Shown piece by piece: positions 1 through 64,000 of a stretch of 64,000 nt of DNA (its first letter is position 1; every line of letters starts with the position of its first letter). The notes below the pieces were generated by a model that saw nothing but the letters and a program-made list of their open reading frames with translations, was not told the DNA's origin and did not search any database. A program made the position numbers and the translations under genes. The stretch comes from Bradyrhizobium sp. SRL28. Its GTDB lineage: Bacteria; Pseudomonadota; Alphaproteobacteria; Rhizobiales; Xanthobacteraceae. The DNA lies in NCBI RefSeq assembly GCF_018596315.1, contig NZ_JAHEAG010000004.1, forward strand, positions 62,001 through 126,000. The letters are read 5' to 3'.

Positions 1-902
1 GCGGAGCCGAAGCCGAGTTTTGCGATATCGTAGCCTTCGAGAATGTTGAGCATTTGCGCGATGTGCACGCCGGAGGCCGCGGGCGGCGGCGGCCCCAGGA
101 TTTCCCAGCCACGATAATCGGCGCGGACCGGCTGGCGCTCGACGGTCCTGTAGGTCGCCAGATCCTCGCGGGCGATGAAACCGCCGTTCTTTTCCATGTA
201 ATCGACGAGAATGTCGCCGAGCCGCCCGTGATATAATGCCGCTTCGCCATGCTGCGAAATGTAGCGCAGCGTCTCCGCATATTCCGACTGCAGCACGCGC
301 TCGCCGGCTTTCAGCGGCGTCCCCTTGGGCAGAAAGATCGCCGAGATCGCCTTGTCCTTCAGCATCTCCGGGGCGCTGTCGGAAATACATTCGTGCAGAT
401 AGGGCGTCGCGGCATAACCGCGCGAGGCATATTTGATCGCAGGCTGCATGACGTCGGCGAGCGACATGGTGCCGAATCTTTCAAGCGTCTCGCACCAGGC
501 CTTCAGCGAGCCCGGCACCGCCACCGCTTTCGGGCCGTTCAGGTTTTCATCGCCTGTTGTATCGAACACATCATGCGCCGAGCCGGGCTTCGAGGTGTAG
601 GTATCGGGCCGGACCGCCAAGGGCACCGTGCTCTGGCCGTCGATGAAGCGATGGCTGCCGTCGGCCAGCCGGATATGGGCCATGCCGCCGCCGATGATGC
701 CGACCATCATCGGCTCGACCACCGTCAGCGCGAACAGCGTCGCGATCGCGGCATCGATGGCGTTGCCGCCGGCCGCCAGCATTTCGGCGCCCGCGCTCGA
801 CGCCAGCGGATGATTGCTGACCACCATGCCGCGGCTGCCGGTCGCCGGTTGTTTTTGACAGGTAAAACCGGTGGTTGCACGATCCCGCCAATGACCCGTC
901 AT
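1..902 (-). CDS. ggt: Gamma-glutamyltransferase, N-terminal part (runs off left edge)
   Basis: About 300 codons read leftward from an ATG at 902 and leave the window without a stop. The family removes the gamma-glutamyl group of glutathione, usually in the periplasm, after self-cleavage into two chains. Only the large-chain part is visible. It shows the family opening GMVVSNHPLASSAGAEML, then AAGGNAIDAAIA, the VEPMMVGIIGGGMAH segment and, further on, GPPPPAASG. No clear signal peptide follows the chosen ATG. The catalytic Thr and small chain lie outside the window, so activity cannot be judged. The gene is divergent from the ParA-type gene. Confidence 0.85.
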   Translation of the reverse strand, partial: MTGHWRDRATTGFTCQKQPATGSRGMVVSNHPLASSAGAEMLAAGGNAIDAAIATLFALTVVEPMMVGIIGGGMAHIRLADGSHRFIDGQSTVPLAVRPDTYTSKPGSAHDVFDTTGDENLNGPKAVAVPGSLKAWCETLERFGTMSLADVMQPAIKYASRGYAATPYLHECISDSAPEMLKDKAISAIFLPKGTPLKAGERVLQSEYAETLRYISQHGEAALYHGRLGDILVDYMEKNGGFIAREDLATYRTVERQPVRADYRGWEILGPPPPAASGVHIAQMLNILEGYDIAKLGFGS

Positions 903-1152
903 GTGCTATCCCGCTTCTTGCTGTCGTTTTCAGGCATCAGCCGACGAGATTCGAACGCGGCCGTGTTCACCCGGGATAGCCAGAATTCCACATTCCTGCA
1001 TCATTGCAAGGTGAGTGATTCGGACATCCGCGATCTCCTCCTTTGGATCGGGCTGGGTACGTCTGGGCGAGCTACGGCTCGCCGCCGCAGAATGCGGGCT
1101 GTCTTGTAAAGCGTACCCCCAAGACCGCTGAAAGCCATCCAAAGGACGTGAA

Positions 1153-1923
1153 ATGCAGACGATCGTATTGACCACCCAGAAGGGCGGGTCGGGAAAAAGC
1201 ACGCTTTCCATCAGCCTTGCACTTGCCGCCATCCGGGCCGGCCACAATGTCCGCCTGATCGAGACCGACCCCCAAGGCACCGTTTCGAACTGGAAGCGCC
1301 GCCGTCCCTATGCCTCGCCGATCGTCGAGCCGATCTACGCCGCGCGGGAAGTCGAAGATCGCCTGCAATCGCTAGCGCAGGGCGGCGTTACAGTGACGAT
1401 CGTGGATACCGCGGGCGGCGAAACCGCCGCGACCAATTCGGCCATTCGCTATTCCGACCTCTGCCTGATTCCGACGCGGCCGAGCATTGCCGACATCGAG
1501 GCGACCGCCGCGACGCTGCGCGTGATCCGGGCCTGGCACAAGCCGTTCGCCTACGTCCTGAACCAGACGCCGATCCGGGCCGCGGCGCGCCTTGCCGGCG
1601 CCGAACACGCGCTAGGCGCCGAGGCGGCGCTCGATGCCGCCGAGATCGTGGCCCAACCCTTTATCGTGATGCGCAACGACTACCAGGACGCGCTGAGCGC
1701 TGGCCTTGCGGTCTGCGAACATGCACCGGGAGGCAAGTCCGCGGAGGAAATACGCGCCCTCTGGCAGTGGGTCGAAACGCGGCTGGGCAATGTGGCCGCG
1801 GCTACTGACGAACCTGTTATCGAGGAGTTCGTGGAAATACCCGCAGTTATTCCTAAATGGGCTGCGCTCCCGTCTTTCGACGCCGACAGCGCACGCTTCC
1901 TGAGAACCCCGGCTCGCGTCTGA
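1153..1923 (+). CDS. ParA-type P-loop ATPase, orphan
   Basis: A 256-residue protein of the ParA/MinD ATPase family. It starts almost directly with the deviant Walker A KGGSGKS (residues 10-16), which has the family's signature lysine. Walker B-like VTIVDTAGG is near residue 83 and LIETDPQG near 36. Such ATPases dimerise on ATP and position DNA or protein cargo. An AAAGGA ribosome site lies about 8 bases before the ATG. No ParB, parS-like cluster or replication gene is adjacent, so this is not a plasmid partition cassette. It resembles the chromosomal orphan ParA proteins common in Rhizobiales; the cargo is unknown. Confidence 0.8.
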   Translation: MQTIVLTTQKGGSGKSTLSISLALAAIRAGHNVRLIETDPQGTVSNWKRRRPYASPIVEPIYAAREVEDRLQSLAQGGVTVTIVDTAGGETAATNSAIRYSDLCLIPTRPSIADIEATAATLRVIRAWHKPFAYVLNQTPIRAAARLAGAEHALGAEAALDAAEIVAQPFIVMRNDYQDALSAGLAVCEHAPGGKSAEEIRALWQWVETRLGNVAAATDEPVIEEFVEIPAVIPKWAALPSFDADSARFLRTPARV

Positions 1924-2007
1924 TATCACGCTTCGCGCAAGGTAAATGCGCGAGGCGAAGGCGGAAGCAATTCAGCCTACCAGCCCCGGCTGGATTGCTT
2001 CGCTTCG

Positions 2008-2574
2008 CTACGGATTTCGCCGCAGCCAGTTCTCCCGCGTCACGCGCCATTTTTCGGCAAGCGTCTGACCACTGTGATGGGCAAGCTCAATGTAGCCGAC
2101 AAGTTCGGCGCCGGTCTTTTGCTTGACCCGGCGTGACGCCACGTTGGTAGCCGCATTGCAGGCGTAGAAGCTCTCGATCCCGAGCGTGCGGAAGGCAAAA
2201 TCGTTCACCGCCGAGACGGCTTCGCTCATCAGGCCCTGATTCCAGTAGCGCTCCGCGAGCCAGAAGCCGCGGTTGCCGTTCGCATCGTCCGACCCGGGGC
2301 GAAAGCGAATATTCCCGATCGCCTCGCCGTCACCGCCGCGCAGCACCAGCATCCAGTTATAGATCTCCTCTCCCGCGGCGACCTTCTCCAGCTCCCTCGT
2401 AATGAAAGTCTCCGCCCCGTCCTCCGGATATGGCCAGGGAACAACCGACGCGAGATGCTGGATGATGTTCCAGTTGTTGAAATGGCGCTGGATCGCCGGC
2501 GCATCCGACAGCGCGAGCGGCCGCAAGATCAGTCGCTCCGTCTGCAGCGTCGGCGTTTTGGTTATTTCTGGCAT
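2008..2574 (-). CDS. GNAT N-acetyltransferase, RimJ/RimL type
   Basis: A 188-residue acetyl-CoA-dependent acetyltransferase. It opens with [19 protein letters not shown], the standard start of the RimJ/RimL branch, and has later [20 protein letters not shown] and [19 protein letters not shown], matching the acetyl-CoA-binding and C-terminal GNAT motifs. The substrate is not evident; relatives modify protein N-termini or small amines. I chose the ATG at 2574, which overlaps the last 13 bases of mutM, so the two are probably translated together. A longer reading to 2649 would overlap mutM heavily and adds no family sequence. Confidence 0.8.
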
Positions 2575-3443
2575 TTCGGGCACCAAAAGGTCGAGCGGCC
2601 GTTCTGGACGAAGCGCCGCACGATTCCACTGCAACGGGCGGTCTGGCACTTCTCGCCTTCGCGGTCATAAACCTGAAAGGAATGTTGGAAGTAGCCAAGC
2701 TCGCCCGAGGTCAGCCGATGATCGCTGATCGAGGAGCCGCCGGCCTTGATCGCCTGATTGAGCACCGAGTGAATCGCATCCACGAGCCGCCCGGCGTGAT
2801 CGGTCGGCTCGCCCTTTTTTGTCGCCAGTGTCGCCGCCAATCGGCGCGGCGACAGATGCGACCGGAATAGCGCTTCGCAGACATAGATATTGCCGAGCCC
2901 TGCGACCACGCGCTGGTCGAGCAGCGCGGCCTTCAAGCTGGTCTTCTTGTTGAAGCATGAATGCGCCAGCATCGCGGCACCGAATTCGTTGCCGAGTGGC
3001 TCCGGGCCGAGGCCTTTTAACAGCGGCTCGTCCTCCAGCGCGTTGCGGGCGATGATCTTCATGTAACCGAAGCGGCGCGGATCGTTGAACACGATCGCCG
3101 CGCCCGATGACATGTGAAACACGACATGATCGTGCGCGCGGTCCTCGCTGCGCGGATGGTGGAATTGGCCGGGCCTGTCGTTGTGGCCCCCATCGAGCAC
3201 CCGGAACGAGCCGGACATGCCCAGATGCATCAAAAGCACGTCGCCGGAGCCGAGATCGGCCATCAGGTATTTGGCGCGGCGGCCGAGACCTGTCACGGTC
3301 TGACCCTCCAGCCGGGCGATAAAATCTTTTTGAAAGGGAAACCGCAAATCCTTGCGGCGGGCTTCCGCTTTGAGGATTTTCGACCCCTCCATGGCGGGCT
3401 GCAGGCCGCGGCGGACGGTCTCAACTTCAGGCAATTCAGGCAT
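2562..3443 (-). CDS. mutM: Formamidopyrimidine-DNA glycosylase (Fpg)
   Basis: Bifunctional base-excision enzyme that removes 8-oxoguanine and formamidopyrimidines and nicks the abasic site; 293 residues, normal length. The start at 3443 gives [14 protein letters not shown], exposing the Pro2/Glu3 catalytic pair. LLMHLGMSG and the KYL lysine segment follow, then [16 protein letters not shown] of the helix-two-turn-helix. The C-terminal zinc finger ends in WCPKCQK, but its first pair is spaced CX4C (CQTARC) rather than CX2C. The open frame continues upstream to 3581, but that cannot be the start because Pro2 must be N-terminal. The GNAT gene overlaps its end. Confidence 0.96.
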
Positions 3444-3522
3444 GCAGGCATTCACCTTATGGAGGTGACGTGATAGCGCCATTGCGGCGGGCGCGCTATG
3501 GTCCGGTAATGGAGTAAATCTG

Positions 3523-4284
3523 ATGGATCGGCCGGACCAAACCACCCATTTTGGCTTCAGGGACGTGCCCCTGGGCGACAAGCAGACGCTGGTGAACGAC
3601 GTATTTCACAGCGTGGCGTCCCGCTACGACCTGATGAACGACCTGATGTCGGGGGGCCTGCACCGGGTCTGGAAAGACATCATGATCAATGCGCTGAACC
3701 CGCCGAAGGGCGATGCGCCGTTTGCGCTGCTCGACGTCGCCGGCGGCACCGGCGATATCGCCTTCCGCGCGGCCAAGGCGGCGGGCGCGGGCTTTCATGC
3801 CACCGTCTGCGACATCAATACCGATATGCTCGAAGTCGGCCACAATCGCGCGCTGGCGCATCATCTCGACCAGCAGGTTTCCTTTGTCGAGGGTAATGCC
3901 GAGGCCTTGACGTTTCCGGACCGCTCCTTCGACGCCTACACCATTGCATTCGGCATCCGTAACGTGCCGCGGATCGATGCCGCGCTGCGAGAAGCCTATC
4001 GCGTCCTGCGGCCCGGCAGCCGATTTTTGTGCCTGGAGTTCTCCGCCGTCGACGTGCCCGGACTGGACAAGCTCTACGACTTCTTCTCGTTCAAGGTGAT
4101 TCCGCCGCTCGGCCGCGCGGTCACGGGCGATGCGGAATCCTATCGGTATCTTGTTGAATCGATCCGGAAATTCCCCCGGCCCAATGTATTTGCCGAGATG
4201 ATCCGCGACGCCGGCTTTTCGCGGGTGAAGTGGGAGAGCCTCTCCGGCGGCATCGTGGCGTTGCATTCGGGCTGGCGTTTGTGA
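3523..4284 (+). CDS. ubiE: Ubiquinone/menaquinone C-methyltransferase UbiE
   Basis: SAM-dependent C-methyltransferase of the ubiquinone ring; 253 residues, full length. The early segment [17 protein letters not shown] and the SAM-binding motif [17 protein letters not shown] (about residues 68-84) are family signatures. Later [24 protein letters not shown] and [20 protein letters not shown] complete the UbiE pattern. It is divergent from mutM. Its TGA overlaps the GTG start of ubiB by four bases (GTGA), so the two quinone genes are translationally coupled. Confidence 0.96.
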
Positions 4285-5855
4285 TTTCTGCGGCGACCCA
4301 CATCGCGCGGCTGGTCCGCGCCGCTTACGTGTTCGCACGCGAGGGCGTGTTCGGTGTTGTCGATCCGAGTCTGGTGCCGCCACCTGGGCAGCTCGCACTG
4401 CGGCTGGCGCGGCTGATCGAACGGCCCGGCGCCAAATCCGGCCCGCGTTTGTCGCGCGCGCTGACGCGGCTCGGCCCCGCTTACCTCAAGCTCGGCCAGT
4501 TTCTGGCGACGCGACCCGACGTCGTCGGCGTCGCAATGGCGCGCGATCTGGAGGCCCTGCAGGACCGGCTGCCGCCATTTTCGCAAGCCGAGGCGGAGGT
4601 CGTCATCGCCCTGTCGCTGGAACGCCCTCTGGCAAAAGCCTTTGTCAGCCTCGGGCCGCCGGTCGCCGCCGCTTCCATCGCGCAGGTGCATCGCGCCGAG
4701 ATCGAGCGCGACGGCGTACGCCAACAGGTCGCGGTGAAAGTGCTCCGGCCCAACGTCGCCTCACGTTTCCGCCGCGATCTCTCTGATTTCTTCTTTGTCG
4801 CGCACAATGCCGAAGCGCATTCGGCCGAAGCGCGGCGGCTGCGGCTGATCGAGGTCATCAACACGATGTCGCGCTCGGTCGCGATGGAGATGGACCTGCG
4901 GCTGGAGGCGGCCGCGTTGTCCGAGATGGCGGAGAACACAAGCGACGATCCGGATTTCCGCGTGCCGACCGTCGACTGGGACCGCACCACCCACAACGTG
5001 CTGACGATGGAGTGGATCGACGGCATCGCGCTGAACGACCATGCGCGCCTCGCAGCGTCGCATGTCGACCTGCCCGATCTCGGGCGCAAGGTGATCCAGA
5101 GTTTTTTGCGCCACGCGCTGCGCGACGGCTTCTTCCATGCCGATATGCATCCCGGCAATCTGTTTCTCGACGATGCCGGCCGGCTGGTCGCCGTCGATTT
5201 CGGCATCATGGGCCGGCTCGGCCTGAAGGAACGGCGTTTCCTTGCCGAGATTCTGCTGGGCTTCATCACGCGCGACTACCGCCGCGTGGCGGAAGTTCAT
5301 TTCGAGGCCGGCTACGTGCCGGGCCATCACTCGGTGGAGAATTTCGCGCAAGCCATCCGCGCCATCGGCGAGCCGATCCATAATCGCACCGCCGAAGAAA
5401 TCTCGATGGCGAAGCTGTTGACGCTTCTCCTTGAGGTCACCGGCCTGTTCGACATGCAGACGCGGCCCGAACTGATCCTGCTGCAAAAGACCATGGTGGT
5501 GGTCGAAGGCGTGGCGCGCGGCTTCGATCCCAAGCTCGATATCTGGAAGGTCGCCGATCCCGTGGTGCGCGAATGGATCGAGCGCAATCTCGGTCCCTTG
5601 GGCCGGGTTCAGGGCGCGATGACCGGCGCGGGCGAACTCGGCCGCGTGGCGACGAGCCTGCCGGCAATCGCCTCGCGGGCGGTTGCGGTGATCGAGAACA
5701 TGGAGAAGATGACCCGGGAGGGCGTGACGCTGTCGCCGGAGTCGATTGCCGCCTTGGGCCGCGCCGAAGGCCGCAAGAGCCGCTGGCGGACGGTGGCGCT
5801 CTGGATCATCGCGGCGACCTTTATTGGAATTCTGGTCGCCATCCGGCAGCTATGA
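4281..5855 (+). CDS. ubiB: Ubiquinone biosynthesis protein UbiB (ABC1/ADCK kinase-like)
   Basis: Atypical protein-kinase-like ATPase needed for ubiquinone synthesis; 524 residues. The signature KxGQ appears in [17 protein letters not shown]. The alanine-rich loop that replaces a normal P-loop is [11 protein letters not shown], and the catalytic and Mg sites are [12 protein letters not shown] and [10 protein letters not shown]. The C-terminus ends in one hydrophobic membrane anchor ([17 protein letters not shown]). I chose the GTG at 4281 because it forms a 4-base overlap with the ubiE stop; a longer frame from 4230 sits inside ubiE. Confidence 0.95.
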
Positions 5856-5912
5856 TTGCAATGACAGCATGGATTTGCTATCATTGACAGCAGTCCTTGC
5901 TGGAGGCCGTCC

Positions 5913-7352
5913 ATGGCCAGCCTGACCATCCGAAAACTCGACGACGCCATCAAGTCCTACCTGCGGCTCCGCTCGGCCCAGAACGGCCGTTCAGTCGAGG
6001 AGGAGGTTCGCGTCATCCTGCGCGAATATTGCGAGGGTAGCCCGGCGCCAACAGCTTCGTTGACCTCGCCGTCCGCTCCGGCTGAACGGCCTGTTGCCGA
6101 ACGTGCAAACGCCGCTGGCCAGGCCAGCGTTACCCTGATCATCGGTGGTGGTATCGCCGCCTTCAAATCGATGGAACTGATCCGGCGGCTGAAGGAGCGG
6201 CACATTGACGTCCGCTGTGTGCTGACCAAGGCCGCGCAGCAATTCGTCACGCCGCTGTCCGCCAGCGCGCTGTCGCATGAGCGCGTCTATACCGATCTGT
6301 TCGACCCCGGCAGCGAATTCGACGCCGGTCACATCCGCCTCGCCCGCGAATGCGATCTGATTGTGGTGGCGCCGGCGACCGCCGATCTGATGGCGAAGAT
6401 GGCGCAGGGCCACGCCGACGATCTCGCCAGCGCGATCCTGCTGGCGGCAGACCGCCCGATCCTGCTGGCGCCTGCGATGAACCCCCTGATGTGGAACAAC
6501 GCCGCCACCCGCCGCAACGTGATGCAGCTTCGGCGCGACGGCATCCACATGATCGGCCCCAGCGCCGGCGAAATGGCTGAAGCCAACGAGGCCGGCATCG
6601 GGCGGATGTCGGAGGCGATCGAAATCGCAGCCGCCGTTGTCGACATTCTCCGCCCGCCGCGACCGCGTCCGCTCGCGGGCAAGCGCGTGCTGATCACGGC
6701 GGGACCGACGCATGAGGCGATCGACCCCGTGCGCTATATCGCCAACCGCTCCTCCGGCAAGCAGGGTTTTGCCATCGCCGCCGCCGCGCAGGCCGCGGCC
6801 GCCGATGTCACGCTGGTTTCCGGCCCGGTCGAATTGCGCGATCCCCCAGGCGTCACCGTCATCCGGGTGGAGTCGGCACGCGACATGCTGCATCGGGTGG
6901 AGGCTGCCTTGCCGGCCGATATCGCGATCTTCGCAGCCGCCGTGGCCGATTGGCGCGTCGCCAATGAAGGCGAGCAGAAGCTGAAGAAGACCGCTGCCGG
7001 CATGCCGCCGCTGCAACTGGTGGAAAACCCCGACATTCTCGCGACGATCTCGAAGCTGAAAGACAGGCGCCCGCCGCTGGTGATCGGATTTGCCGCCGAG
7101 ACCGAGCATCTCATCGACAACGCCAAGGCCAAGATCGCGCGCAAGGGCTGCGACTGGATCGTCGCCAATGACGTTTCGCCCGCACTGGGGGTGATGGGCG
7201 GCGACCGCAACACCGTTCATCTGCTGACGCGCGACGGCACGGATATCGGCGTCGACGACATCAAGGTAGATTCCTGGCCAGTGATGACCAAAGAGCAGGT
7301 CGCGACCGAACTGGTGGCGAAGATTGCGAAAACCGTGGAGAAGAATTCGTGA
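5913..7352 (+). CDS. coaBC: Bifunctional CoaBC with N-terminal ribbon-helix-helix domain
   Basis: 479 residues. The main body is phosphopantothenoylcysteine decarboxylase (CoaC) plus phosphopantothenate-cysteine ligase (CoaB), two steps of coenzyme A synthesis. CoaC begins near residue 72 ([20 protein letters not shown]) and has [11 protein letters not shown]. CoaB begins near residue 255 with [20 protein letters not shown] and NRSSGKQG. Residues 1-42 ([19 protein letters not shown], then [13 protein letters not shown]) do not belong to CoaBC. They match the FitA/VapB ribbon-helix-helix antitoxin fold and join through a Pro/Ala/Ser linker. The ATG at 5913 has GGAGG upstream. Its stop overlaps the dut start. 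Confidence 0.95.
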
Positions 7353-7807
7353 GCGCGACCGTAAAAGTCGAAATCCGCCAACTGCCGCATGGCGAAGGTC
7401 TCGCGCTGCCGGCCTATCAGAGCGCAGACGCTGCCGGACTCGACCTGCTGGCCGCAGTTCCCGCGGACACGCCGCTGATCCTGCCCCCTGGAAGATATGT
7501 GATGGTGCCAACCGGGCTGACGATCGCACTGCCGTCAGGCTATGAGGCGCAGGTGCGGCCACGTTCCGGCCTTGCCGCCAAGCATGGCGTTACCGTCTTG
7601 AATTCGCCGGGCACGGTGGATGCGGATTACCGCGGCGAGGTCAACGTCCTCTTGATCAATCATGGCGATACGCCGTTCCCGATCCGGCGCGGCGAGCGCA
7701 TCGCGCAGATGGTGATCGCGCCGGTCGTGCAGGCGCAACTGGTTCCGGTGGTGTCGCTTTCAGCAACCGATCGCGGCAGTGGCGGTTTCGGCTCGACTGG
7801 ACGCTGA
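7349..7807 (+). CDS. dut: Deoxyuridine 5'-triphosphate nucleotidohydrolase
   Basis: Trimeric dUTPase that hydrolyses dUTP to dUMP, keeping uracil out of DNA and feeding dTMP synthesis; 152 residues, typical. All five motifs are visible: [46 protein letters not shown] and the C-terminal arm [11 protein letters not shown]. The GTG start at 7349 overlaps the coaBC TGA by four bases. The coaBC-dut pairing is common in bacteria. Confidence 0.96.
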
Positions 7808-8085
7808 ATCGTTGAGTAAATCCGCCTCCCAGCGGTAACCCGCGGAATTCTTCACAGCCATATTTGCGTTCACGGTCTGGACTCTTACCGGTCGAGTCCC
7901 GAAGGGGATACTCTCGACCCGATTCGTGCGGAGCGCGACCAAGCAAAGTGGGGTCCGGTTTTGCGTCCGGGCGCGCTCAATCCTATTAGTTGGCGCATAA
8001 TCTCAACGCCAAACCGTTCACACTTTGGCGGATTTATGCGCTGGGGTAGTTCCGGGCCTGCAGTCGTGCGTTTTTGGGGCAAATA
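7808..8085. other. Intergenic region dut-divL
   Basis: A 278-base gap before divL with no credible ORF. It holds partly repetitive sequence: around 7940-7975 there is a GC-rich stretch resembling the lineage's common AAGTGG...CCGG intergenic repeat. Around 7990-8040 is an imperfect inverted match in which GGCGCATAATCTC and GGCGGATTTATGCGC face each other. The divL promoter must lie here, but I could not identify it with confidence. Confidence 0.4.
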
Positions 8086-10605
8086 ATGTCGGGCGTAGTC
8101 GCGGCGATGCGTCGAACCCTGCTGTCGTGCACCTCACTGGCGCGCCACGGCCTGATTGCGCTCGCCACCGCCCTCTCCATCTCACCGGAACCCGCGTTGG
8201 CCGCTGACTTGACCATCACACAGGCTATTTCGGCCTTGCTCGATCTCAATCACCAGGAATTCGCGGCGCTGACGACGGCGCTGTCGCTGCTCGGCTTTAC
8301 CGTGGTGGCTGCGATCCTGCTGATGCGCACGCGCATTAAGGCCACCCGAACGGAACTCAACCTGCGCTCCGACATCGCCGACCTGCAGGTGCAGGCCGAC
8401 CGGCTGCGCGCGCTCCTGTTCGCCGAGCCCCAGATCCTGATCGCCTGGGCGGCGGGTGACAACCGGCCCCAGATCAGCGGCGACACCTCGCTCCTCATCT
8501 CGCAAGACGCGCTGTCGAATTCGCCGCAGCGCATCCTCGCCTTTGGAACCTGGCTGCCGCCGGAACCGGCGCTGCAGATGGACCATGCGGTCGACGCGTT
8601 GCGCGAGGCCGGCGAAGGTTTTCTGCTCAATCTCGCTACCTCGAACGGCCGCGCCATCGAAGCGATGGGCCGGGCCATTGGCGGGCAAGCCATTGTGCGG
8701 ATTCGCGAACTTGGCGGGTTGCGCCGGGACCTCGCCGAGTCCAATCTCCGCTACAGGACGCTTCTGGAGGAGACCGAGCTGCTGCGTGATTTCGCCGCCG
8801 CGGCGCCTTGGCCGATCTGGGCCAAGAGCGCAGAGGGCAATCTGCGTTACGCGAACGCGGCCTATGTGCGGGCTACTGAAGGCAAAAGCCTCGCGGAAAC
8901 GATCCATCGCAACCTCGAACTGCTGGAGAACGACCAGCGCGCCGAGATGGGCCGGGTGCTGAACGACAATTCCACCTTCAGCGCGCGGCTGCCGATCGTG
9001 GTCGGCGGCGAGCGGCGCATCTATGATGTTCAGACGCTCAAGCTCGGCGGCGGCAGCGCCGGCATCGCCATCGATGCCAGCGAGGCGACCGCGTTGCGCG
9101 ACGCGATGGAGCGGATGGCGGAAGCCCATCGGCGCACCCTCGACCAGTTGTCGTCGGGGGTTGCCGTGTTCGACGGCCAGCGGCGGCTTGCCTTCTACAA
9201 CGAATCCTACCGGCGGCTGTGGGGGCTCGATCAGGCCTTCCTCGATTCCAATCCCGACGATTCAAGCGTGCTCGATCGCCTACGCGCGGCGCGCAAACTG
9301 CCGGAGCAACCGGATTTCCGGGCCTGGAAGGCCAAGCTGCACAAAGCCTACAGCACCGTCGAGCCGGAGAACTACACCTGGTTCCTGCCCGACGGCCGCG
9401 CTCTCAGCGTCGTCACTACGCCTAATCTCGAAGGCGGCGTCACCTATCTGTTCGACAATGTCACCGAGAGCCTCGATCTCGCACGGCGGTTCGACCGCCT
9501 GACCCGGGTTCAGCATGAGACGCTCGACAATCTGGCCGAAGCCGTCGCGGTGTTCGGCAGCAATGGCCGCGTGGAACTGTTCAATCCCGCTTTCGAGAAA
9601 ATGTGGAAACTGTCGGCGGAAGCGCTGAAGGAGCAACCCCACATCGAGACCGTCGAAGCCTGGTGCAAGCCGCTGTTCGACGACGCGCTGACCTGGCGGG
9701 CGCTGCGCGAGGCGATCACCGCGATCGATAACCGGGTGCAGGTATCGCTGAAGCTCGAGCGCAAGGACGGCAGCGTGCTTGATTGCATGACCATGCCGCT
9801 GCCGGACGGCGCGACCATGCTGACCTTCCAGGACATCAGCGACACCGAAAATGTCGAGCGGGCGCTGCGCGAGCGCAACGAGGCGCTCGAGGCCGCCGAC
9901 CAGATGAAGGTGGATTTCGTCCACCACGTCTCCTACGAACTGCGCGCGCCGCTCACCACCATCATCGGCTTTGCGCATTTCCTCAGCGACCCCTCGACCG
10001 GCCCGCTGACGCCGAAGCAGGCCGAGTATCTCGACTACGTCACCAAATCGACCAACGCGCTGCTTGCACTGACCAACAACATCCTCGATCTCGCCACCAT
10101 CGATGCCGGCGCCATGAAGCTCGAGCTCGGCCCGGTCAACATTGAAAAAGCCATCCAGGCCGCCGCCGAGGGCATTCAGGACCGGCTGGCGACCGACCGC
10201 ATCGAACTCAAGGTCGATATCGATTCTGACATCGGCAACTTCACCGGCGACGAGCGGCGCGTGGTGCAGGTGCTCTATAATTTGCTCGCCAACGCCGTCG
10301 GATTCTCGCCGCACGATGCCGCGGTCACGATCAGCGCGCGGCGGAACGAGCATCGCGTGATCTTCACCGTCAGCGATTCCGGCCCCGGCATTCCGGCCGA
10401 CGTGAAGGACAAGGTATTCGACTGGTTCGAGAGCCACTCGCACGGCTCGCGTCACCGCGGCGCCGGCCTCGGCCTGTCGCTGGTGCGCTCGTTCGTCGAA
10501 TTGCACGGCGGCAAGGTGCGCGTCGACTCGGTGGTCGGCAAGGGCACCACGGTCACCTGCGACTTTCCGATCGACCAGAACGCGCATCGCAACGCCGCCG
10601 AATGA
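8086..10605 (+). CDS. divL: DivL-like PAS sensor kinase with Tyr at the phospho-acceptor site
   Basis: 839 residues. One N-terminal membrane segment (LGFTVVAAILLM), several PAS-like sections (around 235-330, 350-460 and 475-590), then dimerisation and ATPase domains. The H-box reads HHVSYELRAPLTTIIGF with Tyr617 where a kinase has His. This is the hallmark of Caulobacter DivL, which controls CckA and CtrA. The ATPase domain retains an N-box (LLANAVGFSP), SDSGPGIP, and GAGLGLSLVRSFVELHGG. The next gene begins within its last codons and encodes TsaE, the same order as around Caulobacter divL. A TTG at 8074 is an alternative start; I prefer the ATG at 8086. Confidence 0.85.
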   Translation: MSGVVAAMRRTLLSCTSLARHGLIALATALSISPEPALAADLTITQAISALLDLNHQEFAALTTALSLLGFTVVAAILLMRTRIKATRTELNLRSDIADLQVQADRLRALLFAEPQILIAWAAGDNRPQISGDTSLLISQDALSNSPQRILAFGTWLPPEPALQMDHAVDALREAGEGFLLNLATSNGRAIEAMGRAIGGQAIVRIRELGGLRRDLAESNLRYRTLLEETELLRDFAAAAPWPIWAKSAEGNLRYANAAYVRATEGKSLAETIHRNLELLENDQRAEMGRVLNDNSTFSARLPIVVGGERRIYDVQTLKLGGGSAGIAIDASEATALRDAMERMAEAHRRTLDQLSSGVAVFDGQRRLAFYNESYRRLWGLDQAFLDSNPDDSSVLDRLRAARKLPEQPDFRAWKAKLHKAYSTVEPENYTWFLPDGRALSVVTTPNLEGGVTYLFDNVTESLDLARRFDRLTRVQHETLDNLAEAVAVFGSNGRVELFNPAFEKMWKLSAEALKEQPHIETVEAWCKPLFDDALTWRALREAITAIDNRVQVSLKLERKDGSVLDCMTMPLPDGATMLTFQDISDTENVERALRERNEALEAADQMKVDFVHHVSYELRAPLTTIIGFAHFLSDPSTGPLTPKQAEYLDYVTKSTNALLALTNNILDLATIDAGAMKLELGPVNIEKAIQAAAEGIQDRLATDRIELKVDIDSDIGNFTGDERRVVQVLYNLLANAVGFSPHDAAVTISARRNEHRVIFTVSDSGPGIPADVKDKVFDWFESHSHGSRHRGAGLGLSLVRSFVELHGGKVRVDSVVGKGTTVTCDFPIDQNAHRNAAE

Positions 10606-12122
10606 CCGCGCCAGCGACATTTACGGCAGCGCTGGCGAACGAGACGGCGACGGCGCATCTGATGGCCGACCTCGCGCTGCTGGTCGGTCCGGGCGACGTC
10701 ATCACGCTCTCGGGCGATCTCGGCGCGGGCAAGACCGCGGCGGCGCGCGCCATGATCCGCTATCTCGCCAACGATTCCGCGCTGGAAGTGCCAAGCCCGA
10801 CGTTCACGCTGGCGCAGAGCTACGATTTGCCGTTTCCGCTTCTTCACGCCGATCTCTACCGGATCAATGATTCGAGCGAGCTGGAGGAAATCGGACTGTC
10901 GCCGCTGCCGGAGGGCACGCTGGCGCTGATCGAATGGCCGGAACGCGCACCCGATGCGCTGCCCGAAGATCGCATCGCCATCGCCTTCAGCCATCGCCCG
11001 GCGCTCGGATCCACCGCGCGTGCCGCCGAAATCACCGGCCATGGCAAGGCGGCGGCGCAGGTGGCGCGATTGGAGGGCTTGCGCAAATTTCTCGCAGATG
11101 CCGGCTTCCTGGATGCCGCGCGCGAGCGCATGCCGGGCGACGCCTCGACGCGCTCCTATGCGCGGCTGATCCGCGACGACGGCACGTCGATCCTGATGAA
11201 TTCGCCGCGCCGTCCGGATGGCCCGGCGGTCTACGAGGGAAAATCCTACAGCGCAGCGGTTCATCTCGCCGAGGATGTCAGGCCGTTCGTCGCCATCGAC
11301 AATGGCCTGCGCGCGCACGGCTTCTCGGCACCCGCGATCCGTCATGCAGATCTCGATTCCGGTTTCCTGATCACCGAGGATTTCGGCAGCGCCGGCGTCA
11401 TCGAAGGCGAACCGCCGCGGCCGATCATCGAGTGCTACGAGGCGGCGACCGACATGCTGGCGGAGTTGCATCGCAAAGCCCTGCCCGACACGGCGCCGCT
11501 GGAGCCGCAGGGCTCATACCAAATTCCGGTCTACGATATCGATGCCTGGCTGGTGGAGATCGGCCTGATGCTTGAATGGTATCTGCCGGATCGTGGCGCC
11601 GAAGTCAGCCAGCAGCAGCGCGAGGAGTTCGTCACGATGTGGCGAACGCTGTTGGAAAAGCCGGCGGCCGCGCCGCGAACCTGGGTGATGCGGGACTTTC
11701 ATTCGCCCAATATCATCTGGCTCGGCGAGCGCACGGGGATCTTGCGCGTCGGGATCATCGACTTCCAGGATGCGGTGCTTGGCCCCGCGGCCTACGATCT
11801 GGTGTCGCTGCTGCAGGACGCGCGGCTCGACGTTCCCGAACAACTCGAATTGACGCTCTTGACCCGCTACATCAAGGCGCGCCGCGCTGCGGACAGTCAA
11901 TTCGATCCGGCCAGCTTTGCCGAGCTTTACGCCATCATGTCGGCGCAGCGGAATACCCGCCTGCTCGGCACCTTCGCCCGGCTCAACCGGCGCGACGGCA
12001 AGCCGCAATATCTGCGCCACCACCCCCGGATCTGGACCTACCTGAACCGCTCGCTGGCGCACCCGGCGCTGGCGGCGTTTCGCGAATGGTATGCCGCCAA
12101 CGTGCCGCCGCCGCTGTCCTGA
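10602..12122 (+). CDS. tsaE-amgK: TsaE-AmgK fusion: tRNA t6A ATPase plus MurNAc/GlcNAc kinase
   Basis: 506 residues, two enzymes in one chain. Residues 1-150 are TsaE, the ATPase of the tRNA threonylcarbamoyladenosine machinery: Walker A SGDLGAGKTAAARA, then PSPTFTLAQSY and HADLYRI. From about 165 on it is an aminoglycoside-phosphotransferase-fold sugar kinase of the AmgK type, with GDASTRSYARLI near the start, catalytic loop VMRDFHSPNIIWL and metal site GIIDFQDAVLGPAAYDL. AmgK phosphorylates N-acetylmuramate for cell-wall recycling. MurU, the next enzyme of that route, lies about 550 bases downstream. The start overlaps the divL stop by four bases. Confidence 0.93.
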   Translation: MTAPATFTAALANETATAHLMADLALLVGPGDVITLSGDLGAGKTAAARAMIRYLANDSALEVPSPTFTLAQSYDLPFPLLHADLYRINDSSELEEIGLSPLPEGTLALIEWPERAPDALPEDRIAIAFSHRPALGSTARAAEITGHGKAAAQVARLEGLRKFLADAGFLDAARERMPGDASTRSYARLIRDDGTSILMNSPRRPDGPAVYEGKSYSAAVHLAEDVRPFVAIDNGLRAHGFSAPAIRHADLDSGFLITEDFGSAGVIEGEPPRPIIECYEAATDMLAELHRKALPDTAPLEPQGSYQIPVYDIDAWLVEIGLMLEWYLPDRGAEVSQQQREEFVTMWRTLLEKPAAAPRTWVMRDFHSPNIIWLGERTGILRVGIIDFQDAVLGPAAYDLVSLLQDARLDVPEQLELTLLTRYIKARRAADSQFDPASFAELYAIMSAQRNTRLLGTFARLNRRDGKPQYLRHHPRIWTYLNRSLAHPALAAFREWYAANVPPPLS

Positions 12123-12213
12123 TTTACCTCCTGTTAGCCACCCCACACTTAATCTGGAACAGGCCATGCCGAGCCGGCGTGGCCCAGCCAGTTTTTGAGA
12201 TGGGACGACGGCC

Positions 12214-12537
12214 ATGGCGGGGGCGGAACGGCGCAAGGGAGATCGGGTCGTATTCGAGCGCGGCTTTGCGGCGCACATGATGGGCATCGACGGCACCTGG
12301 CGGCGCGACTGCGTGATGGAAGACGTCTCCGAGACCGGCGCCAAGCTGACGGTCGAAGGTTCGGTCGAGGGCCTGCACTTGAAGGAATTCTTCCTGCTGC
12401 TGTCGTCCACGGGGCTGGCCTATCGGCGCTGCGAGCTGGCCTGGGTCAATGGCGATCAGATCGGCGTTAATTTCCTGAAGCAGGGCGACAAGAAGAAGAA
12501 GGCGGCCAAGCGCGGGGCCGAGGACGCCGAAGTCTGA
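12214..12537 (+). CDS. PilZ-domain protein
   Basis: 107 residues, a single PilZ domain of the kind that binds cyclic di-GMP. The first motif appears as ERRKGDRVVFERG and the second as EDVSETGAKL, giving the RxxxR and D/NxSxxG ligand residues. The tail is Lys-rich (KKKKAAKR). Partners are unknown. It sits between the tsaE-amgK fusion and murU on the same strand, about 90 bases after the former. Confidence 0.85.
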   Translation: MAGAERRKGDRVVFERGFAAHMMGIDGTWRRDCVMEDVSETGAKLTVEGSVEGLHLKEFFLLLSSTGLAYRRCELAWVNGDQIGVNFLKQGDKKKKAAKRGAEDAEV

Positions 12538-12677
12538 GATTTGGCCGCGCCGGCCGCCGTCGTACGGCCGTCATGTGCGGCCACTAAGGCCTCCTAGTTG
12601 CTGGTTCAAGCGAATCGCCGTGGTATGATCTGCGGCGCGATTTAATGGTTCGAGAAATTCCAAGAGCAATTCCAAGA

Positions 12678-13400
12678 ATGTCCGTTACGCCCACCAAAGC
12701 CATGGTCCTTGCCGCCGGTCTCGGTCTGCGCATGCGCCCATTGACCGACCATATGCCGAAGCCGCTGGTGCGCGTGGCCGGCCAGCCATTGCTCGATCAC
12801 GTGCTGGACAAGCTCGCCGGTGCCAGCGTCGCCGAGGCCGTGGTCAATGTGCATTACCTGCCCGACCAGATCATCCAGCACAGCGCGAGCCGCACCCGCC
12901 CCCGCATCATCATCTCCGACGAACGCGACGAGGTGCTCGGCACCGGCGGCGCGGTCGTGAAGGCGCTGCCCCTGCTCGGCAAGGAGCCGTTCTTCCACGT
13001 CAACGCCGACACGATGTGGATCGACGGCGTGCGGCCCAATCTGGAGCGGCTGGCCGAAACCTTCGATCCTGACCGGATGGACATCCTGCTGCTGATGGCA
13101 CCGACCACGAGCAGCATCGGCTATGCCGGCCGCGGCGACTACGCCATGCTGCCGGACGGCGCGTTGCGCAAGCGGCGCGAACATCAGGTCGTGCCGTTCG
13201 TTTATGCGGGTGCGGCGATCATGTCACCGTCGCTGTTCGCCGATGCGCCCGCCGGCGAGTTTTCGCTGACCAAAATGTTCGACCGCGCCAACGAGCAGGA
13301 ACGGCTGTTCGGCCTTCGGCTCGACGGCGTCTGGATGCACGTCGGAACCCCCGACGCGGTGCAAGCCGCGGAAGAAGCGTTTCTGGAAAGCGTGGCGTAA
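12678..13400 (+). CDS. murU: MurU-like sugar-1-phosphate nucleotidyltransferase
   Basis: 240-residue nucleotidyltransferase. The N-terminus AMVLAAGLGLRMRPLTDHMP contains the LxxGxGxRxxxxT nucleotide loop, followed by PKPLVRVAGQPLLDHV. ISDERDEVLGTGGAV and FFHVNADTMW follow. Relatives convert MurNAc-1-phosphate to UDP-MurNAc in the recycling bypass, and the AmgK domain encoded nearby makes that substrate, so MurU is the likely assignment over a generic mannose- or glucose-1-phosphate enzyme. The ATG at 12678 gives the usual N-terminus; the ATG at 12645 is an alternative with no better ribosome site. Confidence 0.85.
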   Translation: MSVTPTKAMVLAAGLGLRMRPLTDHMPKPLVRVAGQPLLDHVLDKLAGASVAEAVVNVHYLPDQIIQHSASRTRPRIIISDERDEVLGTGGAVVKALPLLGKEPFFHVNADTMWIDGVRPNLERLAETFDPDRMDILLLMAPTTSSIGYAGRGDYAMLPDGALRKRREHQVVPFVYAGAAIMSPSLFADAPAGEFSLTKMFDRANEQERLFGLRLDGVWMHVGTPDAVQAAEEAFLESVA

Positions 13401-13411
13401 TCCCGCTCTAT

Positions 13412-13544
13412 CGTCGTCCCTGCGAACGCAGGGACCCATAACCACCGGCATTCATTGTTTAGACGGACGTCAGCCACCTCGCCTTGAGCGAGGGCGCAAC
13501 GCGGTATGGGTCCCGGCTCGCGCTTCGCTTGGCCGGGACGACGG
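13412..13544. repeat. Palindromic intergenic repeat, GTCGTCCCTGCG family
   Basis: The ends are inverted: TCGTCGTCCCTGCGAACGCA on the left and GGCCGGGACGACGG on the right, with CCCATA/TATGGG inside the arms. The same end sequences occur near 38104 and 38275. It fills most of the murU-addB gap and is non-coding. Confidence 0.65.
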
Positions 13545-13626
13545 AGAGGTGGACATCCTCACCTCACCCGCATGACCTTCCCCTCTTCCCTCCCTATATT
13601 GCCCCTGACCTCGAATCAGGAAGCCC

Positions 13627-16600
13627 ATGCGCGTCTTCAGCGTTCCCGTCTCCGTGCCGTTCCTGCGCACCGTCATCGCGGCGCTGGTCGACGGCCGGCT
13701 GGTCGAGGGATTCGAGGCGCGCAGGGATCCTCTTAATCTCGCAACGGCCACGCTCTATCTGCCGACCCGGCGCGCGGGGCGGCTGGCGCGGGAAATCTTT
13801 CTCGATGAATTGAAGACGGACGCGGCGATCCTGCCACGCATCGTGGCGCTCGGCGACATCGACGAGGACGAGCTGGCGTTTGCGGAAGGCTCCGAACAAT
13901 TCAGCGGCGTGGCGCCGCTCGACCTTCCGCCAAGACTCGGTGAACTGGAGCGCCGCCTGACGCTGGCGCATCTGGTGGCGGCATGGGCGAAAAGCCCGGT
14001 GTCGGCGCCGCTCGTGGTCGGCGGCCCGGCATCGACATTGGCGCTGGCCGGCGATCTGGCGCGGCTGATGGACGACATGGTGACACGCGGCGTCGCCTGG
14101 GAAGCGCTCGACAAACTGGTGCCCGACCAGTTCGACAAATACTGGCAGCACTCGCTGGAATTCCTGCGCATCGCCCGCAAGGCATGGCCGGAACACCTGA
14201 AGGAAATCGGCAGGATCGAACCCGCCGAACGGCGCGACCGCCTGATCGAGGCGGAAGCCGCGCGCCTGACCGCGCATCATGAGGGGCCGGTGGTGGCCGC
14301 CGGCTCGACTGGTTCGATGCCGGCAACCGCGAAATTCCTCAACGCCGTGGCGGGCCTGAAGCTGGGCGCGGTGGTGCTGCCGGGGCTCGACACCGATCTC
14401 GACGAGGAAGCCTGGCAAACCATCGGCGGCGTCAGGGACGCGCAGGGCAAATTCACCACGCAGCCTTCATCGAACCATCCGCAATTCGCGATGCACGGTC
14501 TGCTGGATCGCTTCGGCATCAAGCGGAGCGACGTCGAAATCCTGGGTACGCCAGGTCCGCAAGGACGCGACGTGCTGGTCTCCGAGACGATGCGGCCGTC
14601 GAGCGCGACCGAACAATGGCACGACCGTCTGGTCCAGCCGGATGTCTCGCGAAGGATCGCAGGCGGCATGGCGAAGCTTGCCGTCGTCGAAGCACCCAAC
14701 TCGGAGATGGAGGCGCTGGCGATCGCGGTGGCGATGCGCGAGGCGCGGCATCTGAACAAATCGGCGGCGCTGGTGACGCCGGATCGCGCGCTGGCGCGGC
14801 GGGTGATGGCGGCGCTGAGGCGCTGGAATCTCGAATTCGACGATTCAGGCGGCGACGCGCTGATGGACACGCCAAGCGGCATTTTTGCCCGCCTCGCCGC
14901 GGCAGCAGCCAGCAAGGGGCTGGAGCCGCCGACCTTGCTCGCGCTGCTGAAACATCCGCTGTTTCGGCTCGGCGGCGCATCCGGCGCGTTCAAGCACGCC
15001 ATCGAGACCCTCGAACTGGCGCTGCTGCGTGGCACCCGGCCGCAGGCAGGAACGGCCGGCCTGGCGCGCGACTTCGATCGTTTCCGCGTCGAACTCACGA
15101 AGCTCCGGAGCCATGAGACCTCGTCGCTTCACGGCTCCGAGCCGCGCGCGAAATTAAGGGACCACCAACTCGACCAGGCGCAGGCGCTGATCGCGGCGTT
15201 GCAGAAGGCGCTGTCGCCGCTGGAAATCATGGGCTCGTCAAAACCGTTCGATTTCGCCGAACTGGCGCAACGCCATCGCGAAACGCTGATTGCGCTGTCG
15301 TCAGATCAAAACGGCGTTGCCGTCGCCTTCGAGGAAGCGCAAGGCGCTGCGCTATCAGCGGCATTCGACGACCTGCTCGCCGAGCAAAAGCCGAGCGGCC
15401 TGATGGTCCAGCTCGGCGATTACCCTGATGTGTTCCAGACCGCCTACGCCGATCGCATGGTGCGGCGGCCGGAATCGTCGAGCGCGCAACTGCACATCTA
15501 CGGACAGCTCGAAGCGCGGCTGACCGAATCCGACCGCGTCATCCTCGGCGGATTGGTCGAGGGCGTATGGCCACCGGCGCCGCGGGTCGATCCCTGGCTC
15601 AGCCGGCCGATGCGCCATGAACTCGGCCTCGATCTGCCGGAGCGGCGCATCGGCCTCTCCGCACACGATTTTGCGCAGTTGCTGGGAACGGACGATGTGA
15701 TCCTGACCCATTCGGCCAAGGTCGGCGGTGCGCCGGCTGTCGCCTCGCGCTTTCTGCACCGCTTGGAGGCTGTCGCCGGCGAAGCGCGCTGGGATGCGGC
15801 GAAAGCCGCGGGAGAAAATTACGTCCGCTTCGCCGCCGAACTGGACCAGCCCGACGCGGTCGAGCCGATCGAGCAGCCCGCGCCGAAACCGCCCGTCGCG
15901 ACACGACCGACAAAACTGTCGGTCACGGCGATCGAGGACTGGCTGCGCGATCCCTATACGATCTACGCGAAATATATCCTGCGGCTCGATCCGCTCGACC
16001 CCGTCGACATGCCGCTGTCGGCGGCCGATCGCGGCTCGGCGATCCATGACGCGCTCGGCGAGTTCACGCAAAAATTCGCCGACGCGCTTCCCGCGCAGCC
16101 CGCGCTGGTGCTGCGTGACATCGGTGAAAAATATTTTGCGCCGCTGATGGAGCGTCCCGAGGCGCGGGCGCTGTGGTGGCCGCGGTTTCAGCGCATCGCC
16201 GCATGGTTTGCCGACTGGGAGCTGGCGCGGCGCGGCGAGATCGAGAAAATTGCCGCCGAGATCCGGGGCGAGATCAAGATTCCGCTCGACAACGAGCGCA
16301 TCTTCACGCTGTCGGCGCGCGCAGACCGGATCGAGCAGCGCCATGACGGCAGCTTCGCGATCCTCGATTACAAGACCGGCCAGCCGCCGACCGGCAAGCA
16401 GGTGCGCATGGGCCTGTCGCCGCAACTGACGCTGGAGGCCGCGATCCTGCGCGAGGGTGGCTTTGAGAATATCCACGCCGGTTCATCCGTCGGCGAACTC
16501 GTCTATGTCAGGCTCAGCGGCAACAATCCGCCCGGCGAGCAGCGCTCGCTGGAGCTGAAAATCAGGAACAACGATACGCCGCAGCGGCCGGACGAAGCGG

Positions 16601-16773
16601 CCGACTACGCTCTTGAACAGCTTGAAGCGCTGATCCGCAAATTCGAGAACGAAGAGACGGCCTACACGTCGCTGAACCTGTCGATGTGGTCGAACCGCTA
16701 CGGCGCCTATGACGATCTTGCCCGGATCAAGGAATGGTCGGCGGCCGGCGGACTGGGGATCGAGGAATGGTGA
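13627..16773 (+). CDS. addB: Double-strand break repair protein AddB
   Basis: Nuclease subunit of the AddAB helicase-nuclease that resects double-strand breaks for RecA; 1048 residues, as in the alphaproteobacterial type. The N-terminal helicase-like part is degenerate (ATLYLPTRRAGR). The RecB-family nuclease domain is at the C-terminus, with FAILDYKTGQPP carrying the Asp and Lys of the PD-(D/E)xK site (about residues 910-925). I find no cysteine anywhere in the chain, so the iron-sulphur staple of Bacillus-type AddB is absent. The last seven bases overlap addA. Confidence 0.95.
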   Translation: MRVFSVPVSVPFLRTVIAALVDGRLVEGFEARRDPLNLATATLYLPTRRAGRLAREIFLDELKTDAAILPRIVALGDIDEDELAFAEGSEQFSGVAPLDLPPRLGELERRLTLAHLVAAWAKSPVSAPLVVGGPASTLALAGDLARLMDDMVTRGVAWEALDKLVPDQFDKYWQHSLEFLRIARKAWPEHLKEIGRIEPAERRDRLIEAEAARLTAHHEGPVVAAGSTGSMPATAKFLNAVAGLKLGAVVLPGLDTDLDEEAWQTIGGVRDAQGKFTTQPSSNHPQFAMHGLLDRFGIKRSDVEILGTPGPQGRDVLVSETMRPSSATEQWHDRLVQPDVSRRIAGGMAKLAVVEAPNSEMEALAIAVAMREARHLNKSAALVTPDRALARRVMAALRRWNLEFDDSGGDALMDTPSGIFARLAAAAASKGLEPPTLLALLKHPLFRLGGASGAFKHAIETLELALLRGTRPQAGTAGLARDFDRFRVELTKLRSHETSSLHGSEPRAKLRDHQLDQAQALIAALQKALSPLEIMGSSKPFDFAELAQRHRETLIALSSDQNGVAVAFEEAQGAALSAAFDDLLAEQKPSGLMVQLGDYPDVFQTAYADRMVRRPESSSAQLHIYGQLEARLTESDRVILGGLVEGVWPPAPRVDPWLSRPMRHELGLDLPERRIGLSAHDFAQLLGTDDVILTHSAKVGGAPAVASRFLHRLEAVAGEARWDAAKAAGENYVRFAAELDQPDAVEPIEQPAPKPPVATRPTKLSVTAIEDWLRDPYTIYAKYILRLDPLDPVDMPLSAADRGSAIHDALGEFTQKFADALPAQPALVLRDIGEKYFAPLMERPEARALWWPRFQRIAAWFADWELARRGEIEKIAAEIRGEIKIPLDNERIFTLSARADRIEQRHDGSFAILDYKTGQPPTGKQVRMGLSPQLTLEAAILREGGFENIHAGSSVGELVYVRLSGNNPPGEQRSLELKIRNNDTPQRPDEAADYALEQLEALIRKFENEETAYTSLNLSMWSNRYGAYDDLARIKEWSAAGGLGIEEW

Positions 16774-19700
16774 AGGCTGCCCGCATCATTCCTCCCAATG
16801 TGCGCGACACGCAGGCGCGCGCGTCCGATCCGACGGCGTCCTCGTTCGTCTCGGCCAATGCCGGATCGGGCAAGACGCATGTGCTGGTGCAGCGCGTGAT
16901 CCGGCTGCTGCTCAGTGACGTGCCGCCGGAAAAGATTCTCTGCATCACGTTCACAAAAGCTGCCGCCGCCAACATGGCGGAGCGCGTGTTCACCACCCTC
17001 GGCCATTGGGTGACGCTCGACGACGACGCACTGGATGCGGCGATCCGCGAGGCCGGCATTCCGCATCCAAGCGCACGCTTGCGCAAATCGGCGCGCAAAC
17101 TGTTCGCCTGCGCGCTGGAGACCCCGGGCGGACTGAAGGTGCAGACCATCCACGCGCTGTGCACGCGGCTACTGCAGCAATTCCCTTTCGAGGCCAATGT
17201 GCCGGCGCGGTTTGCCGTCCTCGATGACCGCGACCAGAACGAGATGATGGAGCGCGCCAATCTCGGCGTTTTCCTCGAGGCGTCGCGCAATCCCGACAGC
17301 GCGACGGGCCGCGCGCTCATGACGGCGATGGCGAGCGCCGCCGACGTCACCTTCAAGGACGTGGTGCGCGAGGCCTGCCTCAGCCGCGATCACTTCATGG
17401 CATGGACGGACGCCGCCGGCAGTGCGCATGCCGCGGCCGCGCAGATCTCGGCTGCGCTCGGCGTGAATCCCGACGATCGGATCGAGGATGTCGAACATGA
17501 CATCGTCGACGGACCCAACCTGCCGCGATCGCGATGGCAGGACGTCGCCCTGGTTCTGGAAACCGGAAGCAAGACCGATCAGGACCAGGCGTCGCGGCTG
17601 CGCGGTGCGCTGATGTTCACTGGCGCTGCGCAGGTGGACGAGTATCTCGGCGTATTCCTCACCGAGGCCGATCGCACACCCCGTAAATCGGTGGTGACGA
17701 AGAAATTCTGTGACAACAATCCGGCCATAGGCCGGCTGATTGAGTCGGAAGCCCGCCGAATCCTTCCCCTGATCGAACGCCGCCGCGCCGTGGTGGCCCG
17801 CGACCGCACCGAGGCGCTGCTTCATATCGCGACCGCTGCAGCGGCCAATTATCGCCGCGAGAAGCAGGAACGCGGCCTGCTCGACTATGACGACCTGATC
17901 GACAAGACGCTGGAAATGCTCGACCGCGTCTCCTCGGGCTGGGTGCATTACAAGCTCGACCGCGGTGTCGATCATGTGCTGATCGACGAGGCGCAGGATA
18001 CCAGCCCCCGGCAATGGGACATCGTCGCGCACATCATCTCCGAATTCACCTCGGGCGCAGGCGCACGCGATGGCGTGGTGCGAACGGTGTTCGCGGTCGG
18101 CGACGAGAAGCAGTCGATATTTTCGTTTCAGGGCGCAGCGCCACGCGAATTCGACCTGCGCCGCCGCGCATTGCAAAGAAAGTTCGAGGGCGCCGGACTG
18201 AAGTTCGATCCGGTGTCCTTTACCTATTCGTTCCGGTCAGGACCGGAAATCCTGCATGCGGTCGATCAGGTGTTTCGCGAGCAGGATATCTTTCGCAGCA
18301 TCCATGCAGTCGACATCGGCAATCCAATCCATCACGCGCTGGCCGATGCCGGCCCGGGCCAGATCGATCTCTGGGAACTCGCTGAGACCGACGACCGGCA
18401 GGACATCGAAGGCTGGCGCGCGCCGTTCGACGGCGTCGCCGCGACCAGCCCCGAAGTAAAGCTTGCCCGGCGCATTCAGGCCGAGATCAAGACGCTGGTC
18501 GGCAGCGGTGTGATGACCGGCAGCAAAGGCGACCGCCGGCCGCTGCGCTATGGCGACATGTTGGTGCTGGTGCGACGGCGCGGCAACGCGTTCGACGCCG
18601 TGATCCAGGCGCTGAAGCACGCCGGCATCCCCGTCGCCGGCGCCGACCGCCTCAAGCTGACCGAGCACATCGCAATCATCGACCTGATGAACCTCGCTGA
18701 TGCGCTGCTGCTGCCGCAGGACGATCTGGCGCTCGCGGTTGCGCTGAAGAGCCCGCTGTTCGGCCTTGGCGATGACGATTTGTTCAAGATCGCCTGGCAG
18801 CGCAAGGGATCGTTGCGCGCGGCATTGGCTGAGCGCGCCGCGGCCGACGGACGGTTGCGGGATGCGCTGTGGCGGCTCGAACAGTGCGAACGTCGCTTTG
18901 CAAGCGAAACGCCGTTCGCTTTCTATGCCTGGCTGCTCGGCGGTGATGGTGGCCGCGCGCGAATCCTGCGGCGGCTCGGACACGAGGCAAACGACGCGCT
19001 CGATGAGTTTCTGGAGCTGGCGCTGAACTACGAACGCAAGGCGCCGGCCTCGTTGCAGGGTTTTATGGCGTGGCTGCGCACGGCGGACCTGGAAGTGAAG
19101 CGCGACATGGAAATTTCGCGCGACGAGGTCCGCGTCATGACCGTGCATGGCGCCAAGGGACTGGAGGCTTCCGTCGTCTTCCTGGTGGACACCACGACGT
19201 CGCCCTCGGATACGCAGCGGCTAAAACTGATCAACCTGCCGCAGGGCAATGCCGATCCGCATGCTCCGGGTGTGGTGGTCTGGGCCGGCCGCAAGGCCGA
19301 GGATCCGCCGGCAGTTGTCGCGGCGCGCGCGGCAATGATCGGCGATACCGAGGATGAATACCGCCGCCTGCTCTATGTCGCGATGACGCGCGCGGCAGAC
19401 CGCCTGATCGTCGGCGGCTGCCTGCCCGGCAACATGAGGAGCGTCCGGCCGCTGTCCTGGTACGATCTGATCACCAAGGGGCTCGCCGGTTCCACGTTGC
19501 AGCTTCAGGAGATCGAGACCGCGATAGGCCGGGTGAAGCGCTATACACGCCCCGAGGAGACCGCGCTGCCGGCCGCTCCCGCTGCGGCGCCGTCCCCGCC
19601 GGCGCCGATGGTGCTGCCCAACTGGCTGCTGACACCGGCGCAGCCTGAGATTTCCCCGGAAAGCCCGTTGCGGCCCTCGGACCCCGCCGACAGCGAGCGC

Positions 19701-20264
19701 CATCCGGTGCGCACGGCCGAATCGCTCACACAGCGCGCCCGCGCCCTGCAGCGCGGTACGCTGGTACACCGGCTCCTGCAATCGCTGCCCGATATCGCCG
19801 CCGAGCGCCGCCGCGAGGCCGCGCTGGCCTATCTGGCCCGCAATGCCGATGGCTGGACTGACGAGGAACGGCAGGCGCTGGCCGAAAGCACGCTGGCCTT
19901 GATTGCGGATGCGCGTTTCGCGCCGGTGTTCGCGCCGGGCAGCCGGGCCGAAGTCTCGATCGTCGGGCGACTGGAGCGGCCGGGCGGCCGGCCGGCGCTG
20001 GTATCCGGGCAGATCGACCGCCTCGTGGTCACCGACAGCGAGGTCCTGATCATCGATTTCAAGACCAACCATGCCCCGCCGGGCCGGCCTGACGAGGCGC
20101 CGAGGGGCTATGTCCGCCAGCTCGCGCTGTACCGGGCGGTGCTCGCCAAGCTTTATCCCCAGCTGCCGGTTCGAGCTGCACTGCTTTGGACCGAAACCGC
20201 TGAATTAATGGAGATTTCCACCCCCCTACTGGAGGCGGAGCTGGCATCCATCATCTCGGCGTGA
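16767..20264 (+). CDS. addA: Double-strand break repair helicase AddA
   Basis: UvrD-like helicase-nuclease subunit of AddAB; 1165 residues. Walker A is SANAGSGKTHVL (residues 29-40), followed by CITFTKAAAANMAERV. Walker B is HVLIDEAQDTSPRQW and motif III VGDEKQSIFSFQGA. Motif V is VMTVHGAKGLEA and motif VI LLYVAMTRAADRL. The C-terminal PD-(D/E)xK nuclease shows LIIDFKTNH. The ATG at 16767 lies inside the end of addB, so expression is coupled. An earlier ATG at 16734 adds only residues overlapping addB. Confidence 0.95.
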   Translation: MVKAARIIPPNVRDTQARASDPTASSFVSANAGSGKTHVLVQRVIRLLLSDVPPEKILCITFTKAAAANMAERVFTTLGHWVTLDDDALDAAIREAGIPHPSARLRKSARKLFACALETPGGLKVQTIHALCTRLLQQFPFEANVPARFAVLDDRDQNEMMERANLGVFLEASRNPDSATGRALMTAMASAADVTFKDVVREACLSRDHFMAWTDAAGSAHAAAAQISAALGVNPDDRIEDVEHDIVDGPNLPRSRWQDVALVLETGSKTDQDQASRLRGALMFTGAAQVDEYLGVFLTEADRTPRKSVVTKKFCDNNPAIGRLIESEARRILPLIERRRAVVARDRTEALLHIATAAAANYRREKQERGLLDYDDLIDKTLEMLDRVSSGWVHYKLDRGVDHVLIDEAQDTSPRQWDIVAHIISEFTSGAGARDGVVRTVFAVGDEKQSIFSFQGAAPREFDLRRRALQRKFEGAGLKFDPVSFTYSFRSGPEILHAVDQVFREQDIFRSIHAVDIGNPIHHALADAGPGQIDLWELAETDDRQDIEGWRAPFDGVAATSPEVKLARRIQAEIKTLVGSGVMTGSKGDRRPLRYGDMLVLVRRRGNAFDAVIQALKHAGIPVAGADRLKLTEHIAIIDLMNLADALLLPQDDLALAVALKSPLFGLGDDDLFKIAWQRKGSLRAALAERAAADGRLRDALWRLEQCERRFASETPFAFYAWLLGGDGGRARILRRLGHEANDALDEFLELALNYERKAPASLQGFMAWLRTADLEVKRDMEISRDEVRVMTVHGAKGLEASVVFLVDTTTSPSDTQRLKLINLPQGNADPHAPGVVVWAGRKAEDPPAVVAARAAMIGDTEDEYRRLLYVAMTRAADRLIVGGCLPGNMRSVRPLSWYDLITKGLAGSTLQLQEIETAIGRVKRYTRPEETALPAAPAAAPSPPAPMVLPNWLLTPAQPEISPESPLRPSDPADSERHPVRTAESLTQRARALQRGTLVHRLLQSLPDIAAERRREAALAYLARNADGWTDEERQALAESTLALIADARFAPVFAPGSRAEVSIVGRLERPGGRPALVSGQIDRLVVTDSEVLIIDFKTNHAPPGRPDEAPRGYVRQLALYRAVLAKLYPQLPVRAALLWTETAELMEISTPLLEAELASIISA

Positions 20265-20270
20265 CCCGTG

Positions 20271-20299
20271 CTTGACCCGGCAGGATCGCGTTCATAGGT
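20271..20299 (+). promoter_or_regulatory. Candidate trxA promoter
   Basis: CTTGAC at 20271-20276 and ATAGGT at 20294-20299 with a 17-base spacer, directly after the addA stop and about 70 bases before trxA. The -35 fits the alphaproteobacterial housekeeping consensus well; the -10 is weak. Confidence 0.4.
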
Positions 20300-20369
20300 T
20301 TGATCCTATCATCCCGGGCGCGATTCTCATCCCGCGCCCCTTAATTTCTAACTGAACGAGGTAATTCCC

Positions 20370-20690
20370 ATGGCCGTTGGCAAGGTTTCTGACGCCGATT
20401 TCGAAGCCGAAGTGCTCAACGCGACCGGGCCGGTGGTCGTCGATTTCTGGGCCGAATGGTGCGGCCCCTGCCGCATGATCGCCCCCGCCCTCGACGAGAT
20501 TTCCGGCGCCATGGGTGACAAGGTCAAGATCGTGAAGCTGAACGTCGACGAGAGCCCGAAGACGGCCTCGAAGTACGGCGTGATGTCGATCCCGACCCTG
20601 ATGATCTTCAAGGGCGGCGAGATGGCCTCCCGCCAGGTCGGCGCCGCGCCGAAGGCGAAGCTGCAGCAGTGGATCACCGCTGCGGTGTGA
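20370..20690 (+). CDS. trxA: Thioredoxin
   Basis: 106-residue cytoplasmic thiol-disulphide reductant. The active site is [13 protein letters not shown] with the classical CGPC pair, then the cis-proline loop [11 protein letters not shown]. The length is standard. An SD-like GAGG sits before the ATG. It closes the addB-addA-trxA run and is followed by a clear intrinsic terminator. Confidence 0.97.
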
Positions 20691-20714
20691 TCGGATTTCA
20701 ATTTGCTGATTGTG

Positions 20715-20748
20715 AAACGGCCGGCGAATAGCCGGCTGTTTTGTTTTT
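20715..20748 (+). terminator. Intrinsic terminator of trxA
   Basis: GCCGGC at 20720-20725 pairs with GCCGGC at 20731-20736 around a GAATA loop. The stem extends with the flanking A/T pairs and is followed by TTTTGTTTTT. Confidence 0.85.
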
Positions 20749-20762
20749 GCGGCGAATGATTG

Positions 20763-20850
20763 CGTAGCCCGGGTGGAGCGAAGCGTAACCCGGGACTCTC
20801 TGTTCGCGGCGCGACTGTCCCGGATTGCGCTTCGCTCCATCCGGGCTACG
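20763..20850. repeat. REP-like palindrome, GTAGCCCGGATGGAGC family, copy A
   Basis: Inverted ends CGTAGCCCGGGTGGAGCGAA and GCTTCGCTCCATCCGGGCTACG enclose about 45 bases. Three more copies lie at 29099-29222, 38135-38222 and 62194-62282. It lies between the ends of trxA and the metallophosphoesterase gene. Confidence 0.85.
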
Positions 20851-20856
20851 AATTCT

Positions 20857-21597
20857 TCAGCCGATCCAACCCGTCGCCAGCGCGTGCGCCAGTTCGGCCT
20901 GGCCGTTCCGCCGCGCCAGCGCAGCCATCACCTCATGATCATACGGCACATGCCGAAACGTGAAGCGCCAGGCGCCGTCGGCGAATTCGAGGATGGCGTA
21001 GCGCGCGTCGGGCGTACCGGCTTCGATGACATGCGGAAACGGATGAGTATCGCGATAGCCGGGTGAACCGACGCTGCCGGGATTGACGATCAATCGGCCA
21101 TCGCGAAGCCTGACTGCGCGGGCGAGATGCGTGTGCGCGCAGAGAATCAAGGACTGCGTGATCTCGTGCGCGCGTTCCTCGATCGCATCCAGCGACGACA
21201 TCCGCACGGTGCCGTCAGGCAGAACCGTCTCCAGCCAATAGGCTTCGTCATGGCTTGGCGTCGCGTGACAGAGAAAAACCTGATCGCGAAACACGGCGGT
21301 CTTTGGCACCGCGCGCAACCAATCGAGATGGCGCTGTTCGAGCTGCGCATGGGCGGGGCGATCCCATGATCCCATCTTCTTCGGTGGCCGATCGATCAGA
21401 TAGCGATCATGATTGCCGAGCACGTGAACGGCATCGAGCGCCATCAGCACGTCCATGGTTCGCCGCGCGTCGAGCGGCCCGCTCGCCATGTCGCCGAGAT
21501 TGACGATGTCGCTGATTCCTTCCGCGCGGATATCGGCCAGCACGGCTTCCAGCGCGAGATAGTTTCCGTGTACATCGGCAATGGCGGCAAAACGCAT
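20857..21597 (-). CDS. Metallophosphoesterase, YfcE/MJ0936-like
   Basis: 246-residue calcineurin-fold phosphoesterase. Metal-binding motifs in order: IADVHGNYLALEAVL at the N-terminus, VNLGDMASGP, VLGNHDRYL, then FLCHATPSHDE and LCAHTHLARAV. The end motif IVNPGSVGSPGYRD is typical of the YfcE-like phosphodiesterases. The physiological substrate cannot be told from sequence. The ATG at 21597 puts the first metal motif at residue 6; an earlier start at 21639 is less likely. Confidence 0.85.
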   Translation of the reverse strand: MRFAAIADVHGNYLALEAVLADIRAEGISDIVNLGDMASGPLDARRTMDVLMALDAVHVLGNHDRYLIDRPPKKMGSWDRPAHAQLEQRHLDWLRAVPKTAVFRDQVFLCHATPSHDEAYWLETVLPDGTVRMSSLDAIEERAHEITQSLILCAHTHLARAVRLRDGRLIVNPGSVGSPGYRDTHPFPHVIEAGTPDARYAILEFADGAWRFTFRHVPYDHEVMAALARRNGQAELAHALATGWIG

Positions 21598-21649
21598 GCT
21601 AATTCTCAATTCCAGCTTTCGACGAGTGACGTCATGCAATGCAAAAAAA

Positions 21650-21800
21650 TGCTATGGCGATCTACCTCATTTGGGTGAGGCCATCCTGCAACATACCCCT
21701 TCGGTAATGTGGCGGAACCCGGGTTCCGACTCGCGGGGTCCACGCGTCTTGGCTAGAATTTGAAATTACCGGGGCTGGAGAATTCATAAGCAATCGATAT
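21650..21800 (+). ncRNA. ssrS: Probable 6S RNA
   Basis: A non-coding segment of about 150 bases between the phosphoesterase start and folC. UGCUAUG at 21650-21656 can pair with CAUAAGCA at 21786-21793, and CCAUCC near 21681 with GGCUGG near 21772, giving a long rod. Inside are a CAUACC/GGUAAUG hairpin and the string AATGTGGCGGAACC, close to the AATGTGGCG of Escherichia coli 6S RNA, then a GGAACCCGGGTTCC palindrome. A six-T run follows at 21801-21806. 6S RNA sequesters housekeeping RNA polymerase in stationary phase. This is assigned from structure and memory of the family, not by a covariance search. Confidence 0.55.
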
Positions 21801-21811
21801 TTTTTCCCGGG

Positions 21812-21838
21812 CGGCCGCTGGAAGTAATTTCAGCGGCC
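21812..21838. terminator. Hairpin at the end of the folC operon
   Basis: GGCCGCTG and CAGCGGCC form an eight-base stem with a ten-base loop. On the plus strand it is followed by T-rich ATTTCATTTTCTT; on the minus strand it lies about 35 bases after the folC stop without a T-run. It may end folC, the 6S-like RNA, or both. Confidence 0.5.
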
Positions 21839-21872
21839 ATTTCATTTTCTTCGGACTAATTTTCTTCGCACG

Positions 21873-23213
21873 CTATCCCGGCGGCGTGCCGTTGATCGCA
21901 AGCACGTGGCCGGCGAGATAGAGCGAGCCGGTGATCAGGATGCGCGGCGGCACTTCGTAAGCCAGCCGCGACAGCGCATGTAGTGCGGCTTCGATACTTG
22001 CAGCATTTTCCACGCGCATACCGAGCGCGCGCGCTGCATCCGCAAGGCGATCCGGCGGCATCGCGTTGTCGCGGCCGGGAATCGCCACCGAAACGATGTG
22101 CCGTGTCAGGCCGGCGAAATTGGCGAGGAATGCGCCTGCATCCTTGTTCGCCATCATGCCCGCGATCACCACCAGCGGACGCGACACCCGCTCCTCGAGA
22201 TCGCCGAGCGCTGCCGCAGCGACGCGGCCGCCTTCTGCGTTGTGCCCGCCATCGAGCCAGATCTCGCAACCCTTGGGTCCCTGATCGAACAGCGCGCCCG
22301 CGACCAGGCGCTGCATCCGCGCCGGCCATTCGGCATTGACGATGCCGGCCTCGAATGCCGGCATCCCGATTTTGAACGCCTCGATCGCCCGCAGCGTCGC
22401 AATCGCAAGACCGGCATTGTCGAACTGATGCCGTCCGAACAGCCTTGGCGCCGCAAGATCCATCAGGCCGCGCTCGTCCTGATAGACCAGCCGCCCGCGC
22501 TCGACGCCGACATGCCATTGCTGTCCCGCCGTATGCATCGGCGCGCGCATGCGCTTCGCCTGCGCCTCGATCACCGACATCGCCTCCGGCGCTTGCTCGG
22601 CGCAAATCACCGGCGCGCCGCGCTTGATGATGGCGGCCTTCTCGCCGGCGATCGCGGTCAGCGTGCTGCCAAGGAATTCCATGTGATCCATGCTGACTGG
22701 CGCAATGACGGTCGCGATCGGCCTGTCGATGACATTGGTGGCGTCGAGCCGCCCGCCGAGGCCGGTTTCCAGCAGCACGACATCGGCCTCATGCTCCGCG
22801 AACAGGCAGAACGCCGCCGCGGTCTCCATCTCGAAAATCGTGATCGGCTCGCCCGCATTGACCTGTTCGCAGTGCTCCAGCACCCGGCGCAACTCGGCAT
22901 CATCGGCCAGCTTGCCGCCGCCCTTCTCGCCGATGCGGAAGCATTCGTTGATCCGCACCAGATAGGGCGAGGTGTAGACGTGCACACGCAGGCCTGCGGC
23001 CTCGAGGATCGCGCGCAGGTAGGCGATGGTCGAACCCTTGCCATTGGTGCCCGCGACATGGATCACCGGCGGCAACACGGCTTCCGGATGATCGAGCCGC
23101 GCCAGCAGGCGGTGCATGCGATCGAGGCTGAGATCGATGCGCTTCGGATGCAAGGCAGCCAGCCGCGCGATCAATTCACCGAGCGGCTGGGAGTTGGCGG
23201 CAGGTAGATTCAC
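21873..23213 (-). CDS. folC: Folylpolyglutamate / dihydrofolate synthase
   Basis: 446-residue Mur-ligase-family enzyme that adds glutamate to dihydropteroate and folates. The ATP loop is [49 protein letters not shown] and [15 protein letters not shown] follow, with the C-terminal ligase domain holding [12 protein letters not shown] chose the GTG at 23213 because its GTGA overlaps the accD stop; the frame stays open to 23330 but that part lies inside accD. Last gene of the trpFBA-accD-folC run. Confidence 0.93.
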
Positions 23214-24151
23214 GCGTGGGGCGCAGCCGGCACGGCTTCCGGTGCCAAGACGATCTGGGCCGGGTCCGTGACCTGCGGCGCGGGCTTTGAAGCGACGTCG
23301 AGCGCCGGCGATTTGGTCAAGAGCCGGCACAGCCGCGCCAGCGTCGGACGCATCTCGTGGCGATGCACGACCATGTCGATCATGCCGTGATCGAGCAGAT
23401 ATTCGGCGCGCTGGAATCCTTCCGGCAGTTTCTCGCGGATGGTCTGCTCGATCACGCGCGCGCCGGCGAAGCCGATCAGCGCGCCGGGCTCGGCGATCTG
23501 CACGTCGCCCAGCATGGCATAGGACGCGGTGACGCCGCCGGTGGTCGGATTGGTCAGCACCACGATGTAAGGCAGCTTCGCTTCCCGCAGCATCTGCACG
23601 CCGACGGTGGTGCGTGGCATCTGCATCAGCGACAGAATGCCTTCCTGCATCCGCGCGCCGCCCGACGCCGCGAACATGATGAACGGTGATTTCTTCTCCA
23701 CCGCAAGCTCGAGCCCGCGCACGATCGCCTCGCCCGCGGCCATGCCGAGCGACCCGCCCATGAAATCGAAATCCTGCACCGCGACGACGACGCCGGCGCC
23801 CTCCAGCTTGCCGTAGCCGACCTTGATGGCGTCGTTCAGCCCGGTCTTGGCGCGAGCGTCCTTGATGCGGTCGACATATTTGCGTTCATCGCGGAATTTG
23901 AGCGGATCGGCCATCACTTCCGGCAGCGCGATATCGTACCAGGTCTCGTTGTCGAAGATCGACTTCAGCCGCGCCACCGCGCCCATGCGCATGTGGTAGT
24001 TCGAGCCGGGGATGACGAACTGGTTGGCCTCGACGTCCTTGTAGAATACGAGCTGCCCGGAATCCGGGCACTTGATCCACAGATTCTCCGGCGTCTCGCG
24101 GCGCAGGATGTTGCGGATCTTCGGCCGGACGACATTGGTGAGCCAATTCAT
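23210..24151 (-). CDS. accD: Acetyl-CoA carboxylase carboxyltransferase, beta subunit
   Basis: 313-residue subunit that, with AccA, transfers the carboxyl group from carboxybiotin to acetyl-CoA, the first step of fatty-acid synthesis. The crotonase-like core is intact: [44 protein letters not shown] and [17 protein letters not shown]. The N-terminal zinc ribbon is degenerate: [10 protein letters not shown] keeps one Cys and the second pair is replaced by [11 protein letters not shown]. The other Rhizobiales AccD proteins I recall share this. It lies 83 bases after trpA, and its stop overlaps folC. Confidence 0.95.
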
Positions 24152-24234
24152 GTTTCGCTCCGAAATGCGGTTAACGCATCAACTGAATCATATGGCGATT
24201 CGGACCTAGCCCGGCAAGCCGTCCCAATTGTGGC

Positions 24235-25071
24235 TTATTCGGCGGCCTGTTTCGCTCCCCGCACACCCTGCGCCAGCGCGGACACCAGATCGGCGACGGC
24301 GCCGACGGTTTTCGGGGTCGCGCGCCCCTCGCTATCGAGGCTGGCGCGGAGCGCATCGACCAGTGCGGTGCCGACCACGGCGCCATTGGCATTCTCCGCG
24401 ATCGCCCGCGCCGCATCCGGCGTGCGGATGCCGAAGCCGACGCAGACAGGCAATTTGGTATGCCGCTTGATGCGGGCGACGGCTTCGCCGACCGCCGTGG
24501 AATCGGCGCTGGCGCTGCCGGTGATCCCGGTAATGGAGACGTAATAGACGAAGCCCGACGTGTTCGCGAGCACCGCGGGCAGGCGCTTGTCGTCGGTGGT
24601 CGGCGTCGCCAGGCGGATGAAATTGAGCCCCGCCTTCATCGCCGGAATGCAAAGCTCGGTGTCTTCCTCGGGCGGCAGGTCGACGATGATCAGCCCATCG
24701 ACACCGGCGGTCTTCGCATCGTTAAGGAATTTATCGACGCCGTAGATGTAGATCGGATTGTAGTAGCCCATCAGCACCAGCGGCGTGGCGTTGTCGTCCT
24801 TGCGGAAGCCGCGGACCATCTCCAGCGTCTTCTTCAGGGTCATGCCGGCCTTCAGCGCACGCAGGCCCGCCGCCTGGATCGACGGCCCGTCGGCCATCGG
24901 ATCGGTAAACGGCATGCCGATCTCGATGATGTCGGCGCCCGCCTTCGGCAGCGCCCTGAGAATGTTGAGCGAAGTCTTTGGATCGGGATCGCCGGCCATC
25001 AGGAAGGTGACGAACGCCGAACGGCCCTGCTTGGCGAGTTCGGCAAATCTTGCATCGATGCGGGTGGTCAC
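24235..25071 (-). CDS. trpA: Tryptophan synthase alpha chain
   Basis: 278-residue TIM barrel that splits indole-3-glycerol phosphate and passes indole to TrpB. The catalytic Glu is in [16 protein letters not shown], the second catalytic Asp in [12 protein letters not shown], and phosphate binding in [11 protein letters not shown] and [12 protein letters not shown]. The ATG overlaps the trpB stop by four bases. Confidence 0.96.
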
Positions 25072-26285
25072 TTCTTCCTGCCCTTCAGAATTTCCGTGAT
25101 CTGCGGAATGTCTTTGTCGCCGCGGCCGGAAAGATTGACAACCATCAGGTGATCCCGCGGACGCTTTGGCGCGAGCTCCATCACCTTGGCGATCGCGTGC
25201 GCCGGCTCCAGTGCCGGAGGAATGCCTTCAAGCCGCGTCAGCAACTGAAACGCCGCGAGCGCTTCCTCGTCGGTCGCGGAGAGATAATTGACCCGGCCGG
25301 TTTCGTGCAGCCAGGAATGCTCCGGGCCGATGCCGGGATAATCCAGCCCTGCCGAAATCGAATGCGCGTCCTGGATCTGGCCGTCCTCGTCCATCAAGAG
25401 ATAGGTGCGGTTGCCGTGAAGGACGCCGGGACGGCCGCCGGCGATCGAGGCGGCGTGGAGCTGTGTCAACCCATGCCCCGCCGCTTCGACACCGAAAATC
25501 TCGACGGAGGGATCGTCGAGGAACGGATGAAACAGGCCCATCGCATTGGAGCCGCCGCCGATGCAGGCCACCAGCGAATCCGGCAGGCGGCCCTCGGCCT
25601 CCTGCATCTGCTTGCGCGTCTCGTCGCCGATCACGGACTGGAAGTCGCGCACCATCATCGGATAGGGATGCGGACCGGCCACCGTGCCGATGCAGTAGAA
25701 CGTGTTGTGCACGTTGGTGACCCAGTCGCGCAGCGCGTCGTTCATCGCGTCCTTCAGGGTACGCGCGCCGGATTGAACGGGAACCACCTTGGCGCCCAGC
25801 ATTTCCATGCGGATCACGTTTGGCTGCTGCCGCTCGACATCGACCGCGCCCATATAGACCACGCATTCGAGCCCGAACCGCGCGCATAGCGTCGCGGTGG
25901 CGACGCCGTGCTGACCGGCGCCGGTCTCGGCGATGATGCGCTTCTTGCCCATGCGGCGCGCGACCATGATCTGGCCGAGCACATTATTGACCTTGTGCGA
26001 GCCGGTGTGATTGAGCTCCTCGCGCTTGAAATAGATTTTTGCACCGCCGAGATGCTCGGTCAGTCGCTCGGCGAAATAAAGCGGCGACGGCCGGCCGACA
26101 TAGGTCTTGAGGTAGCCGTTCATCTCCGCCTGAAACGCCGGATCGGCCTTGGCGTCGGCATAGGCCTTTTCCAGTTCGAGGATCAGCGGCATCAGCGTCT
26201 CGGCGACGAAGCGTCCGCCGAAAATGCCGAAATGCCCGCGCTCGTCGGGGCCGGTGCGGAATGAATTGGGCAGGTTTGGATTCAT
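25068..26285 (-). CDS. trpB: Tryptophan synthase beta chain
   Basis: 405-residue PLP enzyme that condenses indole with serine. The PLP lysine is in [24 protein letters not shown] and the phosphate-cradling glycine loop [11 protein letters not shown] are intact. The start at 26285 ([17 protein letters not shown]) gives ATGA overlap with the trpF stop; the frame is open further upstream but lies inside trpF. Confidence 0.97.
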
Positions 26286-26941
26286 CGGACCATCAATTCT
26301 TCGGTGGCGCGCGCAGCGCGAATAAAATTGCGGATCATCTCCGGATCCTTGACACCGGGCGCGCTTTCGACGCCCGACGATACATCGACGCCACCGGCGC
26401 GGGTGACGCGGACCGCCTCCGCGACGTTGTCGGCGGAAAGCCCGCCCGAGACCATGAAAGGCAGTTGGAGATCGAGCTTTTCCAGAACGTGCCAGTCGAA
26501 CACGGCTCCCAACCCGCCGGGGCGGGTGGCGCCCTTCGGCGCGCGGGCGTCGAACAGGATGCGGTCGGCCACGCTCGCATAGCCCGGCAGAACGGCGAGA
26601 TCGGCTGACGTTTCGACCGCAATTACCTTCATGACCGGCAGTGCGAACTTCGTCTTGATGTCGCGTACGCGCGCGATGGTCTCCTTGCCGTGCAACTGCA
26701 GCAGGTCCGGCCGCAGCGTCTCGACGATGTTTTCGAGCGTCGCGTCGTCGGCATCGACCGTCAGCGCCACCTTGGCGGCGCGGCCCTTGGCCTGCTGGCC
26801 GAGTTCCCGCGCGGTCTCGAGGCTGAGGTGGCGCGGCGACGGGGAGAAGAACACGAATCCCACCATGTCGGCGCCCGCCTCGAGCGCGGTGTCGAGCGTC
26901 TCGCGCGTGGACAGGCCGCAAATTTTGACGAGCAGGGGCAT
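26282..26941 (-). CDS. trpF: Phosphoribosylanthranilate isomerase
   Basis: 219-residue TIM barrel, third step of tryptophan synthesis from anthranilate. The N-terminal catalytic Cys is in VKICGLST, the other catalytic Asp in [10 protein letters not shown], with LLQLHGKE and [13 protein letters not shown] as substrate-binding strands, and [16 protein letters not shown] at the phosphate site. First of the three overlapping trp genes; anthranilate synthase and trpD/C are not in the window. Confidence 0.96.
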
Positions 26942-27002
26942 GGTCTCTCAGGGGCGGATCCAGGCCGCCAGGGCAAATTGGAACAAGCTGACGGGGCGGG
27001 TT

Positions 27003-27395
27003 CTACAACGTCGCGCCCTGCTTGTCTCGCCCTGTGGCCCCATAGATACCGTACTGGGACGGTGCCGGAAGCCGCTGCTGATCGGCCCGGGAAACCGCCG
27101 CCGCAGCCCGTAGATCGGCCGTCTCCGCCCTCGCCCGGCGGGCGTCCGCCTCGTGCTGGCGCGCCGCGCGGCGCCAGTGGCGCTGGCGGAGCCAGGTCGC
27201 CATTCCGCCCGCCGCCACCCCCAGAATGGCCACCGCAATGATCACGGCGAACAGCGGCATCGACACCGCGATCGCCGGATCGGTCGAATTGAAGGGATCG
27301 AACGACACCGTCACGAAATGGCGGTTGGCGACGGCAAAGACGATGAAGATGAGGCCCAAGGGAATGACGACCAGCGCCGTGAAAAACTTTCGCAT
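27003..27395 (-). CDS. lapA: LapA-domain (DUF1049) inner-membrane protein
   Basis: 130 residues with two membrane segments (about 5-25 and 45-66), then a basic, Ala/Arg-rich cytoplasmic tail with coiled-coil character. This is the LapA/DUF1049 arrangement linked to lipopolysaccharide assembly and LpxC control in enterobacteria; that role has not been established in this lineage. The second Met (27395, MRKFFTALVVIPLG) is the more usual start. It lies between ihfB and trpF, a gene order common in alphaproteobacteria. Confidence 0.8.
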   Translation of the reverse strand: MRKFFTALVVIPLGLIFIVFAVANRHFVTVSFDPFNSTDPAIAVSMPLFAVIIAVAILGVAAGGMATWLRQRHWRRAARQHEADARRARAETADLRAAAAVSRADQQRLPAPSQYGIYGATGRDKQGATL

Positions 27396-27480
27396 GACCA
27401 TCTCTCGTGGTGATGGAGAACGGCAGGGATGAAACCTGCAACACGGCTACAAATCGTTAAGACCGTGGAGTCTTTTATTT

Positions 27481-27530
27481 GACGCGTTTTCTTTACGCGA
27501 ACCGGGTCCACTTCGCTTGAAAACGCTACG
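27481..27530. repeat. Short intergenic repeat (GACGCGTTTTCTTTACGCGAACC type)
   Basis: The stretch GACGCGTTTTCTTTACGCGA, followed by ACCGGGTCCACTTCGCTTG, lies directly downstream of ihfB. It resembles a short sequence I recall as scattered through Bradyrhizobium intergenic DNA. Only one good copy is in this window, so the call rests on recollection. Confidence 0.4.
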
Positions 27531-27836
27531 TTACGCGCCGGCCTCGGGCGAGCTTTCGTCGCGGTTCAGCCGCTCGCGCATTTCCTTGCCGGTCTTGAAG
27601 AACGGCACGCTCTTCTGGTCGACCGGCACATGGGCGCCGGTGCGAGGATTGCGCCCTGCGCGCGCCGGGCGATGCTTGACCGAGAAAGCGCCGAAGCCGC
27701 GCAGCTCGACACGGTCGCCGCGCGCCAAGGCAGCGACGATCTCGTCGAGGATCGCGTTCACAATGTTCTCCACATCCCGCTGATAGAGGTGCGGGTTGTG
27801 CTCGGCGATGCGCTGAACAAGTTCGGATTTAATCAT
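27531..27836 (-). CDS. ihfB: Integration host factor beta subunit
   Basis: 101-residue DNA-bending protein of the HU/IHF family. [12 protein letters not shown] at the N-terminus, the dimer core [14 protein letters not shown], and the DNA arm with [21 protein letters not shown] containing the intercalating Pro. The tail is slightly extended and acidic. Downstream of rpsA and sppA, upstream of lapA. Confidence 0.95.
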
Positions 27837-28007
27837 CGAAGTTGGGATCCGGGGTCGTGCGGATATCCATTTCCGTGAAAATACCTTGAACTGTCAAGAC
27901 GCTAAATCACTTATGGGCAACGCGAAATGCGGCGACAAGCGGCCCGGAGGGGGTTTGTGACGACACCCGCGGTGCGGGAGAATGTGGCGAAGCGCAGCCG
28001 GTGCGGC

Positions 28008-28988
28008 TCAATTGGCGGCTGCGGGGCGCCACAGCGCCAACATGCCGTCGAGTGAGAGCTGATCGACCGCCTGGGCGACGCCGGCCTGCTCGATCTGGCG
28101 CGCGATGGAACTCAAGCCGAGTGCATCGAACGCGATGGAAGCCGCCGCGCGCAGGAATGTGAGGTCCCCGAACTGCGGTGTTAGCTTGTAATCGCGCACT
28201 GGCAGATCGCTCTTGATCTTCTTTTCGGCAACCAGCCAGGCAACGGCCGCTTTTTCATCGCCGAGCTGATCGACCAGCTTCAGTTCCACCGCCTGACGGC
28301 CGGTGAAGACGCGGCCATCCGCGACCTTTTCGAGCAGCGCGTCATCCATGGCGCGCCGCTCCTTCACCAGGCCGCGGAACCAGGCATAGGAATCCTTCAC
28401 CAGCGCGTCGAGCGCGGCGCGCGCCTCCGGGCTGGTCGGCTCGAAACCGTTGGGCGCGGCCTTCAACGGCGAGGATTTCACTTCCTCGACCTTGACGCCC
28501 ACGGTCTTCATCAGCTCGGTGAAATTCGGAAACTGGAACAGCACGCCGATCGAACCGACCAGCGAGCTCTGGCGGGCGACGATATGATCGGCGGCCATCG
28601 CCGTGATGTAACCGCCCGACGCGGCCAGGCCTTCGACCACCACAACCAGCGGCTTCTTGGCCTTCAGGCGCACCAGCGCGTCATAGAGTTGCTCGGAGCC
28701 GGCCGTGGTGCCGCCCGGCGAATTGATGTGCACGATGACGGCGGCATGGCTGGTTTTCTCCAGCCGCTCTAGCGCCTCGACGCGTTGCTGGTCGCTGCGG
28801 ATCAGCCCTTCGATATTGACCCGCGCGATCGATCCCGAGGCCGTCAGCGCGGCCGGCCCGCTCTTTGTCGCGACCGCGCCGACGGTGACGATCGCCGCGA
28901 TGGCAACCAGGCCAGCCACGACGCGCCAGAAGGTCAGCTTGCGGCGGATCCTGCGGCGATCGACGATCACGTCCGAATCGAGCGACAT
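28008..28988 (-). CDS. sppA: Signal peptide peptidase SppA (S49 family)
   Basis: 326-residue short-form membrane protease that degrades cleaved signal peptides. One N-terminal membrane helix (VVAGLVAIAAIVTVGAVAT). The catalytic Ser is in GLAASGGYITAMAA, NSPGGTTAGSEQLYDAL precedes it, and the Lys candidate is in VKSSPLKAAPNG. The half-length form (one S49 domain) is normal outside enterobacteria. Confidence 0.93.
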   Translation of the reverse strand: MSLDSDVIVDRRRIRRKLTFWRVVAGLVAIAAIVTVGAVATKSGPAALTASGSIARVNIEGLIRSDQQRVEALERLEKTSHAAVIVHINSPGGTTAGSEQLYDALVRLKAKKPLVVVVEGLAASGGYITAMAADHIVARQSSLVGSIGVLFQFPNFTELMKTVGVKVEEVKSSPLKAAPNGFEPTSPEARAALDALVKDSYAWFRGLVKERRAMDDALLEKVADGRVFTGRQAVELKLVDQLGDEKAAVAWLVAEKKIKSDLPVRDYKLTPQFGDLTFLRAAASIAFDALGLSSIARQIEQAGVAQAVDQLSLDGMLALWRPAAAN

Positions 28989-29098
28989 CGAATTTCTCCT
29001 GAAATGATCAGCGCGTTTTGCATCCGCAGCGCTAGCGAAGCCTTATCTGATTACATCAATTGCGACGCAATTTGAAGAAAACAAGACCCGCGGCAATT

Positions 29099-29222
29099 GT
29101 AGCCCGGATGGAGCGCAGCGGAATCCGGGGCAGCCGCGCAAACGGGTTGAGTTGTCCCGGATTGCGCTGAGCCTGTCATCGGGCGCGCATTCGCGCGACC
29201 CGTTGGCTCCATCCGGGCTACG
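29099..29222. repeat. REP-like palindrome, GTAGCCCGGATGGAGC family, copy B
   Basis: Ends GTAGCCCGGATGGAGCGCAG and GGCTCCATCCGGGCTACG. This copy is longer than the others because the right half carries an extra internal stretch with TCGGGCGCGCATTCGCGCG. It lies between the rpsA terminator and sppA. Confidence 0.8.
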
Positions 29223-29229
29223 GGGACAG

Positions 29230-29256
29230 AAAAGGCCCCGGTCGAAACCGGGGCCT
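29230..29256 (-). terminator. Intrinsic terminator of rpsA
   Basis: A perfect ten-base stem, AGGCCCCGGT with ACCGGGGCCT around a four-base loop, followed on the minus strand by TTTTCTG. It ends about 26 bases after the rpsA stop and separates it from sppA. Confidence 0.88.
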
Positions 29257-29282
29257 GATGTCGCAGACAGATAAGCTGAAGC

Positions 29283-30983
29283 TTACTTGTCGCGGTTCTT
29301 GAGCGCGGTGCCGAGAATGTCGCCGAGCGTCGCTCCTGAATCGGAGGAGCCGTACTGCGCGATGGCTTCCTTCTCTTCGGCGACTTCCAGTGCCTTGATC
29401 GAGACCTGCACCTTGCGGGCCTTCTTGTCGAACTGGATCACGCGGGCATCGACCTTCTCGCCGACGGCGAAACGCTCGGCGCGCTGATCGTTGCGGTCAC
29501 GGGCGAGCTCGGAGCGCTTGATGAAGGTGGTGAAGTCGGTGCCCGAGATCTTCACCTCGATGCCGGCTTCCTTCACTTCGAGCACTTCGCAGGTCACGAC
29601 CGCGCCCTTCTTGACGTCGCCCGGCTCGGCGAAGGGGTCGCCTTCGAGCTGCTTGACGCCGAGCGAGATGCGCTCCTTTTCGACATCGACGTCGAGCACC
29701 ACGGCCTTGACCATGTCGCCCTTCTTGAAGTTGTCGATGACCTGCTCGCCCGGAAGCTTCCAGTCGAGGTCGGACAGATGGACCATGCCGTCGACGTCGC
29801 CGTCGAGACCCAGGAACAGACCGAACTCGGTCTTGTTCTTGACCTCGCCTTCGACCGTCGAACCGACCGGGAACTTCTCGACGAAGACTTCCCAGGGGTT
29901 GCGCATGGTCTGCTTGAGGCCGAGCGAGATGCGGCGCTTGACCGAATCGACTTCCAGAACCTGCACTTCGACTTCCTGCGAGGTCGAAACGATCTTGCCG
30001 GGGTGCATGTTCTTCTTGGTCCACGACATTTCCGAGACGTGGATCAGGCCTTCGATGCCCGGCTCCAGTTCGACGAACGCGCCGTAGTCGGTGATGTTGG
30101 TGACGCGGCCGGTGAAGCGCGCGTTCAGCGGGTACTTCGCCTCGATGCCCTGCCACGGATCGTCCAGCAACTGCTTCATGCCGAGCGAAATGCGGTGGGT
30201 CTCGTGGTTGATCTTGATGATCTTGACCTTCACGGTCTGGCCGATGGTGAGCACTTCGGTCGGGTGATTGACCCGGCGCCAGGCGATATCGGTGACGTGA
30301 AGCAGGCCGTCGATGCCGCCGAGATCAACGAACGCACCGTAATCGGTGATGTTCTTGACCACGCCGTCGATCACCTGACCCTCTTCGAGGTTCTGCACCA
30401 GCTCCTGGCGCTGCTCGGCGCGGGTCTCTTCGAGAACCGTGCGGCGCGACACCACGATGTTGCCGCGGCGGCGATCCATCTTGAGAATCTGGAACGGCTG
30501 CGAGTTGTTCATCAGCGGCGCGACGTCGCGGATCGGGCGGATGTCGACCTGCGAGCGCGGCAGGAAGGCGACCGCGCCGTCGAGGTCGACCGTGAAGCCG
30601 CCCTTGACCTGGTTGAAGATGACGCCGTGAACCTTCTCGTTGTTGTTGAAGGCCTTCTCGAGCTTGCCCCAGCTTTCCTCGCGGCGCGCCTTGTCGCGCG
30701 ACAGCACGGCTTCGCCGAGCGCATTCTCGATCCGGTCGAGGAACACCTCGACTTCGTCACCAACCTTGAGATCGCTTTCGCGGCCGGGGCCGGCGAATTC
30801 GCGCAGCGCCACACGGCCTTCGGTCTTCAGGCCGACGTCAATGACGGCCATGTCCTTTTCAATTGCAACTACCTTGCCCTTGATGACGGAGCTTTCCTGC
30901 AGATTGCCGCCGGCGAAGGACTCGTCCAGCATCGCAGCGAAATCGTCGCGGGTAGGATTATAAGAAGCAGCAGTCGAAGCCAT
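29283..30983 (-). CDS. rpsA: 30S ribosomal protein S1
   Basis: 566 residues with six S1/OB-fold repeats. Repeats 3-6 are the clearest: GQVIDGVVKNITDYGAFVDL, NARFTGRVTNITDYGAFVEL, GSTVEGEVKNKTEFGLFLGL and GAVVTCEVLEVKEAGIEVKI. The full-length protein unwinds mRNA and brings it to the 30S subunit. It has an alphaproteobacterial acidic-basic C-terminal tail. cmk is upstream in the usual order, and a structured leader lies between. Confidence 0.97.
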   Translation of the reverse strand: MASTAASYNPTRDDFAAMLDESFAGGNLQESSVIKGKVVAIEKDMAVIDVGLKTEGRVALREFAGPGRESDLKVGDEVEVFLDRIENALGEAVLSRDKARREESWGKLEKAFNNNEKVHGVIFNQVKGGFTVDLDGAVAFLPRSQVDIRPIRDVAPLMNNSQPFQILKMDRRRGNIVVSRRTVLEETRAEQRQELVQNLEEGQVIDGVVKNITDYGAFVDLGGIDGLLHVTDIAWRRVNHPTEVLTIGQTVKVKIIKINHETHRISLGMKQLLDDPWQGIEAKYPLNARFTGRVTNITDYGAFVELEPGIEGLIHVSEMSWTKKNMHPGKIVSTSQEVEVQVLEVDSVKRRISLGLKQTMRNPWEVFVEKFPVGSTVEGEVKNKTEFGLFLGLDGDVDGMVHLSDLDWKLPGEQVIDNFKKGDMVKAVVLDVDVEKERISLGVKQLEGDPFAEPGDVKKGAVVTCEVLEVKEAGIEVKISGTDFTTFIKRSELARDRNDQRAERFAVGEKVDARVIQFDKKARKVQVSIKALEVAEEKEAIAQYGSSDSGATLGDILGTALKNRDK

Positions 30984-31091
30984 TTGTTCTCCAATGCGGG
31001 ATATTGCCGGCCGTTCGGGTTAAAGGGCGCATCGCGCGTGAAGTGTCAGGGGTCCGCGAACCCTGACGACCGCGTTTGCGGGAGGCGCAAA

Positions 31092-31225
31092 AGCGGGCCG
31101 GCAGCATGCCTGCACGTTCGATACGTTGATTTATCCGGAGCCTGAAACGAGCGTATCGACTTCAGGAGCCTGGAGCGGGCTTTCCTCCAATGACGGCGGG
31201 GGTTCAAACCTCCCGCCGGCCCGCT
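31092..31225 (-). promoter_or_regulatory. Structured leader upstream of rpsA (candidate cis-acting RNA)
   Basis: On the minus strand this segment can form a closed three-part fold about 110 bases before the rpsA start. The outer stem AGCGGGCC (31092-31099) pairs with GGCCCGCT (31218-31225). One inner hairpin has GGCGGG (31195-31200) with CCCGCC (31212-31217); the other has TCGATACG (31118-31125) with CGTATCGA (31152-31159). Several GGAG motifs lie in loops, and the outer stem is followed by TTTT on the minus strand. It may be an S1 autoregulation site or a small RNA. Structure was judged by eye. Confidence 0.4.
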
Positions 31226-31439
31226 CGGACAGCCCTGATCTTATCGATGGCGGCCCGGATGGGCGTGGATATAGCCCCAAGGGCCATTTTCGGCAAGCCG
31301 GAAATGCCCAGTTTACGGGCCCTTAAGGGTTACGGACGCTAACCATGGGCCCGCGCTTTCAACGCCTTGTTGACCGCATGACGCGAAAGCTCCGCAGCCT
31401 TCGGCGAGATGGAACCCGACCTTAAGCATCGCCCCACAC

Positions 31440-31470
31440 GGTGGCACCGTTCAAAAACAGGGGTGCCACC
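31440..31470 (+). promoter_or_regulatory. Hairpin abutting the start codon of the small secreted-protein gene
   Basis: GGTGGCACC (31440-31448) and GGTGCCACC (31462-31470) are perfect inverted repeats; the second arm ends at the base before the ATG. The only SD-like sequence, AGGGG, lies at the base of the second arm. Confidence 0.6.
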
Positions 31471-31641
31471 ATGAAGAGCCTGATCGCTGTGACCGCTATC
31501 GCCGCCTTTACCGTCGCCACGGCCGTTGCCGGCAAGCCGGGCGCTTTTGCGACCGACAAGGCGATTGCCGCCGTCAAGTCGAAGCCCGTCATGATGGCCG
31601 AACAGCAAATGCCGTTCGACCGGCAGCGCTCGAAGAACTGA
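31471..31641 (+). CDS. Small exported hypothetical protein
   Basis: 56 residues: a short signal-peptide-like N-terminus (MKSLIAVTAIAAFTVATAVA) and about 36 mature residues rich in Lys and Ala, ending KN. No known domain. It sits between cmk and rpsA on the opposite strand, so it is an insertion into the usual cmk-rpsA pair. A hairpin covers the region just before its start codon. Evidence for coding: a proper signal sequence, sensible codon use and a start directly after the hairpin. Confidence 0.6.
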   Translation: MKSLIAVTAIAAFTVATAVAGKPGAFATDKAIAAVKSKPVMMAEQQMPFDRQRSKN

Positions 31642-31685
31642 TCGATTTTTTTGCTCAGGGGCCAGCTAGCGCGGATCGACGCAGG

Positions 31686-32327
31686 CTACCGAGGGTTTCC
31701 CCGTCCGGCGCGGACCGCCTCGACGATTGCAATGGCAGCCTGAACGCCACCTTCGATGTCGAGATTTGAATTGTCGAGGATATGGGCGTCCGCCGCCGCC
31801 TTGAGGGGCGCGGCGGCGCGGTTTTTGTCCCGTTCATCACGCTTGAGAATATCGGCCAGCACCATCGCCTCGTCGGCAGCTTCGCCACGCGACAGCGCTT
31901 CCAGCGTCCGGCGGCGGGCGCGCACATGCGGGTCGGCGACGACAAAGATCTTCACATCGGCATTCGGGCAGATCACGGTTCCGATGTCGCGCCCATCGAG
32001 CACGGCGCCCGGCGGATCGGCCGCGAACTGGCGCTGAAAATTGACCAGCGCCTGACGCACGCTGGGTATTGCCGACACGACAGAGGCGGCATCGCCGATG
32101 CGCTGCGTCTTCAGCTCGGGATGTCCGAATTTTTCGGGATCGAGCTCCATGGCAGCCGCCACCGCCCGCGCTTCGTCGGTGAGGTCAAACCCCTCGTCCA
32201 GCAGCGCTTTCGCCACCGCGCGATAGATCACGCCGGTGTCGAGATGGCGATAGCCGTAATGGTGAGCGAGCCGCTTGCCGAGCGTGCCCTTGCCGGATGC
32301 CGCCGGCCCGTCGATGGCGATGATCAT
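31686..32327 (-). CDS. cmk: Cytidylate kinase
   Basis: 213-residue kinase converting CMP and dCMP to diphosphates. P-loop [18 protein letters not shown] at the N-terminus, then [34 protein letters not shown] and the lid segment [15 protein letters not shown]. The start is uncertain: ATGs at 32354, 32336 and 32327 are in frame and none has a good ribosome site. I use 32327, which gives MIIAIDG. Confidence 0.95.
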
Positions 32328-32485
32328 GAGAGCCATGTGCGACAGAGCGGCCATGCGGTCAAGGCCGTGAAGACGCAGATGCGTCCAAATGTTCCTCGCC
32401 CAGGCGGTCGACCGCCTCTATTCTGAAACCTGCCCGGGAATTCCATCCAAGGATCTGCAGAAATAGCACCGGCCGGAGGGATACG

Positions 32486-33475
32486 ATGAGCGCCATTTCA
32501 CGACGTCGTTTTATCGGCAATGCTGCGGCCGCTTCGGCGGTCCCGCTGATCGGGTCTTCGGCCCATGCGCAGACGGACTGGCCAACCAAGCCCATCAAGA
32601 TCATCGCGGGCTATCCGGCCGGAGGGCAGACTGATTTGTTTGCGCGTACCTATGGCGAATATATCCGCACCCAGACGGGCCAGAACGTGACGGTGGAAAA
32701 CAAGGCCGGCGCCTCGGGATCGGTCGCAGCCGCTGAAGCCAAACGCGCCGCGCCCGACGGCTACACGCTGATGTTCACGATCTCGACGACCATGATCATG
32801 AACCGCGTCTTGATCAAGGATATCCCCTACGACGCCGACAAGGATTTTGTCCTCGTCTCGATCATGCCGGCGGGCAGCCTGCCGTTCGTGGCCAGCGAGA
32901 AGACGGGCGCCAGGACGCTCGCCGAATTTGTTGCCTACGCGAAGAAAGCCGAGAAGGTCAACGTTGGCACCTATGGCGCCGGGTCATACGCGCACATGGC
33001 GATCGCCGAAATGAACAAGCAGTATGGTCTCAAGATGGAAGCGGTCCATTATCGCGGCGAAGCGCCAATGTGGACCGATCTCGCCGGCGGGTTTATCGAC
33101 GGCGCCCACGGCAGCTATTCCGCGGCGTTGTCCGTCCTGCAGAGCGGCCGCGGCCATGCGGTCGCCGTCTCGCGCAAGCGGATGTCGACATTGCCGGATG
33201 TCCCCTCTTTCAAGGAGCAGGGCGCAACATCGCGGATCTTCCAGTTGACCGGCTTCCAGTGCTGCGCCGTGCCCACGGGCACGCCGGCGGCCGTCATTGA
33301 GAAGCTGTCAAAGCTTCTCGTCGCCGGCGGCAAGACCGAAAAGGTGCAGCAGCTGATGAAATCATTCGGCGTCGATGATACCGCGATGACCTTCGAGGAG
33401 ACGCAGAAACTGTACAAGGAAGAATCGCCGGTCTGGCTTGAGGCGGTGACGAACCTTGGGCTTGCGCCGTCCTGA
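32486..33475 (+). CDS. Tripartite tricarboxylate transporter substrate-binding protein (Bug/TctC family)
   Basis: 329-residue periplasmic binding protein. The N-terminus SRRRFIGNAAAASAVPLIG is a Tat-type signal ending around AHAQT. WPTKPIKIIAGYPAGGQTDLFAR and VENKAGASGSVAAAEAKRAAPDGYTL are the Bug-family hallmark strands. Relatives bind carboxylates such as citrate or aromatic acids; the ligand here is unknown. No TctA/TctB membrane genes are adjacent, as is usual for the many orphan Bug proteins. It lies convergent to aroA and interrupts the usual aroA-cmk order. Confidence 0.9.
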   Translation: MSAISRRRFIGNAAAASAVPLIGSSAHAQTDWPTKPIKIIAGYPAGGQTDLFARTYGEYIRTQTGQNVTVENKAGASGSVAAAEAKRAAPDGYTLMFTISTTMIMNRVLIKDIPYDADKDFVLVSIMPAGSLPFVASEKTGARTLAEFVAYAKKAEKVNVGTYGAGSYAHMAIAEMNKQYGLKMEAVHYRGEAPMWTDLAGGFIDGAHGSYSAALSVLQSGRGHAVAVSRKRMSTLPDVPSFKEQGATSRIFQLTGFQCCAVPTGTPAAVIEKLSKLLVAGGKTEKVQQLMKSFGVDDTAMTFEETQKLYKEESPVWLEAVTNLGLAPS

Positions 33476-33495
33476 ACCGCGCAAGCGCACGCGTC

Positions 33496-34833
33496 TTACG
33501 AAAACTCCGCGCCCAATGAGCGCATCATCGGGATGAAATCCGGAAAGCTGGTGGCGATGAAGGCGGTGTCGTCGACCTTGACCGGCTTGTCGGCGGCCAG
33601 TCCCATCACCAGCGCCGACATCGCGATGCGGTGATCCATGTGGGTGGCGACGAGGCCGCCGCCGGGCACATGGCCGCGGCCCTCGACGATCAAATCGTCG
33701 CCTGTGATCTCGACCCTGACGCCGTTGACGCGCAGCATGGCGGCGGTGGCCTCCAGCCGGTCGGATTCCTTGACGCGCAATTCCTGCAGGCCGCGCATGA
33801 TGGTGGTGCCTTCGGCGAACGAGGCTGCGACCGCCAGCACCAGATATTCGTCGATCATCGAGGGGGCGCGCTCCGGCGGCACCGCGACGCCGCGCAGTTT
33901 CGACGCGCGCACGCGCAAGGTCGCCATCGGCTCGCCGGCGTCGCCGCGGACTTCGCTTTCCTCGATCGAAGCGCCCATCTCGCGCAGCGTCGTGAACAGG
34001 CCGGTGCGCAGCGGATTGGCCATGACGTCGGAGAAGGTCACGTCGGAGCCTTCGACGACCAGCGCCGCCACGATCGGGAATGCGGCCGAAGACGGATCGG
34101 CAGGCACCACGACGTCAGCGCCGTGCAATTCGGGCTGGCCCGTCAGCGCGATCTTGCGGCCGTGACTGCCTTCATTAACGGAGATGATCTCGGCGCCGAA
34201 ATGTTTCAGCATCAGCTCGGTGTGGTCGCGGCTGGCTTCCTGCTCGATGACCGTGGTGATACCCGGCGCAGCAAGGCCCGCCAGCAGCACCGCCGACTTG
34301 ATCTGGGCCGAGGCCACCGGGGTCCGGTAAAGGATCGGCACCGGATCGCGCGCGCCGTGCAGCGTCAGCGGCAGGCGGCCGCCTTCCTTGGCCTCACCGG
34401 CTTTGGCGCCCATCAATTCCAGGGGATCGAGGATCCGGCGCATCGGGCGGGACCGCAGCGAGGCGTCGCCGTCGAACACGGTAGTGATCGGACAGCCAGC
34501 GACCGCCCCCATCACCAGCCGGCAGCCAGTGCCGGAATTGCCGAAATCGAGCGGGGAAGCCGGCTGGGCGAAGCCCGCCACGCCCACACCGTCAACCTTC
34601 CAGGCGAACGGCCCGGTCCGTTCGACCCTGGCGCCCAGCGCCTGCATCGATTTGGCGGTATTGAGGACATCTTCGCCCTCCAGCAGGCCGGAAATCCTGG
34701 TTTCGCCGACCGAAAGGGCCCCCAGGATGAGGGCGCGGTGCGAAATCGACTTGTCGCCGGGAACGCGGACTTTGCCGCTCAAAGGGCCGCTTGCGCGGGA
34801 TTCCAGCGGGGTTTGGGTGGTTGAATCGGTCAA
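33496..34833 (-). CDS. aroA: 3-phosphoshikimate 1-carboxyvinyltransferase (EPSP synthase)
   Basis: 445-residue enzyme of the shikimate pathway. [16 protein letters not shown], the glycine loop [42 protein letters not shown] and [12 protein letters not shown] are all present, closest overall to the class II (CP4-like) enzymes. The position held by Ala in CP4 is Gly here. I prefer the TTG start at 34833: AGAGGA lies eight bases before it. A GTG at 34866 is the longer alternative. It is normally followed by cmk; here a transporter gene intervenes. Confidence 0.95.
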
Positions 34834-34975
34834 GATTGGGGTCCTCTGCGGGGCCGGCAGTACCACATGGGCTCCACGGCGTCACGCTGCCGTCAAATGC
34901 GACAACCGCTATTGACACCGGCTCCTCAACTAGCCAAGTGAAGCACCGTTTTTCAGAATTTCCCAGGATCCACAC

Positions 34976-35401
34976 GTGGCCAAATCCGATCTCGGAACCA
35001 AACGCATTTGCCCGACGACGGGTAAGAAATTCTATGATCTCAACAAGAACCCGGTGATCTCGCCCTACACTGGCGAGGTCGTGCCGATTGCGCCGATTGC
35101 CCCGCCGCGGGCCGCCCGTGGCGATGCCGCACGCGCCGCAGCCGCCGCTTCGGCCACCGCCGCTGCCGATATGCCGGAGGCTGCCGAGGCCGAAGAGTTG
35201 GTCTCGCTCGAGGAGGCCGATGCCGAGGAAAATACCGGCAAGGTCAAGGCCGTGGTTCCCGAATCGGAAGACGACATCGAGATCGACGAGACCATCGAGG
35301 GCGATGACGACGACGATTCCACCTTCATTCCCGACGAGGAAGAGGGCGATGAGGACGTCACTGACATCATCGGTGATGTCGGAGGTGACGAAGAGACTTG
35401 A
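34976..35401 (+). CDS. FYDLN acid-domain protein (TIGR02300 family)
   Basis: 141 residues. The conserved head KSDLGTKRICPTTGKKFYDL looks like a small zinc-ribbon-type segment with NKNPVISPYTGEVV after it. The rest is an Ala-rich linker and a very acidic tail (EGDDDDDSTF and onward). The family is alphaproteobacterial and of unknown function. GTG start with an upstream AGGA. It is divergent from aroA. Confidence 0.85.
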   Translation: MAKSDLGTKRICPTTGKKFYDLNKNPVISPYTGEVVPIAPIAPPRAARGDAARAAAAASATAAADMPEAAEAEELVSLEEADAEENTGKVKAVVPESEDDIEIDETIEGDDDDDSTFIPDEEEGDEDVTDIIGDVGGDEET

Positions 35402-35406
35402 GATCG

Positions 35407-35458
35407 GCCCAGAACTGTGTTCTGGGTCTCCCCCGCAAGTCGCCCAAGGCTTGCGGGA
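35407..35458 (+). terminator. Two hairpins between the FYDLN gene and tRNA-Ala
   Basis: CCCAGAAC/GTTCTGGG, then CCCGCAAG/CTTGCGGG, each a perfect eight-base stem. No T-run follows either, so they may act as Rho-type or processing structures. Confidence 0.35.
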
Positions 35459-35491
35459 GCATTGTCCAAGAGACCGTGCCTTGACTGTGAA

Positions 35492-35567
<76 letters not shown>

Positions 35568-35643
35568 GCCTTCGCGTAGCGAAGGCTGCCTCGCCATAGC
35601 CCAAAGGGCGACGGCGGGCCTCGGCATAAACTAGTGCCCTGGC

Positions 35644-36102
35644 CTACTCCCCCAACAGCGCATTCAACCGATCGCGTAGCGCGACGATCTCGTTCTTCAT
35701 CCCCACGAGTTCGCCGACTGAGCAGGCCGACGCCGCGAGAATCGATTGCGGCACCGCCCGTGCTTTCTCCCTGAGCGACTCGCCCTTTGGCGTCAGCGCG
35801 ATCAGCACCTGCCGCTCGTCCTCGGTGCTGCGCGTGCGCTTGAGCAGTTCGGCCGCCTCCAGCCGCTTCAGCAGCGGCGTCAGCGTGCCGGAATCCAGCA
35901 GCAGCCGCTCACCGATGTCCTTCACCGGCACGCCGTCGCGCTCCCACAGCACCAGCATGACGAGGTATTGCGGGTAGGTCAGGCCGAGTTTGTCGAGCAG
36001 CGGCTTGTAAACGCGGTTGAACGCGTGCGCGGTGGAATACACCGCAAAGCAGATTTGATTATCGAGCCGGAGCGGAAAGTCCGCCGAAGATTTCCTGGCC
36101 AT
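35644..36102 (-). CDS. ohrR: OhrR-type MarR-family peroxide sensor
   Basis: 152-residue winged-helix repressor that senses organic hydroperoxides through an N-terminal Cys. The sensing segment is LDNQICFAVYST (Cys near residue 18), followed by VYKPLLDKLGLTYPQYLVML, the best-known OhrR stretch, and the wing RTRSTEDERQVLIALT. It is divergent from ohr, and the gap holds its probable operators. The Met at 36105 or 36102 may start; the difference is one residue. Confidence 0.92.
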   Translation of the reverse strand: MARKSSADFPLRLDNQICFAVYSTAHAFNRVYKPLLDKLGLTYPQYLVMLVLWERDGVPVKDIGERLLLDSGTLTPLLKRLEAAELLKRTRSTEDERQVLIALTPKGESLREKARAVPQSILAASACSVGELVGMKNEIVALRDRLNALLGE

Positions 36103-36162
36103 CACGTCCTCGTCAACGAGCAGCGCCCAGACACTGATATGGTGGCTAAGCGCTTGATTTCA

Positions 36163-36174
36163 ATTGCATACAAT
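36163..36174. promoter_or_regulatory. OhrR operator, site 1
   Basis: ATTGCATACAAT, matching the half-site ATTGCGCACAAT of the larger palindrome nearby. It lies about 60 bases from the ohrR start, suited to autoregulation. Confidence 0.5.
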
Positions 36175-36201
36175 TAAATCGCGCAGCCTGCAATAATTTA
36201 T

Positions 36202-36228
36202 ATTGCGCACAATCTAATTGTGTGCAAT
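36202..36228. promoter_or_regulatory. OhrR operator, site 2 (27-base palindrome)
   Basis: ATTGCGCACAA and TTGTGTGCAAT are inverted with one mismatch around TCTAA. A further small palindrome GCAATA/TATTGC overlaps the left arm. It lies about 40 bases upstream of the ohr ATG, in the AT-rich promoter region. Confidence 0.7.
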
Positions 36229-36268
36229 ATATCGTTCATCGAAAACGGCAAACCCAAGGGAGACCGAT

Positions 36269-36694
36269 ATGTCTGTGAACGTGCTCTACAAGACCAGCGC
36301 CAAGGCCACCGGCGGCCGTGACGGCACCGCCGCAACCCTCGATGGCGCGCTCGACGTCAAGCTCGCGACCCCGAAGGAACTCGGCGGCGGCGGTGGCGCC
36401 GGCAACAACCCCGAGCAGCTGTTCGCGGCCGGCTACGCCGCCTGCTTCATCGGCGCGATGAAATTCGTCGCTTCGCAGGGCGGCCCGAAGGTGCCGGCGG
36501 ACGCCACCGTTACCTCCACCGTCGGCATTGGTCCGCGTTCGGAGGGCGGCTTTGGCCTCGATATCGACCTTGCCGTCTCGCTGCCCGGTGTTCCCAAGGC
36601 GGAAGCGGAAGCCCTTGTCGCGAAAGCGCACCAGGTGTGCCCGTACTCCAACGCCACCCGCGGCAATGTGGATGTGCGCCTGACGGTCGTGTAA
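36269..36694 (+). CDS. ohr: Organic hydroperoxide resistance protein
   Basis: 141-residue thiol peroxidase of the OsmC/Ohr family that reduces organic hydroperoxides. Catalytic Cys in [15 protein letters not shown] and resolving Cys in [13 protein letters not shown]; the Arg/Glu pair is consistent with GGRDG and NNPEQLF. The start at 36269 gives the standard [19 protein letters not shown] and has GGGAGA upstream. Regulated by the divergent OhrR. Confidence 0.95.
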
Positions 36695-36722
36695 CGACCG
36701 GCGGTTGTGTAAGACGACGTTC

Positions 36723-36755
36723 GAATGGCCCGCCGCGGATACCGGCGGGCCATTC
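36723..36755 (+). terminator. Long hairpin downstream of ohr
   Basis: A perfect 13-base stem, GAATGGCCCGCCG with CGGCGGGCCATTC, around a seven-base loop. There is no T-run, so it may be a weak terminator or a 3' stabiliser. Confidence 0.6.
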
Positions 36756-36890
36756 GCGCCCTCACGGAATCTTCCGAGGCTTTGCTACGGCGGTGGCGTC
36801 ATGCGCCTGTGCGCGAGACGCCATTGCCGCCGCGCCTGAAGACCGCTAGCTCAAGACTTCGATTTTCTCCTTGAGCGAAGGTTCTTGTCC

Positions 36891-38096
36891 ATGAGTTCTG
36901 TAGCCGCTCCCGGCGCAATGACCGGCCTGCGCGTGATCGATCTGACGCGCGTGCTCGGCGGCCCCTATTGCACGCAAATCCTTGCCGACCACGGCGCCGA
37001 CGTCATCAAGGTCGAACCGCCGGCCGGCGACGAGGTGCGCGACTGGGGCCCTCCGTTCCACGAGGAGGATGCAGCCTATTTTGTCGGCATCAACCGCAAC
37101 AAGCGCTCGATCGGGCTCGACCTCGCCTCCGAAGGCGGGCGCGCGGTCCTGATGAAGATGCTGGAGACGGCCGACGTCCTGATCGAGAATTTCAAGCCGG
37201 GCACGCTCGACAAATGGGGCATCGGCAACGACGTGCTGCGCGCGAAATTCCCAAAGCTGGTGCATTGCCGGATTTCCGGCTTCGGCGCCGACGGCCCGCG
37301 CGGCGGCAATCCCGGCTATGACGCGATCATCCAGGCCATGACAGGCATGATCGCGGCGACCGGCTCGCCGGAAAGCGGTCCGATGCGGATCGGCGTTCCC
37401 CTGGTCGACATCACTACCGGGCTTTACGCGGCGATCGGCATCCTGATGGCACTGTCGGAGCGGCAGCGTTCGGGTCTCGGGCAATTTCTCGAAACCACGC
37501 TGTATGAAACCGGCCTTGCGATCATGCATCCGCACACCGCGAACTATTTCATGCATGGCAAGCCGCCGGGACTGACCGGCAACGAGCATCCCAACCTTGT
37601 GCCCTACGCGATCTTTCCGACCAGGACCGACGACATCTTCATCGGCGTCGGCAATGACGGCACCTTCCGCAAGCTCGCCAAGGAAATCGGCAAGCCCGAG
37701 CTCGGCACCGATCCGCGCTTTGCCCGCAACAAGGACCGCATCGCCAACCGCGACGCATTGCGCGCCGAACTCGCGGCCGTGTTCAGCCAGCACGAGGCCG
37801 AGCCGCTCTGCAATCGCCTGCTGGCGGCAGGCCTGCCGGCAGGACCGGTGCAGAAGATCGATCAGGCGCTGACCAACCCGCATACGCTGCATCGCGGCGA
37901 TATCATCGAAAAGGACTGGTACAAGGGCGTCGCCTCCCCGATCCGGCTGGAGCGGACCAAGCCGAGCCTGCGCCGGACGCCGCCGAAGTTCAGCCAGCAC
38001 ACATCAGAGGTGCTGGGCGAGTTCGGCTACGCGAAGAGCGAGATCGAAGCGCTGGTAGCCGGGGGCGCGGTCTGCGGCGCCGAGCGCAAGCGCTAG
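36891..38096 (+). CDS. CaiB/BaiF family III CoA-transferase
   Basis: 401 residues. GLRVIDLTRVLGGPYCTQILADHGADVIKVE is the family opening, of which the catalytic-domain part continues to KRSIGLDLASEGGRAV. The active-site Asp is expected in PGYDAIIQAMTGMIAATG. Family members move CoA between carboxylic acids (formyl-CoA, carnitine, succinyl and others); the substrate pair cannot be told. The ATG at 36891 is preferred over the TTG six bases earlier. Confidence 0.9.
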   Translation: MSSVAAPGAMTGLRVIDLTRVLGGPYCTQILADHGADVIKVEPPAGDEVRDWGPPFHEEDAAYFVGINRNKRSIGLDLASEGGRAVLMKMLETADVLIENFKPGTLDKWGIGNDVLRAKFPKLVHCRISGFGADGPRGGNPGYDAIIQAMTGMIAATGSPESGPMRIGVPLVDITTGLYAAIGILMALSERQRSGLGQFLETTLYETGLAIMHPHTANYFMHGKPPGLTGNEHPNLVPYAIFPTRTDDIFIGVGNDGTFRKLAKEIGKPELGTDPRFARNKDRIANRDALRAELAAVFSQHEAEPLCNRLLAAGLPAGPVQKIDQALTNPHTLHRGDIIEKDWYKGVASPIRLERTKPSLRRTPPKFSQHTSEVLGEFGYAKSEIEALVAGGAVCGAERKR

Positions 38097-38103
38097 CTGT
38101 CTC

Positions 38104-38275
38104 TGTCGTCCCTGCCAACGCCGGGGGCCCAGTTCGTAGCCCGGATGGAGCGCAGCGAAATCCGGGAAAAGTGCAAGCGGCGTGAGCGGTCCCGGATTGC
38201 GCTTCGCTCCATCCGGGCTACGGCCCAACGACGCGCGCCTGTGGTTATGGGCTCGTGCATTCGCAGGGACGACGG
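38104..38275. repeat. GTCGTCCCTGCG-family repeat split by a REP-like palindrome
   Basis: The left end GTCGTCCCTGCCAACGCCG and right end CATTCGCAGGGACGACGG are inverted copies of the element at 13412-13544. The middle is occupied by the REP-like copy at 38135-38222. Confidence 0.65.
38135..38222. repeat. REP-like palindrome, GTAGCCCGGATGGAGC family, copy C
   Basis: Ends CGTAGCCCGGATGGAGCGCA and GCTTCGCTCCATCCGGGCTACG, same length as copies A and D. It lies inside another repeat. Confidence 0.85.
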
Positions 38276-38418
38276 CGTGCGCGCCCTTCGCCTATTTTCC
38301 CGCTTCCCTCGGCGCACGCTTTCCCACTACCATCCTTTCACTTATACGGTCATTTGCACGTCATCCGGCGCTGTTATCGCGCGAAACGAAGGTGACGACC
38401 CCAACCCGGAGGAATTCC

Positions 38419-39732
38419 ATGGCACTTCGACAATTCGGCGCAGCGGTGGCAGTAACCGTTGCGCTGGCCCTCGCAACGCCTGCTTACGCTGTGACCGAGA
38501 TCCAGTGGTGGCACGCCATGACCGGCGGCAACAACGACATCGTCAACAAGCTCGCCGAGGATTTCAACGCCAGCCAGTCCGACTACAAGGTCGTCCCGAC
38601 CTTCAAGGGCAGCTATCCCGACACCATGAATGCCGGCATCGCCGCGTTCCGCGCCGGCACCGCGCCGCACATCATTCAGGTGTTCGAAGTCGGCACCGCC
38701 ACGATGATGAGCGCCACCGGCGCCATCAAGCCGGTCTACCAGCTGATGAAGGACGCCGGCGAGCCTTTCGACCCCAAGGCCTACCTGCCGGCCATCACCG
38801 GCTACTACTCCACCTCGAAGGGCGACATGCTGTCATTCCCCTTCAACTCCTCGTCGACGGTGATGTGGATCAACAAGGACGAACTGAAGAAGGCCGGCAT
38901 CGCCGAGATTCCGAAAACCTGGCCGGAAGTGTTCGACGCCGCCAAGAAGCTGAAGGCGGCGGGACATACGACCTGCGGATTCTCCAACGCCTGGGCGAGC
39001 TGGGTGCATATCGAGCAGTTCTCGGCCTGGCATAACGTGCCGATCGGCACCAAGGCGAATGGCCTCGACGGCTTCGACACCGTACTGACATTCAACTCTC
39101 CGGTACATGTGAAGCATCTGGAGAACCTGATCGAACTTCAGAAGGACAAGACCTACGACTATGCCGGCCGCGCCAACGCCAGCGAGAACCGCTTTGCTTC
39201 GGGCGAATGCGCGATCTTCCTGACCTCGTCGGGTTATTATGCGACCGCCAAGAGCACCGCCAAGTTCGACTTCACCTCGGCGCCGATGCCCTATTATCCC
39301 GACGTCCAGGGCGCGCCGCAGAACTCGATCATCGGCGGCGCTTCGCTGTGGGTGATGGGCGGCAAGAAGCCTGAAGAGTACAAAGGCGTCGCCAAGTTCT
39401 TCACCTTCCTGTCCGCGACCGACCGCCAGGCCGATCTGCACCAGAAGTCCGGCTACCTGCCGATCACCAAAGCCGCCTATGAAAAGACCGTCAAGGACGG
39501 CTTCTACGAGAAGAACCCGACGCTGCAGACGCCGCTGAAGGAACTGACCAACAAGGAGCCGACTGAAAACTCCCGCGGCCTGCGCTTCGGCAACATGGTG
39601 CAGATGCGCGACCTCTGGGCCGAAGAACTGGAAGCAGCCCTTGCCGGCAAGAAGACCGCCAAGGAAGCGTTGGATGCCGCGGTCTCGCGCGGCAATGCGA
39701 TGTTGCGGACGTTCGAAAAGACAGCAAAATAA
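38419..39732 (+). CDS. ugpB: ABC importer substrate-binding protein, UgpB type
   Basis: 437-residue periplasmic protein for sn-glycerol-3-phosphate or glycerophosphodiesters. The signal peptide ends near TPAYA. TEIQWWHAMTGGNNDIVNKL and MNAGIAAFRAGTAPHIIQVFEVG are UgpB signatures, as is SSSTVMWINKDELKKAG. A strong GGAGGA precedes the ATG. First gene of ugpB-A-E-C. Confidence 0.92.
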   Translation: MALRQFGAAVAVTVALALATPAYAVTEIQWWHAMTGGNNDIVNKLAEDFNASQSDYKVVPTFKGSYPDTMNAGIAAFRAGTAPHIIQVFEVGTATMMSATGAIKPVYQLMKDAGEPFDPKAYLPAITGYYSTSKGDMLSFPFNSSSTVMWINKDELKKAGIAEIPKTWPEVFDAAKKLKAAGHTTCGFSNAWASWVHIEQFSAWHNVPIGTKANGLDGFDTVLTFNSPVHVKHLENLIELQKDKTYDYAGRANASENRFASGECAIFLTSSGYYATAKSTAKFDFTSAPMPYYPDVQGAPQNSIIGGASLWVMGGKKPEEYKGVAKFFTFLSATDRQADLHQKSGYLPITKAAYEKTVKDGFYEKNPTLQTPLKELTNKEPTENSRGLRFGNMVQMRDLWAEELEAALAGKKTAKEALDAAVSRGNAMLRTFEKTAK

Positions 39733-39796
39733 GGCACTCCAAGGCTCCCTCTCCGCCCGGAGAGGGAGCATTTCTCGCATCACGCAAGCGGCTTGA

Positions 39797-40678
39797 ATGG
39801 AAAAGTCTGTCGTCTTCAACAACAAGCTGCTTCCATACCTGCTGCTGATTCCGCAGCTCATCATCACATTCGTATTCTTCTACTGGCCGGCGAGCCAGGC
39901 GGTCTGGCAATCCTTTTTGCGTGAGGATGCGTTCGGGCTGACGTCGGAATTCGTCGGCCTGGAAAATTACACATCGCTGTTCGCCCAGCCTGAATATTAC
40001 GCATCGATGCTGGTGACGGTGGTGTTCTCCTCGCTGGTTGCGGCGCTGTCGCTCTCCATTGCGCTACTGTTTGCCACCCAGGCCGACAAGAACCTGAAAG
40101 CCGCCGGCACCTACAAGACCCTGATGATCTGGCCCTATGCGGTGGCGCCTGCGGTTGCCGGCGTGCTCTGGATCTTCATGTTTCATCCCTCGCTCGGCAC
40201 GCTGGCGAAGCCGCTGCGCTGGATGAATTTCGACTGGAATCCGCTGCTGAACGGCAACCACGCCATGGCGCTTGTGGTGATGGCTGCGGTGTGGAAGCAG
40301 ATCTCCTACAATTTCCTGTTCTTCCTGGCCGGCCTTCAGTCGATCCCCAAGAGCGTGCTGGAAGCCAGCGCGATCGATGGTGCGGGTCCGCTGCGCCGGT
40401 TCTGGACCATTACCTTCCCGCTGCTGTCGCCGACCACGTTCTTCCTCTTGGTCGTCAACGTCGTCTACGTCTTCTTCGACACGTTCGGCATCATCGACGC
40501 CGTCACCGGCGGCGGCCCGGCCGGCGCGACCACCACCATGGTCTACAAGGTGTTTGCCGACGGGCGCCTCGGCGGCGACCTCGGCGGCTCGGCCGCACAA
40601 TCGGTGGTGCTGATGGTGATCGTGATCGGGCTCACCGCGATCCAGTTCAAATATGTCGAGCGCAAGGTGCAATACTGA
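39797..40678 (+). CDS. ugpA: ABC importer permease, UgpA type
   Basis: 293-residue inner-membrane permease with about six helices. The coupling motif is [20 protein letters not shown], which contacts the ATPase. The N-terminus [20 protein letters not shown] is typical of UgpA. It starts 64 bases after ugpB and shares one base with ugpE (TGATG). Confidence 0.92.
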
Positions 40679-41526
40679 TGGTCGAGCACCGCCCGCTCAG
40701 CGACATCATCGCCTATGCGATTCTCACGCTTGGCATCTTCATTGTCGCGTTTCCGGTCTATCTGGCGCTGATTGCCTCCACCCATGACGCCGCCACCGTG
40801 GTCGGCGGCAACATGCCGCTCTCGCCGGGCAGCCAGACGCTGGAAAACTATTACCGCGCGGTGTTCGTCGGGGGTTCGCGCACCAGCCGCGAGCCGGTCG
40901 GCCACATGCTGATGAATTCCTTCATCTCGGCGATCGGCATTGCGGTCGGCAAGATCTTCATCTCGATGCTATCAGCCTATGCGGTAGTGTATTTCCGCTT
41001 TCCGTTCCGCAAGACCGCGTTCTGGATCATCTTCGTCACGCTGATGCTGCCGGTCGAGGTGCGCATCTATCCGACCTACAAGGTGGTCGCTGACCTGAAG
41101 ATGCTCGACACCTATGCCGGGCTGATCCTGCCGCTGATTGCCTCCGCCACCGGCACGCTGCTGTTCCGGCAATTCTTCATGACCATCCCCGAAGAGCTAT
41201 TGGAAGCGTCGCGGATCGACGGCGCGGGTCCGTTCCGATTCTTCTGGGATACGCTGCTGCCGCTGTCGGTGACGACGATCGCCGCTTTGTTCGTGATCCA
41301 GTTCATCTATGGCTGGAATCAATATTTGTGGCCGCTTTTGATCACCACCCAGGATTCGATGCAGACCATCGTCACCGGCATCAAGAAGATGCTGTACACC
41401 ACCGACGAACTCGCCGAATGGCAGCTCGCGATGGCGACCGCCATCCTGGCGATGCTGCCGCCGGTTGCGGTCGTCGTGTTCATGCAGCGCCTGTTCGTGC
41501 GCGGCCTGGTCGAGACGGAGAAGTAA
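40678..41526 (+). CDS. ugpE: ABC importer permease, UgpE type
   Basis: 282-residue second permease. Coupling motif [35 protein letters not shown] is a common UgpE stretch. The ATG at 40678 overlaps the ugpA stop by one base. Confidence 0.92.
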
Positions 41527-41533
41527 GGTAGCC

Positions 41534-42625
41534 ATGGCCAACGTAACGCTGCGTAACGTCAGAAAAACCTACGCGGGTGGCTTCGAAGCCATCAAGGGCA
41601 TCGATTTCGACGTCGGCGACGGGCAGTTCTGCGTGCTGGTCGGCCCGTCCGGCTGCGGCAAATCCACGCTGCTGCGCATGGTCGCGGGGCTGGAGACCAT
41701 CACCGGCGGCGAGATCGATATCGGCGGGCGCGTCGTCAACCAGATCGAGCCGGCCGACCGCGACATCGCGATGGTGTTCCAGAACTACGCGCTCTACCCG
41801 CACATGACCGTCTACAACAACATGGCCTACGGCCTGCGCAACCGCGGCATGGCCGAACCCGAGATCAAGACCCGCGTCGAAGAAGCCGCGCGCATTCTCG
41901 AACTCGCCGCGATGCTCGACCGCAAGCCGCGGCAATTGTCCGGCGGCCAGCGCCAGCGCGTGGCAATGGGACGCGCGATCGTGCGGCAGCCAAAGGTGTT
42001 TCTGTTCGACGAGCCGCTGTCGAATCTCGACGCCAAGCTGCGCATCGCCATGCGGGTCGAAATCCGCAAGCTTCAACGCCGCCTCTCGACGACCTCGATC
42101 TACGTCACGCACGACCAGCTCGAGGCGATGACGCTGGCCGATATTATGGTGGTCATGAATGGCGGTCAGGTCGAGCAGATCGGCAATCCGCTCGATATCT
42201 ACCAGAAGCCTTCGACCACCTTCGTCGCCTCCTTCATCGGCGCGCCGCCGATGAATCTGATGCCGTTGCGCTCCGACGAACTCAAATCGCAACTGGCCGG
42301 CGATGTCCGAATCAGCGAGGCCGGCATCCTTGGCATCCGGCCTGAGGATTTCGTCATCACGAACGAAACGGTTTCCGGCGGTGTGGCACTTGGCCTCACC
42401 GTGGAAGCGATCGAGCGCGTCGGCGCCGAGACCTTCATCTACGGCACCCGTCAGCAGGAGGTGCAGGGCGTCGCCGCCACCCCCGGCGAACTACCGCCAG
42501 GCGAAATCATTGTGCGGATTCCCGGCGCCATAGGCCCGGCCATCGGCGAGCGAATCAGGGCGGTCGCCGCCAGCGACAAGCTGCATCTTTTTACCGCCGA
42601 TGGCCGCAAGCGAATCGGTTCCTGA
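41534..42625 (+). CDS. ugpC: ABC importer ATPase, UgpC type
   Basis: 363 residues: nucleotide-binding domain (about 1-235) with Walker [14 protein letters not shown], signature [15 protein letters not shown], Walker [14 protein letters not shown], and the H-loop YVTHDQLEA, then a C-terminal TOBE/MalK-type regulatory domain. ATG at 41534, seven bases after the ugpE stop. No ugpQ phosphodiesterase gene follows. Confidence 0.93.
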
Positions 42626-42694
42626 ACGGTCCTTTATCGGCGTAAAAGCCTGTGAAAAACCCGCCGCGGCCGATTTACGCAGCTTTCAGAGGCG

Positions 42695-42723
42695 CTTGAA
42701 CCCTCCCCAAATCACCCCCATAT
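42695..42723 (+). promoter_or_regulatory. RpoH-type (heat-shock) promoter of hsp20
   Basis: CTTGAA at 42695-42700 and CCATAT at 42718-42723 with a 17-base spacer. This fits the alphaproteobacterial sigma-32 pattern (CTTG, CCATAT-like -10). It is about 87 bases before the hsp20 ATG. Confidence 0.6.
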
Positions 42724-42809
42724 TCCCTCATGACCGGACGGCAAGTCGGCCGGCCGGTTGAATGGGGCGCCGCAAGGGCCCCTCAAAGTCGCTTCGAGAG
42801 GACTTTGTA

Positions 42810-43235
42810 ATGTCTCGTGTTCCTTCGTTATCCAGTCCGTTCCTGCTTGGGTTCGACGAAATCGAGCGTGCGCTCGATCGCGTCGTCAAAGGCGCCGACG
42901 GTTATCCTCCCTACAACATCGAGCGGTGTGACCGTGCCAACGGCCAGCCCGAACGGTTACGCATCACGCTCGCGGTAGCGGGTTTTACCCGCGACCAACT
43001 CGATGTGAGCACTGAGGAAAACCAGCTCGTGATCCGGGGCCGCCAGCAGGACGACAAGGCCCGGCAGTACATCCATCGCGGCATCGCCGCGCGCCACTTC
43101 CAGCGCACCTTCGTGCTGGCAGAGGGGATGCTGGTGCTGGGCGCGGATCTGAAAAACGGGCTGTTGTCGATCGACCTCGCCAGGCCGGAGCCTGAAAGGG
43201 TCGTTAAGACAATTGCTATCAATGAGCACGAATAA
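42810..43235 (+). CDS. hsp20: Small heat-shock protein, Hsp20/IbpA family
   Basis: 141-residue alpha-crystallin-domain chaperone that holds unfolding proteins. PPYNIERCDRANGQPERLRIT and LAVAGFTRDQLDVSTEENQLVIRG open the domain; GIAARHFQRTFVLAEGM and LKNGLLSIDLARP close it. The start at 42810 gives MSRVPSLSSPF, as in IbpA relatives. Confidence 0.93.
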   Translation: MSRVPSLSSPFLLGFDEIERALDRVVKGADGYPPYNIERCDRANGQPERLRITLAVAGFTRDQLDVSTEENQLVIRGRQQDDKARQYIHRGIAARHFQRTFVLAEGMLVLGADLKNGLLSIDLARPEPERVVKTIAINEHE

Positions 43236-43284
43236 TGGAACAAGTAGCGGACTCGACCGCTTAGACCCAGAAGGAGTCGAGACC

Positions 43285-43551
43285 ATGAGTGACGTGAGTG
43301 TTACCTTCGAAGCCGAAAAGGTTTCCGTCGAAGCGCTGGCCCATCTTGGTGAAGGCCACATAGCCTACGTGAAACAAGTCCGTTCCGAGGATGTGCCGGG
43401 ACTGTTTCCGCAGGCGCCGAAAATCGCGCCGGGACTGAAACTGTTCGCGCTGCATGCCGCAGACGGCACCCCGATCATGCTGACCGACAGCCGGGAAGCC
43501 GCGATCGCCAACGCATGGAGCAACGAGCTTCAGGCCGTCAGCGTTCACTGA
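43285..43551 (+). CDS. DUF1150 family protein
   Basis: 88-residue small acidic protein. VSVEALAHLGEGHIAYVKQV and LKLFALHAADGTPIMLTDS are the DUF1150 core. The function is unknown; in Rhizobiales it often follows an Hsp20 gene, as here (50 bases), and may be co-induced by heat. The start at 43285 (MSDVSVTFEAEKV) has AAGGAG upstream. Confidence 0.88.
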   Translation: MSDVSVTFEAEKVSVEALAHLGEGHIAYVKQVRSEDVPGLFPQAPKIAPGLKLFALHAADGTPIMLTDSREAAIANAWSNELQAVSVH

Positions 43552-43647
43552 CACGGCTTGTCGTTGCGACCGATGCGGCGCTTGCCGCTTAATGAGCGCC
43601 GCGGTCGCTGACTTGACGGCCGATTGAGGTCGCAACAGGAGTTCATC

Positions 43648-43688
43648 ATACGCGGGCACGATCCTCGGATCGGCCCGCGTATTTTTTT
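43648..43688 (+). terminator. Intrinsic terminator of the hsp20-DUF1150 pair
   Basis: A ten-base stem, ATACGCGGGC with GCCCGCGTAT, with an inner CGATC/GATCG stem, followed by TTTTTT. Confidence 0.92.
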
Positions 43689-43753
43689 GCGCTTCAGGAC
43701 GTGCCCTGCTTTGGATACGGAGATACACAGTCTCCAATCGGGCACCAAGATCG

Positions 43754-44266
43754 ATGAATGATTCAGAGCCAAGATCGGTTGATATGGCCGACATGTTGCG
43801 GGATAAGGCGCTCGGAAAGGCCCTGCTCGCGCTCAACAACGCACATGCGCAGGAGTTGTCATGGCTCGAGCCGGAACGGCTCGAATACCTGATCAGCGAA
43901 GCGTTCCTGGCGAGACGGATTGGCCGGCTGGACGCCTTCCTGCTCGCCTTCGATCAGGCCGCGCGATACGACAGCCCGAATTTCATCTGGTTCCGGGCAC
44001 GCTATCCGCGCTTTGTGTATATCGACCGCATCGTGGTCGCGCCATCGGCGCGCGGGCGCGGTTGCGCGCGACGGCTCTATTCCGACCTGTTCGAACACGC
44101 CGCCCGCGCCGGCCATGACCGCGTCGTCTGCGAAGTCAACAAGATGCCGCCGAACGCCGCATCCGATGCCTTCCATGCGGCGTTAGGCTTTGTCGAGGTC
44201 GGCACCGCCAGCGTCCATGACGGAAGCCGGACGGTCCGCTACCTGTCGCACACGCCGGCGAGCTAG
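43754..44266 (+). CDS. GNAT acetyltransferase
   Basis: 170 residues. The acetyl-CoA-binding strand-loop-helix is VYIDRIVVAPSARGRGCARRLY, followed by CEVNKMPPNAASDAFHAALGFVEVG. The substrate is unknown. It differs from the RimJ/RimL-like gene at 2008. The Met choice is uncertain (43754, 43784 or 43793). Confidence 0.85.
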   Translation: MNDSEPRSVDMADMLRDKALGKALLALNNAHAQELSWLEPERLEYLISEAFLARRIGRLDAFLLAFDQAARYDSPNFIWFRARYPRFVYIDRIVVAPSARGRGCARRLYSDLFEHAARAGHDRVVCEVNKMPPNAASDAFHAALGFVEVGTASVHDGSRTVRYLSHTPAS

Positions 44267-44274
44267 CGCTGATC

Positions 44275-45963
44275 TCACGCCGCGCGCACGGTTGAGAGGA
44301 ATTTCTCCACCTCACCCTTGAGATGATTGCTCTGTCCCAGCAGCGACCGGGCCAGCCCGTGCACATGCGTCGATGCCGCGCCGGTATCGGTCGCGCCGCG
44401 GTTGACATCGGTAATGCTGCCCGCGACCTGGGTGGCGCCCTGCGCGGCCTGCTGCACGTTACGCGAGATCTCCTGCGTCGCAGCGCCCTGCTCTTCCACG
44501 GCTGCCGCGATCGCCTGCGAGATTTCCGCGATGCGGCCGATCGTGCCGCCGATTTCCTGAATGGAAGATACCGACTGATTGGTCGCCGATTGCATCTGGC
44601 CGATCTGCTCGCTGATTTCCTCGGTCGCTTTCGCGGTCTGCGCGGCAAGCGCCTTGACCTCGGATGCGACGACGGCAAATCCCCGTCCCGCCTCGCCGGC
44701 GCGCGCCGCTTCGATCGTGGCGTTCAGCGCCAGCAGGTTGGTCTGCTCGGCGACCGCGCTGATCATTTTGACCACCTCGCCGATCCGGCTGGCGGATTGG
44801 GCAAGATCGGAGATCCGCGCATTGGTCTGCTCGACCTGGCTGACCGCCTCGCGGGAGATCTTGTGCGAATCCTGGACCTGGCGGCTGATCTCCGACACCG
44901 ATGAAGCCATCTCTTCGGCGGCCGCCGCGGCGGATTGCGCATTGGCCGAGGATTGCTCCGATGCGGAGGCGACGGTTGCCGAAAGCACCTGGGTCACTTC
45001 GGCGGTCTTGGTCAGTTGTCCGGCCGATGATTCGAGTTCGGACGAGGCGGTCGATACGGTCTGGATGATTTTTCCGATCGCGGAATCGAAGCCGTCGGCC
45101 ATCTGCTGCATCGCGGCCTTGCGGTCGCCTTCCGCCTTCAGCTTCAGGCCGGCCTGCTCCTGTTCCATCGACTGAACGCGCAGCGCGTTGTCCTTGAAGA
45201 CCTGGACCGCGCGCGCCATGGCGCCCACTTCATCGCCGCGGCTCAGCGCCGGGACCGAGACATTGAGGTCGCCGCCGGCAAGGCCCTTCATGACAGCTGT
45301 CATTTCCGCGATGGGACGAATGACGCCGAATGCCACGCCGAAAATGCCTGCGCCGATAACGAGAAACACCGCGGCCGAAACGCCCCACAATACCAGCGTG
45401 AATGTGCTGACGCGTCCCGTCGCCGCGACTTCCGTCGCCGCGTTCTGGTCGTTGGTTTGCTTGACGATGTCGTCGATGATGGCGCGGTGCGCCGTATAAC
45501 GCGCAGTGATCTCGGCGTAGGATTTCGCGGCCGCGGCGCTGTCGCTTTTGGCGAGCGCGGGCAACAGACCGTCCTGAATCGCGGTCCAGAAGCGGCGCAC
45601 CTCGCTGTCGGATTTCTCCACCAGCTTGGTCTTGATCACCGGATCGAGATCGGATTTGACCCAGAAATCGCGCCGCTCGTCATATTCCTTCTTGAGCTGG
45701 ACAATCCTGTCGCGATGCGCCGAAAGCTGCGCCGGATCGTGCAGCACGAGGGTGGCCTCGAGATAGGCTTCGATGACATATTCCGGCGGCGGCAGAATGT
45801 CGGCGATCAGGTCGTTGCCGAGTTTGATCTGGTTGTAGAGCGGACCGCCGACCTTGAGCTGTGACAGCCCGTAAACGCTGGTGGCAATCACGGCACCTAG
45901 ACCCAAGGCGGTGACCAATCCAAAAATCAATATTGCGCGCGAAATCGTTAGCCGCAGCGTCAT
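44275..45963 (-). CDS. Methyl-accepting chemotaxis protein
   Basis: 562-residue membrane chemoreceptor. First membrane helix near residues 8-30 ([17 protein letters not shown]), a helical periplasmic sensor, second helix about 190-215, and a HAMP domain. The signalling tip [21 protein letters not shown] is intact; [12 protein letters not shown] follows. No CheW-pentapeptide end is visible. The ATG at 45963 has GGAGAA seven bases before it. Orphan receptor with no che genes nearby; ligand unknown. Confidence 0.92.
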
Positions 45964-46020
45964 GGCAATGTTCTCCGGGTAATGAAAAAATCCCAGCGAA
46001 CGCAATAACTGCTATTTAGC

Positions 46021-46035
46021 TTAAAATTGCGTTTA
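46021..46035. promoter_or_regulatory. Candidate CtrA box upstream of the chemoreceptor gene
   Basis: TTAA, seven bases, TTTA: one mismatch from the CtrA consensus TTAA-N7-TTAA, about 58 bases upstream of the start. Confidence 0.35.
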
Positions 46036-46081
46036 TCCGGTCTGCTACCAACCGGAGAAACCGCTTGGGCCCCTTAAGAAA

Positions 46082-46543
46082 CTACGCCGCGCTCGCCGGC
46101 GGCAGGGCGAGCACCGAATAGATCGCCTGGGCATCGCGCGAGGCGCGCAGCTTCTTGGCGACGTCCACGTCACGCAGCAGGCGAGCGATCCGCGCCAGGG
46201 CTTTCAGATGATCGGCGCCCGCGCCCTCCGGCGCCAGCAGCAGGAAGATCAGGTCGACCGGCTGGCCGTCCATCGCTTCGAAATCGATCGGGCGCTCGAG
46301 GCGTGCAAAGAATCCGAACAGCTTTTCCAGTTTCGGCAGCTTGCCGTGCGGGATGGCGACGCCGTAGCCGACGGCGGTGGTGCCGAGCTTCTCGCGCTGC
46401 AACAGCACCTCGAACACCGAGCGTTCGTTCTGGCCGGTCAGGGCGGAGGCGCGCGCCGCCAGTTCCTGCAATGCCTGCTTCTTGCTGATGACCTTCAAAG
46501 CGGGGAGAATCGCCTCGGGTGCGACCAGATCGGTAATCGTCAT
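46082..46543 (-). CDS. ptsN: Nitrogen PTS enzyme IIA
   Basis: 153-residue EIIA-Ntr. The phospho-His is in GYGVAIPHGKLPKL (about residue 66). PVDLIFLLLAPEGAGADHLKALARIARLLRD has the usual helix. It regulates by protein contact (potassium and PHB control, and others). It lies downstream of hpf and rpoN, the classic rpoN cluster. Confidence 0.95.
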   Translation of the reverse strand: MTITDLVAPEAILPALKVISKKQALQELAARASALTGQNERSVFEVLLQREKLGTTAVGYGVAIPHGKLPKLEKLFGFFARLERPIDFEAMDGQPVDLIFLLLAPEGAGADHLKALARIARLLRDVDVAKKLRASRDAQAIYSVLALPPASAA

Positions 46544-46773
46544 GGGGCGTTCCGAGGTGAATTGAACCGTCTGGTTGCGAAGTAGGTTCTAGAACCGGGG
46601 CGTCAAGAAGGTGAGACAGGAGGCGGGCTTAGACCCGCGTCCCGATTTGGGGGCTTCTACTCCAACCCATGATCGGTGCCAACTCCCGAAGGGCCAGTTC
46701 CTGCACCCGGTCCGTTGAGGCGGCGGACCATAGGGAGGGTGGCTATGGGCGTCAATGCTGCCGGGCATATATG
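46544..46773. other. Gap between ptsN and hpf
   Basis: 230 bases with no credible ORF, structured RNA or repeat. Small GC palindromes (GGCGGGCTTAGACCCGC at about 46622) are present. It presumably holds the ptsN promoter and the hpf 3' end. Confidence 0.5.
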
Positions 46774-47361
46774 TCAGGGGGTAACCGCCGGGGGGTCGAC
46801 CCAGCCGACATTGCCGTCCGTCCGGCGGTAAATGATGTTCACCCGGCCGCTGGAGCCGTGCTGGAACACCATGCAGGCCGCCCCGGTCAGGTCCAGTTCC
46901 ATGACGGCCTCGCTGACCGAAAGCCGCTTTAGCGACGTGGTCGCCTCGGCAATGATCACGGGGCTATAGGTGGTGACTTCCTCGTCGCCCTCCGCCGGCG
47001 CCTCGATCACGTAGCTCGGCGCGTCGATATCCGCCAGCGCCGCGTTGGCGGCATAGGTCTTGCGGGCCGAGCGGTCCTTTAGCCGGCTCTTGTAGCGGCG
47101 CAGCCGCTTCTCGATCATCAGGAGCGCCTGGTCGGCGCTGGCATAGGCATCGGTGGCGTTGGAATCCGCCTCGAGCGTGATTCCGGAATCCAGGTGCAGC
47201 GCGCAGTCGGTGCGGAAGCCGAAGCCGTCCTTGCTCAGGGTAATGTGACCGGAATAGTTGCCGTCGAAATATTTTCTCAGGACCTCATCGGTGCGCTCGC
47301 TGACACGCGAACGAAGGGCGTCGCCGACACTGATGCTTTTCCCGGAGATTCGAAGGGTCAT
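46774..47361 (-). CDS. hpf: Ribosome hibernation-promoting factor, long form
   Basis: 195 residues: N-terminal HPF/RaiA fold (MTLRISGKSISVGDALRSRV), linker, and a C-terminal dimerisation domain (RLSVSEAVMELDLTGAACMVF, GRVNIIYRRTDGNVGWVDP) found in long forms that build 100S ribosomes. The start at 47361; the frame extends upstream to 47481 but that is not family sequence. Confidence 0.94.
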   Translation of the reverse strand: MTLRISGKSISVGDALRSRVSERTDEVLRKYFDGNYSGHITLSKDGFGFRTDCALHLDSGITLEADSNATDAYASADQALLMIEKRLRRYKSRLKDRSARKTYAANAALADIDAPSYVIEAPAEGDEEVTTYSPVIIAEATTSLKRLSVSEAVMELDLTGAACMVFQHGSSGRVNIIYRRTDGNVGWVDPPAVTP

Positions 47362-47481
47362 TTGATGCCTCACTTTGCCTCGATCACTCTGGTTTTGCTG
47401 GAGATCTTTCGGAAGACCGTGCCCACTCTCCTTCATGCTCTGGCGGGGAACCGAGACTATCGCGATTTGGCGCGAACGCAA

Positions 47482-49137
47482 TCAGGCCGGGGCCGTATCG
47501 CGGGACCGGTCGGAGGCGGTGGCAGGGGCTGAAAGGGCGTTACCGAGCATGCTCTGTTTGTCGCGGCGGCGCTGCACCGAGGAAGGAATACGCATCGCTT
47601 CGCGGTATTTTGCGACCGTGCGGCGGGCAATATCAATGCCGGATTCGCGCAATCGTTCCACGATGGTATCGTCGGAGAGGATCGCAGCTGGCGCTTCCGC
47701 ATCGATCAGCTGCTTGATGTGGTGGCGAACCGCCTCCGCCGAATGCGCCTCGCCGCCGTCGGCCGACGCAATCGATGCGGTGAAGAAATATTTTAGTTCG
47801 AAGCTGCCGCGATTGGTCGCCATATATTTGTTGGCGGTGACGCGCGACACCGTCGATTCGTGCATCTGGATCGCGTCCGCCACCGCCTTGAGATTCAGCG
47901 GCCGCAGATGCGCGACACCATGGGTGAAGAAGCCGTCCTGCTGGCGGACGATTTCGGTGGCGACTTTCAGGATGGTGCGGGCGCGCTGATCGAGTGCGCG
48001 GACCAGCCAGGTCGCGTTCTGCAGGCAATCGGTGAAATAGGATTTGTCGCCGTCCTTGCGGATCGTCTTCGACAGCTCGGTGTAGTAGACCTGATTGACC
48101 AGCACGCGCGGCAACGTGTCGCTGTTGAGCTCCACATGCCAGCCGCCGTCCGGGCCGGGCCGCACATAGACGTCGGGCACCATGGTTTGCGTGCGCGCCG
48201 AGCCGAACTTCAGGCCGGGCTTGGGATCGAGACGGCGGATTTCACCGATCATGTCGGTGATGTCTTCGTCGTCGACGCCGCACAATTTGCGCAACGAGGC
48301 GATGTCGCGCTTGGCCAGGAGATCGAGATTTTCCACCAGCGCTTGCATCGCGGGGTCGTAGCGGTTGAGTTCGCGGAGCTGGATCGCGAGGCACTCGCTC
48401 AAATTCCGGGCACAGACGCCGGGCGGATCGAATTTCTGCAGCACGGTCAGCACCGCATCGACATCCGCTTGCGCGGCGCCCAGCCGTTCGGCGGCCTGCC
48501 CAAGATCCGGCGGCAGATAGCCGGCATCGTCGACCAGATCGATCAGATACTGCCCGATCATGCGCTGCGCCGGTCCGCTGAACGCCACTGCGAGCTGTTC
48601 GGCGAGATGGCTGCCGAGCGTCACCTCGGCGGCGACGAAAGCTTCCAGATTGTAGTCGTCGTCGTTGGAGGCGCCGCCGCCCCATTCGGTATAGGCTGTC
48701 GGTGCCGCATCCTGCGCCACGCGGGCTGCGGCTTCGGCCGGCTCTTCGGAAAAGACGTTGTCGAGCGGGGTGTCCAGCGTCTGCTCGATCTCGGTACGGG
48801 TGCCGAGATCGCGGTTCAGCCACTCCTCCTGACCGGGTTCGAAGGCGTCGCTTCCTGGGCTGGTGCCCATATCGGAGGCATCGCCGCCCTCGTCGCCATA
48901 GCTGCCGGAATCGCCCGAATCGGAAAACTCGGCGCGTTCGGCGGCCGGTTCCCCAGCCACCGGGGCTTCGGGACCGTCGCTGGCGCGATCCAGCAGCGGA
49001 TTGCGCTCCAGTTCCTCCTCGACGAAAGCCGAGAGGTCGAGATTCGACAATTGCAGCAGCTTGATCGCCTGCATCAATTGCGGCGTCATCACCAGCGACT
49101 GCGACTGGCGGAACTCTAATCTCTGCGTCAGCGCCAT
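47482..49137 (-). CDS. rpoN: RNA polymerase sigma-54 factor
   Basis: 551-residue sigma factor for nitrogen and other regulons. Region I is LTQRLEFRQSQSLVMTPQL; region II is acidic. The DNA-binding domain ends with the RpoN box ARRTVAKYREAMRIPSS. Flanked by lptB and hpf in the usual order. Confidence 0.96.
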   Translation of the reverse strand: MALTQRLEFRQSQSLVMTPQLMQAIKLLQLSNLDLSAFVEEELERNPLLDRASDGPEAPVAGEPAAERAEFSDSGDSGSYGDEGGDASDMGTSPGSDAFEPGQEEWLNRDLGTRTEIEQTLDTPLDNVFSEEPAEAAARVAQDAAPTAYTEWGGGASNDDDYNLEAFVAAEVTLGSHLAEQLAVAFSGPAQRMIGQYLIDLVDDAGYLPPDLGQAAERLGAAQADVDAVLTVLQKFDPPGVCARNLSECLAIQLRELNRYDPAMQALVENLDLLAKRDIASLRKLCGVDDEDITDMIGEIRRLDPKPGLKFGSARTQTMVPDVYVRPGPDGGWHVELNSDTLPRVLVNQVYYTELSKTIRKDGDKSYFTDCLQNATWLVRALDQRARTILKVATEIVRQQDGFFTHGVAHLRPLNLKAVADAIQMHESTVSRVTANKYMATNRGSFELKYFFTASIASADGGEAHSAEAVRHHIKQLIDAEAPAAILSDDTIVERLRESGIDIARRTVAKYREAMRIPSSVQRRRDKQSMLGNALSAPATASDRSRDTAPA

Positions 49138-49343
49138 GAGGTCAAGAACCGATCCACTGAAAGTTGGTCCGATTCTTGCTTATATTAGTCCCAGGCCCTT
49201 GTACACGGCTTGACGGATGCAAAAATTGGGCTATAGCGCGCTCCGCGAGAATGGGAACCGGTTTGGGTCCGGGTTCGCCATAAATTCCTAAATGAGCGCA
49301 ATACCTTATCGCCCAACCGCACAACCCTTTGGCGCCGCGTGCG

Positions 49344-50354
49344 CTAAAGCCGGAATTCCTCGCCAAGGTAAAGGCGGCGTACATCCGGATCGTTGACGAT
49401 TTCTTCCGGGCTGCCTTCGGTCAGGATTTGCCCGGCGTAGACGATATAGGCGCGGTCGGTCAGGCCGAGCGTTTCCCGCACATTGTGGTCGGTAATCAGC
49501 ACGCCGATGCCGCGATTGGTGAGGTGGCGGACCAGGTCCTGAATGTCGCCGACCGCGATCGGGTCGATGCCGGCGAAGGGTTCGTCGAGCAGCATGTAGT
49601 TCGGCCGCGTCGCCAGCGCGCGCGCGATTTCGACGCGGCGGCGCTCGCCGCCGGACAGCGCAATCGACGGCGATTTGCGCAACCGCGTGATGTTGAATTC
49701 ATCGAGCAGCGAATTGAGTTCGGCTTCGCGCTTCTTGCGGCTGGGCTCGACGACCTCGAGCACGGCGCGAATATTCTGTTCCACGGTGAGGCCGCGAAAG
49801 ATCGAGGCTTCCTGCGGCAGATAGCCGATGCCGAGCCGCGCGCGCTGATACATCGGCAGCTTGGTCACGTCGTGACCGTCGAGTTCGATGGCGCCGCGAT
49901 CCGCCTTGATCAGCCCGGTGATCATGTAGAACACCGTGGTCTTGCCGGCGCCGTTCGGACCCAACAGACCGACCGCCTCGCCGCGGCGAACATAGATGCT
50001 GACGCCGCGCACGACCTGACGGGTGCCAAAGCTCTTTTCCACGCTGTGCACGGCGAGGAAGCCGGGCCGTTTGATCAGGCGCGGCGCTTCGCCGCCACTA
50101 GCCTTGGGACGGGGCGCCTGCGCACGGGGACGTGGCCTGTCTTCGCGCGGCGGCTCTGCGCCGGACTGCGGCTGCGGCAAGTCCAGCGCGGGCAGTGAGG
50201 CGGCGCGCGCCATCGGCGGCCCATCGCGCACCGGGCTTGCCAGCATGTCACCGAAGGAATCGCCGAGCGCGGTGATGTCGTCGCGCGAACGCGCAAAGCC
50301 GGGGGAGCCGCGTTTCACGGGGCGTCGACGGAACATGCCGAATAAATCCACCAT
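49344..50354 (-). CDS. lptB: LPS export ABC ATPase LptB with N-terminal extension
   Basis: 336 residues; the ATPase domain begins around residue 98 ([13 protein letters not shown]). Walker [16 protein letters not shown], signature [15 protein letters not shown], Walker [13 protein letters not shown] and H-loop ITDHNVRE are intact. Residues 1-95 are a low-complexity, Pro/Arg-rich extension not found in enterobacterial LptB (about 240 residues). With LptC and LptA it forms the lipopolysaccharide transport machine. Confidence 0.94.
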
Positions 50355-50548
50355 CCCGCTGCGCTTACGCCTTTCACGGTGATTCCGCGACGCGCCCGCC
50401 GGCGAATCGCTTCACCCGCGAACCATGAATGAATGGATGTCCCCTGCCCAGCGAAACACCCGCCGTGCGCCCTGCCCAGTAGATACAGGCTCGCGCTACC
50501 GCCTTCAACCGTAGGGGCTATAAATAATCTTTAAGGCATTGATCTGTA

Positions 50549-51244
50549 TTATTTTTTACCGGGGATCAGCGACGGTATCTGTACCGGAGCCGGCGCCGGC
50601 TTGGAGCCGCCCGATCCCGACCCGCAATCCTGTCCCTGCATGAACATGCCCTGCACCTTGTTGGTGTCGGATTCGACCCGCGACACGCCGGTGGTCATGT
50701 CGACCTTGAGGCGGTCGCCGCGGAGCACGTTCTTGCACTGGGTCAGGACGACCCCGCCCGCCATGGTGATGAGGTTGGCCCGCGGGTCGAAGATCGCCGT
50801 CTCCCCGGTCACGACCTGGTCCTTCTGCGTGACCACGACGGAGCCCCTGGCCTCCAGCCGGCGGATCGACGAACTGCCGCCGGGCCCGGGCGTCGCAGAC
50901 TGCATCGACCCGGATTTCGATCCCTTCGGCGCGGCGGGTTGCGGCGAGGCCGGCGCCGCTGGACCAGAGTCATAGAACACCACCAGCGACTTCGAAGTCA
51001 TGGTGGTGTCGCCCTGCACCACCTTCACGTTTCCGGAGAATGTCGCCTCTTTCTTTTTGTCGCGCATTTCGAGCGACGCCGCCTCGATCTGAATCGGCTG
51101 GTCGCGGTTCTGCGAGAAGCCCTGCATCGCATTGGGCACGCCCGACATGGCGCCCTGGGCATGGGCGTCACCGGACGCGACCAGCGCGAACGCAAGCGCT
51201 GCGGCCGCAAAACTGCGCGAGAAGAACTGCATCATAAATTTCAT
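50549..51244 (-). CDS. lptA: LPS transport periplasmic protein LptA
   Basis: 231 residues. Signal peptide (FAAAALAFALVASGDAHAQ). QPIQIEAASLEMRDKKKEATF and GNVKVVQGDTTMTSKSLVVFY are OstA-fold strands. A Pro/Gly/Ser-rich insert around 95-122 and a Pro-rich tail are unlike short LptA proteins. The start overlaps lptC by four bases (ATGA). Confidence 0.9.
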   Translation of the reverse strand: MKFMMQFFSRSFAAAALAFALVASGDAHAQGAMSGVPNAMQGFSQNRDQPIQIEAASLEMRDKKKEATFSGNVKVVQGDTTMTSKSLVVFYDSGPAAPASPQPAAPKGSKSGSMQSATPGPGGSSSIRRLEARGSVVVTQKDQVVTGETAIFDPRANLITMAGGVVLTQCKNVLRGDRLKVDMTTGVSRVESDTNKVQGMFMQGQDCGSGSGGSKPAPAPVQIPSLIPGKK

Positions 51245-51972
51245 TTCGTGTTGGCGGACTTGCCGGTGACGGACCGCGTCCTCGGCGGTGGCGCTGGTTC
51301 AGGCTCGGGCTCGGGCGCCGGAGGGCTTTCCATGATCAGGTTCATCACGACATTGCCTTCGAAACGAACGATCTCGCCGCTGTTGATGATCCTGAGCCGG
51401 TCGGCGGTGAGCGTCCCGTTCAGCAGTTTGACGTCGACATGCTCGTCCGACGTCACTGTTCCCTTGTTGATATCGACATAGGCCTGCGAGAGCTTCGCCT
51501 CGTAACCGGTGGAGGATTGCAGGAAGATGTCCTTGCGCAGGTCCAGCATCTGCTGCTTGCTGTCGAAAAATCCCGTGCGCGCATCCATCGTCACCGTGCT
51601 CTTGTCCTCCATCAAGACCTTGGCCCGCAGCGTCTGGAGCTCGACGTGATCGGGGTCGGCCAGATCCTGGATCGCCGCCTTGGCCCACAATTCGTATGGA
51701 CGCTGGTCGGTCGAGAAGCCGGCGAGGTGCGGCGTTTCCATGGTGATCTTGGTGCCTGACACCACGAGATTGCCTATGTCGACGGGCAGCTTCGTCATCC
51801 CCGAGATGCGGAACGGGTTGAAGACCGAGATCGCGACGATACCAGCCATGGCCAGCAGCACGGCCGCCGGGACAGCGACCCGCAGCACCCGCACCATCCG
51901 GCTGTGGCGGGCGGCCGCCGCAAAGCGGGCCTCCATTCCGGTGGCATAGGCTGGGTTCTGTACCGAATTCAC
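51241..51972 (-). CDS. lptC: LPS export protein LptC
   Basis: 243 residues: single N-terminal membrane helix (VLRVAVPAAVLLAMAGIVA) and an OstA-like periplasmic domain. It receives LPS from LptBFG and passes it to LptA. I chose the GTG at 51972, which has TTGGAG six bases upstream; the ATG at 52050 is the longer alternative. Confidence 0.87.
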   Translation of the reverse strand: MNSVQNPAYATGMEARFAAAARHSRMVRVLRVAVPAAVLLAMAGIVAISVFNPFRISGMTKLPVDIGNLVVSGTKITMETPHLAGFSTDQRPYELWAKAAIQDLADPDHVELQTLRAKVLMEDKSTVTMDARTGFFDSKQQMLDLRKDIFLQSSTGYEAKLSQAYVDINKGTVTSDEHVDVKLLNGTLTADRLRIINSGEIVRFEGNVVMNLIMESPPAPEPEPEPAPPPRTRSVTGKSANTK

Positions 51973-52112
51973 CGTTGCTCCAAGGGGCCGCCAGGAACGC
52001 CAAGACAGCGTCATTCTACCCGCAATCGCGGGATTATGCAGCCTGGACACTCGCGATGAGTGTGACCGAAACGGGGCGGAAGCAGGCTCCCCGGCGCTTC
52101 AAATAGCCTCGG

Positions 52113-52727
52113 TCACGAATGCGCGAAGATGTCCTCGGCCTCCCAGCCGCCGAGATCGAGCTTTGCCCGGGTCGGCAGGAAGTCGAAACAGGCCTGCGCC
52201 AGCTCGTTGCGGCCTTCGCGCGCGAGCATGGCGTCGAGCCGCTCGCGCAACGCATGCAGATGCAGCACGTCGGAGGCGGCATAAGCGAGCTGCGCCTCGC
52301 TGAGGCTCGCGGATCCCCAGTCGCTCGACTGCTGCTGCTTCGACAGGTCGATGTTGAGGACTTCGCGCACGAGGTCCTTCAGGCCATGCCGGTCGGTATA
52401 GGTGCGGGTCAACCGTGAGGCGATCTTGGTGCAATAGACCGGCTGCGGCATCACGCCGAACGTGTTGTAGAGGGCGGCGAGATCGAACCGCGCGAAGTGA
52501 AAGATTTTTGTGACGGCAGGATTGGCCAGCAGCGCTTTCAAGTTCGGCGCGTCGGTATGGCCCTTGGGAATCTGGATGACATCGGCGCTGCCGTCGCCGT
52601 TCGACATCTGCACCACGCAGAGCCGGTCGCGATGCGGGTTGAGCCCCATGGTCTCGGTGTCGATTGCCACCGAATCCTTGTAGCGGGACAAATCGGGCAG
52701 ATCGCCGCGATGCAGGCGGATGGTCAT
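52113..52727 (-). CDS. RNase D-like 3'-5' exonuclease
   Basis: 204 residues: the DEDDy exonuclease domain alone, without HRDC domains. Acidic residues in SVAIDTETMGL, KIFHFARFDLAALYN and YAASDVLHLHALRERL. The function in alphaproteobacteria is unclear, so I give no rnd symbol. It is upstream of lptC in the usual order. Confidence 0.88.
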   Translation of the reverse strand: MTIRLHRGDLPDLSRYKDSVAIDTETMGLNPHRDRLCVVQMSNGDGSADVIQIPKGHTDAPNLKALLANPAVTKIFHFARFDLAALYNTFGVMPQPVYCTKIASRLTRTYTDRHGLKDLVREVLNIDLSKQQQSSDWGSASLSEAQLAYAASDVLHLHALRERLDAMLAREGRNELAQACFDFLPTRAKLDLGGWEAEDIFAHS

Positions 52728-52797
52728 GAAGGGAAGCCTCGTGTCTCAGGTCGATTCGACGGAAACACTAGCGCCCAAAGGTAAAGGAGGCGAGCGG

Positions 52798-52854
52798 GTG
52801 GGCATGGCTTATAGGACGAGAATTGGCGGCTTGGTGGCGATTTTACTCGCTTAG
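52798..52854 (+). other. 18-codon reading frame behind a strong ribosome site
   Basis: AAAGGAGG at 52783-52790 precedes a GTG at 52798; the frame reads MGMAYRTRIGGLVAILLA and stops at 52854. It is hydrophobic at the end. It may be a truncated membrane-protein remnant or a micropeptide; nothing else supports it. Confidence 0.2.
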
Positions 52855-52926
52855 CCCGCGTTCGGCTGCTTTGCGCGCCGTCGAGCATTGCCGTGATGCC
52901 GCCGCTTGCGGCCGGCTTCGAGATGG

Positions 52927-53085
52927 TCAGGCCGTCTTCTCTTCGGACGATTTCGGCGGCTGAAGCTCCGGACTATTGGCCCAGCGGTCGAGATTCTCGA
53001 TGACGTCCGCATGGCTCGGCCGTCGCGGAGGCGGCGGCTTCTGCTCTTCGGACAGCTTGCGCGGTAGCTTGATGTTCTCGGTCAT
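52927..53085 (-). CDS. Small hypothetical protein, 52 residues
   Basis: A short gene with good signals: GGAGC seven bases before the ATG at 53085, and a reading MTENIKLPRKLSEEQKPPPP, then RRPSHADVIENLDRWANSPE and a Glu/Lys-rich end. It is charged, probably mainly disordered with one amphipathic helix. It has no known domain. The composition and start signals favour a real gene. Confidence 0.55.
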   Translation of the reverse strand: MTENIKLPRKLSEEQKPPPPRRPSHADVIENLDRWANSPELQPPKSSEEKTA

Positions 53086-53257
53086 GGGCGTGCTCCACGG
53101 TCAGATTATGCGCCCGAGTAGACCACAAATCAACCATTAACTTATTGTTTTTGTTCTAGTATTTATCTAATTTGATGCTTGAATCTAGTTTGACGGAACC
53201 GCCGCCAAGGACAAGCGTCGAGTAAGCTACCCAATGATTTCAACGTGGGTGTTTTCG
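53086..53257. other. AT-rich intergenic stretch
   Basis: About 100 bases (53100-53200) of AT-rich DNA, unusual for this window, with TTATTGTTTTTGTTCTAGTA. It probably contains promoters for the flanking genes; no ORF is seen. Confidence 0.4.
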
Positions 53258-53471
53258 ATGTCCGACATACGCGGTGAGCGACTGCAGGTCATGCTCTCGC
53301 CGGAACGGCCATCGACGATTTCCACGTCGCGCGCGGGCTCGACCCGCGGATGCCTGCCGCAAGCAAGGGCCATGCGCGCGTCGAGGCGGCGTTCACGGCG
53401 AGCGGCCGGCCGAGGCCGTCGGGAAATCCCTGAGTTCGGTGCGCAAAGCGACCGCGTTTACTTTTCGCTGA
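53258..53471 (+). pseudogene. Decayed small ribbon-helix-helix-like gene
   Basis: It starts well with MSDIRGERLQVMLSPE, a start I associate with small Bradyrhizobium DNA-binding proteins, then loses frame. The next part (IDDFHVARG, ending in a stop) is in a second frame and the end (AEAVGKSLSSVR) in a third. No single frame spans it. Confidence 0.4.
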
Positions 53472-53549
53472 TACTTCCCTGCTATCTCCGGCTGCCGTTA
53501 TCGACCTCACAACCTGGGCAAGCCGCCAGCACACGGACAGCGGATTTTG

Positions 53550-54710
53550 ATGCCCAGTATTGGAAGCGTACTCGAAAGCAGAAAGGGCGTCGGTCCGGGC
53601 TTCGACACGCTGCGCATCGCCCTGGCCTTCTCCGTTATCGGCTGGCATTCATTCCACATCGTGGCAGGTGAGCCTCACCCGCTCGCAGACCTGCATTTCT
53701 TCTGGTTTCCAGGATACGCCATCCTTTCGATGTTCTTCGCGCTAAGCGGTTTTCTGATCACCGCAAGCGCGACGCGGCTGTCGTTGGACAACTTTATCCT
53801 CAATCGGGGACTGCGCATCGTTCCCGCCCTGCTGGTCGAGGTGGTGCTCTCGGCGATCGTGCTCGGCGCGATTTTTACGACGCTGCCGCTGTCGGAGTAT
53901 TTTCGAAGCGACGGATTTTGGCGTTACTTCGGAAACGTAGCAGGGTTTGTCAGCCTGACGCTCCCGGGCGTCTTCGAGGCCAATCCGGATCACTCGGTCA
54001 ACACGTCGCTTTGGACCATTCCGTTCGAGATCGGCTGCTACGTCCTGATGGCCGGACTCATCCTTTGCAGATGTCTTCATCGGCCGAGGCTGGTGCTGAT
54101 GTTGTGCGCGGCATTCGGCGTGATTGCCATCGCGATCTATCTGGCCAACCCGGCGTTCACGTCCACTTCCAGCCTGGATCCGCGCAACGTTTTTGTAGGC
54201 AGCGGCGGCTCGCGCCTGTTCATCTCATTCCTGCTGGGGATCGCCATTTATCTGTATCGATTCGACATCGAATACAGCCGTCGAGCGGCTCTGGCGTGTC
54301 TTTTGTTCTGCCTGCTCGTTGCTGGCGTGGGGCCCCTGCCCGGCGCGCTCCTCAACGTTTTTGTGACGCCGGCATTGGTATATCTCACGGCCTATCTCGG
54401 CGTTAGCGATCTGCCCAAACTGCCGTTTTTTCATAGAGGCGACTACTCTTACGGCGTCTATCTCTACGGATACCCGCTCCAGCAAACCATCGTTGCCGTC
54501 TGGCCCTCCCATGCAAGCGTAGCTGTTGTCTTTACTCTCGCTGCGTTCGCGACAACCGCCTTCGCCATGTTCTCGTGGCACGTGATCGAACTTCCGATCC
54601 TCAAGCTGCGTAGCCGCTTTTCTTTCGTTGCCGGGACGCGAATACAGGCCGTCGAGCCGGCTGCCGGCATGGCGCCGCCGACTAGGACATCAGCGCTTTA
54701 CAGACGGTAG
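53550..54710 (+). CDS. Acyltransferase 3 (OafA/YrhL) family membrane protein
   Basis: 386 residues, about ten membrane helices. The family opening is GFDTLRIALAFSVIGWHSFH with the catalytic His; FFALSGFLITASATR and FILNRGLRIVPALLVEVV are the next conserved parts, and DYSYGVYLYGYPLQQ a later one. Relatives O-acetylate surface polysaccharides or Nod factors; the substrate here is unknown. GC and codon use look lower than the neighbours. It lies between the decayed gene and tRNA-Leu. Confidence 0.88.
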   Translation: MPSIGSVLESRKGVGPGFDTLRIALAFSVIGWHSFHIVAGEPHPLADLHFFWFPGYAILSMFFALSGFLITASATRLSLDNFILNRGLRIVPALLVEVVLSAIVLGAIFTTLPLSEYFRSDGFWRYFGNVAGFVSLTLPGVFEANPDHSVNTSLWTIPFEIGCYVLMAGLILCRCLHRPRLVLMLCAAFGVIAIAIYLANPAFTSTSSLDPRNVFVGSGGSRLFISFLLGIAIYLYRFDIEYSRRAALACLLFCLLVAGVGPLPGALLNVFVTPALVYLTAYLGVSDLPKLPFFHRGDYSYGVYLYGYPLQQTIVAVWPSHASVAVVFTLAAFATTAFAMFSWHVIELPILKLRSRFSFVAGTRIQAVEPAAGMAPPTRTSALYRR

Positions 54711-54830
54711 CATGGTTGGGCGACTAGGCCCGACGAGCGATGCGCGCATGCGATAACGCCAGGCACGCTGTGTTCCGTGCCGGTCGGCGAATCGATAACC
54801 CGCATTTCAGCGAATCATGGGCAAGGGCAA

Positions 54831-54917
<87 letters not shown>

Positions 54918-55063
54918 CCGGGCGGGTTAGTAAGGAACGGTCACGCGCTTGTCAAATCGCTTCAATGCCAACCAAATACGCTGTACAGCGGGCTCACGTT
55001 GGCGTATCGCGAATCCGCTGAATTTCACTGAAATCTCTCGAATTCGACCGGCAGGAATTGACG

Positions 55064-56032
55064 ATGGCATCGAACCTGGAAACGCTCGTCACGGTTTTTG
55101 GCGGATCGGGATTTCTGGGGCGAAACGTGGTTCGGGCGCTGGCCAAGCGTGAATACCGGATCAGGGTGGCGGTGCGGCGGCCGGAACTGGCCGGCCACCT
55201 GCAGCCGCTCGGCCGGGTCGGCCAGATCCACGCCGTGCAGGCCAATCTGCGCTATCCGGCTTCGGTCGAGGCGGCGATGCGCGATTCCCAGGTCGCCATT
55301 AATCTCGTCGGCATCCTGACCGAGAGCGGCGCGCAGACCTTCGAGGCGGTTCAGGCCACGGGGGCTGAGACGATCGCGAAGGCCGTCAGCGCCACAGGCG
55401 CCCGCATGGTGCACATTTCCGCGATCGGCGCCGACGAGAACTCGCCCTCGGGTTACGGCCGCGCCAAGGCATCGGGCGAAAAGGCCGTGCTGGCGGCCGT
55501 GCCCTCGGCCACGATCATGCGGCCGTCGCTGCTGTTCGGCCCCGAGGATCAATTCACCAACCGCTTTGCTGCGCTGGCGCGGATGTCGCCGTTCCTGCCG
55601 CTGATCGGCGGCGGAGAGACCCGCATGCAGCCGGCCTATGTCGGCGACATCGCGGCCGCGATAGCCAATGCCGTCGACGGCAAGACCATGGCGGGCGCGA
55701 CTTACGAGCTCGGCGGACCGGAAGTGCTGACCATGCGCGAGATCATGGAAGTCATTCTAGGGATCACCGAGCGCAAGCGCATGCTGCTCTCGCTGCCGTG
55801 GGGCCTGGCGAAATTCCAGGCGCATTTCCTGCAATTCGCGCCGGGGCCGCTCAAGCTGACGCCGGGCCAGGTGGCGATGCTGCAATCGGACAATGTGGTG
55901 TCGGACGCCGCCAAGGCCGCGGGCCTGACGCTGGAAGGCCTCGGCATCACGCCCGAATCGATGCAGGCGATCGCCCCGCAATATCTCTGGCGCTTCCGCG
56001 CCGCCGGGCAGTTTCAGCGCAAGAGCGCGTAG
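55064..56032 (+). CDS. NAD(P)-binding complex I NDUFA9-like protein
   Basis: 322-residue atypical short-chain dehydrogenase. Dinucleotide motif TVFGGSGFLGRNVVRAL; AINLVGILTESGAQTF and HISAIGADENSPSGYGRAKA give the YxxxK-like site. It is closest to the NDUFA9/39 kDa complex I subunit family; in alphaproteobacteria this may be an accessory complex I or quinone-related protein. The ATG at 55064 has AGGA nine bases before; a TTG at 55058 is an alternative. Confidence 0.85.
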   Translation: MASNLETLVTVFGGSGFLGRNVVRALAKREYRIRVAVRRPELAGHLQPLGRVGQIHAVQANLRYPASVEAAMRDSQVAINLVGILTESGAQTFEAVQATGAETIAKAVSATGARMVHISAIGADENSPSGYGRAKASGEKAVLAAVPSATIMRPSLLFGPEDQFTNRFAALARMSPFLPLIGGGETRMQPAYVGDIAAAIANAVDGKTMAGATYELGGPEVLTMREIMEVILGITERKRMLLSLPWGLAKFQAHFLQFAPGPLKLTPGQVAMLQSDNVVSDAAKAAGLTLEGLGITPESMQAIAPQYLWRFRAAGQFQRKSA

Positions 56033-56061
56033 TCGCTTTGCCCACCCTACGGTTCTGAAAA

Positions 56062-56868
56062 CTACTTCCCCAGCGCCAGCGCGATCAGGCCGATCGTGCC
56101 GATGACGACGCGCCACCACGCAAAGAGCGTGAATCCGTGGCGGGTGACGTAGGTCAGGAACGTCTTCACCACGATGATGGCCGTGATGAAGGAGACCACG
56201 AATCCGATCGCGAGGATGCCGATATGATCGACCGTCATCTCGGCGCGGTTCTTGTAGAAATCATAGGCGAACGCGCCGACCATGGTCGGAATCGCGAGAA
56301 AGAACGAGAACTCCGCCGCCGAGCGCTTGTCGCCGCCGAGCAGCATCGCTGCGACGATGCTGGCGCCGGAACGCGATACGCCGGGGATCATCGCCACGCA
56401 TTGCGCGATGCCGATCCACAGATACATCATCAGCGGATAGCGCGTGGCGTCGTCGTGGTGTGGCTTGAGATCGAGCTGATCGACCCACAGCAGGATCGCG
56501 CCGCCGGCGATCAACGTGAAATTCACCACCCACGGATTGAACAACAGCTCCTTGATGTACTTGCCGGCAACCAGGCCGATGACCACCGCGGGCAGGAACG
56601 CCACCAGCACGCCGATCACGAACCGGCGATCGTCCGCGTTGGTGAACATGCCGAGCGCGACACGCCACAGCTTGGCGAAATACAGTGCGACGATCGCAAG
56701 GATCGCGCCGAGCTGAATCAGGATCACAAAGCTCTGCCAGAAGGCGCCCTCGCCAAGGCCGAAAAAGCGTTGCGCCAGCAGCATATGGCCCGTGGAGGAA
56801 ACGGGGAGAAATTCCGTGATACCCTCGATGATGCCGAGAATCACCGCCTTCACTGCATCAGACATCAT
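56062..56868 (-). CDS. uppP: Undecaprenyl-diphosphatase UppP (BacA)
   Basis: 268-residue membrane phosphatase that recycles the undecaprenyl lipid carrier for the cell wall. EGITEFLPVSSTGHMLL and PGVSRSGASIVAAMLLG are the two catalytic motifs. Eight helices or so. The start at 56868 (MMSDAVKAV); the frame extends to 56955 but outside the family. Confidence 0.95.
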   Translation of the reverse strand: MMSDAVKAVILGIIEGITEFLPVSSTGHMLLAQRFFGLGEGAFWQSFVILIQLGAILAIVALYFAKLWRVALGMFTNADDRRFVIGVLVAFLPAVVIGLVAGKYIKELLFNPWVVNFTLIAGGAILLWVDQLDLKPHHDDATRYPLMMYLWIGIAQCVAMIPGVSRSGASIVAAMLLGGDKRSAAEFSFFLAIPTMVGAFAYDFYKNRAEMTVDHIGILAIGFVVSFITAIIVVKTFLTYVTRHGFTLFAWWRVVIGTIGLIALALGK

Positions 56869-57050
56869 GCTGTGGTCCGTTTTGACTGGAAAAGCCGGGC
56901 CCTTCTCGCCTATTCGATCCCATGCCGCAATCGCAAAAAAACGGCAAAACACCATTGTCTCGCACGTTTGCTTGGCTAGTGTCCGATTCGCATGACGCGG
57001 CTTGACGGCTTGAGGGTTCCTCCAGCGCCGCGACTTTACTTAGGGATTTC

Positions 57051-57743
57051 ATGTACACGCTCTATCATCACCCGTTCTGTCCGCATTCGCGCTTCATTCG
57101 CCTGGTGCTGGGCGAACACGGTCTCGACCTGCGCCTGGTGGAAGAGCGGGCCTGGGAACGACGCGAGGGGTTTCTCGTGCTCAATCCCGCGGCCGCAACG
57201 CCGGTCTTGATCGCTGACGGCTTCCCGCCGATTCCGGGCGCCGGGATCATCGCCGAATATCTCGACGAGACGCACGGCCTGGAGGCCGGCGAGCGGCGGC
57301 TGTTGCCGGCCTCGATGGCCGAGCGTGTCGAGGTGCGCCGGCTGATGGCGTGGTTCAACGAAAAATTCTTCGAGGAGGCGTCGAACCCGCTGGTGACCGA
57401 GCGCATCTACAAGCGTTTCATGAGCGAGGAGAATGGCGGCGGCGCGCCCGCAACCGACGTGATCCGCGCGGCCAAAGCCAATGTGCGCTATCATCTGGCC
57501 TATATCGGCTGGCTGGCGCAGACGCGGAATTTCCTCGCCGGCGACCGGCTGAGCTACGCGGATCTCGCCGCCGCGGCGCATCTTTCGGCGATCGATTATC
57601 TGGGCGATGTGCCATGGCACGAGGACGAGGCGGCAAAGGCGTGGTACGCGCGGGTCAAATCCCGCCCGTCGTTCCGCCCGCTGCTGAGCGAATGGCTGGC
57701 GGGCGTGCCGGCGTCGCGCACCTACGTGGACCTCGACTTCTGA
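57051..57743 (+). CDS. fzlA: GST-fold protein, probable FtsZ-binding FzlA
   Basis: 230 residues with the glutathione-transferase fold: thioredoxin-like N-domain ([19 protein letters not shown]), then a helical domain. [24 protein letters not shown] has a Trp (residue 35) at about the place of the FtsZ-related Trp38 of Caulobacter FzlA. The length (230), the membership in the alphaproteobacterial family and the nearby uppP and queG support FzlA over a detoxifying enzyme. Assigned by recollection of the family. Confidence 0.6.
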
Positions 57744-57787
57744 ACAAGAACGTTAAACTCTCCGCCGCCGATCTGAAGGCCGCGCTT

Positions 57788-58879
57788 ATGCGCGAAGCGG
57801 AGACGCTCGGTTTCGACTGCATCGGCGTGACCGGTCCTGACGCGATCGGCAACGCCGGCAAATATTTTCGCGAATTCCTCGATGCCGGCGCGCATGGCGA
57901 CATGGACTGGCTCGCGGCGCAGCCCGAACGGCGGATGGACCCGCGCGTGCTGTGGCCGGGCGTGCGCTCGATCATCATGCTCGGCGTCAATTACGGCCCC
58001 GATGAGAATCCGCTCGCGCTTCTCGAACAACGAACGCGCGGCGCGATCTCCGCCTATGCGCAGGGCGACGACTATCACGACGTCATCAAGAAGCGGCTGA
58101 AGATGCTGGCGCGATGGCTGGTCGCCGCGTCGGGCGAAGAGGTGAAAGTTTTCATCGATACCGCAGCGGTGATGGAAAAGCCGCTGGCCCAGGCGGCGGG
58201 ACTCGGCTGGCAGGGCAAGCACACCAACCTCGTCTCGCGCGAATTCGGCTCCTGGCTGTTTCTCGGCGCGATCTTTTCCGCCTCCGACCTGCCGCGCGAT
58301 GAGGCCGAGCGCGATCATTGCGGCTCCTGCAACGCCTGCCAGGAAATCTGCCCGACCGCGGCATTCCCCGCGCCCTACAAGCTCGATGCGCGGCGCTGCA
58401 TTTCGTATCTCACCATCGAGAACAAGGGCCCGATCCCGCACGAATTCCGCAAGAGCATCGGCAACCGCATCTATGGCTGCGACGATTGCCTCGCCGTGTG
58501 CCCGTGGAACAAGTTTGCGCAGGAGGGCCGCGAAGCCAAACTGGCCGCGCGCGCGGCGTTGCGGGCGCCGTCGCTGGCGGAACTGGCGCGGCTCGACGAC
58601 GCGGCGTTTCGCGCGCTGTTCACCAAATCGCCGGTCAAGCGTATCGGCCGCGACCGTTTTGTCCGCAACGTGCTGATCGCGATCGGCAACGCCGATGACG
58701 CGTCGCTGGCGGCGGAGGCGGAGCGTTTGCTGGATGATGCAAGCCCGCTGGTCCGCGGCGCGGCGGTATGGGCGTTGTCGCAGTTGATCGAGCGGGAGAG
58801 GTTCAAGGCACTGGCTGTGAAGGCGATGGGCAGCGAGGCTGATGACGACGTGCGCAACGAGTGGCGGCAAGCCTCTTAA
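57788..58879 (+). CDS. queG: Epoxyqueuosine reductase QueG
   Basis: 363 residues from the ATG used. The final step of tRNA queuosine synthesis, with cobalamin and two 4Fe-4S clusters: [16 protein letters not shown] and [15 protein letters not shown]-terminal HEAT-like helical part follows. The true start may be earlier: an in-frame CTG at 57740 overlaps the GST stop (CTGA) and adds 16 residues that read like QueG ([11 protein letters not shown]). Confidence 0.93.
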
Positions 58880-58889
58880 CCTCCGGGCT

Positions 58890-59008
58890 GTCATGCCCCG
58901 CGAAGGCGGGGCATCCAGTACTCTCGGGCATCTCGGATGAACTGATATGTCTCGGCGTACTGGATCGTCCGCCCCGGTGCGCAATTGCGCACAAGGCGGA
59001 CGATGACA
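58890..59008. repeat. Palindromic repeat, GTCATGCCCCGCGAAGGCG family, copy 1
   Basis: It begins GTCATGCCCCGCGAAGGCGG with GGGGCATCCAGTA, and ends CGGACGATGACA, with GTACTGGATCGTCCGCC inside. A second copy is at 60457-60557. Confidence 0.75.
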
Positions 59009-59039
59009 GACGAGACGAAATCCGCCATGGTCATCCGCC

Positions 59040-59846
59040 ATGACAAAAAATCAACCCTTCTTCACGCATAATCGCGACAGCGATACCTTCATGCCCACGC
59101 CCGTCTCCAACGGACCGTGGGACCCCAATTCCCTGCACGGCCGCGTCGTTGTCGGCCTGCTCGCCCATGTGATCGAGCAGCGCCACGGCTCCGAAGATTT
59201 CGTGCCGGCGCGGCTCACCGTCGACATGTTCCGCCTGCCCAACACCACGACGCCGATCGAGGTCAAGACCAAACGCGTCCGCGACGGCCTGCGCATCAAG
59301 GTGGTGGAGGCCGAGTTTTTCAGTGGCGGCACCAGCATGGCGCGCGCCTCCTGCCAGTTATTGCGCAAGACGGAAAACGCGCCCGGCAATGTCTGGTCGC
59401 CGCCGAACTGGGATGCGCCGAAGCCGGCGGACATTCCAAAGCCCACCGATCCCAGGCTCGGCATGAACGGCAAATGGACCACGCGGCCGATCGTGGGCCA
59501 CATGGGTTCGCTCGGGCCGCGGCGATTGTGGATGAGCGAGGTCCGCGAACTCGTCGAGGGCGTGCCGATGTCGCCGTTCGTGCATGTCGCTACGGGAGCA
59601 GATTTCGCCAGCCCCTTCGCCAATGCCGGCGATCAGGGGCTCGGCTACATCAACAGCGACGTCACGCTCTATCTGCACCGGCTCCCCGTCACGCCATGGG
59701 TCGGCTTCGACGTGGTCAACCACCACGCCACCGACGGCATCGCGATCGGCGAATGCTGGCTTTATGACGAACAGGGCCCGATCGGGACGTCCACGGTAGC
59801 GGCGCTCGCACAGCGCAAGCCGATGACAAACGTGCCGCCGCCGTAA
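59040..59846 (+). CDS. Acyl-CoA thioesterase-like (double hotdog) protein
   Basis: 268 residues. HGRVVVGLLAHVIEQRHG and ARLTVDMFRLPNTTTPIEV form the first hotdog domain; SDVTLYLHRLPVTPWVGFDVV and GECWLYDEQGPIGTSTVAAL the second. This matches the TesB-like acyl-CoA thioesterases. The substrate is unknown. An ATG just after a repeat, with little upstream sequence. Confidence 0.8.
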   Translation: MTKNQPFFTHNRDSDTFMPTPVSNGPWDPNSLHGRVVVGLLAHVIEQRHGSEDFVPARLTVDMFRLPNTTTPIEVKTKRVRDGLRIKVVEAEFFSGGTSMARASCQLLRKTENAPGNVWSPPNWDAPKPADIPKPTDPRLGMNGKWTTRPIVGHMGSLGPRRLWMSEVRELVEGVPMSPFVHVATGADFASPFANAGDQGLGYINSDVTLYLHRLPVTPWVGFDVVNHHATDGIAIGECWLYDEQGPIGTSTVAALAQRKPMTNVPPP

Positions 59847-59870
59847 GGGTAGGCGGCGCTCGTCGTTGGC

Positions 59871-59954
59871 CGTCATTGCGAGGAGCGAAGCGACGAAGCA
59901 ATCCATTTCTCCGCTTGTGGCGCTATGGATTGCTTCGCTCCGCTCGCAATGACG
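59871..59954. repeat. Palindromic repeat, GTCATTGCGAGGAGCGAAGC family
   Basis: CGTCATTGCGAGGAGCGAAG and CGCTCCGCTCGCAATGACG are inverted, with GCAATCC/GGATTGC inside. A family scattered widely in this lineage; one copy in the window. Confidence 0.75.
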
Positions 59955-59966
59955 GCGGAGAGGCCG

Positions 59967-60437
59967 TCACTCCGCCAAATGCCGCTTCATCTCCGGCCGT
60001 GCCTTCAGCGCCGCGCCCTGTTTCGCAACGATCTTGGCGATCCGCTCCGGCGCAAACTTGATGTCGACGAACGCTGGCGCGGTGTTGGCGACCTCGTGAT
60101 ATTCCAAGATCTTGCCGTCGCGCAGCCGCATGATCGCGACGCCCTCGAACATCGCGCGCGCACCTTGCGCTTCCGGCAGCGTCGAGCGGTAGCTGAAGGT
60201 GTAGCGCGCATAGAGCTTCTCTCCGTCGCTGACGGGATCGTGCATGTCCCAGCGAAAATCGGTGGCGGTGCGATAGAACCAGTCGTCGATCATGCCTGAG
60301 ATTTTCGCACGGCCTTCGAACGCGCCGTAGAACACGTCATAATAGACGCCGTCTTCCGTGAACAATTCCGAGAAAGCCTTGCCGTCGCGTTGCTCGACGG
60401 CATCGCAGAACGCGCGGAGCATGGTGGATGGGTTCAT
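59967..60437 (-). CDS. NTF2-like / SnoaL-like protein
   Basis: 156 residues with a cone-shaped alpha+beta fold. MLRAFCDAVEQRDGKAFSELF and VYYDVFYGAFEGRAKISGMI open it; a catalytic role is not evident. Many such proteins bind or isomerise small hydrophobic ligands. It lies between two repeats. Confidence 0.75.
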   Translation of the reverse strand: MNPSTMLRAFCDAVEQRDGKAFSELFTEDGVYYDVFYGAFEGRAKISGMIDDWFYRTATDFRWDMHDPVSDGEKLYARYTFSYRSTLPEAQGARAMFEGVAIMRLRDGKILEYHEVANTAPAFVDIKFAPERIAKIVAKQGAALKARPEMKRHLAE

Positions 60438-60456
60438 CGTTTTGCCTCCCCGAGGT

Positions 60457-60557
60457 CGTCATGCCCCGCGAAGGCGGGGCATCCAGTATTCCAGAGAGCG
60501 TGATTTTATTCGATAGGCCGCGGCGTACTGGATCGTCCGCCTTCGCGGACGATGACA
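60457..60557. repeat. Palindromic repeat, GTCATGCCCCGCGAAGGCG family, copy 2
   Basis: The left end CGTCATGCCCCGCGAAGGCG and GGGGCATCCAGTATTC match copy 1 closely; the right end has GTACTGGATCGTCCGCC and GCGGACGATGACA. Confidence 0.75.
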
Positions 60558-60576
60558 CCGTCGTTGCAGCGAGACC

Positions 60577-61371
60577 TCACCCCATCTCCGCCACCGCCGC
60601 CATGATCCGCGCGATGTCCTGTGGACGCGACAGGCGGTGGTCGCCATCCTGGATCATGGTCAGCACCACGTCCTCGGCCGGCAGCCGGTGCGCCAGCGCA
60701 AACGCGTGCTGCCAGGGCACGTCGGGGTCCTGCGCGCCCTGCAGGATGCGAACCGGGCATCCGACTTCGATGGCGCTGCCGAGCAGGAGATGGTTGCGCC
60801 CCTCCTCGATCAGCGCGCGGGTGATCGGATAGGGCGCGCCGTCGCCATACTCCGACGGCCGCATCCACACACCTTTGGTCCTGATCTCCTCGCGGACCTC
60901 GTCGGAGAACGCGTTCCACATCAATTGCTCGGTGAAATCAGGCGCCGGCGCGATCAGCACCAGCCCGGCGAGATCAGCCGCCTTCGCATCACGGTTGGGA
61001 ATGGCGCGCGCCAGCAGCAGCGCCATCCAGCCGCCCATCGACGAGCCGATCACGACCTGCGGCCCCCGGCAGAACTGCTCGAACACGGCGACGGCCTCTT
61101 CCAGCCAGCGCCCGATGGTACCGTCGATGAAAGCGCCACCCGATTCGCCATGGCCGGAATAATCGAACCTGACGCAGGCGCGGCCATGTTCCGCGGCCCA
61201 GGCGTCCAGCGCCAGCGCCTTGGTGCCCCGCATGTCGGAATTGAAACCGCCGAGCCAGAACAGCCCGGGCCCGCTGCCGGCACGGGCCCGCACGGCGATC
61301 CGGCGGCCGTCAGTGCCCTCCCCAACCTCGATAAAGGTCGGTTCCTGGTCGATTGGTGCTGAATTGGTCAT
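60577..61371 (-). CDS. Alpha/beta hydrolase
   Basis: 264 residues. The nucleophile is in VVIGSSMGGWMALL (GxSxG), the Asp in GAQDPDVPW and the His in QDGDHRLSR. FDYSGHGESGGAFIDG and FWLGGFNSDMRGTKAL are close to ABHD10-type thioesterases. The substrate is unknown. The ATG at 61371 (MTNSAPIDQEPTF); a longer frame to 61497 has no support. Confidence 0.88.
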   Translation of the reverse strand: MTNSAPIDQEPTFIEVGEGTDGRRIAVRARAGSGPGLFWLGGFNSDMRGTKALALDAWAAEHGRACVRFDYSGHGESGGAFIDGTIGRWLEEAVAVFEQFCRGPQVVIGSSMGGWMALLLARAIPNRDAKAADLAGLVLIAPAPDFTEQLMWNAFSDEVREEIRTKGVWMRPSEYGDGAPYPITRALIEEGRNHLLLGSAIEVGCPVRILQGAQDPDVPWQHAFALAHRLPAEDVVLTMIQDGDHRLSRPQDIARIMAAVAEMG

Positions 61372-61593
61372 GGATCTGTCACTCTTGCCCACCGCTTTTG
61401 TCCGCGAGCCCGCTTCAAGGGTCAAGCGCGACCGGACTTTGCTTGCGCATCCGGCCCCCGAGCTATATTTGCCTGAAGTGACCGAAATGCCTCGCATTTG
61501 ACGGTTTTCGGGCGCAGACCGTGAGTTCGCTTGCTGTTATCAGCGTATTGCTTCAAACTACGGCCTTCCTTTCACAACTTTGGAGAGTTACCC

Positions 61594-62133
61594 ATTCGCC
61601 GTCCCAACAGAGCCCCGCCCGCTGCAACCAAAGACGGGCCGCGCACCAATGATGATATCCGCAACGCGCAGATCCAGCTGATCGATCAGACCGGCCTCAA
61701 CCACGGAACAGTCGAGACCGTGGTCGCCATCAAGATGGCCCTCGAAGCGGGCATGGATCTCGTCGAGATTTCGCCGAACAACAATCCTCCCGTTTGCAAG
61801 ATTATGGACTACGGGAAGTTCAAGTATTCGGCACAGAAGAAAGCCGCCGAGGCGCGCAAGAAGCAGAAGATCGTCGAGATCAAGGAGATCAAGCTGCGGC
61901 CGATGATCGACGATCACGATTACGACGTGAAGATGCGCGCGATGCAGCGGTTCTTCGAGGAAGGCGACAAGGTCAAGATCACCTTGCGCTACCGTGGCCG
62001 CGAAATGGCGCACCAGGAGATCGGCACCAAGCTTCTCGACAAGGTCAAGGCCGACGTCGCCGAGTTCGCCAAGGTCGAGCAGGACGCGCGTTTCGAAGGC
62101 CGTCAGGTCGTGATGGTGCTGGCGCCGCGCTGA
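61594..62133 (+). CDS. infC: Translation initiation factor IF-3 (AUU start)
   Basis: 179 residues. [18 protein letters not shown] and [19 protein letters not shown] form the N-domain; [18 protein letters not shown] and [16 protein letters not shown] the C-domain. No ATG/GTG/TTG lies in the right place; ATT at 61594 follows GGAGAG by six bases. AUU start codons are the known autoregulatory device of infC, because IF-3 rejects non-standard starts. An ATG at 61531 is in frame but without family sequence. Confidence 0.93.
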
Positions 62134-62155
62134 TTTGAGTTACTGGAATTGAGAG

Positions 62156-62186
62156 CGGCCCGTCGGATGATCTGACGGGCCGTTTT
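62156..62186 (+). terminator. Intrinsic terminator of infC
   Basis: A nine-base stem, CGGCCCGTC with GACGGGCCG, followed by TTTT and then CGTTT. Confidence 0.88.
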
Positions 62187-62193
62187 CGTTTCC

Positions 62194-62282
62194 CGTAGCC
62201 CGGATGGAGCGAAGCGCAATCCGGGACAGGTCGATCCGCGTATACACCGCCCCGGATTTCGCTTCGCTACATCCGGGCTACG
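62194..62282. repeat. REP-like palindrome, GTAGCCCGGATGGAGC family, copy D
   Basis: Ends CGTAGCCCGGATGGAGCGAA and GCTTCGCTACATCCGGGCTACG. Directly after the infC terminator. Confidence 0.85.
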
Positions 62283-62299
62283 GCTCTACGGCTACGCGC

Positions 62300-62722
62300 T
62301 TAGCCCCGCGTGGCCTGCCAGGTGCCGCTGCAACGGTCGCCGGTGATGATACCATGCCACGCGCCCGCGCCATAGGTGCCGGCCAGCCGGCCACCGCCAC
62401 TGGCCCTGGATGCACCAACGGAAACATTGACCGCAACCGCGCCCGCGCGATTGACCGAGCCTGAAACCCTGCCACCGCCGGCCGATAAAACGCGGCTGCC
62501 GACGACCGTGAAGGGAACGCTGTACCCGGAACTGCAATTGCCCCGCGTGGTGGCAAAGACCACGTTCCAGGTGCCGTCATAGGCTCGCAGCGACTTGCCG
62601 CCCCTCGGCGCGGCCTCGGCGGTTCCCGGCGCGGCCATGACGGCCAGCGCGGCGAACACGGGAAGCCAGCGCAGGCTGCGCAGGCGGGGAAACGCAGCAA
62701 TCGATCGGTGAAAATGGGTCAT
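62300..62722 (-). CDS. Exported hypothetical protein
   Basis: 140 residues with a signal peptide (LPVFAALAVMAAPGTAEAA). The mature part has one recognisable pattern, YDGTWNVVFATTRGNCSSG, then SGSVNRAGAVAVNVSVGA and a GDRCSGTW end with two Cys that may pair. Beta-rich; no known family. It lies on the strand opposite infC and rpmI and separates them. Confidence 0.75.
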   Translation of the reverse strand: MTHFHRSIAAFPRLRSLRWLPVFAALAVMAAPGTAEAAPRGGKSLRAYDGTWNVVFATTRGNCSSGYSVPFTVVGSRVLSAGGGRVSGSVNRAGAVAVNVSVGASRASGGGRLAGTYGAGAWHGIITGDRCSGTWQATRG

Positions 62723-62942
62723 TTCTTCCTGCTCCGGACCGGGATGTTAATGACATCACCGGGTAGTAGCAGCACCGCCTTCCGCGGTTCATCGTTGCCA
62801 ATTGGCGCTTCATCTGCCATAAGCCCGACCTTCATCGCCCGGCTGATCAAGGGCTGCCGTGTCGATGTCCGTGCGGGTTATCTCGAATTCTGAGAAAACC
62901 TGAGCACTTTCAACGCTCTAACGAGCATTTTAAGCCGCAAAA

Positions 62943-62963
62943 GCGCCCCTCGGGCGCATTTTT
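62943..62963 (+). terminator. Terminator-like hairpin directly upstream of rpmI (attenuator candidate)
   Basis: GCGCCC and GGGCGC form a six-base stem with a CTC-like three-base loop, followed by ATTTTT. It ends 23 bases before the rpmI ATG and 13 bases before its ribosome site. It is likely an attenuator, or the terminator of an upstream leader. Confidence 0.6.
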
Positions 62964-62985
62964 CTGTGGCCGATAGGAGAGCCAA

Positions 62986-63186
62986 ATGCCCAAGCTGAAG
63001 ACCAAGTCAGGCGCTAAAAAGCGCTTCAAGGTGACTGCCACCGGCAAAGTGATGCACGCCCAGCGCGGCAAGCGCCACGGCATGATCAAGCGGACCAAGA
63101 AGCAGATTCGTCAGCTCCGCGGCACCCGCGTGCTGTTCAAGACCGACGGCGACAACGTCAAGAAGTACTTCTTGCCGAACGCCTGA
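62986..63186 (+). CDS. rpmI: 50S ribosomal protein L35
   Basis: 66 residues, normal length. [20 protein letters not shown] at the start and [19 protein letters not shown] in the middle. AGGAGA upstream. Co-transcribed with rplT. Confidence 0.97.
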
Positions 63187-63262
63187 TCGCGCTCGCATTC
63201 CGCTCAAGCCGGCCGCGTCCGCGCGGCGATCCATCACCGATTAAAAATCAAGGATAGCAGTC

Positions 63263-63622
63263 ATGTCTCGCGTCAAACGCGGTGTGACCTCTCACGCCAG
63301 GCACAAGAAAGTCTACAAGGCCGCCAAGGGTTTCCGCGGCCGCCGCAAGAACACCATCCGCGCGGCGAAAGCTGCGGTCGAGAAGGCCGGCCAATATGCC
63401 TTCCGTGACCGCAAGCGCAAGAAGCGCACCTTCCGCGCGCTCTGGATCCAGCGCATCAATGCCGCGGTGCGTCCGTTCGGCATGACCTACAGCGTCTTTA
63501 TCAACGGCCTGTCGAAGTCGGGCATCACGGTGGACCGCAAGGTGCTGTCGGATCTCGCCATCACCGAGCCGGCGGCGTTCCAGGCGATCGCCGAGAAGGC
63601 CAAGGCCGCGCTCGCGGCGTAA
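63263..63622 (+). CDS. rplT: 50S ribosomal protein L20
   Basis: 119 residues, normal length. [20 protein letters not shown] and [20 protein letters not shown], the long basic N-tail, then [18 protein letters not shown] and the globular end. An AAGGA-like site upstream. In E. coli and Bacillus L20 represses its own operon by binding leader RNA. Confidence 0.97.
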
Positions 63623-63663
63623 GCTGTCGCCGCTCTTCGCTCTTCTGCGATGCTTTCGGAGGT

Positions 63664-63783
63664 CGTCATGGCCGGGCTTGTCCCGGCCATCCATGCCCTC
63701 CCTTCTCGCAAACGCTGTATGACGTGGATGCCCGGGACGTCTGGCGCGAAGACGCGCTTCGCGCTATTGCCCGGGCATGACGG
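63664..63783. repeat. Palindromic repeat, CGTCATGGCCGGGCTTGTC family
   Basis: CGTCATGGCCGGGCTTGTCC at the left and GCCCGGGCATGACGGG at the right, with CCATCCATG/GTGGATG inside. It fills the rplT-pheS gap. Confidence 0.65.
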
Positions 63784-63825
63784 GCTAGGAGCATCGGCTT
63801 TAGCATCCTAGTCAAAAGGATCGCC

Positions 63826-64000
63826 ATGACCGACCTAGCTCAACTCGAATCCCAAATTCTCGACCAGATCGCAGCCGCCGGCGACGAAGCAGCCCTCGAA
63901 GGCGTGCGCGTCGCAGCGCTCGGCAAGAAAGGCTCGATCTCCGCGCTGCTCGCTACCCTCGGTAAGATGTCGCCCGAGGAACGCAAGACGCAGGGCGCCG
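63826..64000 (+). CDS. pheS: Phenylalanine-tRNA ligase alpha subunit, first 58 codons (runs off right edge)
   Basis: The open frame reads [20 protein letters not shown], then [20 protein letters not shown] and [15 protein letters not shown], the coiled-coil N-terminus of PheS. ATG at 63826 with an AAAGGA site upstream. It is downstream of rplT in the classic infC-rpmI-rplT-pheS-pheT order. No stop or catalytic part is in the window. Confidence 0.93.

Follow-up and report, generated by a model that had tools for sequence, protein, structure and literature searches.

The coaBC gene of Bradyrhizobium sp. SRL28 encodes an essential enzyme of coenzyme A (CoA) synthesis that begins with an antitoxin-like ribbon-helix-helix (RHH) domain, and the locus raises the question of where this head came from and what it does there. 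In this study, we analyzed the gene within a window of 64,000 nucleotides (the whole stretch of DNA presented above, to which all coordinates refer) and compared it with its relatives. From sequence comparison, we consider it likely that the head derives from a fitA-fitB toxin-antitoxin (TA) module and that CoaBC acts as the autorepressor of coaBC-dut through boxes in the promoter. That the enzyme controls its own gene is, on the same evidence, very probable.

Domain Organization of the Protein

The gene lies between ubiB and dut, and its parts and neighbors are as follows:

4230 to 5855, + strand: ubiB, upstream (TIGR01982, 518.6 bits); box 1 of the candidate operator opens with its TGA stop (5853-5855)
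5902 to 5906, + strand: Shine-Dalgarno-like GGAGG, read from the sequence, preceding the ATG at 5913
5913 to 7352, + strand: ORF of the RHH-CoaBC gene, ATG start, 479 amino acids
5913 to 6038, + strand: RHH head, residues 1-42 (PF22513 match within it)
6039 to 6125, + strand: variable linker, residues 43-71 (pLDDT below 50 at residues 43-68; dN/dS 0.43 over residues 42-71)
6126 to 6647, + strand: CoaC part (FMN-dependent phosphopantothenoylcysteine decarboxylase), residues 72-245 (PF02441, 101.8 bits)
6675 to 7337, + strand: CoaB part (phosphopantothenate-cysteine ligase), residues 255-475 (PF04127, 236.4 bits; Foldseek)
7349 to 7807, + strand: dut (dUTPase), downstream (NF001862, 197.9 bits), GTG start

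The preliminary description of this DNA had read residues 1-42 as a FitA/VapB-like DNA-binding domain joined by a linker to an otherwise complete CoaBC, and profile searches bore out both halves of that reading. The Pfam family FitA-like_RHH (PF22513) matched residues 2-38 with 56.5 bits in the whole protein, and the isolated head scored 62 bits (residues 1-70) or 63.2 bits (residues 1-45), the cut-off being 27. The equivalog TIGR00521 (coaBC_dfp) extended over residues 72-471 and both catalytic domains, with 386.9 bits and a cut-off of 219.7. The RHH, Flavoprotein and DFP domains were the only ones above the Pfam cut-offs in the whole protein, and the NCBIfam scan of residues 1-70 gave no match. 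Gonococcal FitA in the PDB was matched weakly by the single head sequence (E 0.012) and at E 2e-8 by a profile built from 22 fused heads.

The AlphaFold monomer model (mean pLDDT 80.3) matched the solved structures of E. coli CoaB (1u7z) and M. smegmatis CoaBC (6tgv) in Foldseek. The linker, modelled as disordered at residues 43-68, is probably so in the protein. Residues 2-7 were modelled as helix and not as strand, with low confidence (pLDDT about 61); in RHH dimers the equivalent stretch is a strand. Judged by these matches, the protein is a bifunctional CoaBC carrying a FitA-type RHH domain on a flexible linker.

Downstream, the GTG start of dut overlaps the coaBC stop by four bases (GTGA). 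Control of coaBC should therefore reach the dUTPase, and dut is probably co-regulated with coaBC.

Operator-Like Boxes in the coaBC Leader

The leader of the fused gene contains a conserved motif of paired 8-bp boxes, TGNNNNCA-N-TGNNNNCA, and in SRL28 positions 5853-5892 read TGATTGCA-A-TGACAGCA-tggatt-TGCTATCA-T-TGACAGCA. The features of the leader are the following:

5853 to 5869, + strand: candidate operator pair 1, TGATTGCA-A-TGACAGCA, proposed by sequence
5876 to 5892, + strand: candidate operator pair 2, TGCTATCA-T-TGACAGCA, 23 bp downstream of pair 1
5856 to 5884, + strand: sigma-70-like promoter, TTGCAA - 17 bp - TATCAT, inside the operator

The first box of pair 2, TGCTATCA, is identical to what we take to be the operator half-site of gonococcal FitAB. 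Because ubiB ends in this locus with the same TGA that opens box 1, the conservation of that part is not independent. The promoter was the only sigma-70-like site found in the scan of 5700-6000 (mean of shuffles 0.0). Operator-like sites are thus present in the promoter of the gene as conserved sequence, and a promoter lying inside the boxes is the layout expected for a repressor site. Across 137 leaders, the strict promoter rule overlapped the boxes in 24, and promoter-like sites occurred in 3.8% of shuffled leaders. No known RNA or riboswitch was matched in Rfam at the gathering threshold between 5600 and 6100.

All 110 fused loci compared (L009-L118) had paired boxes no more than 150 bp from the start (shuffled mean 0.47 loci). 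For L039-L118, 102 pairs were counted in 12,000 bp of leader sequence and none in the remaining 490,913 bp of the loci, these 80 loci being homologous and not independent. Since many of the sampled genomes are close kin, counts by genus are the fairer ones. Within 150 bp, 23 of the 27 genus representatives with a fusion had the pairs (shuffled mean 0.15 loci), and none of the 17 unfused ones did. Within 300 bp, the figures were 25/27 for fused representatives versus 0/15 for unfused ones without a TA module (Fisher p 1.4e-9). In L127 and L139 the boxes stand farther upstream, beyond 150 bp and just past ubiB, and in L141 and L146 they are one letter off the pattern. Outside the host family, box pairs preceded nine of ten fusions, fused L224 being the exception. 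Of 58 distances between successive pairs, 49 were 22 or 23 bp, eight were 9 bp and one was 44 bp; a spacing of 22-23 bp is about two helical turns.

An apparent repeat insertion was seen between the operator and the start of the fused coaBC in L127/L194 and L139/L195.

Targets of the Motif in the Genome

A stricter 17-mer, TGMWDKCAWTGMHWKCA, was derived from the boxes of the SRL28 locus. Searched exactly in the 9.65-Mb genome, it occurred only at the two coaBC sites and at no other target (reversed control, 0). Allowing one mismatch, 18 further places were obtained versus three for the reversed control. Among 60 related genomes, 41 had a match (32/36 in the genus, SRL28 included, and 9/24 in other families), compared with 3/60 for the reversed 17-mer. 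Sequence search revealed no other relative of the head above noise in the SRL28 genome.

The 17-mer also recurred before other genes. Of 14 loci examined, 11 (L273-L282, L286), from ten Bradyrhizobium genomes, proved to be homologous DNA. There the 17-mer falls in a divergent promoter that serves two genes, one for a BoxR-like regulator (HTH joined to a shikimate-kinase-like part) and one resembling a CoA ligase gene, both named by eye from the translations and not by HMM. At this promoter, the 17-mer is more likely the operator of that regulator itself, and the site was not counted as a target of RHH-CoaBC, being one homologous site repeated across genomes.

The presence of a similar 17-mer there, in ten genomes other than that of SRL28, implies that another protein may like the motif. 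Together with the fact that RHH folds also dimerise, it lends something to the view that the head serves as a tether or an oligomerisation aid, without a role on DNA, and that a different regulator binds the boxes. Against this, the boxes accompany either the fusion or fitA: they were absent within 300 bp of all 42 unfused loci whose available flank showed no TA module, and the same boxes precede fitA in L168, L184, L227 and L228. Furthermore, the fused head was the only FitA-like RHH found in the SRL28 genome among the 150 of 231 first-look candidates that were scored. We therefore regard a head without DNA binding as unlikely, and favor the head as the protein that recognizes the boxes.

Distribution of the Fusion and Selection on the Head

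The architecture of CoaBC was compared among relatives at increasing distance. One genome was taken for each of 45 genera of Xanthobacteraceae other than Bradyrhizobium, and all 45 gave a CoaBC match, of which 27 were fused, 17 unfused and one cut by a contig end. In one representative counted as fused (L162, genome G020), RHH-CoaBC is split by a frame break, which reflects either sequencing error or decay. In a wider search of the family, 386 of 391 genomes matched, and all among the matches listed began at query residue 1 or 2; likewise, the best 80 of 565 loci by similarity, mostly Bradyrhizobium, all matched from residue 1. Two strains classified as B. diazoefficiens (L071 and L103) are among the carriers of the fusion. 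In the order (397 genomes), at least 10 of 376 genomes outside the family were fused among the matches listed, nine in family f24 and one in family f16; weaker fusions may score below those matches, and rows starting at residues 5-35, some of them with stops, were set aside. In the class (241 genomes), 96 matched at E 1e-20 or better, and among these no fusion was found outside the order, SRL28 alone matching from residue 1.

By a simple counting method applied to 600 pairs (85-97% identical) of the 110 fused loci, the linker had the highest dN/dS, 0.431, followed by the head with 0.167, CoaB with 0.081 and CoaC with 0.075. Ten positions of the head were invariant in the 27 fused rows (M1, R7, L9, R20, A22, S27, E29, E31, R33 and L36), with a linker that varies. 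The head is under purifying selection and is a working domain, under weaker constraint than the enzyme.

These data bear on the possibility that the head is neutral baggage, the fossil of a fused antitoxin. A single deletion can create such a fusion, and the SRL28 locus has neither a toxin gene nor a toxin-binding segment, as a fossil might. On the other hand, the selection on the head, the residues kept invariant across genera and the retention of the presumed operator indicate that it is not just a fossil, a reading that we hold to be very unlikely. The preliminary description had offered a moonlighting regulator and a fossil antitoxin as alternatives; our results favor the two together, a regulator of antitoxin origin, and not the fossil by itself.

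Toxin-Antitoxin Relatives and Origin of the Fusion

At the SRL28 locus, the adjacent genes (ubiE, ubiB and dut) include no PIN toxin gene, as had been noticed before. In several unfused relatives, FitB-type PIN genes occupy the same spot. A fitA gene was found between ubiB and an unfused coaBC in eight loci (L168, L184, L185, L191, L192, L227, L228 and L234), and in each of them an in-frame search confirmed ubiB upstream. Of these, L185, L191, L192 and L234 lack the box pairs that the other four possess. The FitA and PIN domains were confirmed by Pfam in L168, L192 and L228.

The eight loci differ in how much of the module they keep. In L168, the order is ubiB, boxes (TGACAGCA-T-TGATTGCA-A-TGCAATCA), fitA, full-length fitB and coaBC. 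In the same genus, L191 has fitA with a fitB remnant consisting of two ends only, the second recognized by eye, and four other members have neither fitA nor fitB. L192, L184 and L185, all of one genus, carry fitA and full-length fitB, with box pairs in L184 alone. In other families, L228 shows ubiB, boxes, fitA, fitB and coaBC, and L234 has fitA and fitB without box pairs. In family f24, L227 presents boxes, two tandem fitA-like genes and a different PIN-like gene (assigned by eye) between ubiB and coaBC. Within a single genus of that family, this TA form coexists with fused heads of two dissimilar kinds (L218 and L221). By eye, the linker of L218 is similar to part of the FitA tail of L227 and is possibly the trace of a lost toxin-binding segment.

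On a tree of the CoaBC core (92 rows), fused and unfused genomes interleave. The fused label requires at least six changes on well-supported branches, with a bootstrap not quite settled, which implies several gains or losses of the fusion and leaves the direction of each change unfixed. In a tree of the 40-residue head, which is too short and too sparsely sampled to be relied on, the heads of coaBC loci were nearer to each other than to four background FitA heads; the selection pattern had missed five of nine background and three of 40 fused heads. The earlier suggestion that an antitoxin fused after losing its toxin agrees with these relatives, which keep fitA-fitB or, in L191, fitA beside the remains of fitB. 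We conclude that a FitA antitoxin was probably captured by CoaBC, and probably on more than one occasion.

A PIN partner is usual for FitA-type heads, and the fused head might accordingly still be the antitoxin to a toxin encoded elsewhere in the genome. VapB binds its PIN toxin via the C-terminal region, and the FitAB contact is similar (PMC3384007). In the SRL28 protein, no such segment was recognized, and the toxin-contacting region is replaced by the variable linker at residues 43-71, so that a surviving antitoxin function appears highly improbable.

Translation Start

An ATG or GTG occupied residue 1 in all 110 fused loci. GGAGG preceded the start in 67 of them, and ten had none of the Shine-Dalgarno-like words tested. 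Within residues 43-75, no in-frame ATG, GTG or TTG was found in 61 loci and at least one in the other 49; the SRL28 linker, read by eye, has a single in-frame TTG at residue 50. That the head is an artefact of gene calling and CoaBC truly starts near residue 70, a challenge which the preliminary description had itself raised, could draw on the variable linker, on that TTG and on those 49 loci, but it is hardly conceivable in view of the 61 loci offering no such start, of the purifying selection on the RHH frame and of the Shine-Dalgarno-like site in most loci, and it was rejected on the start-codon counts and the selection on the head.

Proposed Autoregulation and Its Precedents

Taking the head to be a DNA-binding domain of FitA origin, the following course can be proposed. 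The ancestor would have had a fitA-fitB (VapBC-type) module between ubiB and coaBC, as suggested by relatives with the whole or the broken module. The toxin would then have been lost and the DNA-binding half of the antitoxin fused to the next gene, leaving the operator in place. At present, RHH dimers on the CoaBC oligomer would bind the TGNNNNCA boxes over the coaBC promoter, repressing coaBC and the overlapping dut when the enzyme is abundant. The oligomer may span from one box pair to another 22-23 bp away, in the way that FitB joins FitA dimers on DNA. The simplest outcome would be that the abundance of the enzyme sets its own synthesis, and CoA thioesters, or the occupancy of the enzyme by substrate, may gate DNA binding.

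Published systems supply precedents for these steps. CoaBC is described as a dodecamer with a CoaC core whose CoaB activity is inhibited by CoA and acyl-CoAs (PMC7794376). FitA binds DNA through its RHH fold, and FitB promotes the binding by stabilising the assembly (PMC3920265). FitAB contacts six of the eight positions in each repeat half (PMC6118392), which would fit boxes of 8 bp. A further precedent is trifunctional PutA, a flavoenzyme with an RHH head that acts as an autogenous repressor (PMC5293562). It is from the dodecamer, FitA-FitB and PutA that we propose heads on one CoaBC particle acting as box-binding RHH dimers.

Regulators of this kind, enzymes that repress their own gene through a DNA-binding head, are already known. 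BirA and NadR are enzymes with DNA-binding heads which sense their own pathway and regulate transcription; their heads are of the helix-turn-helix type and their pathways are different from that of CoaBC. To our knowledge, no TA ancestry has been described for heads of the BirA or NadR type.

The closest likeness, compared by description, is PutA, in which an N-terminal RHH is carried by a bifunctional flavoenzyme presumed to repress its own gene by binding the control region (PMC5293562). PutA belongs to proline catabolism, whereas RHH-CoaBC belongs to CoA synthesis and lacks the PRODH and P5CDH domains of PutA in the Pfam scan. Moreover, RHH-CoaBC has a FitA-type head whose TA relatives occur at the same locus, its exact target in the genome is one locus, and no membrane switch is implied. 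With FitAB and VapBC it shares the FitA-like RHH (PF22513), the promoter boxes and, in relatives, complete fitA-fitB operons at the same spot. It differs from them in having neither an adjacent toxin gene nor a recognized toxin-binding tail, its partner being CoaBC in cis.

We found no open-access paper on a CoaBC or phosphopantothenoylcysteine decarboxylase with a ribbon-helix-helix or antitoxin domain, nor any report among open-access papers of a CoA-synthesis enzyme-repressor built from a TA gene with apparent intermediates. The accessible parts of PMC2701414, PMC4803016 and PMC3325190 do not mention an RHH-CoaBC fusion.

RHH-CoaBC appears to be a CoA-synthesis enzyme that represses its own gene and has a single exact target site in the genome; if true, it would be the second RHH-headed flavoenzyme repressor, alongside PutA. 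The locus also displays apparent intermediates of a route that leads from a toxin-antitoxin pair through a broken one to a fused enzyme, and by which addiction modules could turn into housekeeping regulators. More tentatively, TA modules standing before an essential metabolic gene may have been domesticated repeatedly within this bacterial order: the toxin deleted, the antitoxin fused, and the enzyme oligomer bridging the operator in place of the toxin, to give a self-regulated, CoA-responsive enzyme-repressor. With similar reserve, we suggest that the same locus might shift between TA, broken TA and fusion, and in one case within one genus.

The CoaC Flap

The flap of CoaC (residues 221-232, positions 6573-6608) has Ala at residue 224, the residue that we take to align with the catalytic flap Cys158 of E. 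coli CoaBC, E. coli itself lying outside the alignment. In the one alignment used, Cys occupied this position in none of 42 fused rows, none of five TA-bearing rows and two of 45 unfused rows (L232 and L240). A link between the change of the flap Cys and the fusion was rejected, as Cys is also missing in 43/45 unfused relatives. Compared with the CoaBC of M. smegmatis and E. coli, both catalytic parts are alike, as matched to the solved structures; the RHH head and the linker are extra in the SRL28 protein, and its equivalent of the flap Cys158 is not Cys.
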